A DNA stretch of 40,771 bases from a virus: the IMG/VR virus record IMGVR_UViG_3300010885_008486, positions 1 to 40,771 of that record. One strand, given 5' to 3'. Under the pieces are notes generated by a model that saw nothing but the letters and a program-made list of their open reading frames with translations, had not been told where the DNA came from and did no database searches. Shown one piece after another: positions 1 to 40,771 of this stretch (within the stretch, counting starts at the first letter, position 1; every line of letters starts with the position of its first letter). The position numbers were made by a program, and so were the translations under genes.

Positions 1-130
1 AGCAGGTACTCCTAAGCCAACGGTTGAAAAATCAAAAGCAACAAAGAGTAACGGATTGAAAAACTTAGCAGAAAATAATCCAAATGTTGAAGCTGCTATT
101 ACAGATATTTTTAAAGCATTTAACGATTAA
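1..130 (+). CDS. C-terminal end of an unidentified protein (partial)
   Basis: An open frame enters from the left edge and ends at the TAA at 128-130. The visible 42 residues are hydrophilic and Lys/Asn-rich at first (TPKPTVEKSKATKSNG), then form a probable helix ending in AAITDIFKAFND. The next gene begins 5 bases later in the same direction, so it belongs to the same transcript. Too little remains to assign a family. Confidence 0.6.
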   Translation, partial: AGTPKPTVEKSKATKSNGLKNLAENNPNVEAAITDIFKAFND

Positions 131-135
131 TAACT

Positions 136-432
136 ATGATTATACTATCAATTTTCAGCATTTTATTATTAGTTGCTTGTATCTTCTTAGGATATCGAGC
201 TTATTATCTTGCTGGTGTTTTAGCAGAAGCCCAAGAATATATTGAGGAATTAGAATTAACTAATGAATTCATGTATGGTCGAATTGAAGATGCTTACGCG
301 ACATTAAAAGAAATAGACCACAAAGGCGCATTTGAATCAGAAGATGAGGCAGGTGTTACATTTCAATTACTATTACAAACAATGACTGAACTTAAAGACA
401 CATTCAATGGCGAAAAGAGCGAAGAAAAGTAA
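136..432 (+). CDS. Small membrane-anchored protein with coiled-coil tail
   Basis: The 98-residue product starts with a strongly hydrophobic stretch (about residues 2-23, IILSIFSILLLVACIFLGYR) that should be a membrane anchor or uncleaved signal. An acidic, helix-forming region follows (AEAQEYIEELELTNEFMYGRIEDAY), probably a short coiled coil. No catalytic motif is visible. It starts 5 bases after the preceding stop and its 3' end overlaps the sigma-factor gene by 26 bases, so the two are probably translationally coupled. I do not recognise the family; a lysis accessory or membrane-attached virion protein are both possible. Confidence 0.6.
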   Translation: MIILSIFSILLLVACIFLGYRAYYLAGVLAEAQEYIEELELTNEFMYGRIEDAYATLKEIDHKGAFESEDEAGVTFQLLLQTMTELKDTFNGEKSEEK

Positions 433-1108
433 TAATTACTTTACAAAAATAACAGACATTGCAATATTGGCTTATAACGGAGTCGATGACAATCCAATAT
501 TGCGAGAAAAGATATATAGACGATTTATATATCCACCTTTAATGAAATTGGCAGAAAATTTAATAAATAAAATGAAGCCAACTTATATTGATTCGTCATT
601 TCAAGATTTACAAACAGATATCGTTACATATGTAACTGAGAGATTGGTTAAATTTAATGCAGCTGCTGGTAAAGCATATTCATATTATACTCGTACTACG
701 ATTAATTATATTATTGCTGAAAATGAAAAAGCATATAAAAAATTAAAAGCAGATACAATGGAATTGGATATTGATGAACAACGAAATATTATCACTGAAA
801 TTCATAATGCTGAAATGCGCGAGACATTAAAATATTTTATGGATGCTTACATTGAATATTGTTATTCTAAATTGAATTACATGTTTAATAACTCAACTGA
901 TATCCATGTTGCAGATTCAATATTGCATATTTTTGAGACTCGTGAGAATATCGAAGACTTCAATAAAAAAGCATTATATATCTTTATCAGAGAGCGTACA
1001 GGATTGGAAACGAGTAACATTACTAAAGTTATTAAAGTGTTACATGAATTATATTATGACAAATTTGCCGAATATGAACGTACAAACTTTGTAAAATTAC
1101 CGTTTTAA
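407..1108 (+). CDS. 55: T4 gp55-like late-transcription sigma factor
   Basis: The 233-residue product resembles the small sigma factors of T4-like phages that direct host RNA polymerase to late promoters. The diagnostic segment is residues 82-116: a helix, then KFNAAAGKAYSYYTRTTIN and the basic run EKAYKKLKAD. This matches the sigma region-2 pattern in gp55 relatives (F-x(n)-GKAFsYF...I..N...i...NEK.YKKL). The acidic second half is longer than in T4 gp55 (185 residues). Its partners would be core polymerase and, by analogy, the sliding clamp. It overlaps the upstream gene by 26 bases with no good Shine-Dalgarno. The recurrent ATATTTAT element upstream of structural genes is its most likely target. 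The family call rests on motif recognition from memory, not an alignment. Confidence 0.65.
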   Translation: MAKRAKKSNNYFTKITDIAILAYNGVDDNPILREKIYRRFIYPPLMKLAENLINKMKPTYIDSSFQDLQTDIVTYVTERLVKFNAAAGKAYSYYTRTTINYIIAENEKAYKKLKADTMELDIDEQRNIITEIHNAEMRETLKYFMDAYIEYCYSKLNYMFNNSTDIHVADSILHIFETRENIEDFNKKALYIFIRERTGLETSNITKVIKVLHELYYDKFAEYERTNFVKLPF

Positions 1109-1120
1109 TATTTATTATTA
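1108..1120 (+). promoter_or_regulatory. Candidate late promoter element ATATTTATTATTA
   Basis: A copy of the recurrent ATATTTAT(A/T)-rich element lies 12 bases before the gene at 1133 and directly abuts the ribosome-binding site AAAGG (about 1120-1125). If the centre acts as a -10 box, transcription would start at or just before the Shine-Dalgarno. The strand of action is inferred from position only. Confidence 0.5.
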
Positions 1121-1132
1121 AAAGGTTGTAAT

Positions 1133-1573
1133 ATGGATAAAAATGATGAATTATTTAAAGGGACTAGTTTTGCTGACTTAATGTCCGATGTTTATCATAA
1201 TTCTAAAAAAAAAGATCGACAAATTAATCAATTGATAGCACAGTTGCAACCGTTGATTCGAAATGCTTCGGATGCAACTGTTATCGTTCCTTTAATCAAA
1301 GAATATTTAGATGTAGCAGTTAAAAATGATGACCACCTGGTTAAATTAACTGCTATTGTTCAACGTTACATTTCTACTAAACAAACCATATCAGGAGCAG
1401 ATGGTTTAATCAGTGACGAAGAAAAAGAACAACTCCTTAAAATTGCTCAATCTACAATGACTGCTGAACTCGAAGACGAGCTGGATAACATATCACAGGA
1501 TATAGATACGGTAGCCTTACAAGAACGTATTAAAGCCGCAAAAGCTAAGTTAGAAAAGGATAACAATGGCTGA
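1133..1573 (+). CDS. Helical protein of unknown function in the baseplate operon
   Basis: The product has 146 residues, is almost entirely helical and mildly acidic, with no Cys and no membrane segment. The N-terminus reads LFKGTSFADLMSDVY, followed by a Lys-rich helix (SKKKDRQINQLIAQL) and a conserved-looking block (IKEYLDVAVKNDDHLVKLTAIVQRYIS). The C-terminus is a charged coil. A good Shine-Dalgarno (AAAGG, about 7 bases before ATG) supports the start. The gene overlaps the gp5-like gene by 8 bases, so it is co-translated with a baseplate hub component and could be an assembly factor or hub partner. I cannot name the family. Confidence 0.6.
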   Translation: MDKNDELFKGTSFADLMSDVYHNSKKKDRQINQLIAQLQPLIRNASDATVIVPLIKEYLDVAVKNDDHLVKLTAIVQRYISTKQTISGADGLISDEEKEQLLKIAQSTMTAELEDELDNISQDIDTVALQERIKAAKAKLEKDNNG

Positions 1574-2603
1574 TATTGATTTCGATGTTGCTGAAGTATT
1601 AGACTATGATCGTACCTATAATTATATAGGACCTGATCAGAATGACAGCAATGTTTCTGAATTATTTGCATTGAAAGTTAGATCATGTAGTGGATATTTC
1701 AATAACAAAGTTTTTATTGCTAAGCCATCTAATATCAATATTAAGCAAATTCCATTAGTAGGAGAATTTGTTTTAATTTATAAAACATTTAACCAAGAAT
1801 CCACATCGTCAAAATGGAGAGAAGTTTGGTACTATGTAACATCTATAGATGTGCAGTCATCAATCAATGAAAACATGTTGCCTGGTATTTCCGATGGTTT
1901 AACTCAAGATGAAATTGATAAAGTAACGCCGGGTAAGAATTTCATACAAAAATCAGTCTCACCATTGCAACCATATGAAGGTGATTTCATTTTAGAAGGC
2001 CGTGTTGGAAATAGTATACGATTTGGTAGTACTATAGATTTAACTGGTACTCGAACTCACTATCACGTATTGCCATCATGGTTCGGAGCTGGTAAACAAG
2101 GCGATCCTATTATTATTTTATCAAACGGTCATGTTGATTATACAAATAAAAAGTTTACTGTTGAGAATATACAACAAGATGCCGCATCATTGTATTTAAC
2201 TAGCACACAAAAGATTCCAGATTTATTATTAGGAAATAAGAATTCTAGAAATTCACTTAATTGTTTTACGCCAGTTGAATCGCAATATGCAAATTCACAA
2301 TTTATTGGTACTGCTGATCGTATTATACTTAAAGCAAAAAGTGATATTGTTGTTATAGATTCTCCGACTGCGATTATATTAAATACAACTGGTGATGTTA
2401 AAATTGGTAGTGATGATGCTGATGAACAATTAGTACATGGTAATGTATTATTAGAAATGATGTTTAAAATAGTACAACAATTAAGAACTCCGATACAATG
2501 TGGAACAAATGTTGGTACATTTATATCTCAAACATCATTAGATTCAATTGAATCAAAATTAAATGAATTGTTAAGCAATAAATATTATATTAAAAAAACA
2601 TAA
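1566..2603 (+). CDS. 5: gp5-like baseplate hub / central spike protein
   Basis: The 345-residue product looks like the T4 gp5/VgrG-type spike at the tail tip. The N-terminal half has an OB-fold character (PLVGEFVLIY about residues 58-67, then WREVWYYVTSI). A conserved block follows (about 132-160): LQPYEGDFILEGRVGNSIRF. Then comes GDPIIILSNG and the C-terminal beta-rich stretch RIILKAKSDIVVIDSPTAI...TTGDVKIG, typical of the start of a spike beta-helix. It is shorter than T4 gp5 (575 residues), and I see no lysozyme domain. AAAGGA 6 bases before ATG supports the start. Placement just upstream of gp25 and gp6 fits the baseplate module. Its predicted role is membrane puncture and closing the baseplate hub. 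Confidence 0.7.
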   Translation: MADIDFDVAEVLDYDRTYNYIGPDQNDSNVSELFALKVRSCSGYFNNKVFIAKPSNINIKQIPLVGEFVLIYKTFNQESTSSKWREVWYYVTSIDVQSSINENMLPGISDGLTQDEIDKVTPGKNFIQKSVSPLQPYEGDFILEGRVGNSIRFGSTIDLTGTRTHYHVLPSWFGAGKQGDPIIILSNGHVDYTNKKFTVENIQQDAASLYLTSTQKIPDLLLGNKNSRNSLNCFTPVESQYANSQFIGTADRIILKAKSDIVVIDSPTAIILNTTGDVKIGSDDADEQLVHGNVLLEMMFKIVQQLRTPIQCGTNVGTFISQTSLDSIESKLNELLSNKYYIKKT

Positions 2604-2613
2604 AGATTAAGTT

Positions 2614-3459
2614 ATGAGTTCAATAGTACCACCATTAGATTTTATACCAAAATTACCAGGTAAAGGAGTTAATGCAATAATGGTTCAGTTAAATAAACAA
2701 ACTGATAAATTATTAAATGATGTAACAATAACAGTTAAAGAATCTGTTAAGTTGCCTAATAATTGTAAATGTGATGATCCGCGGGTTCGTCAGATAAAAC
2801 AGAATTTAGATCAAATACAAACACAAATACAAGACATACAAGCAGCAATACCTAAGATTCAAACATCGATATCACAAATAAAGAAAATGGTAACAGTTGC
2901 AAAAGGCATAAAAGCTGCTATTACCGCAGCACAATTATCTAATCCAGTAACTGCCCCATTATTCATAGCTATGCAATTAACAGCAATTCAAGATGCAACT
3001 ATCGTAAATGCTATAGAATCATTAAACATGCTAGCAACAGTACCAGCATCTATGAGTTCTAAATTAGCAGTAATAGTACCACCATTAATGGGTGCTATTT
3101 CTAAAGTGTCATCAACATGTAATACGGATGGTGAATCTGAATATGAAATTCCAGTTTTGGGATCAAACTCAAATAATACAAATAATACAAATAATACAGG
3201 TGATTATAATGATTTAGTTGCAACCGAGTTTTATAATGAATATAATGTATCAGATAGCGATTTGCAAGGAAGGTCTGATGCTATAGAATATTTATTAGAA
3301 CAACAACAAAATCTATTAACGTCATTACAAGAAGCACCTAGCGTTGTTTATCGAGTAGCAGGTTTACCAAATAACACATTCGGTAAAGCTGGAGATTATT
3401 ATATTGATACTAACACAGATATCATATATGGTCCTAAGTTATCAGACAGATGGATTTAA
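2614..3459 (+). CDS. Putative virion protein with coiled coil and tail-type C-terminus
   Basis: The 281-residue product has a central heptad-like helix (residues 65-95, IKQNLDQIQTQIQDIQ...SISQIKK), a hydrophobic Ala-rich segment (about 100-125) and an Asn/Thr repeat (NNTNNTNNT, from DNA at 3172-3198). The C-terminus, GKAGDYYIDTNTDIIYGPK, matches a motif common at the end of phage tail-fibre and spike-associated proteins. It lies between gp5-like and gp25 genes, so a hub-associated or tape-measure-like structural role is likely. The hydrophobic segment could alternatively be a membrane-interacting region used during injection. No enzyme motif is visible. Confidence 0.55.
   Translation: MSSIVPPLDFIPKLPGKGVNAIMVQLNKQTDKLLNDVTITVKESVKLPNNCKCDDPRVRQIKQNLDQIQTQIQDIQAAIPKIQTSISQIKKMVTVAKGIKAAITAAQLSNPVTAPLFIAMQLTAIQDATIVNAIESLNMLATVPASMSSKLAVIVPPLMGAISKVSSTCNTDGESEYEIPVLGSNSNNTNNTNNTGDYNDLVATEFYNEYNVSDSDLQGRSDAIEYLLEQQQNLLTSLQEAPSVVYRVAGLPNNTFGKAGDYYIDTNTDIIYGPKLSDRWI
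3172..3198 (+). repeat. Three perfect tandem copies of AATAATACA
   Basis: A 9-base unit is repeated exactly three times in frame inside the gene at 2614, encoding Asn-Asn-Thr repeats in a linker between the helical core and the C-terminal tail motif. Copy-number change by slippage would keep the frame and alter linker length. Confidence 0.85.
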
Positions 3460-3478
3460 CGCATTTTTAGGTGTATTT

Positions 3479-3490
3479 ATATTTATATAA
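3479..3490 (+). promoter_or_regulatory. Candidate late promoter element ATATTTATATAA
   Basis: This copy lies 12 bases upstream of the gene at 3503, inside the longer AT run TATTTATATTTATATAA (3474-3490), which contains two overlapping copies of the core. A purine-rich AAGATAG follows it. Confidence 0.5.
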
Positions 3491-3502
3491 AAGATAGTAA
3501 TT

Positions 3503-3979
3503 ATGGATAATAAAACATTTATAACAGCATTAAAAACTGCAGTGCGAGAAGTTATTAAAGAAGAATTAACTGAAATTCTTCGTGACGGCTTACAATCTAC
3601 AATTAATGAAATGACAAAACCTATTAAACCGGTTATAAAAACAACAACTAAACCTGTTGTAAAAACTAATAATAACTCAAATCGAAATGTAACATTTTCT
3701 GAGAATAAATGGGCATCCGTATTAAATAGTACAGATCCGTTAATTGAATCAAATCCGAGTGGATTTAAAGAAATGTTACAAGAAGGTATGGATGAATTGA
3801 GATTTTCATCTGATGATGCTCAAGGATTTGGTATGTTGCGTCAGCCTATGAACCAAGCTACAACTGTAATGGAAGATCCAGAAACAGGTAAAGTGTATGA
3901 TGTAGCACCAGAAGTAGAAAAAGCAATGACACGTGATTATTCTGCTTTGATGAAAGCAATTGCAGATAAAAAGAAGTAA
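3503..3979 (+). CDS. Hypothetical protein of the baseplate operon
   Basis: The 158-residue product has three parts: an N-terminal charged helix (KTAVREVIKEELTEILRDG), a Thr/Lys/Pro-rich linker (KPIKPVIKTTTKPVVK, about residues 40-58), and an acidic C-terminal part containing KWASVLNSTDPLIESNPSGF and a Met-rich stretch. There are no Cys and no membrane segment. The gene sits 9 bases upstream of gp25. Linker-separated helices suggest a scaffold or adaptor protein, but I do not recognise the family. Confidence 0.55.
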   Translation: MDNKTFITALKTAVREVIKEELTEILRDGLQSTINEMTKPIKPVIKTTTKPVVKTNNNSNRNVTFSENKWASVLNSTDPLIESNPSGFKEMLQEGMDELRFSSDDAQGFGMLRQPMNQATTVMEDPETGKVYDVAPEVEKAMTRDYSALMKAIADKKK

Positions 3980-3988
3980 AGGTAACTA

Positions 3989-4432
3989 ATGGCATACCAA
4001 ATTATAGGAGTAAATGATATTAAAGCAACAGTTGCACCGTCTATCGGATTAGGTGTTTCATTTTCAGCTACATCTCCTATTTTTAAATCTATATATCTAA
4101 CAACAGAACAAGCTACAGAAAATCTTAAGAATTTATTATTAACTAGAATCGGTGAGCGTTACATGGAGCCGAATTTTGGTACTAATATATTATATATTGT
4201 TTTCGAACCAAATGTATCTGAATTAAAGCAACAGATTGATGAGATATTATCTTCTGCAATTTCTGCTTGGTTGCCATATATAACAATTGAAGATCTTCAA
4301 ATAATAACAAGTGAGGATGATCCAAACTTGCAATATAATGTACAAATAACACTGATATTTTCAGTTAATGGGTTTGATACTAGAAGTATTACACTATCAG
4401 CTGCAAATAACGGACAATTAACAGTTAGCTAA
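3989..4432 (+). CDS. 25: gp25-like baseplate wedge protein
   Basis: The 147-residue product belongs to the gp25/GPW family that forms the inner baseplate wedge and nucleates sheath assembly. The recognisable core is ENLKNLLLTRIGERYMEPNFG (about residues 45-65), which includes the family's conserved R-x-GER and P-x-FG positions, followed by an amphipathic region (QQIDEILSSAISAWLPYITI) and the beta strand NVQITLIFSVNG. Length matches T4 gp25 (132 residues). AAAGG precedes the ATG by about 7 bases. The gp6 gene follows after 4 bases, the usual gp25-gp6 pairing in contractile-tail modules. Confidence 0.88.
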   Translation: MAYQIIGVNDIKATVAPSIGLGVSFSATSPIFKSIYLTTEQATENLKNLLLTRIGERYMEPNFGTNILYIVFEPNVSELKQQIDEILSSAISAWLPYITIEDLQIITSEDDPNLQYNVQITLIFSVNGFDTRSITLSAANNGQLTVS

Positions 4433-4436
4433 TTTC

Positions 4437-6317
4437 ATGGAATCAAAAAAAGAAGTAACATATTTAGGAAAAGATTTTAGACAATTCAAGAGAAACTTAA
4501 TTGAATTTACTAAACAATACTTTCCACAAACCTATACTGATTTTAATGAATCATCACCGGGTATGCTATTTGTAGATTTAGCATCATATGTAGGTGATGT
4601 GTTATCATATTATTCTGATAATAATTTAAAAGAATCATTGTTAGAACAAGCATCGGAACGTGGTAATATTTATGATTTAGCTAAATCTTTAGGTTATCGA
4701 GCTAAAAGTATTAATCCAGCATTTGTAGATTTAGATGTATATCAATTAGTACCATCGATTGGATCTGGTACTTTAGTTCGTCCAGATTTTACATATGCAT
4801 TATCAGTTAATCCAGGTATGCGTGTTAAGCAACAAGATGGTGCTGCTGTGTTTAGAACATTAGATTTAGTTGATTTTTCATTTTCATCATCTATTAACCC
4901 AACTGAGGTTACGATTTATGAAACTAACGATGCTACAAATCAACCTACATATTATTTATTAAAAAAATCAGTAAGAGCTGTATCAGGTGATACTAAAACT
5001 GCTACATTTAGTTTTCAATCTCCGATTGCGTATGATAAAGTTTTATTACCAGATACTAATATTATTGAAATTATATCTGTTACTGAATCAGATGGTGATA
5101 ATTGGTATGAAGTTCCATACTTAGCACAAGATACTATTTTTGAAGTTGTTCCTAACTTGTTAGAAAATGATCCGGATTTTGCACAATATAGATCCAATTG
5201 TCCTAGTTTATTAAAAATGAAAAAAACTTCGAAACGTTTTATAACTAGAATGCGAAGTGATAATAAATTAGAAATACAATTCGGCGCTGGTATATCTGAT
5301 AATAATGATGAAGAAATTATTCCAAACCCAGATAATGTTGGTAATGGATTAGCAGGATTCCGTCGTTCGGTAGATATTGACATAGATCCTTCGAATTTTT
5401 TATATACAAGAACATATGGCCAAGCACCTAGTAATACTACACTGACAGTTACATATACAGTTGGTAATGGTATTACAGATAATGTTCCGTCGAATTCATT
5501 GAAGTCAATATCATATATTAGTTTTAATGATGATGTTAACTCAACTGCTAATGCTGGTATAACAAATTTTGTTAAAAACTCAATTGTAGTTAATAATATG
5601 CAACCAGCACGTGGTGCATCATCAGCTGAAACATTGCAAGAAATTAAAAACAATGCATTGTCTAATTTTGCAACTCAAAACCGTTTAGTTACTAGAGAAG
5701 ATTATATTATTCGAACATATTCGATGCCATCTAAATTTGGTAGCGTTGCTAAAGCATATATTGTCCCAGATGATCAAATATCACAGGATAACTATGTTGC
5801 TAGTAGAATTGCAAACCCATTAGCAATGAATATGTATGTGTTAGGATTTAATGGTTCTAAACAATTAACAGAATTGAATTCAGCAGTAAAAGACAATTTA
5901 AAAACATACTTAAATTATTATAGAATTTTAACTGATGCAATTAATATAAAAGATGCATTTATTATTAATATAGGTGTGGATTTTGAAATTTCAGTGTTAC
6001 CTAATTATAATAGCAATGAAGTTTTATTACAATGTGTTAATGCATTAAAAACATTGTTTAACATAGACCGTTGGCAAATAAATCAGCCAATAATTAAATC
6101 GGATATTACTACAACATTAGCTAATATAAGGGGAGTTCAATCTGTAATTGGTGTTAGTTTAAACAATTTATATGATAGTGATTTAGGATATTCTGGTAAT
6201 GTATATGATTTAAGAACTGCAACCAGAAATGGAGTTGTATATCCTTCATTAGATCCTAGCATATTTGAAGTTAAATTTCATAATCAAGATATTAAAGGTC
6301 GCGTAGTTAGTTACTAA
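4437..6317 (+). CDS. 6: gp6-like baseplate wedge protein (baseplate J family)
   Basis: The 626-residue product is about the length of T4 gp6 (660 residues). The N-terminal block, YTDFNESSPGMLFVDLASYV, followed by DVLSYYSDNNLKESLLEQAS, is the characteristic start of gp6/gpJ proteins. The later ARGASSAETLQEIKNNA and LVTREDYIIRTY blocks (about residues 390-425) correspond to the conserved baseplate-J core. gp6 forms the wedge backbone with gp7-like and gp25-like partners and transmits the contraction signal. There is no clear Shine-Dalgarno; translation is probably coupled to gp25. The opposite-strand open frame across its middle is taken as composition-driven. Confidence 0.9.
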   Translation: MESKKEVTYLGKDFRQFKRNLIEFTKQYFPQTYTDFNESSPGMLFVDLASYVGDVLSYYSDNNLKESLLEQASERGNIYDLAKSLGYRAKSINPAFVDLDVYQLVPSIGSGTLVRPDFTYALSVNPGMRVKQQDGAAVFRTLDLVDFSFSSSINPTEVTIYETNDATNQPTYYLLKKSVRAVSGDTKTATFSFQSPIAYDKVLLPDTNIIEIISVTESDGDNWYEVPYLAQDTIFEVVPNLLENDPDFAQYRSNCPSLLKMKKTSKRFITRMRSDNKLEIQFGAGISDNNDEEIIPNPDNVGNGLAGFRRSVDIDIDPSNFLYTRTYGQAPSNTTLTVTYTVGNGITDNVPSNSLKSISYISFNDDVNSTANAGITNFVKNSIVVNNMQPARGASSAETLQEIKNNALSNFATQNRLVTREDYIIRTYSMPSKFGSVAKAYIVPDDQISQDNYVASRIANPLAMNMYVLGFNGSKQLTELNSAVKDNLKTYLNYYRILTDAINIKDAFIINIGVDFEISVLPNYNSNEVLLQCVNALKTLFNIDRWQINQPIIKSDITTTLANIRGVQSVIGVSLNNLYDSDLGYSGNVYDLRTATRNGVVYPSLDPSIFEVKFHNQDIKGRVVSY

Positions 6318-6350
6318 TTCTTTTTTCTAAATATTTATAGAAAAAGGAAT
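6317..6350 (+). promoter_or_regulatory. 13-bp hairpin enclosing a late-promoter element and occluding a ribosome-binding site
   Basis: The arms are ATTCTTTTTTCTA (6317-6329) and TAGAAAAAGGAAT (6338-6350). They pair over 13 positions with a single G-U, around the 8-base loop AATATTTA. The 3' arm holds AAAAAGG, the Shine-Dalgarno for the gene at 6358. Most of the ATATTTATAGAA promoter-like element lies in the loop. A transcript from upstream would fold and hide the Shine-Dalgarno, while one started at this element would lack the 5' arm. This is the geometry described for T4 gene e. Confidence 0.65.
6331..6342 (+). promoter_or_regulatory. Candidate late promoter element ATATTTATAGAA
   Basis: A copy of the recurrent core, 15 bases before the ATG at 6358 and directly upstream of its AAAAAGG ribosome-binding site. 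It occupies the loop and part of the 3' arm of the hairpin at 6317-6350. Confidence 0.5.
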
Positions 6351-6357
6351 AACTACG

Positions 6358-7020
6358 ATGGGAGTACTATCTAATAACTATGCACAAATTGTTCCAGGAG
6401 CTTTAATTTCTGCAAGTTATGTATCGGATATATATAATGTATTAATGGGTGCGTCACCTGAATCAATTATATTATCAGGTTCATTAACAATTTCTGGGTC
6501 AACTAGATCGACATCAGGATTTACCGGATCATTGCATGGTACTTCTAGTTGGGCTGTTTCATCTTCACGTGCAACGTTAGCAACAACCGCATCATATGCA
6601 ATATCAGCATCATATATTAATTATATTAATAGTTCGTCAATTGCTGATTTAGCATTAACTGCTTCATATGTTAACACAGCTCAAACTGCATCATATGTAG
6701 CACCGAAACCTATTGCTATCAATACACAAACTGGTTCATCGTATATAATTAGTTCAAGTGATTTATATAATTTAGTTGCAATGAGTTCATCTGTTAGCAA
6801 TACCGTTATAATACCTAATAATACTGAGTTAAGTACTCCAATTGGTAGTCATTTATTAATAACATCAGATAGTACAGGTCAAACAACTATTACTGGCAGT
6901 GCCGGTGTTTCTATATTATCAAATAATAATAAATTAAAATTAACAGGTCAATATAGCTTTGCATCATTAATTAAACGTTCAGTAAATACTTGGTCGTTAA
7001 CTGGAGATACGACAATATGA
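6358..7020 (+). CDS. Virion adhesin/fibre protein with ASY repeats
   Basis: The 220-residue product has two parts. Residues about 45-115 are Ser/Ala/Thr-rich with repeated TASYA/ASY units (ATTASYAISASYINY, ALTASYVNTAQTASYV), a pattern common in marine phage fibre proteins. The C-terminal 100 residues carry a beta-rich domain often found at phage fibre ends: VIIPNN, then GSHLLITSDSTGQTTITGS, GVSILSNNN and a final tryptophan strand (NTWSLTGD). No enzyme motif is present. It follows gp6 and overlaps the next gene through ATGA at 7017-7020, so the two probably form one unit on the baseplate periphery. Confidence 0.7.
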   Translation: MGVLSNNYAQIVPGALISASYVSDIYNVLMGASPESIILSGSLTISGSTRSTSGFTGSLHGTSSWAVSSSRATLATTASYAISASYINYINSSSIADLALTASYVNTAQTASYVAPKPIAINTQTGSSYIISSSDLYNLVAMSSSVSNTVIIPNNTELSTPIGSHLLITSDSTGQTTITGSAGVSILSNNNKLKLTGQYSFASLIKRSVNTWSLTGDTTI

Positions 7021-7793
7021 TAAGTGTAGCTGATATAGGAGTCATATCTAATGTTTCATTGTGGTCTAGTTTAGTTGCTGGGTGGAAGTTAGATAATAAC
7101 TTTAATGATGTTTTAGGAGTTGCTAATGGTACGCCTATTAACGGGGCTGGATTTACAACTGGTAAAATAAATGAAGGTTTTAATGGAATAGTATCATATG
7201 ATTATGCGAATGCTAAATACGTAGATTTTGGTAATTCGATTGCTCAACGAAATTTACAATTTCCAATAACATTATCATCGTGGATAAAACACAGTTATAG
7301 TACAACATATGGTGGATGTATTCCATTTTGGTTAGATGGTGATTATATGAGTCCAATACGAGGTGGTGTTTGGTTACAAATTACGAATTTAAATTTCATT
7401 GGCGGATCTGCTCGCGTAAGAGCTGGGTTTGGTGACGGGACTGGTGCAGCAATTAGTAGTAGTTCGGTTAAAGAATGGAGAACTGATTTTGTATTACCTA
7501 AAGATACTTGGATGCATGTTGTAGTTGTTTTTATTGATGCTAATACTATACGAATTTATGTAAATGGTATAGATACACCGGCTGCATATCTGTCAGGTAC
7601 AGCTACTCAAATAGGTTGGTCTGGTCAGAAAACAATTATGGGTCTAGCAAATAATTATAACGCGGATTTTAATTCTATTAATCCATCATATGAAGGTGCA
7701 ATAGATGAAACATATGTTTGGAATAGAGTTTTATCTCAGATAGAAATTTTAGCATTATACAATACTGGTAATGGAAAACAATACCCAAACTAA
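7017..7793 (+). CDS. LamG/concanavalin-like virion protein
   Basis: The 258-residue product is a single laminin-G-like jelly-roll domain: LVAGWKLDNNFNDVLG at the start, ITLSSWIKHS in the core strand, DTWMHVVVVFIDANTIRIYVNG in the diagnostic centre, and GAIDETYVWNRVLSQIEILALY at the end. I chose the ATG at 7017, which overlaps the TGA of the previous gene, over an upstream in-frame TTG at 6990. Such domains bind glycans or other surface ligands, so this is a candidate receptor-binding or decoration protein. It is one of three LamG-type proteins in this tail module. Confidence 0.8.
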   Translation: MISVADIGVISNVSLWSSLVAGWKLDNNFNDVLGVANGTPINGAGFTTGKINEGFNGIVSYDYANAKYVDFGNSIAQRNLQFPITLSSWIKHSYSTTYGGCIPFWLDGDYMSPIRGGVWLQITNLNFIGGSARVRAGFGDGTGAAISSSSVKEWRTDFVLPKDTWMHVVVVFIDANTIRIYVNGIDTPAAYLSGTATQIGWSGQKTIMGLANNYNADFNSINPSYEGAIDETYVWNRVLSQIEILALYNTGNGKQYPN

Positions 7794-7813
7794 TAATATA
7801 TTAAAGGAAATAA

Positions 7814-8995
7814 ATGTTTAGAATATTTTATGCAGAAAATGATGCAACGTTATATGAATCATCAGAGTACGCAAATACAGGAATCGATGAAATTTTAGAA
7901 ATCGGAAAACGATTAGGTAATGATGGTGTTACATTACAAAAATCTCGAGCAGTATTAAAATTTGATATCAATGAAATTTCAGATGTATTATCAAAATATT
8001 CTGTAGATTTAAGTGATTGTAAATTCGATTTGCAATTATACACAACTAATGCAAAAAATTTACCTTCTGATTTTACTATCGATGCAAAATTGTTAGCACA
8101 ACCATGGAAAAATGGTACTGGGTTTTATTATGATTCTCCAATTACGACAGATGGTATTTGTTGGGCAGACCCATTAACTACATGGGCTTTAGATTCGAAG
8201 TCAGGATCATTGTGGATATCCAGTAGTCAAAATATACAAGTTAATTCATCTTCAATATATGTTTCTGGGTCTGGTAAAGGTGGTAGTTTTTTATATCAAC
8301 CATCCGCTGGGGTGTTTAATATTAATAATTTTAATCAATCATTTTTTATACAACCTGGTTTAAGTACAACTGAGAATTCTACGACTCGCCCAACAGATAT
8401 TAATATTAATGTAACTGATGCAATTAAATTATGGATATCCGGTAGTAATAATAAAACTATACCAAATAATGGATTTTTATTAAAATTATCAGATGCAGAT
8501 GAATTAGATTCTACAATTGCTGGTTATATTAGATATTTTAGTAGAGAAACTCATACAATATATGTTCCTAAACTAACAATGTATTGGGATAACAGCACAT
8601 TTACAACAGGTTCATTAACAGCAGCAGATTTAGAATCATATTCAGTATATACTCATATAAAGCCTACATATAAAGATACAGAAATTGCTAAAATTAGAAT
8701 ATATAGTCGAGATAAATATCCTAGAAAATCTCCTACTAATTTATTTCCATATGAAACTGTAAAATTCTTACCTACTACTACATATTACGCAGTATATGAT
8801 GCTGCTACAGATGAAGCCATAATTCCATATGATAATATTTATAATAAAGTAAGTTGTGATTCTACAAGTAATTTTATTCACGTTGATATGAATGGTTTTA
8901 TGCCAGAGCGTTATTATCGTTTAGAATTTAAAATCGTAGATGGATTCACTGAACAAATTATCGATGATAAAATATATTTTAAAGTAGTTAGATAA
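7814..8995 (+). CDS. Virion structural protein, DNRLRE-like beta-sandwich
   Basis: The 393-residue product begins MFRIFYAENDATLYES, then TGIDEILEIGK and KSRAVLKFDINEIS. It later has the block NNGFLLKLSDADE...YIRYFSRETHTIYVPKL. This spacing (linear cellular-protein-like start, 'SRA.LKFD', 'G.lL+.', 'F.SRE....P.L') is reminiscent of DNRLRE-type beta-sandwich domains. The C-terminal third (from about residue 270) has further beta strands ending YYRLEFKIVDGF. AAAGGAAAT 6-7 bases before ATG supports the start. Position within the baseplate/fibre gene run suggests a peripheral baseplate component. Confidence 0.65.
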   Translation: MFRIFYAENDATLYESSEYANTGIDEILEIGKRLGNDGVTLQKSRAVLKFDINEISDVLSKYSVDLSDCKFDLQLYTTNAKNLPSDFTIDAKLLAQPWKNGTGFYYDSPITTDGICWADPLTTWALDSKSGSLWISSSQNIQVNSSSIYVSGSGKGGSFLYQPSAGVFNINNFNQSFFIQPGLSTTENSTTRPTDININVTDAIKLWISGSNNKTIPNNGFLLKLSDADELDSTIAGYIRYFSRETHTIYVPKLTMYWDNSTFTTGSLTAADLESYSVYTHIKPTYKDTEIAKIRIYSRDKYPRKSPTNLFPYETVKFLPTTTYYAVYDAATDEAIIPYDNIYNKVSCDSTSNFIHVDMNGFMPERYYRLEFKIVDGFTEQIIDDKIYFKVVR

Positions 8996-8996
8996 G

Positions 8997-10022
8997 ATGA
9001 GGACAATTATTAATAATGCTGCAGATGTAGTACGATATCAAAGGCCGTTAACTCAGCCAGATTTTGTAATTGATTACTATGTTAACGGTTTAACATATAC
9101 ATCAAATGATACTACGATATTACCTCGCGACACTGCTGGTAATATTTCAATTGAACCATCATCTAGCAATTTATTAGTTATAGAACCTATAATTGATAAA
9201 GTAACTACTACTTCGGCATTAAAAGTAATAGATACTAGTTTTCAATATTATAAATTTCCAGTTACGACCGTATCTAACGGATCATCAATTGATTTAAATA
9301 TTGCAGATTCTGAAGAAATTTTATATACTGAATTAATATTACCAACAAGTCTAGATTCTAAAAATCAAATAATGGATTTAGATAATATTAATACATCATA
9401 TGAGTCCACGTGGTATTATGGTAGTTACAATTCAAGTGGATTTAAATCTTTGACGTTTACTGGTGGTGTACAACCAAGAGCAAATGGATATACTATAACA
9501 CAAGATGCGATAGATTTATTACGAGAAAAAAATAAAACTTTAAAATTCAAAATACAACTACAATTTTTACCCTACTATACTGGTAGAACAGGTATTATGG
9601 TGCGATTATCTAGAACAAATCCAAAAGCATATCGAAATTTTAAACAAGTAATATTATATTCTGAAGGTAATGTTGGTAATGTTGGTGATACAGTTGAAAA
9701 TCCATATGATTTTAAGCCAAGAAATGAATATCCATATTTTGAACTGGAATACTATGTAGATATGAATGATATAGTTGCTAATGATTACTATGTTATTGAA
9801 GCAGTAGCCGGAAATGAGACATGGTGTTTGAATTCAAATGGTTTTTGGAATATAGAACCAGCAAATATACCGTTATCACCAGGCTATTATGGATCTAGTT
9901 CAGATAGTTTTAAAAATGCAGGAGTATATTATATATCGACTAACACTGTATTACGCGATGCTAATAACAATGATATTGGTAAAAAAACTGTAACAACTAA
10001 TCAAGAATTTGAATTTATCTAA
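8997..10022 (+). CDS. Baseplate-region structural protein of unknown family
   Basis: The 341-residue product is rich in Tyr, Asn, Ser and beta-prone residues, as expected of a virion protein. It has no Cys-rich, coiled-coil or membrane segments. It begins MRTIINNAADVVRYQRPLTQ, with an aromatic middle (ESTWYYGSYNSSGF) and a stretch resembling a jelly roll (KFKIQLQFLPYYTGRTGIMV). It starts one base after the preceding stop and overlaps the next gene by one base (TAATG at 10020-10024), so it is tightly coupled to both. I do not recognise the family; a wedge-peripheral or fibre-network protein is the likeliest role. Confidence 0.6.
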   Translation: MRTIINNAADVVRYQRPLTQPDFVIDYYVNGLTYTSNDTTILPRDTAGNISIEPSSSNLLVIEPIIDKVTTTSALKVIDTSFQYYKFPVTTVSNGSSIDLNIADSEEILYTELILPTSLDSKNQIMDLDNINTSYESTWYYGSYNSSGFKSLTFTGGVQPRANGYTITQDAIDLLREKNKTLKFKIQLQFLPYYTGRTGIMVRLSRTNPKAYRNFKQVILYSEGNVGNVGDTVENPYDFKPRNEYPYFELEYYVDMNDIVANDYYVIEAVAGNETWCLNSNGFWNIEPANIPLSPGYYGSSSDSFKNAGVYYISTNTVLRDANNNDIGKKTVTTNQEFEFI

Positions 10023-13000
10023 TGTTAACACAATATAAAAATATCGATGAAATTAAGACTGCTACAAAGTCAATTTCTGCTACAAGGTTAGAATCATCAA
10101 AATCTAATTTATTATCACATAAAATAGATGTATCATTTTTAAATGATAATACTACTGAAATACATTTTTATTCTGGCGATTCGTGGGTTACTGGCAACCA
10201 TTATGTAAATACAAATAATACTATTCCTGATTATCAGGATATGACATTAAATCGCCGTATACAGTTCCGCGGCGAACCTGTTGCTATAGATTTAAATAAT
10301 GAATTAAATTCATTAAATCTTAAATCAGGTAAATTCACAACAGTAGTTAACTTTTTTAAAAACTTAATTGGTAACTATAATGAACAATATTTACGAATAG
10401 ATGATATATCGCCTGATCGAACTGAAATTAGATTACGTGCAATTGATGATACTAATCCTAAATTTTTAACTGAGATTACTAATTATATTAATACAGTTAA
10501 ACATATTCGAGAACCATTCTTTAAAACATATTTATTAAACTTTAGCCGAAATCAAACGGCTATGTTTGTTAATAGTGTTGTAATTGGTGATTATATATAT
10601 GTTAAATTATATGAACCACTACCATCAAAATATTCTGTTAATTATAAATGTTGGATTGTTGAAGAATTAAAACAACCATATGTTGATCATGTATCGATAG
10701 TATTAGATAAGAGTACAAAACAATTTAAAACATTAGCAAATCCAAATTGGTATGCTTCTGATAAATCTATTATTGCATCTGCCGGTACTGAATTAAAATC
10801 ATGGAATGATTTATTAGGATCATCTGTACAAACATCACAACAAATTGTAGATTCATATTTTTCTGGCAGCTTAGCCGGGATGAATTTGAATATTGATTAT
10901 TCAGATTTTAATAACTTTATATTTTATAGTTCAGCAACAGAACGTGTTGAAAATTTTAAATATAAATTAGAATTACTTGAATTTTATAATTCACAAAGTT
11001 TAACAATATCACAATTATCAGGTAGTGTTGCAACAACGAATGCTTTAGATTATCAAACTAATCGAACTAATTTAATTAGTGGATTTGATACATTTGAACA
11101 ATTTTTATATTATAATTCATCTTCTAAATTAACTACATATGATTTAGAAAAAGAATTTGCAAATGTTGCTGAGTTAACGGGTAGTTATATACAGCCAGTA
11201 CCAAAAATAAATTCATCAATTCCATATACATTATATTCAGTTAATAGCAATGAATTTAAATTATGGTACTCAGAATTATATTCAAATGCAGTTACATATG
11301 ATACATACAATAATAATTCATTAACTAGAGCAATTCCAGAACATATACGTTTTGATGAAAATAACGATCAAATGTTTATTTTTGTTAATATGTTAGGTCA
11401 TCATTATGACATATTATATACATATATCAATAATATGACTCAAATTAATAAACGTGAAGAAAATCCTAAATTAGGTATGCCGAATGAATTATTATATTCA
11501 GTTGCAAAACAATTTGGATGGAATTTACAAAATGGAAATCAATATGCAGATTTATGGCAATACGTATTAGGTACATCAGAAGCGGGTATTCCGTTAACAG
11601 GCTCTAATACAGTTGGAGATCCAAGTGTACCTGGCCGAGATATGACATATACAGTTTGGCGTCGTATTGTTAATAACTTACCATTATTATTAAAATCAAA
11701 AGGTACTAAACGAAGTATACAAGCATTATTATCATGTTATGGTATTCCAAACTCAATGATTAATATCAATGAGTACGGCGGACCTAGATTGGATAGAGTA
11801 CCGATATATGAAAAATTAAATTTTGATTATGCATTAGATTTAATTAATAATCCTGCAGGTAATGTTACTATAAATTATTCTCAATCTATAAATACAGTAG
11901 AGCTGCGTTTCCGAACAGATAACGTGGTTACTAATCCGTTATTACCAAGCACAATGAATTTGTTTTCAGTAGGTAACAACCACGTTACATTAGATTATAC
12001 ACGTGGTACATTAGGTACGATACAGATTAACGGTACTGCATCAGCTGATATTGAGTTATTTGATGGAGGGTGGTTAACTGCGATGTTAAAAACAAATGGT
12101 TCTAATTTAACTGTGGTTGCTAAAAAATCTAAATACGGGAAAATTGTAGCAGCAGTATCGGCATCTGCTACTTCATCATTTAATTTATCTGGATCTGTTA
12201 TTTTAGGTGGAACTAGCACAAGTGCATCTAGATTAAAAGGTCAGTTGCAAGAATTAAGATTGTGGTCTAGTTCAATTGAAGATTCTGCATTTAATAATCA
12301 CGTTAAAGCACCAGCAGCATATGATGGAAATTTAGATGCATACGATGAATTAGTATTTAGATTACCATTAACACAAAAAATTAATCATACTGCAACAGGT
12401 AGTTTATCAGGTGTAGAACCAAACCCGTCTAATATCTCAGCATCTTTTGCTAGTTGGTCAACTTCGACGCCTTATGATTCAATTGAAGAAACATATTACT
12501 ATGATAGCATTTCAGTAGGATCTGGAACATATGACGATAACAAAGTTCGTGTTGAAGAAAATGATCTGGTTGGTACATTGGATATTAAAACTAGAGCAGA
12601 ACGAAGTCAATTTGATAAAGCTCCATTAGACAGCAATAAATTAGGTGTATATTTTTCTCCTCAAACAATGATTGATGAAGATATTATTGCACAATTAGGT
12701 TTTACTAGTTTAGATGATTTTATTGGAGATCCGGGTAATACTGACCCATCTGAATATCCTGCATTAATACAAGAAGCTCAATCATATTGGAAAAAATATG
12801 CTGACAAAAATGATATTAATTCTTATATAAAAATATTTACATTGTTTGATTTGTCATTTTTTAAACAACTCGAACAATTATTACCAGCACGTGTTAATGC
12901 TATAACTGGTATTGTAATACAACCAAATATTTTAGAACGAAACAAAACAGATATTTTACCAACTATATCTAATTTAACTGTTAGTTATGATACATTAATC

Positions 13001-13576
13001 ACAGCAACACAATTAACAGCTTCAGGTGATTATTTAAATTTCCTAGGAACAGTTGATGGTAATATAATGTCTGTTAGTGCAGTGGATGATGATCAGTGGC
13101 AAGTATATTTAACATCGTCAGTTGATGATAGATATAATAGTGTTGAATATTCACATCAATCATTAATCAGATCCGGAAGTGTTTATATAACAGCATCTAC
13201 ACCGTATTGGATGAGTGAAGCTTTATCGCCGACGATTACTGGTAGTATTCTTTCTGAGTTCTCAATAGTTAATGGGACAGAAACATATATTACTAGTTCA
13301 TATGGAAGTGTATATGGTACTGGTTTATATGGATCATCATCATATTCAATGCCAGTTGCGAATTGGATTGGAACAAGATCACAACGACAAGATTATTTAC
13401 CTGCCGGTATTAATAATCAAAGATACAATGGAGCACAAATGACGTCATTAGATTTTAATATTAATTCTGCAGATACAATCGATGGTGGCCCAGTTGTAGA
13501 ATGGACAACTGCAAATGGTAATCAGTTAGTTTACCAAACTCCAAATAACACACAAGGTAGTTTTATAATATTATAA
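10022..13576 (+). CDS. Large baseplate wedge protein, possible gp7/gpI-type with ConA-like domain
   Basis: This is the longest gene in the window (1184 residues). Around residue 560 it has LLLKSKGTKRSIQALLSCYG, the 'KGT...I..LL...G' signature of the P2 gpI / tail_P2_I family. gpI fills the same wedge position as T4 gp7, the partner of gp6. Residues about 620-770 look like a concanavalin/LamG-like insert (VELRFRTDN, LTAMLKTNGSNLTVVAKKS, LKGQLQELRLWSSSIEDSAF). The segment SYWKKYADKNDINSYIKIFT then FFKQLEQLLPARVNAITGIV follows, before a Ser/Tyr-rich tail. T4 gp7 has 1032 residues, so size also fits. The role is inferred; an unrelated baseplate protein is possible. Confidence 0.6.
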   Translation: MLTQYKNIDEIKTATKSISATRLESSKSNLLSHKIDVSFLNDNTTEIHFYSGDSWVTGNHYVNTNNTIPDYQDMTLNRRIQFRGEPVAIDLNNELNSLNLKSGKFTTVVNFFKNLIGNYNEQYLRIDDISPDRTEIRLRAIDDTNPKFLTEITNYINTVKHIREPFFKTYLLNFSRNQTAMFVNSVVIGDYIYVKLYEPLPSKYSVNYKCWIVEELKQPYVDHVSIVLDKSTKQFKTLANPNWYASDKSIIASAGTELKSWNDLLGSSVQTSQQIVDSYFSGSLAGMNLNIDYSDFNNFIFYSSATERVENFKYKLELLEFYNSQSLTISQLSGSVATTNALDYQTNRTNLISGFDTFEQFLYYNSSSKLTTYDLEKEFANVAELTGSYIQPVPKINSSIPYTLYSVNSNEFKLWYSELYSNAVTYDTYNNNSLTRAIPEHIRFDENNDQMFIFVNMLGHHYDILYTYINNMTQINKREENPKLGMPNELLYSVAKQFGWNLQNGNQYADLWQYVLGTSEAGIPLTGSNTVGDPSVPGRDMTYTVWRRIVNNLPLLLKSKGTKRSIQALLSCYGIPNSMININEYGGPRLDRVPIYEKLNFDYALDLINNPAGNVTINYSQSINTVELRFRTDNVVTNPLLPSTMNLFSVGNNHVTLDYTRGTLGTIQINGTASADIELFDGGWLTAMLKTNGSNLTVVAKKSKYGKIVAAVSASATSSFNLSGSVILGGTSTSASRLKGQLQELRLWSSSIEDSAFNNHVKAPAAYDGNLDAYDELVFRLPLTQKINHTATGSLSGVEPNPSNISASFASWSTSTPYDSIEETYYYDSISVGSGTYDDNKVRVEENDLVGTLDIKTRAERSQFDKAPLDSNKLGVYFSPQTMIDEDIIAQLGFTSLDDFIGDPGNTDPSEYPALIQEAQSYWKKYADKNDINSYIKIFTLFDLSFFKQLEQLLPARVNAITGIVIQPNILERNKTDILPTISNLTVSYDTLITATQLTASGDYLNFLGTVDGNIMSVSAVDDDQWQVYLTSSVDDRYNSVEYSHQSLIRSGSVYITASTPYWMSEALSPTITGSILSEFSIVNGTETYITSSYGSVYGTGLYGSSSYSMPVANWIGTRSQRQDYLPAGINNQRYNGAQMTSLDFNINSADTIDGGPVVEWTTANGNQLVYQTPNNTQGSFIIL

Positions 13577-13590
13577 AATTCGATAAATAT

Positions 13591-13602
13591 ATATTTATAT
13601 TA
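13591..13602 (+). promoter_or_regulatory. Candidate late promoter element ATATTTATATTA
   Basis: This copy is 17 bases upstream of the gene at 13620 and is followed by the ribosome-binding site AATAAGG. The preceding bases form TAAATATATATTTA (13584-13597), a perfect 14-base palindrome overlapping the element. Confidence 0.55.
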
Positions 13603-13619
13603 AATAAGGTTAAAAACAT

Positions 13620-14270
13620 ATGGGATATTTAGATAATACAAGCGTAACAATTGATGCTATTTTAACATTAAAAGGACGTGAATTATTAGCAAAAGGTGGT
13701 AACGCTTTTAAAATTACACAATTTGCGGTAGGTGATGATGAAATTGATTATACATTATGGAATCCAGATCATCCATTAGGAACAGCATATTATGGTACTA
13801 TTATAGAAAATATGCCAATAACAGAAGCAATTCCAGATGAAACACAGGCGTTGAAATATAAATTAATTACATTACCAAAACAATCAACAAATATACCTGT
13901 AATAAATGTTGGTAATACTTCGATTACATTAGCAGCACCAGGTAATGCGTCAACTATTACACCTAATACATCGAATTTCCAAGGCGGAAATGCTAATTTA
14001 GGATATACTGCTATTCTATCTGATTCAACGGTAGCAGATTTATTTGTAACTAGAGCATTACAAAATTCAACGTTACCTACGACACCTAGATTCATTGGAG
14101 ATAATGAAGATGCACAAAGTGTAGCAGTAGCTGGATATGAATTCCGTGTTGTTGCAAAAACACAAATGATATCGGATAAAACTGCTACAATTACTATTAT
14201 AGCAAATGAAACTGGTGGTAGTGTTACAATTAATTTAACTGTTAAAAAAGCAACAACTGCAACATTATAA
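13620..14270 (+). CDS. Virion structural protein, marine T4-like type
   Basis: The 216-residue product begins MGYLDNTSVTIDAILTLKGR, followed by ELLAKGGNAFKITQFAVGDDEIDY and HPLGTAYYGTIIENMPITEA. From memory this opening is frequent in virion proteins of marine T4-like phages, where the role is not established. The C-terminal half is an Ig-like beta domain (EFRVVAKTQMISDKTATITI then GSVTINLTVKK). No enzyme motif is seen. AATAAGG lies about 10 bases before ATG. It starts a new unit behind a promoter-like element and is followed 13 bases later by another structural gene. Confidence 0.65.
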   Translation: MGYLDNTSVTIDAILTLKGRELLAKGGNAFKITQFAVGDDEIDYTLWNPDHPLGTAYYGTIIENMPITEAIPDETQALKYKLITLPKQSTNIPVINVGNTSITLAAPGNASTITPNTSNFQGGNANLGYTAILSDSTVADLFVTRALQNSTLPTTPRFIGDNEDAQSVAVAGYEFRVVAKTQMISDKTATITIIANETGGSVTINLTVKKATTATL

Positions 14271-14283
14271 TAGGCAATAAAAC

Positions 14284-15609
14284 ATGATTACAAAAAATTT
14301 AATTAATCGTTTAAAACAATATCCTCGACAAGGTGGAGTACCTCGAGGAACGGCTGCTGCACTGTCGACAGCTAATAGTTTACAAAACGCATCACGTGGA
14401 ACTGCTACTCCATTAACACAACCAGTTGATGATAATGCTACTAGTGCAACAGCAGCAGTAGTAAATGCTCAAGTAATGCAATTAGCTCGCCAAATGGCTG
14501 ATCAAATAATCGCAGATCAACAACAAACGCAAATAACAGCAAGGAGTGGTAGAACATATACTAAATTTGATACTGTTAATGATATTATATCAAACCAAAC
14601 AGAAGTTGTTACTGGTGGATTATGGAGTGATAATGTTGCAAGTTTAACTACATATTTTAGTTCATCCGCACAAACAATATCACAACGTAGATATTATACA
14701 GATGTATATCAATCTAATCCTAGTGCTGATGGTGCAGCTGTACAATTTTCATTAGCATATGGCCATGCATTAGGAAGTGGTTCTGATTCACAAGGTCAAT
14801 TAAATGATTCTCCATCTAGAGCGATTTATTCTCAATATAGACAATTATTATTAGCACCAACAGATTCTCGTTTTACGACAGCTGGTTCTGGTAGTACAGA
14901 TCATATATACGTAGTTAATTTTAAACGTAATAGATTGCGTGAAAGATTAGATGCGGGTAATTTTGAATTACCATTAGTTAGTATTTCATCTAGAGCAACA
15001 AATGCTACAGGTAGTGTTTCGTTAGGTTCTAAATTAATAACTTTAATCGATGATTCAGTTGCAACAACAGGTTCAATTGGACAATCAGGAAGAGTATATA
15101 ATATAGTATCCGGTTCTATAAATGGAGGTGTTTATAATCCGTCCGCACCTATATATTATGGATTAGTATATCCAGATTACGGTACATTGATATTAGATGC
15201 TAAAATGTTAGATCAACAACTAGGATTTAAAACTAATGTTAGTTCTAGTTCAGAAGGTAATAATCATTTTGCTTTATATCATTCAGTTTCAGGATCTGCA
15301 TTATTCACTGATGTTAGCACTAGTGACCCATATGGTTTCTTAGCAAGAAATTCTGAAAAGATTACAAGTACTCATTATTTTGTAAGAATTAAAAATGCAG
15401 AATATAACTTTTCTAATAATCCATCATTTGTAACAGGTAGTGTAGGTCAAATCGCTCAATCAACTTTTATTGGAGATCCTAAAACTTATGTTACAACGGT
15501 TGGTTTATATAATGATTACCAAGAATTATTAGCTGTTGCTAAATTGAGTAAACCATTATTAAAATCATTTTCTAGAGAAGCTCTTATAAGAGTTAAATTA
15601 GATTACTAA
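14284..15609 (+). CDS. Virion structural protein A (shared C-terminal domain)
   Basis: The 441-residue product has a Gly/Ala/Gln-rich N-terminus (about 1-100), then HIYVVNFKRNRLRERLDAGNF (about residue 205), LITLIDDS, RVYNIVSGS and YYGLVYPDYGTLIL. The last 80 residues contain HYFVRIKNAEYNFSNNPSF and YVTTVGLYNDYQELLAVAK then KPLLKSFSREALIRVKLDY. That terminal domain reappears in the next gene (15670), so the two are paralogues. From memory, this architecture is typical of marine T4-like tail or neck structural proteins. Start has only a weak Shine-Dalgarno (TAGG). A hairpin terminator with an embedded promoter element follows the stop. Confidence 0.7.
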   Translation: MITKNLINRLKQYPRQGGVPRGTAAALSTANSLQNASRGTATPLTQPVDDNATSATAAVVNAQVMQLARQMADQIIADQQQTQITARSGRTYTKFDTVNDIISNQTEVVTGGLWSDNVASLTTYFSSSAQTISQRRYYTDVYQSNPSADGAAVQFSLAYGHALGSGSDSQGQLNDSPSRAIYSQYRQLLLAPTDSRFTTAGSGSTDHIYVVNFKRNRLRERLDAGNFELPLVSISSRATNATGSVSLGSKLITLIDDSVATTGSIGQSGRVYNIVSGSINGGVYNPSAPIYYGLVYPDYGTLILDAKMLDQQLGFKTNVSSSSEGNNHFALYHSVSGSALFTDVSTSDPYGFLARNSEKITSTHYFVRIKNAEYNFSNNPSFVTGSVGQIAQSTFIGDPKTYVTTVGLYNDYQELLAVAKLSKPLLKSFSREALIRVKLDY

Positions 15610-15627
15610 AATATCCATTGAATTAAG

Positions 15628-15663
15628 CCCTGCTATATTTATATTAAATGTAGTAGGGTTTTT
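15628..15663 (+). terminator. Hairpin-plus-T-tract terminator with a promoter element in its loop
   Basis: The arms CCCTGCTA (15628-15635) and TAGTAGGG (15651-15658) pair over 8 positions with one G-U and are followed by TTTTT (15659-15663), a rho-independent terminator shape. The 15-base loop contains most of ATATTTATATTA (15635-15646). The 3' arm AGTAGGG is also the only purine-rich segment before the ATG at 15670. Reading through from upstream would terminate or hide the start region; initiating in the loop would do neither. Confidence 0.65.
15635..15646 (+). promoter_or_regulatory. Candidate late promoter element ATATTTATATTA
   Basis: Exact match to the commonest form of the recurrent element, 23 bases before the ATG at 15670 and located in the loop of the hairpin terminator at 15628-15663. 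Confidence 0.55.
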
Positions 15664-15669
15664 ACTGAT

Positions 15670-17283
15670 ATGACAGAATCTAGATTAATAACGACAAACA
15701 ATGAAAATGAATATCTTGGAATTTATCCAACTGTTTTTAAAAAAATAGATAATTCAGATATTTCAATTACACCATTTCAAGTTAATAAATCGTGGACTGT
15801 GTATTCTGGCTCTGCTACTAGTAGTGCACTTCCGTTAAATGCTATATATAGTAATCCAGAAATTTTACCAGCATTAGGATCTGAATTAACATATAATGAT
15901 GCTAGTAATATTAACGGTAGTTTACAAACGGTAACGTATTTTTCAGTGAATCATATGTTTTATAAACATAAAAAAGATCCAATGAAAACATATGGTCCAA
16001 CTGACTTAAATAAAACTCCAAAATATTTATTCGAATCTGCATCTATATTATCATTTCCTCAAGTAAAAATTGGGGAAGGTATTAAGCCTAGTTCATTTAC
16101 AATGATTACTGATAATAACATAGGAGTGTCTGGATTAGCTAGTATTATTTTAAATTTAAAATCAGACCGTTATAGTAATATTTATGATACAGCATTTAAT
16201 ACTAGTTCGATTGTTTCGGGTTGTAAATACTATGAAGGATTCAATGAATATTTCGATTTATCTAGAATCGAATATCAATCAAACAATGTAATATATACCA
16301 CCGGAATTACGACAACTACGGGTGCAAGTTCTAGTATCGGTAAATCTGCGTATTTTAATAACAATGGCTATATTAAAACGGCAGTAGATGGTTTATATAA
16401 CAGAGATACCAATTATGCAATATCATTCTTTATACAGGCTCAAACCGGTAGTACAGACGATCTTATAATCACTAAAGCAAATACTAATATAACTCCACAA
16501 TATCCATTTAAAATTTATATAAGTGGTAGTGCAGGTTCTACGAGAACAATGTATTTTAAAATTGCAGGTAGCACAACATTTACACAACAAATTTCATCAT
16601 CATTTACAGCAGATAATTGGCATCATGTTGTATGTCAAAAATCAGGAAGTGTAATGCAAATGTATGTTGATGCTAATTTAATAACATCAGCTTCTAGTAG
16701 ATTATTAACGGCAAATAATTCTCCATTTACAGCTTCAGCTCGTATTGATAATCAAGAATCAATATCAATTGGTGGGTATAATACATTGACTCAGAATTTT
16801 AGTGGTTATTTAGATGAAATTCGAATTTATAATAAAGCATTAACTAGCACAGAAGTTGGATATTTAGCAGATAGAACCGAAGGTGGTACATTGCTTCAAA
16901 CAAATATTGTTGGAAATGTATTTTCTAAACATGGTTTAGCAGTTATTACATCACCAGATTATAGGTTTAATAATATTTTAACTTCACCATATACTGCTAG
17001 TTATAAAAGTACAAAAACAATTAATGAATTAAGTATATTAACAAAATTAGATGCTGGTGATTTTAATATGTCATTGAATAATTCATTAACTACTGATAAT
17101 GATATAACATATCAATCATTTGTTACTAGTAGTGCATTTTCTCCATATATAACTACAATTGGATTGTATGATGATTCTGGCCAATTATTAGCAATCGGTA
17201 AAGTAGCACAACCAATTAAAAAGAGAAATGATGTTGATATGAATTTTTTAATACGAATTGATTTAGATAAGAATATACAATGA
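15670..17283 (+). CDS. Virion structural protein B with LamG domain (paralogue of 14284 gene)
   Basis: The 537-residue product has three parts. The N-terminal part (about 1-150) includes VNHMFYKHKKDPMKTYGPTD. Residues about 225-405 are a LamG jelly roll: YAISFFIQAQTGSTDDLIIT, NWHHVVCQKSGSVMQMYVDA, SISIGGYNTLTQNFSGYLDE and IRIYNKALTSTEVGYLAD. The C-terminal 85 residues (DAGDFNMSLNNSL, YITTIGLYDDSGQLLAIGKV, LIRIDLDK) repeat the terminal domain of the preceding gene. The gene therefore probably arose by duplication plus LamG acquisition. It overlaps the kinase-like gene by four bases (ATGA at 17280-17283). A glycan-binding appendage is the likely role. Confidence 0.75.
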   Translation: MTESRLITTNNENEYLGIYPTVFKKIDNSDISITPFQVNKSWTVYSGSATSSALPLNAIYSNPEILPALGSELTYNDASNINGSLQTVTYFSVNHMFYKHKKDPMKTYGPTDLNKTPKYLFESASILSFPQVKIGEGIKPSSFTMITDNNIGVSGLASIILNLKSDRYSNIYDTAFNTSSIVSGCKYYEGFNEYFDLSRIEYQSNNVIYTTGITTTTGASSSIGKSAYFNNNGYIKTAVDGLYNRDTNYAISFFIQAQTGSTDDLIITKANTNITPQYPFKIYISGSAGSTRTMYFKIAGSTTFTQQISSSFTADNWHHVVCQKSGSVMQMYVDANLITSASSRLLTANNSPFTASARIDNQESISIGGYNTLTQNFSGYLDEIRIYNKALTSTEVGYLADRTEGGTLLQTNIVGNVFSKHGLAVITSPDYRFNNILTSPYTASYKSTKTINELSILTKLDAGDFNMSLNNSLTTDNDITYQSFVTSSAFSPYITTIGLYDDSGQLLAIGKVAQPIKKRNDVDMNFLIRIDLDKNIQ

Positions 17284-17822
17284 TTAAATTAAAAAATATA
17301 TTGCGTGAATTAGCAGAGCCTGATGTTAATCGATTATTGCAAAAGATAAAAAATAAACAATTTAGATTGTTTGCACAAGGCGATAATGGTCGTATATATG
17401 AAATCGAAGGCGAAGATAAACTTTTTAAAATTACAGACGAATTATCAGAATATGAAGTTGCTGAAATTATTGTAGGTCGCCATTCTCAATTTTCAACATT
17501 TATTCCTATACATTATGTAGATAATAAAAATATGTATATTGCTTCGAAAGCAAATCCATTATCCACAGAATTACAGAATGACTTAAATTCATTTATTAAA
17601 AACTATAAACAGTTTGCTTATAATGAGGGCGGAGAAGTTAGTATATTTGATTTTTTAGATGCAGACGGTGCTCGTAATACAAATGAAGTATTAGTTAATT
17701 TTTTACGAGCATTGCAACAAGATATACAACGAACTGGTATTGAGGATTTGGATTTGGATTTGGATTTTAGTACTGATAATGTAATGTTGTGGAATGGTAA
17801 TTTAGTATTAATCGATTGGTAA
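17280..17822 (+). CDS. Minimal protein-kinase-like protein
   Basis: The 180-residue product keeps the spacing of a protein-kinase/aminoglycoside-phosphotransferase fold in compressed form. GDNGRIYEI (residues 34-42) acts as the Gly loop, KLFKIT gives the beta-3 lysine (K50), and SEYEVAEI gives an alpha-C glutamate (E59 or E62). IYIASKANPL-like residues form the hinge, DFSTDN (162-167) has the D-x4-N catalytic-loop spacing, and IDW (178-180) replaces DFG and ends the protein. There is no activation segment or C-lobe beyond this, so activity is uncertain; it may be a phosphotransferase, an AMPylase-like enzyme or a pseudokinase. The N-terminus MIKLKNILRELAE ends in Leu-x-Glu, a T4 prohead-protease-type site, so it may be a packaged head protein. 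It is coupled to the upstream structural gene by ATGA. Confidence 0.6.
   Translation: MIKLKNILRELAEPDVNRLLQKIKNKQFRLFAQGDNGRIYEIEGEDKLFKITDELSEYEVAEIIVGRHSQFSTFIPIHYVDNKNMYIASKANPLSTELQNDLNSFIKNYKQFAYNEGGEVSIFDFLDADGARNTNEVLVNFLRALQQDIQRTGIEDLDLDLDFSTDNVMLWNGNLVLIDW
17744..17767 (+). repeat. Four tandem GGATTT hexamers
   Basis: Four exact copies of GGATTT lie in frame, producing a Leu-Asp repeat immediately before the putative catalytic Asp-x4-Asn of the kinase-like protein. Gain or loss of a copy would add or remove two residues without a frameshift. Confidence 0.85.
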
Positions 17823-17824
17823 AG

Positions 17825-17836
17825 ATATTTATAATA
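17825..17836 (+). promoter_or_regulatory. Late-promoter-like element abutting a start codon
   Basis: ATATTTATAATA ends one base before the ATG at 17838, much closer than the 11-23 bases seen elsewhere. If it acts as a promoter, the transcript could not include that ATG with a leader; the in-frame ATG at 17877 would then be the start. It may instead be a chance AT-rich match. Confidence 0.3.
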
Positions 17837-17837
17837 T

Positions 17838-19382
17838 ATGAAAACAAATATAATTATAGAACGAGTAATTCGTAAAATGTTATTCGAACAAGGTGTTGAT
17901 ACAATTGTACGAAATGTTATTAAACCGTCTAACGAATCTACATTATCAGCTGCACAAACACATGGTGCGATAATATCAGCTTGGTCTGCATTTATAATAA
18001 AATCAGTTCATAAGCGCGGCATCGATGCAACTAGCAATCCAGATTGGTCATCATCTGTTGGTGCTGCAACTGCAATACGACAAGCAATCAATAAAAATGG
18101 AAAAGCACAAGAAACACAATATTATGGTAAAACGGGCCCGTTTAATAAAATAGATGTTAATGGTCAACCGAAATACATGTATGTTGTCGGTCCAGATTTA
18201 GCATCTAGAGATCGTGCCGTAAAACATAATGTATGGGTATGTAATTTTTCACAATTATATGAAATTGCTAAACGTTTAGATGCAAATGAAAAAAAGCCAT
18301 TACAATATTTCGAAATAATTGAAAATTTAGTTGATGATAAATCTACTATGTTAGGTAATATTATTATTTTTGATTATCGAGATGTTACCCCATGGTTTAA
18401 TGAATTAAAAAAATATAAATTGACAGATAAACCAATTGACGCTGCTAAATTAATACCTGAATTACAATATTTAAGTAAAGATACTGATATTGATGCATCT
18501 AGTACTACAGATACTGAAAATATTATTGATATTAATGATGAAAATGCAGAACAATATAAGTACCCAGGTTTTAAAGGTAAAGCACGATTATCTACGGATA
18601 TAAAAGGAAATCGAATTATTATACCATTAAATGGTAGTATCGGTATACGCCAAGAAGATACTGGAATTGCTGGATTATTCACCGGTGAATTTAAAAACGG
18701 AGTTCCATATAAAGGCACTGTTAAATATGATAATGGTACAGAGTTTACAGGCGAATTAATTGATCCATATGCATTTATTAACGCAAATGGCACACGAAAT
18801 TTCTATTATACCGAACCACTTAAATCTACAACAAATAAAACAGTTGATGCTACTAGTTCTGTAACAAATAATCAATCAGATACAGATACAACTAGTTCAA
18901 CAGTTACATATCCTGCTACAGCAAATGATGGGACTATTATATATACCATGAGTGATACCGATAAATATGTATATTGGGCTGAAAATGGCGCATGGTATAC
19001 TGGTAGTAAAACACAGTACGAAACCAGTACAGCAAATGGTAAACGTATAACAAAACAAGTTGCAATCAATAAATTAAATACAAAATTTCCAGATGCTATT
19101 AAAAATGCACCGGCGCCAGCACAAACACAAACAACTACCGAAATTTCTGATTATCAACCAGGCGATCGTGTTAAATTTAAAGCAGCGTTAGGAACTAAAA
19201 TACCAATATTATATTATAATAATCGAACTAAACAATATTTTGAAGATACACAAATGGATTTTATTACAAGTGAATATCCAGTAACATTTAAAAAATATTC
19301 CACAGATCGTAAATATGTTTTATTAGATTTTGGTAGTAATCAAAAACGTTGGATGTTAGCAAGTTATTTAAAATCTAAATAA
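17838..19382 (+). CDS. Putative internal/virion protein with MORN-like motif
   Basis: The 514-residue product has an unrecognised N-terminal domain (about 20-210), a low-complexity Asp/Thr linker, and a MORN-like segment around residues 278-312 (LFTGEFKNGVPYKGTV then KYDNGTEFTGELID). A Thr/Ser/Asp linker and a C-terminal beta-rich, possibly SH3-like, domain follow (from about 438, YQPGDRVKFKA to RWMLASYLK). The first 17 residues, MKTNIIIERVIRKMLFE, form a basic amphipathic helix ending Leu-Phe-Glu, resembling T4 capsid-targeting peptides cleaved after (Leu/Ile)-x-Glu. The function is unknown. It follows the kinase-like gene by 15 bases. A promoter-like element abuts the ATG, so ATG 17877 is an alternative start. 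Confidence 0.55.
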   Translation: MKTNIIIERVIRKMLFEQGVDTIVRNVIKPSNESTLSAAQTHGAIISAWSAFIIKSVHKRGIDATSNPDWSSSVGAATAIRQAINKNGKAQETQYYGKTGPFNKIDVNGQPKYMYVVGPDLASRDRAVKHNVWVCNFSQLYEIAKRLDANEKKPLQYFEIIENLVDDKSTMLGNIIIFDYRDVTPWFNELKKYKLTDKPIDAAKLIPELQYLSKDTDIDASSTTDTENIIDINDENAEQYKYPGFKGKARLSTDIKGNRIIIPLNGSIGIRQEDTGIAGLFTGEFKNGVPYKGTVKYDNGTEFTGELIDPYAFINANGTRNFYYTEPLKSTTNKTVDATSSVTNNQSDTDTTSSTVTYPATANDGTIIYTMSDTDKYVYWAENGAWYTGSKTQYETSTANGKRITKQVAINKLNTKFPDAIKNAPAPAQTQTTTEISDYQPGDRVKFKAALGTKIPILYYNNRTKQYFEDTQMDFITSEYPVTFKKYSTDRKYVLLDFGSNQKRWMLASYLKSK

Positions 19383-19394
19383 AAAAATAAAGTT

Positions 19395-19871
19395 ATGGCA
19401 AAAAATCATTGGCATAGTTCTACAGGTAAACGAGCGAATGCATTAAAATACGGTTATAAATCAGGATTAGAACATACTGTTGCAGAACAGATAAAAAGTT
19501 TAGAATTTCCTTTGAAATATGAAACAGAAACACTAAAATATATAGTACCGGAGCGTCAAGCAAAATATACTCCTGATTTTATTTTAACAAAAAAGAACGG
19601 CGAAACAATGTACATCGAAACAAAAGGTCGTTGGACTGGTGTTGATCGTTTAAAAACAAAACATGTTTTAGCTTCGAATCCTGGAATTGATTTGAGAATG
19701 GTATTTCAAAATCCATCTCAAAAAATATCAAAAGCTTCAAAAACTACGTATGAAGATTACGCAAGAAAACTGGGAATTGAATTTATTGCAAAGAAGGATA
19801 TACCGGCAGAATGGTTCGCGGAATGTGTTAAAAATGAAAAAGATATAATAAAAGTAAACAAATTCTTCTAA
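19395..19871 (+). CDS. T7-type endonuclease I (Holliday junction resolvase)
   Basis: The 158-residue product matches T7 gp3 endonuclease I in length (149) and motifs. It has SGLEHTVAEQI with E26, RQAKYTPDFIL with D61, and YIETKGRW with E75 and K77. These correspond to the E-D-E-K active site that binds two metal ions. The following DRLKTKHVLASNPGIDLRMVF and the C-terminal IPAEWF are also typical of the family. It resolves branched DNA (four-way junctions, Y-forks) before packaging. In T4 this job is done by an unrelated enzyme, gp49 endonuclease VII, so this is a non-homologous replacement. It starts the recombination island and is 12 bases after the preceding gene. Confidence 0.88.
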   Translation: MAKNHWHSSTGKRANALKYGYKSGLEHTVAEQIKSLEFPLKYETETLKYIVPERQAKYTPDFILTKKNGETMYIETKGRWTGVDRLKTKHVLASNPGIDLRMVFQNPSQKISKASKTTYEDYARKLGIEFIAKKDIPAEWFAECVKNEKDIIKVNKFF

Positions 19872-20070
19872 AAGGTTGGATTTGTGAATTATTTTTCATA
19901 TACATTCAGTATTAATGAAATTTATTTTATTAATAGATTAATTCATTTATGAATTGATCGTTAGACCAGAAATGAAATGTATGTGTCTGACTAATATAAT
20001 TAATAATAATATATAATAAATATTAATAATATTAATTGGAATATTACTGTAATTTTCATATAATATTAAT
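19872..20070 (+). other. Structured, extremely AT-rich intergenic region before the primase gene
   Basis: This 199-base gap is one of the two largest. It holds two back-to-back inverted repeats. The first is GATTAATTCAT (19936-19946) with ATGAATTGATC (19949-19959), paired with one G-U and a 2-base centre. The second is GTTAGAC (19960-19966) with GTCTGAC (19985-19991), one G-U, 18-base loop. From 19992 to 20070 only five of 79 bases are G or C. It could be a promoter/regulatory region, a non-coding RNA or an easily melted replication-related site; the sequence alone does not decide. Confidence 0.5.
20036..20064 (+). promoter_or_regulatory. Sigma70-like promoter giving a possible leaderless primase mRNA
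   Basis: TTGGAA (20036-20041) and TATAAT (20059-20064) are separated by exactly 17 bases. The -10 box ends 6 bases before the ATG at 20071, so the start site would fall on the A of the start codon. No Shine-Dalgarno is present upstream of that ATG. The surrounding DNA is so AT-rich that the -10 match alone is weak. Confidence 0.4.
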
Positions 20071-21015
20071 ATGAAGAATATAAAATTATTACAATTACTG
20101 GAATCTGTTTTAGGTAAAGGTAAATCTACATCTGGTAATAATATTGCATTCTTCTCTCCATTTGTTTCTCATTATAAACCAAAATTAGAAATTGATATTG
20201 AAACAAATCATAATGGAGAAAATCCATGGCACTGTTGGATATCTGATAAAAAAGGCAGATCAATATCATCTTTATTTAAGCAATTAAATTTATCAAAAGA
20301 AAAATTCGAACAATTAAGTCGAATTATCGAATCAACAAAATATCGTGTTAATACTACTGTAACTGAGAAACAAGTTATATTACAATTACCAAATGATTAT
20401 AGACCACTTTGGATTGAAAAGAAAACACCTGATTACAGAAATGCAATGCATTATTTAAAACAACGTGGTTTAACATTGTTTGATATTTTAAAATATAGAA
20501 TTGGTTATTGTGAAACAGGTGAGTATACTGGTAAAATAATTATACCTAGTTATGATGCAGAAGGTCAATTAAATTATTTCGTGTCACGTGCATATTATTC
20601 GGCAGATACACAAAAACATAAGAATCCAAAAGTTTCTAAAGATATTATCGGGTTTGAATTGTTTATAAATTGGGCAGAGCCGATTGTGTTATGTGAAGGT
20701 TCGTTTGATGCAATTGCTGTTAAAAGAAATGCAATACCTTTATTTGGTAAAATCATTCAACCTGCATTACAAAGAAAAATAATAGAAGAACGAGTTAAAA
20801 ACATATATTTGTGTCTAGATCCAGATGCATTGAAAAATGCAATACAAATTGCTGAACGATTTATGTCAGAAGGTTTAAATGTATATTTCGTAAATTTAAA
20901 AAGCGGAGATGCATCAGAATTAGGATTCAATAAAATAACAGAAATATTAGCAGATACAGATGTATTAACATTTGAAAAGTTAATGGAATTAAAAATGGGA
21001 ATGTTATGGCTATAA
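20071..21015 (+). CDS. DnaG-type DNA primase with degenerate zinc site
   Basis: The 314-residue product has the order of a phage primase: N-terminal zinc-binding-like domain, catalytic core, TOPRIM. The first domain keeps the family framework (NNIAFFSPFVSHYKPKLEID, then NPWHCWISDKKGRSISSLF). However, the CxxC...CxxC positions read S29/V32 and C55/S58, so three of four ligands are missing. TOPRIM is intact: VLCEGSFDAI with E209, LCLDPDA with D250 and D252, and VYFVNLKSGDASELG later. It would make RNA primers for lagging-strand synthesis. No Shine-Dalgarno is visible. The last 10 bases overlap the Mre11-Rad50 gene, so the two are coupled. Confidence 0.75.
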   Translation: MKNIKLLQLLESVLGKGKSTSGNNIAFFSPFVSHYKPKLEIDIETNHNGENPWHCWISDKKGRSISSLFKQLNLSKEKFEQLSRIIESTKYRVNTTVTEKQVILQLPNDYRPLWIEKKTPDYRNAMHYLKQRGLTLFDILKYRIGYCETGEYTGKIIIPSYDAEGQLNYFVSRAYYSADTQKHKNPKVSKDIIGFELFINWAEPIVLCEGSFDAIAVKRNAIPLFGKIIQPALQRKIIEERVKNIYLCLDPDALKNAIQIAERFMSEGLNVYFVNLKSGDASELGFNKITEILADTDVLTFEKLMELKMGMLWL

Positions 21016-24000
21016 CAACTATCGACATAGGAATCGATAAAATTGATAAACTTTACCACATTAGTGATATTCATATTCGTACACTAAAAAGACATGGTGA
21101 ATACCGAGAAGTATTTAATACTTTACAAAATTATATTGCTAGAACAAGTACACCAAATAGTGTTGCTGTTCTTACTGGCGATATCGTTCACAGTAAATTA
21201 GAAATGTCGCCTGAGTTAATACAAGTATTAGTAGAATTCTTTAACGGGTTTGATATTCCAACTATTGTGATATTAGGTAACCATGACATGAATTTAAACA
21301 ATATGCATCGAATTGATGCAATTAGTCCAATTATCAATGTTATCAGTAATCCTAATATTATTTTTATTAAAGACAATGGTTTGTTTGAAATAGGTGGTAT
21401 TGTATGGAATCATATGGCAGTTGATGTTGCACCAACTGAATATATTAATGCTGCTGATTTCGATGCTCCATATAAAATTGCTATGCACCATGGTGCTGTT
21501 AATACTGCAAAAACGGATATTGGATATCAAATTTCAAATGAACATGTAACTACAGAAATATTCAAAGGACATGATATCACTTTGTTAGGAGATATTCATA
21601 AGCCAGCTCAATTTTTAAATGAAGAACAAACAATTGCATATCCAGGTTCATTGATTCAACAAAATCACGGTGAAGCATTAGACCATGGAATATTGGTTTG
21701 GGATATTGAAACTAGATCTGCTGAGTTTGTGCAAATTGAGAATGATTACGGTTATGTAACAATTGAAACTGATGGTATTAACATTGTTAATGCACCACAT
21801 AGAATGCCTAATAAACCACGTATACGTATTAAGTTTAATGGTACTAGTGCAGCAGATATGAAAAAGTTAATTGCAACTATTCGTAAAAAATACAATGTAC
21901 AGGATATCACAATACAGAGAAATAGCAATTCAATTGATACCAACGCATCTTCATCTTTCAGTATTGGAAATGTTCGTGATGTCGAATATCAAAATACATT
22001 GATTACAGATTATATTCAAATCAATCAACCACAGGCTACTGCTGAGGAAATAGATGCAATTAGACATATTAACCGTACGATTAATTCTAAATTGCCAGCA
22101 GTTGAATCAGTTCGTCATATGACATGGCACCCGGTAACATTTGAATTTGAGAACATGTTTTCATATGGTGAAGGCAATGTAGTTAATTTTGAAAACTTAC
22201 AAGATGTATGTGGTTTATTTGCAGCAAACACTTCAGGTAAATCATCATTGTTAGATGCAATTACTTATACTATTTTTGATAAATGTAGCAAAACTGGTAA
22301 AGCACATGAAGTATTAAATAATAAAAAGAATAGTTTTAAAGGAACATTTCGTTTTGAGTTAAATGGAATTATTTATACAATTGTTCGTGAAGGTATTAAA
22401 CAAAAAAGTGGTCACGTTAAAGTCAATGTAGAATTCTTTACTGATTCTGAAAATTTAAATGGTGAAGAGCGTAGTGAAACAAATAAAAATATTAGAAAGT
22501 ATTTAGGTACCTATGATGATTTTATTTTAACTGCATTTTCATTGCAAGCAGATAACAATAACTTTATTGAAAAATCTCAACGTGAACGAAAAGATCTTTT
22601 ATCTCAATTTTTAGATATTACAGTATTTGAACAATTATTTCAATTAGCAAATGAAGAAATAAAAGAAACTGCTGGTAAATTAAAAGAATACAAGAAAACA
22701 GATTTTGATATTATCATTAATAATGCTGATACGATTATCACTGACAATCAACAAACAATTAATGAATTAGAAGTTGAAGAGGATGAATTGCAAGATAAAA
22801 GAAATACATTGCAAAATGAAATTTTATCTTCAATTGAAACAAAACAGCCAACTACTTATAATGGTCCGGATATTAAAATATTAGAAAAAACAGAATCCAC
22901 ATTAACAAAAAAGATTTCAGAATTACAAACAAATATTGATACTGCAGAAACAACATTAGATACATTAACATCTGAATACCTTGTTATTAAGAAAAACATA
23001 AGAAAATATAATGAAACTAATTTAAAAAGTGATGTTGATCAGTTAGAAAAATATGAAACAGAAACCACAGCTTTACAACTTAAAGTAAAACAGCAACAAG
23101 GAATTGTCAATGCAAAACAAGAAAAAATTAATCATTTGTCCGAACATGAATATGATCCGAACTGTCAATTCTGTACATCTAACGTATTCGTGCAAAATGC
23201 AATCGAAGCCCAAAACACGATTGATTCAGATAAACAAATATTAACTGATTTACAAAAACAAGTAACAGATTTATTAGATAAATCAAAACAATTGCAATCA
23301 TCCGCAACCGAGTATGCTGAGTTAATTGAATATAAACAACAACATCAATTAAAACGTGCAGCAATAGAAAAACAGGAATTGCAATTGCAAATTGTTGAAA
23401 ATGATTTACAAACACGTGAATCAGAATTAGAAACAACATTAGAACGTCAGGAACTATTTAAATCAAATGAATCAGCAATTACACATAACGAAGTGATTGA
23501 TGCTAAAATCGAAACACATAAATCTACAATAGAAGAAATTGCAGGTTTAATAAAAGATATTACAGAAACAATTCGTAGTAAACACGGTTCAATTGAAGTT
23601 GCTAAAACAAATAAATCAACTGCTATTTCTCAATTAGAAAAATATCGTAAATTAGAAATTGAGTATAAAGCATATGAATATCATTTAGAATCAGTAAAAC
23701 GAGATGGTGTTCCATATGAGTTAATTACAAAGGCAATGCCTAAAATTGAAACTGAAATTAACAATGTATTAAATCAAGTTGTTGATTTTAACATGGTTCT
23801 TCAAAGTGACGGTAAGAATATTAATGGATATATTATTTATGATGAAGATAACTATTGGCCATTAGAATTAACATCTGGTATGGAACGATTTATGTCATCA
23901 TTAGCAATACGTATTGCATTGATAAATGTATCAGCATTACCTCGTCCTAACTTTATTGCAATTGATGAAGGTTGGGGAAGTTTAGATGCAGAGCACATTT

Positions 24001-24146
24001 CAGCTGTTGTAAACTTGTTTGAATATTTTAGAACAAAATTTGATTTTTGTATTATTATATCTCACGTTGATACAATGAGGGATATGGTTGACAATTTAAT
24101 TGAAGTAAATAAAATTAATAAATTTAGCCAGATTTACCATACATGA
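21006..24146 (+). CDS. 46/47: Single-chain Mre11-Rad50 (SbcD-SbcC, gp47-gp46) fusion
   Basis: The 1046-residue product joins a nuclease and its ATPase partner. Residues 1 to about 340 are a metallophosphoesterase with the Mre11 motifs DIH (21-23), TGDIVH (GD at 58-59), GNHD (91-94), MHHGA (H161, H162) and GDIH (195-198). From about 375 comes a Rad50/SMC ATPase head (FEFENMFSYGEG), P-loop AANTSGKSS (406-414), long coiled coil (about 560-910), zinc-hook CQFC (720-723), signature LTSGMERFMSS (from about 955) and Walker B FIAIDEGWGSLD (D987, E988). The first P-loop Gly is Ala (A406) and the signature is not LSGGE. In T4 these are separate genes. The role is DNA end processing in recombination-dependent replication. 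Confidence 0.9.
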   Translation: MAITTIDIGIDKIDKLYHISDIHIRTLKRHGEYREVFNTLQNYIARTSTPNSVAVLTGDIVHSKLEMSPELIQVLVEFFNGFDIPTIVILGNHDMNLNNMHRIDAISPIINVISNPNIIFIKDNGLFEIGGIVWNHMAVDVAPTEYINAADFDAPYKIAMHHGAVNTAKTDIGYQISNEHVTTEIFKGHDITLLGDIHKPAQFLNEEQTIAYPGSLIQQNHGEALDHGILVWDIETRSAEFVQIENDYGYVTIETDGINIVNAPHRMPNKPRIRIKFNGTSAADMKKLIATIRKKYNVQDITIQRNSNSIDTNASSSFSIGNVRDVEYQNTLITDYIQINQPQATAEEIDAIRHINRTINSKLPAVESVRHMTWHPVTFEFENMFSYGEGNVVNFENLQDVCGLFAANTSGKSSLLDAITYTIFDKCSKTGKAHEVLNNKKNSFKGTFRFELNGIIYTIVREGIKQKSGHVKVNVEFFTDSENLNGEERSETNKNIRKYLGTYDDFILTAFSLQADNNNFIEKSQRERKDLLSQFLDITVFEQLFQLANEEIKETAGKLKEYKKTDFDIIINNADTIITDNQQTINELEVEEDELQDKRNTLQNEILSSIETKQPTTYNGPDIKILEKTESTLTKKISELQTNIDTAETTLDTLTSEYLVIKKNIRKYNETNLKSDVDQLEKYETETTALQLKVKQQQGIVNAKQEKINHLSEHEYDPNCQFCTSNVFVQNAIEAQNTIDSDKQILTDLQKQVTDLLDKSKQLQSSATEYAELIEYKQQHQLKRAAIEKQELQLQIVENDLQTRESELETTLERQELFKSNESAITHNEVIDAKIETHKSTIEEIAGLIKDITETIRSKHGSIEVAKTNKSTAISQLEKYRKLEIEYKAYEYHLESVKRDGVPYELITKAMPKIETEINNVLNQVVDFNMVLQSDGKNINGYIIYDEDNYWPLELTSGMERFMSSLAIRIALINVSALPRPNFIAIDEGWGSLDAEHISAVVNLFEYFRTKFDFCIIISHVDTMRDMVDNLIEVNKINKFSQIYHT

Positions 24147-24170
24147 TATTTATATAAAAAAGAAATATCA
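24144..24170 (+). promoter_or_regulatory. 8-bp hairpin overlapping a late-promoter-like element
   Basis: TGATATTT (24144-24151) and AAATATCA (24163-24170) are perfect complements around an 11-base loop. The first arm contains the TGA stop of the Mre11-Rad50 gene. The hairpin ends 4 bases before the ATG at 24175, so it could block ribosome access in read-through transcripts. Confidence 0.5.
24146..24157 (+). promoter_or_regulatory. Candidate late promoter element ATATTTATATAA
   Basis: A copy of the recurrent element lies 17 bases before the ATG at 24175, partly within the hairpin at 24144-24170. It marks the return from the recombination island to structural genes. Confidence 0.5.
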
Positions 24171-24174
24171 GTTA

Positions 24175-26703
24175 ATGAAAAGAAAAACAGCAGTATATAA
24201 AGGATTAGAGTTTATTGATGTATACTATACTGATTTATCATTAACATCTCCAGATTACTTTCAAATTACTGAATTTCCGGACAGATTAACTTCAGGAAAA
24301 AACTTATTTAAACTAAAAGGCCACCCTACCAATCTAAAAGTGGGTGGCTATTTAAATTTAGAAATATTGGATTATAATGGCGATCCAATTTATCATGAAA
24401 TTGTAGATTATATAGATGAAGATAAATCACGTGTAATTGCAATTTATATATATGAAGATTCATCGCCAGGTGAATGTGTAATAACACTATTAGCAGAAGC
24501 TGTTACAATAAACAATCAACTGGTACCTGCCGAATGGCGAGGAAGATCAAATGTTAAATGGCAAAGAACAGTTGCTGTTAATCCAACTGTATCAAATGAA
24601 TCAGAAATTATTTTTGAAACATTACCTACGGTTTCTTTACGAGAACAAGTAGCACCACATTTAGATAGAACTTATGCATTGGGGCAATTTCCAACATATT
24701 CTGCTGGTAATGTTAAATATACAGCATTAAATGGTCAACCGGTAATTGAGTTAGCAGGTGGCGCATTTACACCAGATATGAAAACTGGTACTATAACAGT
24801 TAATACTCCTAATAACGCATTTCCTCAACCTGCATATACTCCAATCTCTACTAAGTATACATCGACGATTAAAAAGATATTAACACCAACGTTGGCTGTG
24901 TTAGATTCGGAGTATACAGTGTATAGCAACCAAAGTATATCATCACATACATTTAATTCATTTGATGTATCTTCATATACATTATCATATGAATCAACAC
25001 CAACATATACTCAAACACAAAATTCAGAATCATATGCTTTAGTTGAAATTAACGATTTAGAACCAGCAACCGGTGATATATCTCGTATTAAACTGTATAT
25101 GAATAACAATGGTACGGTTGGAACATGGGAACCTATTATTGATATTGAATTGGATGAAACAGAAATATTTGTAACTAATACTGGTTCTTTATTTCCTGAT
25201 AAATCAGTTGGTACGATTGAATCGCAAACAACAATTAACACATATTGGCAAGGCGTTACGTATATTGGTAAAACTGTAAGCACTGCGCCTACATTAACAT
25301 ATTCAAACACTGATTTAACAAATGCAATTGATGTAACAAGTACAACTAATATTGCAGCAGATAATGCAGTACATGTATTAAAAATAAATCCAACATTTAA
25401 TGGAGTATTTTTAGGAGCATCATCATATAAAGTAACATTTGATGCAATTGGTACACGTGATTTATATAGCAATAACATAAACCCGGTTATATCAGTGTAT
25501 ATGTCAGGTAGTGCATTTAATTATGATGCAACTGATATGTTAAATCAAGAATTAACAACTACATTAGGAAAACGAATTGGTAGAATTGAAATTGATTCTA
25601 CATCTAAACGTTATGATGATTATGTATTATCATTTGAAGCTGATGCAACGGGTAAAGGAACATTGTTATTTGTAATAGAATCAGGCCAATGGCAAATTGC
25701 TGATATTAGAACAACCACAGATAATGATGCTGGATATACTCCAAATTATACTAGATTAAAAGCATTAATACCAACTGCGCATAAAATTAATAATCAATTA
25801 ACATTTAAAATTGAGTATTACAATGTAGCCGGTGTAAAAAGCAAACAAATAAATTATATTAGCAATCTAAATTGGGAAGGTGGAAATCGGTATGTTGATG
25901 GAAACTACTCAATGCTAACTGGTTCACTTTATGTTGCTGATAGTTTAAATAGCGGTGTAGCAATTAGTGGATATCCTAATTCTGGTTTTATTAGATCATT
26001 AGGCTATGAAGGATTTAATGCAGGGTTTCCAGGATTTTTATTGTGGTCTGGTTCTGCAATGCCTTCATCTACAACTACATATCAAGGTGTAGGATTAGAG
26101 TTATATGCTAATACAGATAATTATTTTAGATTTAGAACCGATCCATCAGAATTAATTGTTAAAACACAAACATTCTTTTTAGGTTCAACATCGCCTGCAA
26201 ACTTTATAAGTGGTAGCAATGGTAATTTAGAAATTTCATCAAGCAATTTCCATTTATTACCAAATGGTGATTTGTCTGCAAGTAACGGAGATTATTCTGG
26301 TGTATCATCTGCGCAATTTTTTAGAAATAAAAGTATAACAGTAAATCAAGAAAATACAAGTAGTTATTTTAGATTTACAGAACAAATTAATACGCCAGGT
26401 GATTATTATTATGTACCTGCTTATTATACATTAGTAGTTGATGGAACATTGGGTGGTGAAATTGCACAACACGTAATTATATCATGCTCATTGAAATATA
26501 GAACCGGTGGTTCTGGCGCAGCGGCATATTCATATCCAATTTGTATTGCTGGTATCGATGTGCCTGATATAATTGGAACAAATGCTGCTACTGTTACAAT
26601 AGAAATCGGCTCAACTGGTGTATTTTTTAGAGATGATGTAGGTGCATTTGGTGCAGCATTAGAAGAAATACGTGCCGATTGGGATAGCGGTAGTTTTGGT
26701 TAA
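24175..26703 (+). CDS. Large tail fibre / distal tail protein
   Basis: The 842-residue product is Ser/Thr/Asn/Tyr-rich and beta-prone throughout, with no Cys-rich or coiled-coil region. The N-terminal 100 residues (GLEFIDVYYTDLSLTSPDYF, then FKLKGHPTNLKVGGYLNLEI) look like an attachment domain. Residues about 675-710 contain PANFISGSNGNLEISSSNFH and LLPNGDLSASNG, a segment typical of fibre shafts that precede a receptor-binding tip. The C-terminal about 130 residues (SYFRFTEQI to the end) form a separate beta-rich domain. A promoter-like element and hairpin precede the ATG; the Shine-Dalgarno is poor. Host recognition is the probable role, with no specific family recognised. Confidence 0.65.
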   Translation: MKRKTAVYKGLEFIDVYYTDLSLTSPDYFQITEFPDRLTSGKNLFKLKGHPTNLKVGGYLNLEILDYNGDPIYHEIVDYIDEDKSRVIAIYIYEDSSPGECVITLLAEAVTINNQLVPAEWRGRSNVKWQRTVAVNPTVSNESEIIFETLPTVSLREQVAPHLDRTYALGQFPTYSAGNVKYTALNGQPVIELAGGAFTPDMKTGTITVNTPNNAFPQPAYTPISTKYTSTIKKILTPTLAVLDSEYTVYSNQSISSHTFNSFDVSSYTLSYESTPTYTQTQNSESYALVEINDLEPATGDISRIKLYMNNNGTVGTWEPIIDIELDETEIFVTNTGSLFPDKSVGTIESQTTINTYWQGVTYIGKTVSTAPTLTYSNTDLTNAIDVTSTTNIAADNAVHVLKINPTFNGVFLGASSYKVTFDAIGTRDLYSNNINPVISVYMSGSAFNYDATDMLNQELTTTLGKRIGRIEIDSTSKRYDDYVLSFEADATGKGTLLFVIESGQWQIADIRTTTDNDAGYTPNYTRLKALIPTAHKINNQLTFKIEYYNVAGVKSKQINYISNLNWEGGNRYVDGNYSMLTGSLYVADSLNSGVAISGYPNSGFIRSLGYEGFNAGFPGFLLWSGSAMPSSTTTYQGVGLELYANTDNYFRFRTDPSELIVKTQTFFLGSTSPANFISGSNGNLEISSSNFHLLPNGDLSASNGDYSGVSSAQFFRNKSITVNQENTSSYFRFTEQINTPGDYYYVPAYYTLVVDGTLGGEIAQHVIISCSLKYRTGGSGAAAYSYPICIAGIDVPDIIGTNAATVTIEIGSTGVFFRDDVGAFGAALEEIRADWDSGSFG
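24320..24348 (+). other. GC-rich inverted repeat inside the fibre gene
   Basis: GCCACCC (24320-24326) and GGGTGGC (24342-24348) are perfect complements with a 15-base loop, an unusually GC-rich hairpin for this DNA. It lies about 145 bases into the fibre gene and has no clean T-tract after it. It may be an RNA stability or pausing element, or simply a consequence of the encoded residues. Confidence 0.4.
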
Positions 26704-26722
26704 TTTAATAGAATAAATATAT

Positions 26723-27304
26723 ATGGCAGAAATTCAATTATCAAACGGGGGTGTATATAACTTTATAACACAAGGTGGATCAACCGCACATATAGCATCT
26801 ATCGGTGGTACTGATTATCCATTCCAAACATATTTTATGCAAGGAATAATAACATCCGGTAGTAGCACGAGTACTATAAATTCACTTACAGTTAATAATA
26901 TATTGTTACACCAAGGCTTGAAACAATATAAATCACCAATTGACGGAGGAATATACGGCCCAGTTCCAATCGATACAGATACAATCTCAGTAACTAATTT
27001 ACAAATTCTCGGATATACAAAATTAGTACAATCTGGTAGCATGTATTCATTTTATGGTAATACAGATCATTCTGTTAGATTAGCTTCGCCAGGTAATGCA
27101 AGATATGGTACGATTGTTAGATTTATGAAACTTACAAATACTACAAATACATTAGCAATTACTGGTAGTGGGGGCTATATCAATAGTTCAGCTAGTATAG
27201 CATGTAGTGATCCATATGCTACAATTGAATTAATTTCAGCTGATGATCCGGTTGCGGCTGGTGGTCGATGGGTCATATTATCTAAAACCGGAGCATGGTC
27301 TTAA
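26723..27304 (+). CDS. Small fibre-associated virion protein
   Basis: The 193-residue product is Gly/Ser/Thr-rich and beta-prone. It begins MAEIQLSNGGVYNFITQGGS and has a central Ser/Thr stretch (SGSSTSTINSLTVNN) like those linking fibre domains. The C-terminal half (NTDHSVRLASPGNARYGTIV, then TLAITGSGGYINSSASIA and GGRWVILSKTGAWS) resembles the terminal beta domains seen on fibre proteins, including that of the gene at 6358. No Shine-Dalgarno is visible, though an AT-rich ATAAATATAT precedes the ATG. It follows the large fibre gene by 19 bases, so it may be a fibre tip, chaperone or cofactor. Confidence 0.6.
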   Translation: MAEIQLSNGGVYNFITQGGSTAHIASIGGTDYPFQTYFMQGIITSGSSTSTINSLTVNNILLHQGLKQYKSPIDGGIYGPVPIDTDTISVTNLQILGYTKLVQSGSMYSFYGNTDHSVRLASPGNARYGTIVRFMKLTNTTNTLAITGSGGYINSSASIACSDPYATIELISADDPVAAGGRWVILSKTGAWS

Positions 27305-27312
27305 ATCATGTA

Positions 27313-27324
27313 ATATTTATATTA
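27313..27324 (+). promoter_or_regulatory. Candidate late promoter element ATATTTATATTA
   Basis: Exact copy of the commonest form, 16 bases before the ATG at 27341. Together with the two preceding bases it makes the near-palindrome TAATATTTATATTA. The following ACGGAT is a weak ribosome-binding site. Confidence 0.55.
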
Positions 27325-27340
27325 AACGGATAAATAACAA

Positions 27341-29395
27341 ATGGATAAAATAACAGTATTATTTCCTGGTGGATTCAAACCATTAACCGGCGCACATATG
27401 GCTTTAGCACAAAGATATGCAGACGATCCACGTGTTGAACGAGTTATCATGTTAATCGGTTCAAAAGAACGAGATGGAATAACACGCGAAAAAAGTGCAG
27501 AAATTTTTAATTTATTAAATACAAATTCAAAAATTATAATGCAACCAACAGAATTCAATTCTCCAATTGCAGCTGCATATGAATATTTATTTGCATTACC
27601 AACAGATGCAACAGGTAATTTTGCAATGGCAGCGTCTACAAAAGGAGATGATTATGTTCGTGCTAAAGATTTTATTCCGAATGTAGATAAATATAAAATT
27701 ACCGGCGACAAAAAAGGAAGAACAATTCCACAAGGTGTTAATGCAACTGAAATGAGTATTAATATAGATCCAGAATTATATGCAAATGGACAACCAATAT
27801 CTGCCTCTACTATTAGAGCAGCATTAGCAAATAATGATTATAAAACATTTGAGGATTCATATCCTGGATATGCTGATGCCGTTATAAAAAATATTTGGCA
27901 AACTTTAACAAGTGTGCAAGAATCTACATATTCAGTGAATTGGTGGAAAACAATGTTTGAAGGTGCAATGGGTACTAAAGACAAAGACCAACATGATGCA
28001 AAAATAAAAAAACTAAGACATTTTTTAAATTCACATGAAGGTAATAGTTTTCAATATGATTTCGATGAATTTGCAAAAACAATATTTGGTGCAAAAATCA
28101 ATGAATCTGTTTCGAAACCTAAAACATTAATTACCGAAGGCGGCGCCGGTGGACATATGGCACATCCATATGATAATCACGGATTAACATTTGGTGATAT
28201 GAAAGAAATAGTATCACGTGGTTTAGGTGGGTATTTGGATATGGAAGAAGCAGTTACTGAAAAGACAGATGGTCAAAATATTCAAGTAACATGGAAGAAT
28301 GGTCAAATTGGTTTTGCTCGGAATAAAGGAACTGTTATTAACCCAATGACAACGGCTGAGTTACAAGCTAAATTTGATAATCGCGGACCTATATCTGAAG
28401 CATTTGGCGGTGCTGGTGAAGACTTGCAAGAAGCATTCGGTCGTATCGCACCAGATCAATTAAATGCAATATTTAAAAATGGTCGAGTATTTGCTAATAT
28501 GGAAATTATATATCCAGCAACTAAAAATGTTATTGCATATGAAACAGCAGTATTACAATTTCACAATTTAGTTGAATATGATGAAGTTGGTAATATTGTA
28601 GAAACAGATGCAGCCGGCGGTGGGTTGGTTCAACGTGTAGTTGCAGAGGCAAATGCACATTTACAAAAAACCGATACAGCCGGCAATGCTATTGATATGG
28701 TATATAGTAAAGGATTTAAAATAATACCACCGCAACAAATTAAATTAGGACGTTTAGTAGATTTTGAAGATCAACAAAAAGCATTCTTTACTGAAATAGA
28801 TAAATTACGTAATTTGTTTAAATTAAAAGATACAGATTTAGTTACAGAATATCATAAAGCATGGTGGGCAGATGTTATAAGAACTAAAGCTCAAGAATTA
28901 GGATATCAAATACCAGATGCCGTATTAACGACATTAATATATCGTTGGGCATTTAATGATAAATCAACATCGATTGTTAATATTAAAAAACAAATTGATA
29001 ATCCTAATTTTAAAACATGGGTAACTGATTTCGATAAACAAGATTTTAAAAGTTTCCAAAAACAAAATATGGAACCATTTGAAACTATCTTTTTAAGATT
29101 AGGGGCTGTAGTTTTAAAAAATGCAGAAAACTTCTTAGCAGTTAACCCAAGCAATGCAGTTCAAGAAATCAAAACAGAGTTAGCACAATTAAGCAGAGAA
29201 TTAGAGCAAAGTGGAGATCTTAAAGTACTAGAGAAATTAAAAGCGGAATTAGTTCGTATACAACGTTTAGGAGGATTTGAAGCAATTGTACCATCTGAAG
29301 GCATTGTATTCGTATACAGAGGTAATACTTATAAATTAACCGGTGCGTTTGCTCCAATAAATCAAATTTTAGGTGTATTAAAATATTCACGTTAA
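27341..29395 (+). CDS. Cytidylyltransferase - ligase-like (nucleotidyltransferase) fusion protein
   Basis: The 684-residue product joins two nucleotide-transfer domains. Residues 1-190 form a HIGH-type nucleotidyltransferase (NMNAT/PPAT superfamily): VLFPGGFKPLTGAHMALAQR at 6-25 and ISASTIRAAL at 153-162. Residues about 268-684 resemble the covalent nucleotidyltransferase core of ATP-dependent DNA/RNA ligases: motif I EKTDGQN with K308, ARNKG (326-330), motif III-like FANMEII (384-390), motif IV-like SEGIVFV (652-658) and YKLTG (664-668). A helical insertion (about 475-645) separates motifs III and IV. At the junction is LITEGGAGGHMAHP (263-276). From memory, GG.GHM.HP plus KTDGQN proteins occur in marine T4-like phages without known function. 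Substrate is unknown; RNA repair, NAD metabolism or a packaged enzyme are possible. Confidence 0.7.
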   Translation: MDKITVLFPGGFKPLTGAHMALAQRYADDPRVERVIMLIGSKERDGITREKSAEIFNLLNTNSKIIMQPTEFNSPIAAAYEYLFALPTDATGNFAMAASTKGDDYVRAKDFIPNVDKYKITGDKKGRTIPQGVNATEMSINIDPELYANGQPISASTIRAALANNDYKTFEDSYPGYADAVIKNIWQTLTSVQESTYSVNWWKTMFEGAMGTKDKDQHDAKIKKLRHFLNSHEGNSFQYDFDEFAKTIFGAKINESVSKPKTLITEGGAGGHMAHPYDNHGLTFGDMKEIVSRGLGGYLDMEEAVTEKTDGQNIQVTWKNGQIGFARNKGTVINPMTTAELQAKFDNRGPISEAFGGAGEDLQEAFGRIAPDQLNAIFKNGRVFANMEIIYPATKNVIAYETAVLQFHNLVEYDEVGNIVETDAAGGGLVQRVVAEANAHLQKTDTAGNAIDMVYSKGFKIIPPQQIKLGRLVDFEDQQKAFFTEIDKLRNLFKLKDTDLVTEYHKAWWADVIRTKAQELGYQIPDAVLTTLIYRWAFNDKSTSIVNIKKQIDNPNFKTWVTDFDKQDFKSFQKQNMEPFETIFLRLGAVVLKNAENFLAVNPSNAVQEIKTELAQLSRELEQSGDLKVLEKLKAELVRIQRLGGFEAIVPSEGIVFVYRGNTYKLTGAFAPINQILGVLKYSR

Positions 29396-29406
29396 TATTT
29401 ATTATA
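29395..29406 (+). promoter_or_regulatory. Candidate late promoter element ATATTTATTATA
   Basis: It overlaps the TAA stop of the preceding gene and lies 18 bases before the ATG at 29425; the ribosome-binding site AATAAGG is in between. Confidence 0.5.
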
Positions 29407-29424
29407 AAAATAAGGTAAATCAAA

Positions 29425-30246
29425 ATGGCTGAAAAACACAAAAGCAAGTATAAGAAACCAGAAAATACGAAATATAAAAGTCGTAAAGATTTAAAAGATT
29501 ATACTGCTGATGATAAAGAGGGTGGATTAAATCCAAATTCTGCAGGTGAGAAACAAAGCAACGTTCTTAGAAAAACAGACAAAGAAACAGTTGATACTGG
29601 TGATATGTATGTGAAATACAATGCTGATGATCGTTTATATAAAGATGTTGAAGATGGTGAGTATGATCCTAAACATGCAGCTAAAGTTTTGAAAAAACGT
29701 CAAGATGCTGGCGAAAAAGCTAGTGAAAAAAATCTTAAGGATAAAGTTTATAATTTAACTCGCGAACAACAAGAACGTTTAGTTAGAGAATATATTCGTA
29801 GAAAAATTACTAAAGTTATTTTAGAAGCTGAAGGCGATGTTGATCCTGCCGCGGCAGAAGATCCATTAGCAGCAACAGATCCAACTGCAGTAGATCCCGC
29901 AGCTGCACCAACTGATATGCCGGCGCCAGATCCAACTGCAGCGCCAGATCCAACCGCAACTGCTCCAGCAGCACCAGCACCTGTAGTTGAACCAACTGCT
30001 GCAGCACCAGCAGCTGAAGTGCCGGCTGAAGAACAACAAGCAATTAATGTTAAAAAATATGTAGATTCAATTAAAGCAGCTGGTACGATTAATCAGGTTA
30101 AATCTATATTACAAGTATCTAAGGATTTAACTGCAGAAGTAGAACCAGCAGATAAACTTAATTATTATAAGTTATTGATGCGAGCTGCAAAAGAGCATGT
30201 TATTAAATTGAGTAATACATCAGCAGAACCTGATGAAAATAAATAA
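29425..30246 (+). CDS. Basic protein with Pro/Ala-rich linker
   Basis: The 273-residue product starts with a strongly basic segment (MAEKHKSKYKKPENTKYKSR), then a charged region to about residue 120 with REYIRRKITKVILEAEGD. Residues about 138-202 are a low-complexity Pro/Ala/Asp/Thr linker with repeated DPTA-type units. The C-terminus is a compact helical domain (INVKKYVDSIKAAGTINQVK to KEHVIKL). The ILEAE sequence before the linker is a possible prohead-protease site ((Leu/Ile)-x-Glu). A DNA-binding internal or core protein would fit the composition, but no family is recognised. AATAAGG lies 9 bases before ATG. Confidence 0.55.
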   Translation: MAEKHKSKYKKPENTKYKSRKDLKDYTADDKEGGLNPNSAGEKQSNVLRKTDKETVDTGDMYVKYNADDRLYKDVEDGEYDPKHAAKVLKKRQDAGEKASEKNLKDKVYNLTREQQERLVREYIRRKITKVILEAEGDVDPAAAEDPLAATDPTAVDPAAAPTDMPAPDPTAAPDPTATAPAAPAPVVEPTAAAPAAEVPAEEQQAINVKKYVDSIKAAGTINQVKSILQVSKDLTAEVEPADKLNYYKLLMRAAKEHVIKLSNTSAEPDENK

Positions 30247-30264
30247 TAAATAAAGAAAAAGGTT

Positions 30265-30915
30265 ATGGCAAAAAAGTTACAAAACATCAAGGCAATCCAG
30301 GAGATGTTAGATGGAACCCATAGGTTTCAAACTAAAAAAACTGTTGGGTTTAGTGATGCAGAATCAGTTGCAAAACAAAATGAACGACATGAAGTAGGTG
30401 ATATTTGGGAAGAAACTAATTCTTCTGGTGTTACTTACATCATTGAACAACGAGATGGTTTTAGAATTAAAAAAACAAAAAACTCAGATGTATTCCAACA
30501 AGTCCGAGATGAAATTCGTTCATTCCCACATTGCAGAAAAGACATATGTACATGTTCAGGTACACATCCATTAGACTTAAAAATGAGAAATTTTCATGGA
30601 ATGTGTTTTGATTGTGTTATTGAAATGGAACATGAATTAAAACGTGATGGTAAGTTTGATGAATATGCATATAATAGAATGCGAGAAAATGCAATGTCAT
30701 GGCTACGTGATGCAGAACGCGATGTTGCAATGTTAAAAGAAACATATACAACCGCAGCAAAATTTGTAACTAATTCAGACGGAATGACAGAAACATGGGC
30801 AGCAAAGATGACTCCTGAACAATTCAATGAACAAGTACAAGAACAATTTGACAAATTTAAAGAAGAATTTATTAATAAACTAAATAACATACACACCGAT
30901 GAAAAAAACAATTAA
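30265..30915 (+). CDS. Zinc-binding protein of unknown function upstream of terminase
   Basis: The 216-residue product contains a compact Cys/His cluster: FPHCRKDICTC (C90, C95, C97), then HPLDLKMRNFHGMCFDC (H101, H111, C114, C117), enough for a zinc ribbon or finger. A long helical C-terminus follows (about 120-215). The N-terminal part includes GDIWEETNSSGVTYIIEQRD. From memory, the 'LKM...HGMC.DC' pattern is found in marine T4-like phages, function unknown. It is three genes upstream of gp17, where T4 has the small terminase, but I see no gp16 similarity. AAAGG is only 2-3 bases from ATG. It overlaps the next gene by 17 bases. Confidence 0.6.
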   Translation: MAKKLQNIKAIQEMLDGTHRFQTKKTVGFSDAESVAKQNERHEVGDIWEETNSSGVTYIIEQRDGFRIKKTKNSDVFQQVRDEIRSFPHCRKDICTCSGTHPLDLKMRNFHGMCFDCVIEMEHELKRDGKFDEYAYNRMRENAMSWLRDAERDVAMLKETYTTAAKFVTNSDGMTETWAAKMTPEQFNEQVQEQFDKFKEEFINKLNNIHTDEKNN

Positions 30916-31234
30916 ATTAATTTATGCATTTATAGCTGGTATAGTAACAGTAATTATTTCAGTGATTTTATTTAACCGAAATAAAAAAGAAGTTGTAATC
31001 GAAACACCTAAAAAAGTAGTAGATAACAATAAAAAAATCGAAGACATTGACGTAAAAATTAAACAGGTTGAGGAACAACGTGAAGAAGTGAAAAATGCAG
31101 TTGTAGAAGTAAAAACAGAAATTGCTGAAATTAAAACAGCTAAAGCTAATATTAAAGTTGAAGAACCGAAAACAACAGCTGAAGCTCGAGAAAATATTAT
31201 TAAAAAATCAAGACGACCTAATAGAAAAAAATAA
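30899..31234 (+). CDS. Single-pass membrane protein with coiled coil, possible inner-membrane spanin
   Basis: The 111-residue product has one N-terminal transmembrane segment (residues about 5-24, IKLIYAFIAGIVTVIISVIL), then NRNKK, then a Lys/Glu/Val-rich coiled coil (VDVKIKQVEEQREEVKN-like, residues about 45-85) and a basic tail (KKSRRPNRKK). This is the layout of an inner-membrane spanin (type II, periplasmic coiled coil), although the tail is unusually basic. It overlaps the zinc-protein gene by 17 bases and shares a TAATG with the next gene, so all are co-translated. Alternatives are a holin-like or packaging-associated membrane protein. Confidence 0.5.
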   Translation: MKKTIKLIYAFIAGIVTVIISVILFNRNKKEVVIETPKKVVDNNKKIEDIDVKIKQVEEQREEVKNAVVEVKTEIAEIKTAKANIKVEEPKTTAEARENIIKKSRRPNRKK

Positions 31235-31614
31235 TGAAACTATTATTGTTTATATTATTAATAAGTCCGGTGTTTGCAATTGCGCAAGTACCGGATACTT
31301 GTTTTACACAACAAGAGATTGAAGACATTTCATATATGTTAGATTCATTATATATTGCAGATTCACTTAATAATAATCTATTAGATAAACAAGAAAAATT
31401 AATCAATTATCAAACACGTTTAATTAAATTAGACTCAGTTCAATTAGAATATAAATCGAAGCAAATAGAATTGCTTAACGAAAATATCAATATTTATGTT
31501 GAACGAGAAAAATCATTTAGACCAAAATGGTATGATAATAAATCAATTTATTTTACTGGTGGTATTATAACTGCTATATTAACTGGTAAATTGATAACAG
31601 AAATTGTAAAATAA
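31234..31614 (+). CDS. Exported coiled-coil protein with C-terminal membrane anchor, possible spanin
   Basis: The 126-residue product begins with a clear signal peptide (MKLLLFILLISPVFAIA, cleavage predicted before Q18). A helical Leu/Asp/Gln-rich region follows (residues about 26-95: MLDSLYIADSLNNNLLDKQE, QLEYKSKQIELLNENIN). A hydrophobic C-terminal segment ends the protein (about 104-125, SIYFTGGIITAILTGKLITE). An export signal plus distal membrane anchor resembles unimolecular spanins, but no lipobox is seen. With the preceding membrane protein it could form a two-component spanin. The signal peptide ending AIA|Q is typical of Bacteroidetes exports. TAATG overlaps join it to both neighbours, including gp17. 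Confidence 0.55.
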   Translation: MKLLLFILLISPVFAIAQVPDTCFTQQEIEDISYMLDSLYIADSLNNNLLDKQEKLINYQTRLIKLDSVQLEYKSKQIELLNENINIYVEREKSFRPKWYDNKSIYFTGGIITAILTGKLITEIVK

Positions 31615-33194
31615 TGAGTACTCCAAATATAAAGCAAATTATACAGCAACAGTACATGCAATGTGCTAAAGATCCTGTATTTTTTATGCGTAATTACTGC
31701 TATATCCAACATCCTAAACGTGGTAAGATTAAATTTAATTTATTCCCATTTCAGGAAGATTCACTACACGAGTTGCGAGATAACCGATATAATGTTATAT
31801 TAAAATCTCGTCAGTTAGGTATATCAACATTATCAGCAGGTTTTGCTTTATGGAGTATGTTATTTGCAGAAGATTTTAACGTGTTAGTTATTGCCACAAC
31901 ACAAGAAGTTGCAAAAAACTTAGTAACCAAAGTACGTGTCATGCATGATAACTTGCCTAGTTGGTTAAAAGGTAATATTGAGGCAGATAATAAATTATCA
32001 TTAAAATTTAAAAATGGTTCACAAATTAAAGCAGTATCATCATCTACAACCGGTGCTCGTTCTGAAGCATTGTCATTGTTAATAGTTGATGAAGCTGCTT
32101 TTATCCGAAACATTGAAGAAATATGGATTGCATCTCAAGCAACACTATCGACAGGGGGTGCTGCAATTGTATTATCAACTCCAAATGGGGTAGGTAACTG
32201 GTTTCATCAAACTTGGGCAGATGCTGAAGCTGATATAAACGGATTCCATACAGTTAAATTGCATTGGACAGTGCATCCTGAACGAGATCAATCATGGCGT
32301 GACGATCAAACAAAATTATTAGGTGAACGTGGTGCTGCACAGGAATGTGATTGCGATTTCGTATCATCTGGTCATACTGTAGTAGATGGTCCATTATTAT
32401 TAGAATATGAAGCTATATGCGAAGAGCCCGTAGAAAAGCGTGGATTTGACCATGGATATTGGGTTTGGGAGTATCCAGATTATTCTCGAGATTATATGGT
32501 TGTGGCTGACGTTGCCCGTGGTGATGGAGGTGACTTTTCCGCATTCCACGTTTTTGATGTACAAGATGTTCGACAAGTTGCTGAGTATAAAGGCAAAATT
32601 CCACCAAATGATTTTGGTAATATGCTTGTAACTGTAGCATCAGAATGGAACAATGCATTGTTAGCAATTGAAAACGCAAACATTGGTTGGGCTGCAATTC
32701 AGCCAGTAATTGATAGAGGATATCCAAACTTACATTACACGTATAAAGATGATGGGTATACTGATGCAGATGTACAATTGAAAAAAGGCTATGACATGAA
32801 AGATAAATCACAAATGGTACCAGGTGTGTCAACAACATCACGTACAAGACCATTAATGATATCTGCATTGGAAATGTATATGCGTGAGAAAACACCTATA
32901 ATACGCAGTAAACGATTAATACAAGAACTATTGGTATTTATATGGTTAAATGGTAAAGCTCAATCACAGCAAGGATACAATGATGATTTGGTTATGGCAT
33001 TTGCAATTACATTGTGGTTGCGTGATACTGCATTAAAATTAAGACAACAAGGAATTAATTTAAATAAACAAGCATTATCATCATTTCAAAAAACATCTCC
33101 AGTTATTTACACCGGTAGAGCAAATATGCAAGACACTGGGTGGACATGGAACAATGGTTATGATGATGAGAGTTTAACGTGGCTAATTAAATAA
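31614..33194 (+). CDS. 17: Large terminase subunit, gp17-like
   Basis: The 526-residue product is the ATP-driven packaging motor and headful nuclease. The ATPase part has a deviant Walker A, KSRQLGIST (64-72), with the lysine at the front rather than before Ser/Thr. It also has Walker B LLIVDEAAF (155-163) and a coupling-type motif STPNGVGNWF (188-197). The nuclease domain has VADVARGDGGDFSAF (D299), LAIENAN (E353) and GYNDDLVMAFAI near the C-terminus, matching the RNase-H-like acidic triad. It is shorter than T4 gp17 (610 residues). A TAATG overlap couples it to the membrane-protein gene upstream; the portal gene follows after 49 bases. Confidence 0.93.
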   Translation: MSTPNIKQIIQQQYMQCAKDPVFFMRNYCYIQHPKRGKIKFNLFPFQEDSLHELRDNRYNVILKSRQLGISTLSAGFALWSMLFAEDFNVLVIATTQEVAKNLVTKVRVMHDNLPSWLKGNIEADNKLSLKFKNGSQIKAVSSSTTGARSEALSLLIVDEAAFIRNIEEIWIASQATLSTGGAAIVLSTPNGVGNWFHQTWADAEADINGFHTVKLHWTVHPERDQSWRDDQTKLLGERGAAQECDCDFVSSGHTVVDGPLLLEYEAICEEPVEKRGFDHGYWVWEYPDYSRDYMVVADVARGDGGDFSAFHVFDVQDVRQVAEYKGKIPPNDFGNMLVTVASEWNNALLAIENANIGWAAIQPVIDRGYPNLHYTYKDDGYTDADVQLKKGYDMKDKSQMVPGVSTTSRTRPLMISALEMYMREKTPIIRSKRLIQELLVFIWLNGKAQSQQGYNDDLVMAFAITLWLRDTALKLRQQGINLNKQALSSFQKTSPVIYTGRANMQDTGWTWNNGYDDESLTWLIK

Positions 33195-33218
33195 TTTGCC
33201 GCTGTTCTAACAATAGCC

Positions 33219-33231
33219 ATATTTATTATTA
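33219..33231 (+). promoter_or_regulatory. Candidate late promoter element ATATTTATTATTA
   Basis: This copy, identical to the one at 1108, lies 12 bases upstream of the portal gene and is followed by AAAAAAAGAAA. A weak inverted repeat TGGCTA (33180-33185) / TAGCCA (33214-33219) brackets the end of the terminase gene and abuts the element. Confidence 0.5.
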
Positions 33232-33243
33232 AAAAAAGAAAAT

Positions 33244-35082
33244 ATGGCGTCACTAAGAAAACGTTTACAAAATTTATTTAGTACCAATGTAATTGTTAGA
33301 GCATATGGTAAAGATCAATTACGTGTAGTAGATACAAACCGATTACAAAGTGTTGGTAACTTAGGAATGAGTAAAGTAGCAGATCGCTATACTCGTTTAC
33401 ATGGAGCCAATAAACATCGTGTTGGTGGTATGGGTGGTTATGATTCTAATTACTATATGCATCAAAACCGTATGCAGCTTTATGCTGATTATGAAATGAT
33501 GGATAAAGATCCTATTATATCTTCAGCATTAGATATATATTCGGATGAATCTACATTAGCAGATCAGTTTGGTGATATATTAACTATACGTGCAAATAAT
33601 ACTCAAATACAAAAAATACTTTATAATTTATTTTATGATGTCTTAAACATAGATTTTAATTTATGGACATGGATTCGTAATATGACTAAGTATGGTGATT
33701 TCTTTTTAAAATTAGATATTGCTGAAGATGTTGGAGTATTAAATGCTCGTCCGTTTTCAAGTTACGAAATGGAACGTTGGGAAGAATATACCGAAAACAC
33801 AGGTGAATATGAAATTAAATTCAAAAATATAGCTTCGGATCAAATGGAATATCCGGTATATGAAATTGCACATTTTCGTATGTTATCTGATTCTAACTTT
33901 TTACCATATGGTAGATCTATGTTAGAAGGAGCTCGTAAAGAGTTTCAAAAATTAATGATGATGGAAGATGCAATGCTTATTCATCGTATAATGAGAGCAC
34001 CAGAAAAACGTATTTTTAAAATTGATATTGGTAATATTCCACCAAATGAAGTTGATAGCTTTATGGAACAAATTATCAATAAAATGAAAAAGATTCCACA
34101 TATAGATCCACAAACAGGAAATTATAATCTTAAATTTAATATTAACAACATGTTAGAAGATTATTACTTACCAGTACGCGGAGGTCAATCATCGACTACT
34201 ATTGACACATTGCCAGGTATGACATTTACGGGTATGGATGATATTGAGTATATCAAACATAAAATGATGGCAGCTTTAAAAATACCTAAACCATTTTTAG
34301 GATATGATGAAGGGGTCGAAGGTAAATCTACATTAGCATCGATGGATATTCGTTTTGCTAGAACAATTGAACGTATTCAAAAAATCGTAGTATCTGAATT
34401 AACTAAAATTGCAATTGTGCATTTATATTCACAAGGTTTTGAAAATGAAGATTTAATTGGATTTGAATTAGAATTAACAGCTCCATCTATTATTTATGAT
34501 CAACAAAAAGTTGCATTAATGAATGAGAAAATTCAATTAGCAACTGCAATGAAAGATTCTAAATTAGTATCAGATAAATACATATATGAATATATTTTCA
34601 ATATGTCAGAAGATCAGTGGTTACAAGAGCGTAATGATGTAATAGAAGATCTTAAATTGAGATTCCGTCAAAACCAAATTGAAACAGAAGGAAATGATCC
34701 AGCAATAACAGGTATATCATATGGTACTCCACACGATTTAGCAACGGTTCATATGTCTAGCAATGATGTAGAAGAAAAAGATAAGGGTGGTAGACCTAAA
34801 GAAGGAATTAAATTTGGTCAACATAAGAATGCATTCGGATGGGATCCAACTGGTATGAAACAAATTAAGCAATCATTTAATCCAGAAAACCAAAAGTCGA
34901 CTTTTCAACCTGATCCTAATGCTAGACGAGGTGCAAATAACATTGCCACTGAAAATCACAATATTTTAAAATACTTAAACAAAAAATCACCAAAACTAAT
35001 AATAGAGTCTATAAAATCTAAGAAAAATAACTCAGATACAGACGATTCTGGTACAATGTTGGACGAAAACAACATTTTATAA
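33244..35082 (+). CDS. 20: Portal protein, gp20-like
   Basis: The 612-residue product forms the dodecameric portal through which DNA is packaged and ejected. Recognisable T4 gp20 blocks are YEMMDKDPIISSALDIYSDE (about 80-100), YGDFFLKLDI, LPYGRSMLEGARKEFQKLMM, and HRIMRAPEKRIFKIDIGNIP, then NMLEDYYLPVRGGQSSTTID and LPGMTFTGMDDIEYIKHKM. Length is close to T4 gp20 (524) plus an extended Asn/Lys-rich C-terminus (about 520-612), which includes KGGRPKEGIKFGQHKNAFG and ends after a possible LIIES cleavage-type site. It follows gp17 as in many T4-like phages (T4 itself has 18 and 19 between). Confidence 0.93.
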   Translation: MASLRKRLQNLFSTNVIVRAYGKDQLRVVDTNRLQSVGNLGMSKVADRYTRLHGANKHRVGGMGGYDSNYYMHQNRMQLYADYEMMDKDPIISSALDIYSDESTLADQFGDILTIRANNTQIQKILYNLFYDVLNIDFNLWTWIRNMTKYGDFFLKLDIAEDVGVLNARPFSSYEMERWEEYTENTGEYEIKFKNIASDQMEYPVYEIAHFRMLSDSNFLPYGRSMLEGARKEFQKLMMMEDAMLIHRIMRAPEKRIFKIDIGNIPPNEVDSFMEQIINKMKKIPHIDPQTGNYNLKFNINNMLEDYYLPVRGGQSSTTIDTLPGMTFTGMDDIEYIKHKMMAALKIPKPFLGYDEGVEGKSTLASMDIRFARTIERIQKIVVSELTKIAIVHLYSQGFENEDLIGFELELTAPSIIYDQQKVALMNEKIQLATAMKDSKLVSDKYIYEYIFNMSEDQWLQERNDVIEDLKLRFRQNQIETEGNDPAITGISYGTPHDLATVHMSSNDVEEKDKGGRPKEGIKFGQHKNAFGWDPTGMKQIKQSFNPENQKSTFQPDPNARRGANNIATENHNILKYLNKKSPKLIIESIKSKKNNSDTDDSGTMLDENNIL

Positions 35083-35090
35083 TTATAAAC

Positions 35091-35102
35091 ATATTTATTT
35101 TA
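35091..35102 (+). promoter_or_regulatory. Candidate late promoter element ATATTTATTTTA
   Basis: Lies 21 bases before the ATG at 35124, with AATAAGG between them. Confidence 0.5.
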
Positions 35103-35123
35103 AAATAAGGCACTGCACACAAC

Positions 35124-35972
35124 ATGAAAAAATTAAAGCATTCGAAATATAAGAATACGGGTATTTTATTTGAAATGTTAGTTAGAAAATTAACGTCTGA
35201 AACATTAACTTCGAATAAATCAGTAACTATTGATATTATTAAAAATTATTTCGGTAAGAATACTGAATTATCAAAGGAATTGCAATTATACAATGCATTG
35301 TTAAAAGAGCAATTCAAAAGCGAAGCACAGGCACTCGATTATATTCGTACCGTAAAATCTGCGTATGGTAAATTAAACCAAAGTACATTAAAGCGTCAAA
35401 AATATAATTTAGTAAAAGAGATTTCAGAAAAATTTGTATTTGATGATATGGCTAAGATGCATATATCTAACTATAAAGCATTAGCATCTATTTACATGTT
35501 ATTTGAGTATGATGAAACTGATAATCCTAAACAAATAATGGAATGCAAAGTTCAAATTATTGAAAATGGATTAATTACAGAACGTAGAAAACCAAATGTC
35601 GATCCATTACTTGAAGCATTTGCATCACAACCAAAAGATATGCGTTTATTATCATATAAATTGTTAGTTGACAAATTCAATGAAAAATATTCGGTATTAG
35701 ATGAATCTCAAAAACAATTGTTGAATAAATATATTACACACGTTAATGATACCGCAGAATTACGTTCATATATTAAAACAATAATACCAGGTATTAAAAA
35801 TCAGTTAGCCGAACAATCAAATTTGATTGACGATAAGGTTACAAAAATTAAAGTAGCAAAGCTGTCAGAAATGTTATGTAATGTTGAAACTATGAAAACA
35901 ATTAAAGAATCACATATACTTTCATTGTTAAGATATTTCGATTTAGTACGTGAATTAAAGGAGATGCATTAA
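35124..35972 (+). CDS. Head-module helical protein of unknown function
   Basis: The 282-residue product is almost all helical and basic (MKKLKHSKYKNTGILFEMLV, RKLTSETLTSNKSVTIDIIK), with no membrane segment. It has one Cys pair that is too far apart to look structural. Later blocks are KRQKYNLVKEISEKFVFDDM and ALASIYMLFEYDE. It occupies the place of T4 genes 67/68 (prohead core) between the portal and the protease, but is larger than either. The next gene starts on its last base (TAATG). A prohead core or portal-assembly role is a positional inference; the family is not recognised. Confidence 0.6.
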   Translation: MKKLKHSKYKNTGILFEMLVRKLTSETLTSNKSVTIDIIKNYFGKNTELSKELQLYNALLKEQFKSEAQALDYIRTVKSAYGKLNQSTLKRQKYNLVKEISEKFVFDDMAKMHISNYKALASIYMLFEYDETDNPKQIMECKVQIIENGLITERRKPNVDPLLEAFASQPKDMRLLSYKLLVDKFNEKYSVLDESQKQLLNKYITHVNDTAELRSYIKTIIPGIKNQLAEQSNLIDDKVTKIKVAKLSEMLCNVETMKTIKESHILSLLRYFDLVRELKEMH

Positions 35973-36454
35973 TGAAATCATTTTTATTAGAAATGGAAAA
36001 GAAATTCATCGAATTAGAGGAAGAAAATGTTGAAGTGGATAATACCACTGATCAGACATCTGAAGATGAATTAGAGGAACAAAATACAACAGCAGCAATT
36101 GCTGGATATAATATTCCAGGTGCATTTACATCTGAAAAGAATTTTAAAAAGAAAAAATTTAATTATTCTGGGGCAGTAGAAGAAGCATTAGACAAAAAAT
36201 ACGAACAACTTATAGAAGGATATCGTGATTTTAAATCTGGTGATGTTAAGCCATCTAGCAAAGTTAAATCGACTATACAAGAAATTGCTAAGAAGCTTCA
36301 AGAGATTGAAACATTAGTACAATATAATAGTAAACTTAAAACAGAATCTGGAGTAACATCGTCTGTATACGGACCAGCAACACAAAAAGCATTGTCAAGA
36401 ATATCAGAGCGATTAATCAAAATATCAGAGCGTATAAGATCATTAGGAGAATAA
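35972..36454 (+). CDS. Possible prohead core protein
   Basis: The 160-residue product starts MKSFLLEMEKKFIELEEE, with Leu-Leu-Glu and Phe-Ile-Glu motifs like those cut by T4 prohead protease. An acidic, Thr/Gln-rich region follows, then TAAIAGYNIPGAFTSEKNFK (about residues 41-60), a basic KKKKFNYSG patch and a helical C-terminus (SKVKSTIQEIAKKLQEIETL, then ISERLIKISERIRSLGE). Position between portal and protease, acid-rich N-terminus and small size make a core (gp67/68-like) protein plausible. The AGY.IPGAF motif may be conserved in T4-like heads. Coupled to the upstream gene by TAATG; not assigned with certainty. Confidence 0.55.
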   Translation: MKSFLLEMEKKFIELEEENVEVDNTTDQTSEDELEEQNTTAAIAGYNIPGAFTSEKNFKKKKFNYSGAVEEALDKKYEQLIEGYRDFKSGDVKPSSKVKSTIQEIAKKLQEIETLVQYNSKLKTESGVTSSVYGPATQKALSRISERLIKISERIRSLGE

Positions 36455-36458
36455 TACA

Positions 36459-37088
36459 ATGTCAAAACAACAATTAGTAGAATATATGCCATTTATTCCA
36501 ATTGGTTCATTAAACGAATCGAGTGGTGCTGCGTATGGAATACCAGGTGGTTTTGTTGTGCAAGGCGTATTACAACGAGCTGGCTCAAAAAATCAAAACG
36601 GTAGAGTATATCCTAAACATATATTAGAACGAGAATGTAAGAAATATCAAGTAGAGTTTATAGATCAACACAGAGCATTAGGTGAACTAGATCACCCAGA
36701 ATCTTCTGTTGTAAACTTAAACAATGTATCACACAATGTTTTAAAAATATGGTGGGATGGTGATGATTTAAAAGGAGCTGTACAAATATTAGAAACTCCA
36801 TCTGGAAACATTTTAAAAGCATTGTTCAAAGCTGGTATAACATTAGGTATATCATCTCGTGGATTAGGTTCTGTTAAAGAATTAAGAAATGAAGGAACGG
36901 TTGAAGTACAAGAAGATTTTGAATTAATCTGTTGGGACTTTGTATCTAATCCATCGACACATGGTGCATTTATGAAACCAACTCATATGCATGAATCAGT
37001 AAATAAAACATCAACAATAAATAAATACTCAAAAGTTAATAGTATTATCACATCTATTTTATGTGATGATGGAAAATGTAGGATATAA
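36459..37088 (+). CDS. 21: Prohead protease, gp21-like
   Basis: The 209-residue product is the T4-type capsid maturation serine protease (herpesvirus-protease fold). Evidence includes VLQRAGSKNQNGRVYPKHIL (about 37-56), ALGELDHPESSVVNL with the catalytic H79, LGISSRGLGSV with the nucleophile at S132 or S133, and LICWDFVSNPSTHGAF with D160. Length is the same as T4 gp21 (212). It cleaves scaffold, capsid and internal proteins after (Leu/Ile)-x-Glu. A strong Shine-Dalgarno, AGGAGA, lies about 9 bases before ATG. The C-terminus (CDDGKCRI) is followed two bases later by the next ATG. Confidence 0.92.
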   Translation: MSKQQLVEYMPFIPIGSLNESSGAAYGIPGGFVVQGVLQRAGSKNQNGRVYPKHILERECKKYQVEFIDQHRALGELDHPESSVVNLNNVSHNVLKIWWDGDDLKGAVQILETPSGNILKALFKAGITLGISSRGLGSVKELRNEGTVEVQEDFELICWDFVSNPSTHGAFMKPTHMHESVNKTSTINKYSKVNSIITSILCDDGKCRI

Positions 37089-37089
37089 T

Positions 37090-37467
37090 ATGGACACACC
37101 AAATTTAAAACGTATATTAGAAACAATATTAGATGGCCAACCAAAGCCAATGTCAATTGACGAAAAAAGAGAATTCGTTAATGCAGTTAAGAATTTTTCA
37201 GCATTAGGCGAATCAGTATATGGTAAAGGTGATTTAGATTCTATATGTGAACGAGTAAAAACAATTGTTGAGAAAGCTGAGAAGATTATGACTGAAAGTG
37301 ATGATTGGTTTTCAGATGTAGCACACAAAAAGAACTTTAAACGTATTCAAGAAGATTACTCGATGTTCGAGGCCACTGCTCGTGAAATGAAGCAGTTACA
37401 AGAGCGATTAAGCATGGCATACGAGAATATTGGTCAAGGTTTAAGTCGTTATTACGATGTTCAATAA
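37090..37467 (+). CDS. Small helical head-module protein
   Basis: I chose the ATG at 37090, just after the protease stop and 6-7 bases behind TAGGA, over an upstream in-frame ATG at 37063 that would overlap the protease. The resulting 125-residue product is helical and charged: MDTPNLKRILETILDGQPKP, KREFVNAVKNFSALGESVYG, and ARRMKQLQERLSMAYENIGQ-like residues toward the end. There is no enzyme motif. Situated between protease and scaffold genes, it is likely a head assembly or core component; I do not recognise it. Confidence 0.6.
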   Translation: MDTPNLKRILETILDGQPKPMSIDEKREFVNAVKNFSALGESVYGKGDLDSICERVKTIVEKAEKIMTESDDWFSDVAHKKNFKRIQEDYSMFEATAREMKQLQERLSMAYENIGQGLSRYYDVQ

Positions 37468-37486
37468 TTTGGATTTTTGAAATAAA

Positions 37487-37498
37487 ATACTTATATTA
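37487..37498 (+). promoter_or_regulatory. Variant late promoter element ATACTTATATTA
   Basis: One core T is replaced by C compared with the usual form. It lies 11 bases before the ATG at 37510 and overlaps the ribosome-binding site TTAAAGG. Confidence 0.45.
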
Positions 37499-37509
37499 AA
37501 GGTATATAA

Positions 37510-38004
37510 ATGAATACGATTAAAAAACTATATAGAGAATTTTTTGGATTAGCAGAACAATCAACTGCAACTTCAGCAAAAGCTCACGTTCCTGGTACTT
37601 CGGAAACTGATTATGAAAATTTAGTAAAGTTTAATAAAGAGTTAGATAAAACTAAAAACTTAATGTCTTCGATGAAAGAAGGCGAATTAGATGAAGCTGA
37701 GTTATTAAACCATATGGGTGATTATAAGGGTGGAGTTGAGTATGTATTAATTGATCCAGCTCAAGCAAAAGCAACAGCAGCAGATATTAGTCAATGGGCT
37801 CAAAAAAAAGGTTTTACTATAGTACAACAAACAATATCGCCTTCTGGTAAAGTTGGTTATTTTTATTTTAGATTAGGAGAAAATCCATATAAAGAATCAA
37901 AAAGAATTCAAGGGTATATTTCACAATTACCAATGATTAAACATTTTAGATTCAATGTGAAGAATCAAGAAACTCCAGAACAACCTAGACGAAGAGAAAT
38001 TTAA
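37510..38004 (+). CDS. Putative internal head protein
   Basis: The 164-residue product begins MNTIKKLYREFFGLAE, a basic amphipathic helix ending Leu-Ala-Glu, much like T4 capsid-targeting peptides removed by gp21. After a Ser/Thr linker comes a helical section (YENLVKFNKELDKTKNLMSS) and a small alpha/beta domain (GVEYVLIDPAQAKATAADIS, GFTIVQQTISPSGKVGYFYF, residues about 78-155), ending PEQPRRREI. I cannot name the fold. TTAAAGG precedes ATG. The location between protease and scaffold and the N-terminal signal make a packaged protein plausible. Confidence 0.55.
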   Translation: MNTIKKLYREFFGLAEQSTATSAKAHVPGTSETDYENLVKFNKELDKTKNLMSSMKEGELDEAELLNHMGDYKGGVEYVLIDPAQAKATAADISQWAQKKGFTIVQQTISPSGKVGYFYFRLGENPYKESKRIQGYISQLPMIKHFRFNVKNQETPEQPRRREI

Positions 38005-38023
38005 AAACACATAAATAAGTTAT

Positions 38024-38269
38024 ATGAATAAAAAACAAAAACAACATCAATCAGTAGTACCGGGTAATGCTATGGCAGTTAGAGTAATTGGCAATGCAAG
38101 AGAAGACGTAGGCTATGCAATTAAATCATGGAAACGTAAAGTAAAATCTGCAGGTATTTTAGAAGAAGTAAAAGATCGCAAAGAATACACAAAGCCAGGT
38201 GTTAAACGACGTAAAGAAATTCAGCACGCGTCATTTATGCAATATGTAAGAGATTTACATAGTAAATAA
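38024..38269 (+). CDS. rpsU: Phage-encoded ribosomal protein bS21
   Basis: The 81-residue product matches small-subunit protein bS21. VIGNAREDVGYAIKSWKRKV then KSAGILEEVKDRKEYTKPGV aligns with the bacterial pattern (few-residue strand, A(L/I)(K/R)..KR....AG(I/V)L.E(V/L)+.R..Y.KP...R+). It is slightly longer than E. coli bS21 (71) because of a 16-residue N-terminal extension. An internal ATG at 38072 (MAVRVIG) would give the canonical start; neither start has a strong Shine-Dalgarno. bS21 sits near the anti-Shine-Dalgarno helix and affects start selection; phage copies probably replace the host protein on ribosomes. A strong terminator follows 32 bases after the stop. Confidence 0.85.
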   Translation: MNKKQKQHQSVVPGNAMAVRVIGNAREDVGYAIKSWKRKVKSAGILEEVKDRKEYTKPGVKRRKEIQHASFMQYVRDLHSK

Positions 38270-38300
38270 AAAAAATCTAACATATATAAAGTCCTAAATT

Positions 38301-38330
38301 AAGCCCCTTCTTAAACGTTGGGGCTTTTTT
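38301..38330 (+). terminator. Rho-independent terminator after bS21
   Basis: AAGCCCC (38301-38307) pairs perfectly with GGGGCTT (38320-38326) around a 12-base loop and runs into a six-base T tract (38325-38330). It separates the protease-bS21 genes from the scaffold/capsid unit. Confidence 0.88.
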
Positions 38331-38351
38331 ACTGGTTTTTCAAACATACCT

Positions 38352-38363
38352 ATATTTATATTA
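38352..38363 (+). promoter_or_regulatory. Candidate late promoter element ATATTTATATTA for scaffold and capsid genes
   Basis: Exact copy of the commonest form, placed just after the terminator and 106 bases before the scaffold ATG. It is the only copy with a long leader. It would drive the scaffold and major capsid genes, expected to be the most highly expressed in the window. Confidence 0.6.
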
Positions 38364-38367
38364 GAAT

Positions 38368-38435
38368 ACGTTATTTTATTCTATATAACGTTTATATACA
38401 AAAAAATATTCTATTAAGATTTTTAAATAATCTTA
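38368..38435 (+). promoter_or_regulatory. Two leader hairpins upstream of the scaffold/capsid genes
   Basis: ACGTTAT (38368-38374) pairs with ATAACGT (38385-38391) around a 10-base loop. TAAGATT (38415-38421) pairs with AATCTTA (38429-38435) around TTTAAAT. Both are perfect 7-bp stems and lie within the predicted 5' leader. Neither has the GC content or T tract of a terminator; stabilising the mRNA or protecting it from nucleases is plausible. Confidence 0.5.
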
Positions 38436-38455
38436 CTTCCAAACAAAAACAAATT

Positions 38456-38461
38456 AAGGAG
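38456..38461 (+). promoter_or_regulatory. Strong Shine-Dalgarno of the scaffold gene
   Basis: AAGGAG lies 8 bases before the ATG at 38470. It is the longest Shine-Dalgarno match noted in the window, where AAAGG or less is usual, and fits a highly translated gene. Confidence 0.8.
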
Positions 38462-38469
38462 AACAACTT

Positions 38470-39474
38470 ATGGCAAAATCAGATTTGCTAAAAGAAGCAA
38501 TCGCTGACGCACGTGCTGTTAAAGAAACTGCATTAGCTAATGCAAAAATTGCGTTACAAGAAGCATTTGCTCCAAGAATCCAAAGCATGTTATCTGCTAA
38601 ACTTTCTGAGGAATTAGAAGATGAAGAATTACCTGCTGACGATACTATGGGTGCTGATGTAGATTTAGAAGCTGGAAATGAAGAATTACCAGTTGACGGT
38701 GAAATGGGTGCTGATGTTGGTGATTTATCAATCGACGTAGACAACAATGGTGAATTTGATGAATTTGATATTTTTTCAAAAGAACCAATGGCTGGCGTAG
38801 AAGATGAAATGGGTGCACCGGTTGAAGAGCCATTAGATACAAACCCAGAAGATGAATATAACGAAGGTTATGATCATGATGAGTTAAATCTAGAAGCTAT
38901 TATTCGTGAATTAGAAGGTGATTTAGATACTGAAGAACCAATGGCAGATGAGCCAATGGCAGAAGGTGACTATTCTGAAGAAGATGATATGAATATCGAT
39001 GAGATTATTGAATCTATTCTTCGTGAAGATGAATTTTCAGCAGAACAAGATCTAGATGTTCCATCAAAAGATGAAGATGGTATTGTATCTGATTTGCAAA
39101 ATGAAGTAGCTGAAAAAGAAGAAGAACTTCAAGAAGCATACAAAACAGTGCACCAACTTAAATCTATTATCAATGAAGTTAACTTGTTAAACGCTAAATT
39201 GCTTTACACAAACAAATTGTTCCGTAACTTCGAATTGAACGAATCACAAAAAATGAAAGTGATTGAAAATTTCGATAGAGCAGGAAACACAAGAGAAGTA
39301 AAATTAGTATTTACAACATTAGCTGAAAGCTTTAATCGTCCAACTACTAAGAAACGTGTTGTTAAGGAATCATATGCGTCTAAAGCGACTGCAACGACAA
39401 AACCTAGCAAACCGATTATTACAGAAGGATTCGATCAAGCTGAAAGATGGAAAAAATTAGCAGGATTGCTATAA
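38470..39474 (+). CDS. 22: gp22-like prohead scaffolding core protein
   Basis: The 334-residue product sits directly before the capsid gene and has scaffold features. It has an N-terminal helix (AKSDLLKEAIADARAVKETA), a long very acidic middle (about 45-215) and a coiled-coil region (about 195-245: LQNEVAEKEEELQEAYKTVH...INEVNLLNAKLLYTNK). A helical C-terminal domain with LNESQKMKVIENFDRAGNTR follows, then a basic Ser/Thr-rich stretch and IITEGFDQAERWKKLAGLL. The Ile-Thr-Glu|Gly near the end matches the prohead-protease consensus. T4 gp22 has 269 residues; the extra length is partly repeat expansion (38623-38736). It forms the core around which gp23 assembles and is degraded during maturation. 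Confidence 0.75.
   Translation: MAKSDLLKEAIADARAVKETALANAKIALQEAFAPRIQSMLSAKLSEELEDEELPADDTMGADVDLEAGNEELPVDGEMGADVGDLSIDVDNNGEFDEFDIFSKEPMAGVEDEMGAPVEEPLDTNPEDEYNEGYDHDELNLEAIIRELEGDLDTEEPMADEPMAEGDYSEEDDMNIDEIIESILREDEFSAEQDLDVPSKDEDGIVSDLQNEVAEKEEELQEAYKTVHQLKSIINEVNLLNAKLLYTNKLFRNFELNESQKMKVIENFDRAGNTREVKLVFTTLAESFNRPTTKKRVVKESYASKATATTKPSKPIITEGFDQAERWKKLAGLL
38623..38736 (+). repeat. Two imperfect 57-base tandem units in the scaffold gene
   Basis: Units starting at 38623 and 38680 each encode 19 residues beginning EELP(A/V)D and containing MGADV. The two share GAAGAATTACC and ATGGGTGCTGATGT. They show a fairly recent in-frame duplication within the acidic region, and MGA-type relics recur further on. 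Confidence 0.7.
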
Positions 39475-39498
39475 TTATTTAAAAAAGGAAAATAAAAG

Positions 39499-40771
39499 AT
39501 GAGTATTTCAAACTTATTACAAACTAATGACTTTGTACAAAGAAACCAAGCAAAAGCATTAGTATCAAAATGGCAAAAAACAGGTCTATTAGAAGGTTTA
39601 AAAACTGAGACTGAAAGAGCTGGTATGTCTCAATTGTTAGAGAACCAAGCTAGACAATTAGTAAAAGAAGCTACTTCAACTGGTACGACTGCTGGATCTG
39701 AAGAGTGGGCAGGTGTTGCTTTACCATTGGTAAGAAGAATTTTCGCTGAATTTGCAGCAAAAGAATTCGTATCAGTTCAACCAATGAATTTACCTTCTGG
39801 ACTAGTATTCTATTTAGATTTTAAATATGGTACAGCTCAACCAGGATTTGATGATGATAACTTAAACAGAACTGGTGATCCATTTAGCGCTCCTAACGCT
39901 AATGACTCAATGTTTGGTGTTACTACTACTGATGGTGATCCAACGGGTGGTTTATATGGTGCAGGACGTTTTGGTTATTCAATTAACAACGCAACTACAT
40001 CAAACTTATCTGCAGTAGCAGCTACAGCATCAATTACAGATGCAGCAGATGTTAATTATGACGGTGCGGCTTCAGCTTCATTATCAACGTATAAAAAATT
40101 AACTATTGCATTACCAACTGATGCTGATTTATATGCAGTAAGATCATTTACATTGTTATCTGGTTCTACGGAAATTATTCCAGTACAAGCATTTACAAAA
40201 ATTGATTCTAACTACACTGCATCATTTGTTGTATCTACAACACAAGCAACAGCTCTTCAATTAGCAAAAGCTAACAGTGGATTATATGTTCAATACAGCA
40301 AACAACCTACTGATATTACTAGAGGTGATTTTGAGGATAAAAATCCATTTAAAGGATCTTCTGCTAACACAGGTATCAATACTGGTGTTGATTTAGATAT
40401 TCCAGAAATTAACTTGGAAATGCAATCAGACCCAATCGTTGCTAAAACACGTAAGTTAAAAGCAGTTTGGACTCCTGAGTTTGCTCAAGATTTAAATGCT
40501 TACCATTCAATTGACGCTGAAGCTGAATTAACTTCAATGTTATCTGAGTATGTATCAATGGAAATTGATTTAGAGATCTTAGATATGTTGATTTCTGCAG
40601 CTCCAACAGTTGAATATTGGTCAGCATTGAATAACAATGTATGGAATGGTGCTGGATTTACTCAAGCAGCAGCAGGTGCAGTTGGTGCAGCAGGTGATGG
40701 ATTCTATAACACTCAAGGTGGTTGGTTCCAAACTTTAGGTACTAAACTTCAAAAAGTATCTAACAAAATCC
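39499..40771 (+). CDS. 23: Major capsid protein, gp23-like (5' part, runs off window)
   Basis: The frame from ATG 39499 is open to the window end (424 codons). The N-terminus reads MSISNLLQTNDFVQRNQAKA, then LVSKWQKTGLLEGLKTE, matching the KW..LLEG segment of gp23 pro-regions. VALPLVRRIFAEFAAKEFVS and VQPMNLPSGLVFYLDF are the gp23 HK97-fold signature ('R..iP.l...d..gvQPM.gPtGl.F'). Later AVWTPEFAQDLNAYHSIDAE, ELTSMLSEYVSMEIDLEIL is also diagnostic. The gp23 proform is cleaved by gp21; LLE|G near residue 32 is a possible site. AAAAAAGGAAA precedes the ATG. The C-terminal part is missing only because the window stops. Confidence 0.93.
   Translation, partial: MSISNLLQTNDFVQRNQAKALVSKWQKTGLLEGLKTETERAGMSQLLENQARQLVKEATSTGTTAGSEEWAGVALPLVRRIFAEFAAKEFVSVQPMNLPSGLVFYLDFKYGTAQPGFDDDNLNRTGDPFSAPNANDSMFGVTTTDGDPTGGLYGAGRFGYSINNATTSNLSAVAATASITDAADVNYDGAASASLSTYKKLTIALPTDADLYAVRSFTLLSGSTEIIPVQAFTKIDSNYTASFVVSTTQATALQLAKANSGLYVQYSKQPTDITRGDFEDKNPFKGSSANTGINTGVDLDIPEINLEMQSDPIVAKTRKLKAVWTPEFAQDLNAYHSIDAEAELTSMLSEYVSMEIDLEILDMLISAAPTVEYWSALNNNVWNGAGFTQAAAGAVGAAGDGFYNTQGGWFQTLGTKLQKVSNKI

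Follow-up and report, generated by a model that had tools for sequence, protein, structure and literature searches.

Within the window (the whole 40,771-nucleotide stretch of viral DNA analysed here, IMG/VR record IMGVR_UViG_3300010885_008486), positions 27341 to 29395 of the + strand hold a single open reading frame encoding a protein of 684 residues, P0001; no comparable frame is present on the opposite strand of this interval. The predicted full-length structure of P0001 has two ordered blocks with a low-confidence linker between them, and the best explanation of the gene is that it encodes the covalent joining of two nucleotide-transfer enzymes. The original prediction, made from the sequence alone, was a fusion of a HIGH-type nucleotidyltransferase to a ligase-like domain, and this fusion is borne out: all seven motifs that it quoted are found in their places and in the order given, and the same two-domain frame, confirmed by tblastn, occurs in about 80 viral contigs of IMG/VR at 57-90% identity. 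Because some 80 contigs share the frame, an artefactual fusion through assembly error is ruled out. Direct sequence searches with P0001 return no meaningful family match in Pfam, PHROGs or NCBIfam and nothing significant in the PDB. A literature search found no paper on a fusion of an NMN adenylyltransferase (NMNAT) with an RNA ligase, a result that does not prove its absence elsewhere.

The gene lies in a late morphogenesis cluster, upstream of the terminase. The window carries, in order, baseplate and tail genes, a primase, SbcCD-like genes, the P0001 gene, conserved neighbours, terminase, portal, and a gp21-type prohead protease. The late-cluster markers are the terminase large subunit (31614 to 33194, + strand; phrog_2, E 8.6e-46) and the portal protein (33244 to 35082, + strand; phrog_213, E 2.6e-61). 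The prohead protease (36459 to 37088, + strand) is recognised by 38% identity over 112 amino acids (E 1e-17) to the product of L175:8409-10103, a Peptidase_S77/phrog_207 head maturation protease. The order ligase, neighbour, terminase, portal is kept in nearly all relatives with enough flanking sequence. The neighbour is a protein of 216 amino acids (30265 to 30915, + strand), identified by synteny, whose gene comes next after that of the ligase in almost every marine relative; it carries a cysteine cluster and is a possible functional partner of the ligase. Two other frames in the window may be mentioned. A 1046-residue frame at 21006-24146, which adjoins the primase inside the late cluster, has a metallophosphoesterase N-terminus and an SbcC-like remainder and so resembles a fused SbcD-SbcC-type protein. 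A 180-residue protein at 17280-17822 starts with a leader-like stretch (MIKLKNILRELAEP) and ends in a kinase-like DLDLDFSTDNVML...LIDW, and is maybe another packaged enzyme.

The N-terminal domain of P0001 (residues 1-192; 27341 to 27916, + strand) is a HIGH-type nucleotidyltransferase (NTase) with the fold of the NaMN/NMN adenylyltransferases, an assignment based on structural matches to NadD and on the sequence matches of relatives. Its best Foldseek match in the PDB is the NadD structure 4wso (E 9.6e-5, prob 1.00), obtained with the full-length model, whose matches were assigned to the two blocks by their identities and lengths; NadD matches at prob 1.00 place the domain in the Rossmann-type HIGH NTase fold. 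The nucleotide-binding motif FPGGFKPLTGAH occupies residues 8-19 (27362 to 27397, + strand) and the ISASTIR motif residues 153-159 (27797 to 27817, + strand). Among the 38 rows of alignment A1 that cover the first of these, P9-P14, T16, and H19 never vary, and S154 and R159 of the second are invariant in 39/39. Sequence comparison leads to the same enzymes by way of relatives. A profile of the N-domains of the window clade finds a protein of contig L168 (7.6e-10), whose domain of this type in turn matches the NMN adenylyltransferase-type structure 1f9a (2.2e-5); more distant relatives match NMNAT models by sequence far below the cut-off, and no curated sequence model for NMN/NaMN adenylyltransferases scores over its cut-off with P0001. 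The domain thus shares with NadD, NadM, and NadR the fold, the HIGH-type motif, and the SxxxxR motif, but differs from NMN/NaMN adenylyltransferases in having T16 where the first histidine is expected and in lacking an NCBIfam or Pfam match. The nucleotidyltransferase half of the original assignment stands, with the correction that the domain is closer to NaMN/NMN adenylyltransferases than to cytidylyltransferases. Its reaction would be NMN + ATP -> NAD+ + PPi or an adenylyl transfer much like it, with NMN as the presumed substrate.

The C-terminal domain (residues 267-684; 28139 to 29392, + strand) is an RNA-ligase-like covalent nucleotidyltransferase of an unannotated family with the signature GGxxGHMxHP; it is assigned through its structural match to T4 Rnl1 and through a diverged relative encoded on contig L176. 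Its motifs, all on the + strand, follow the order of the ligase superfamily: motif I, K308-T-D-G in EKTDGQN (28262 to 28273); the motif Ia-like ARNKG, residues 326-330 (28316 to 28330); motif III, ANMEII in FANMEII (28493 to 28510); motif IV, E653-G-I-V-F in SEGIVFV (29297 to 29311); and motif V, Y-K665-L-T-G (29330 to 29344). In alignment A4, made up of the window's ligase domain and 32 diverse others that share 28-87% identity with it, K308, D310, G311, R327, E388, H408, E653, G654, K665, T667, and G668 are invariant in all 33. Conservation across this range of identity rules out chance motifs, and, as the catalytic residues of both domains are invariant (A1, A4), both active sites are under strong selection. 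The domain has a KxDG with an invariant lysine followed by motifs III, IV, and V, as expected of the covalent nucleotidyltransferase/RNA ligase superfamily.

The predicted structure agrees with this reading. When modelled separately, the C-domain has a mean pLDDT of 88.6 and a pTM of 0.86; motif I lies between two strands, motif III within a strand, and motifs IV and V on adjacent strands. A helical insertion had been foreseen, and the model indeed shows nothing but helices from about residue 475 to about residue 648, a stretch that separates motifs III/IIIa from motif IV (28763 to 29284, + strand, from the secondary structure of the model). T4 Rnl1 is matched by the second block of the full-length model, and with the separate C-domain model Foldseek ranks it as the best PDB match (E 4.5e-4, prob 0.95), followed by T4 Rnl2, archaeal RNA ligases, a fungal tRNA ligase, and a Naegleria RNA ligase; ranks 1-22 are all ligases, nearly all of them RNA ligases, and classical DNA ligases rank far below, at E ~0.5 and worse. 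Global TM-scores are ~0.2, so the similarity is local, to the catalytic core rather than to the whole chain. Within that limit of a predicted model, neither the motif layout nor the 22 best matches place K308 outside a ligase-type site, the outcome that would have refuted the original prediction. A profile of the window-clade C-domains also finds the L176 protein (2.3e-25), which itself matches the Pfam RNA_ligase family (1.6e-4, below the curated cut-off), and two window-clade genes match PF09414 near motif I (3.9e-4 and 8.1e-4, likewise below the curated cut-off). The matches to this Rnl2-like family, from window-clade genes and L176, are all sub-threshold; P0001 has none.

Despite the rank of T4 Rnl1 (gp63; PF09511) among the structural matches, membership in the Rnl1 family is rejected. 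The C-domain has the Rnl1 motif order I-Ia-III-IIIa-IV-V, a helical domain, and the motif III context ANxExxxP...Y, but its helical part lies before motif IV, it is fused to an NTase, and it carries the GGxxGHMxHP signature. PF09511 matches neither P0001 nor anything in the G001/G002 records, among which close homologues are found. Among eight Rnl1 proteins (alignment A5) the invariant columns are R54, G55, K75-N78, K240, and K242; the two motif-V lysines of Rnl1 and its upstream RG and KFFN are absent from P0001, which has the single-lysine YKLTG. An hhalign comparison with Rnl1 is not significant, although it locally pairs the ANMEII stretch with motif III of T4 Rnl1. Because the profile comparison is non-significant and these Rnl1 features are missing, the C-domain is classed as a new family within the superfamily. 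The identities of both domains as enzymes are well supported. The C-domain would accept AMP on K308 and hand it on to a nucleic-acid end bearing a 5'-phosphate, in all likelihood that of RNA.

The pairing of these two enzymes had been called unusual, which understates it: the two keep recurring as a module in several groups of phages. The domains are fused in the order N-C in the window clade and C-N in L168, and they are encoded by adjacent genes in L176 and in L002, where the NTase forms the end of the following gene. On marine contigs the ligase stands at the end of proteins of 800-2400 amino acids, and 29 of 31 such proteins contain the NTase. A P-loop kinase is found in 17-18 of these 31 large homologues and a CCA-adding enzyme in two, company that is characteristic of RNA-end processing; these fusions give indirect support to the earlier suggestion of an RNA end-repair enzyme. 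One viral frame of 2428 amino acids, L167:1-7284, combines a P-loop kinase, a CCA-adding enzyme with an HD domain, the HIGH NTase, and the ligase, and is apparently an all-in-one RNA-processing protein. In another arrangement, L160:2483-6091, NTase and ligase are separated by a PF05618 (Zn_protease) domain, and in the huge-phage relative L003:4537-7281 a ParB_N-like domain lies ahead of both, with a 'DDGPxxxY' middle region that is also seen in marine relatives. In Xanthomonas phage X1 (L187:3133-4474), a protein of 286 amino acids with KLDG and EGVV overlaps the start of an adenylyltransferase gene, and these two genes are probably the same pair again. Prevotella Lak phages have the NTase alone at the place examined, and in ACG-2014f phages the genes for DUF6267 and the cytidyltransferase are far apart, so that adjacency is common but not universal; Paride_0107, which lies beside a cytidyltransferase, has no ligase motifs. 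Many aquatic, cyanobacterial, and giant phages carry the pair, either as neighbours or as a fusion. In phages, NMN adenylyltransferases have been described with Nudix (NadM) or kinase (NadR) partners, and an RNA ligase is not among them (PMC9503650).

Hundreds of cyanophage genomes carry a 'cytidyltransferase', often beside DUF6267 (PF19782), which tblastn finds in 461 phage records. DUF6267 (T4-GC 71) is the gene directly upstream of the cyanophage cytidyltransferase in all eight cases compared; it occupies this place in S-SSM4 (L188:2854-3777) and S-ShM2 (L185:3854-4774). It contains KxDG, TKS, EGxV, and K in ligase order, and is likely a diverged ligase-type nucleotidyltransferase; in S-PM2 its tail is fused to the NTase, and a Foldseek search of viral models connects the C-domain with proteins of S-PM2 and P-TIM68. 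The phrog_395 'cytidyltransferase' (T4-GC 190) and DUF6267 thus show again a HIGH-type NTase that adjoins, or is joined to, a protein whose motifs run in ligase order. DUF6267 differs from the C-domain in being far diverged, about 100 amino acids shorter, and without the EGG segment, and an hhalign comparison of the two is not significant, with local agreement at motifs IV/V. Searches of the literature for DUF6267 and for this cytidyltransferase found no papers, which does not prove that none exist.

The linker of P0001 (residues 193-266; 27917 to 28138, + strand) is mostly of low model confidence, with pLDDT < 50 at residues 193-215 and 235-272. It contains two possible prohead-protease sites recognised by sequence (a slash marks the predicted cut), INE255/S (28097 to 28105, + strand) and, at the domain junction, ITE266/GG (28130 to 28138, + strand). 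The site type [LI]xE/[GAS] and a gp21-type protease are both present in this phage, and cleavage is predicted. At the junction, [LI]xE/GG is found in 38/38 two-domain homologues and [LIV]xE in 79/88 of a wider set, and 20 of the 38 relatives have at least two such sites in the linker. These sites are about 20-fold denser in the linker than elsewhere, for a motif that was defined after looking and in relatives that are not independent. The junction Glu is replaced by Met in 4/33 and in 9/88, so cleavage of the linker cannot be universal.

Candidate capsid-targeting leaders point in the same direction. T4 internal proteins carry leaders of 10-20 amino acids that target them to the capsid and are cut by gp21 after Glu, and the proteins are then ejected with the DNA (PMC9026906, PMC7411985). 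Similar leaders begin 25 of 31 complete relatives in the wider set, as against 21 of 392 other ORFs; large marine relatives begin MNKLTKWLVESILTEA and the like. Cyanophage NTases begin MKKFSTFISEA or MKKFSDFLTEA, and T4 IPIII begins MKTYQEFIAEA; such near-copies of the T4 capsid-targeting sequence, together with MKSFLNFLFEA, start the cytidyltransferases L185:4761-5939, L188:3764-4933, and L186:4593-5858, which suggests from sequence that these proteins are packaged in the head. P0001 itself is without an N-terminal leader, and in-frame stops precede its start. The earlier idea of a protein packaged in the virion gains indirect support from the leaders and protease-like sites of relatives, but not from the N-terminus of P0001. 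As the relatives are not independent, and the motifs for both leader and site were drawn up after looking, this evidence is a strong lead for capsid delivery and linker cleavage, not proof. Passages of Iyer et al. (2017, PMC5512222) describe polyvalent phage proteins as multi-enzyme chains that are encoded near packaging genes and are thought to be injected; RNA ligases are named in those passages within T4-type repair, not as partners of an NMNAT.

The best explanation, to which we give somewhat less than an even chance, is that the gene encodes a late, probably virion-delivered pair, an RNA-end-sealing enzyme and a NAD-type adenylyltransferase, that acts against host defence. The pair would be made late, together with head and packaging proteins, and loaded into the capsid in many relatives, perhaps here; the gp21-type prohead protease would cut the linker. 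Once injected, the pair would re-seal broken tRNA and restore NAD+ before phage genes are expressed, which would be its counter-defence role. The repertoire of the carriers bears on this. The window has no tRNA, and a relative of 159.6 kb has one. The 130-160 kb records of the window clade, possibly fragments, contain no polynucleotide kinase over cut-off, no CCA enzyme, no canonical RNA ligase, and no NAPRTase (NadV). Mel-JY01, LR756500, and LR756508 carry relatives of P0001 together with separate RNA ligases and kinases; a role as the sole RNA ligase in all carriers is therefore rejected, and the presence of separate enzymes argues against a simple housekeeping ligase. It would fit an enzyme needed before phage gene expression.

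Other readings of the pair are unlikely to varying degrees. Bacterial LigA takes AMP from NAD+. If the C-domain did the same, the NMN released could be remade into NAD+ from NMN and ATP by the fused NMN adenylyltransferase, a closed cycle that would account for the recurrence of exactly these two enzymes together. A conserved GGxxGHMxHP segment does precede motif I, and 1 of the 31 large relatives weakly matches a NAD-dependent ligase adenylation domain (0.007), but P0001 has no recognisable Ia (NMN-binding) domain, PF01653 is found neither in P0001 nor in the G001/G002 records with close homologues, and the best structural matches of the C-domain are ATP-dependent RNA ligases; such recycling is judged improbable. 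Equally improbable is an assembly factor that, like T4 Rnl1, would take part in building the particle, which would account for its late production. The position of the gene near baseplate and other tail genes would suit it, as would the annotation of T4 rnlA as both RNA ligase and tail-fibre attachment catalyst, but a purely structural role has no need of the invariant catalytic residues in both domains, and the kinase and CCA-enzyme fusions misfit.

A still less probable reading has the N-domain producing a sugar nucleotide or some activated metabolite, and the C-domain nucleotidylating a protein or glycan, for example a virion or host protein. HIGH-type enzymes do include predicted sugar-nucleotide makers of cyanophages (PMC7824862), and a glycosyltransferase gene adjoins the pair in L176 and lies near the NTase in S-CAM7; against this, the N-domain matches NaMN/NMN adenylyltransferases best, by sequence as well as by fold, and the C-domain matches RNA ligases best. 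Least probable of all is that the enzyme seals DNA, whether packaged or newly injected, at nicks or ends: the gene is upstream of terminase in most relatives and PF01068 DNA ligase is absent from the five records checked, but RNA ligases predominate among the structural neighbours, classical DNA ligases are no better than E ~0.5, and LR756500 has its own NAD-dependent DNA ligase.

The favoured reading, a virion-delivered RNA-sealing and NAD-type pair, can be extended beyond this phage. In its widest form, which is doubtful and is put forward tentatively, the two enzymes would belong to a widespread and unrecognised phage kit, in which a new RNA-ligase family (including DUF6267) and its regular NMN-adenylyltransferase-like partner are packed into the virion as a precursor that the prohead protease splits, and are then injected for RNA repair and NAD+ restoration before phage expression. 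Through the analysis a protein family with no entry in Pfam, PHROGs, or NCBIfam gains a testable identity, and one can be suggested for DUF6267 and for the often adjacent cyanophage 'cytidyltransferase'; cultured phages with relatives include Microcystis phage Mel-JY01, S-SSM4, and S-ShM2. If the evidence from leaders and protease sites holds, RNA repair and NAD-type chemistry would be brought into the cell ready-made, and such delivery, if true, would explain why these enzymes are retained in genomes that already encode separate RNA ligases.
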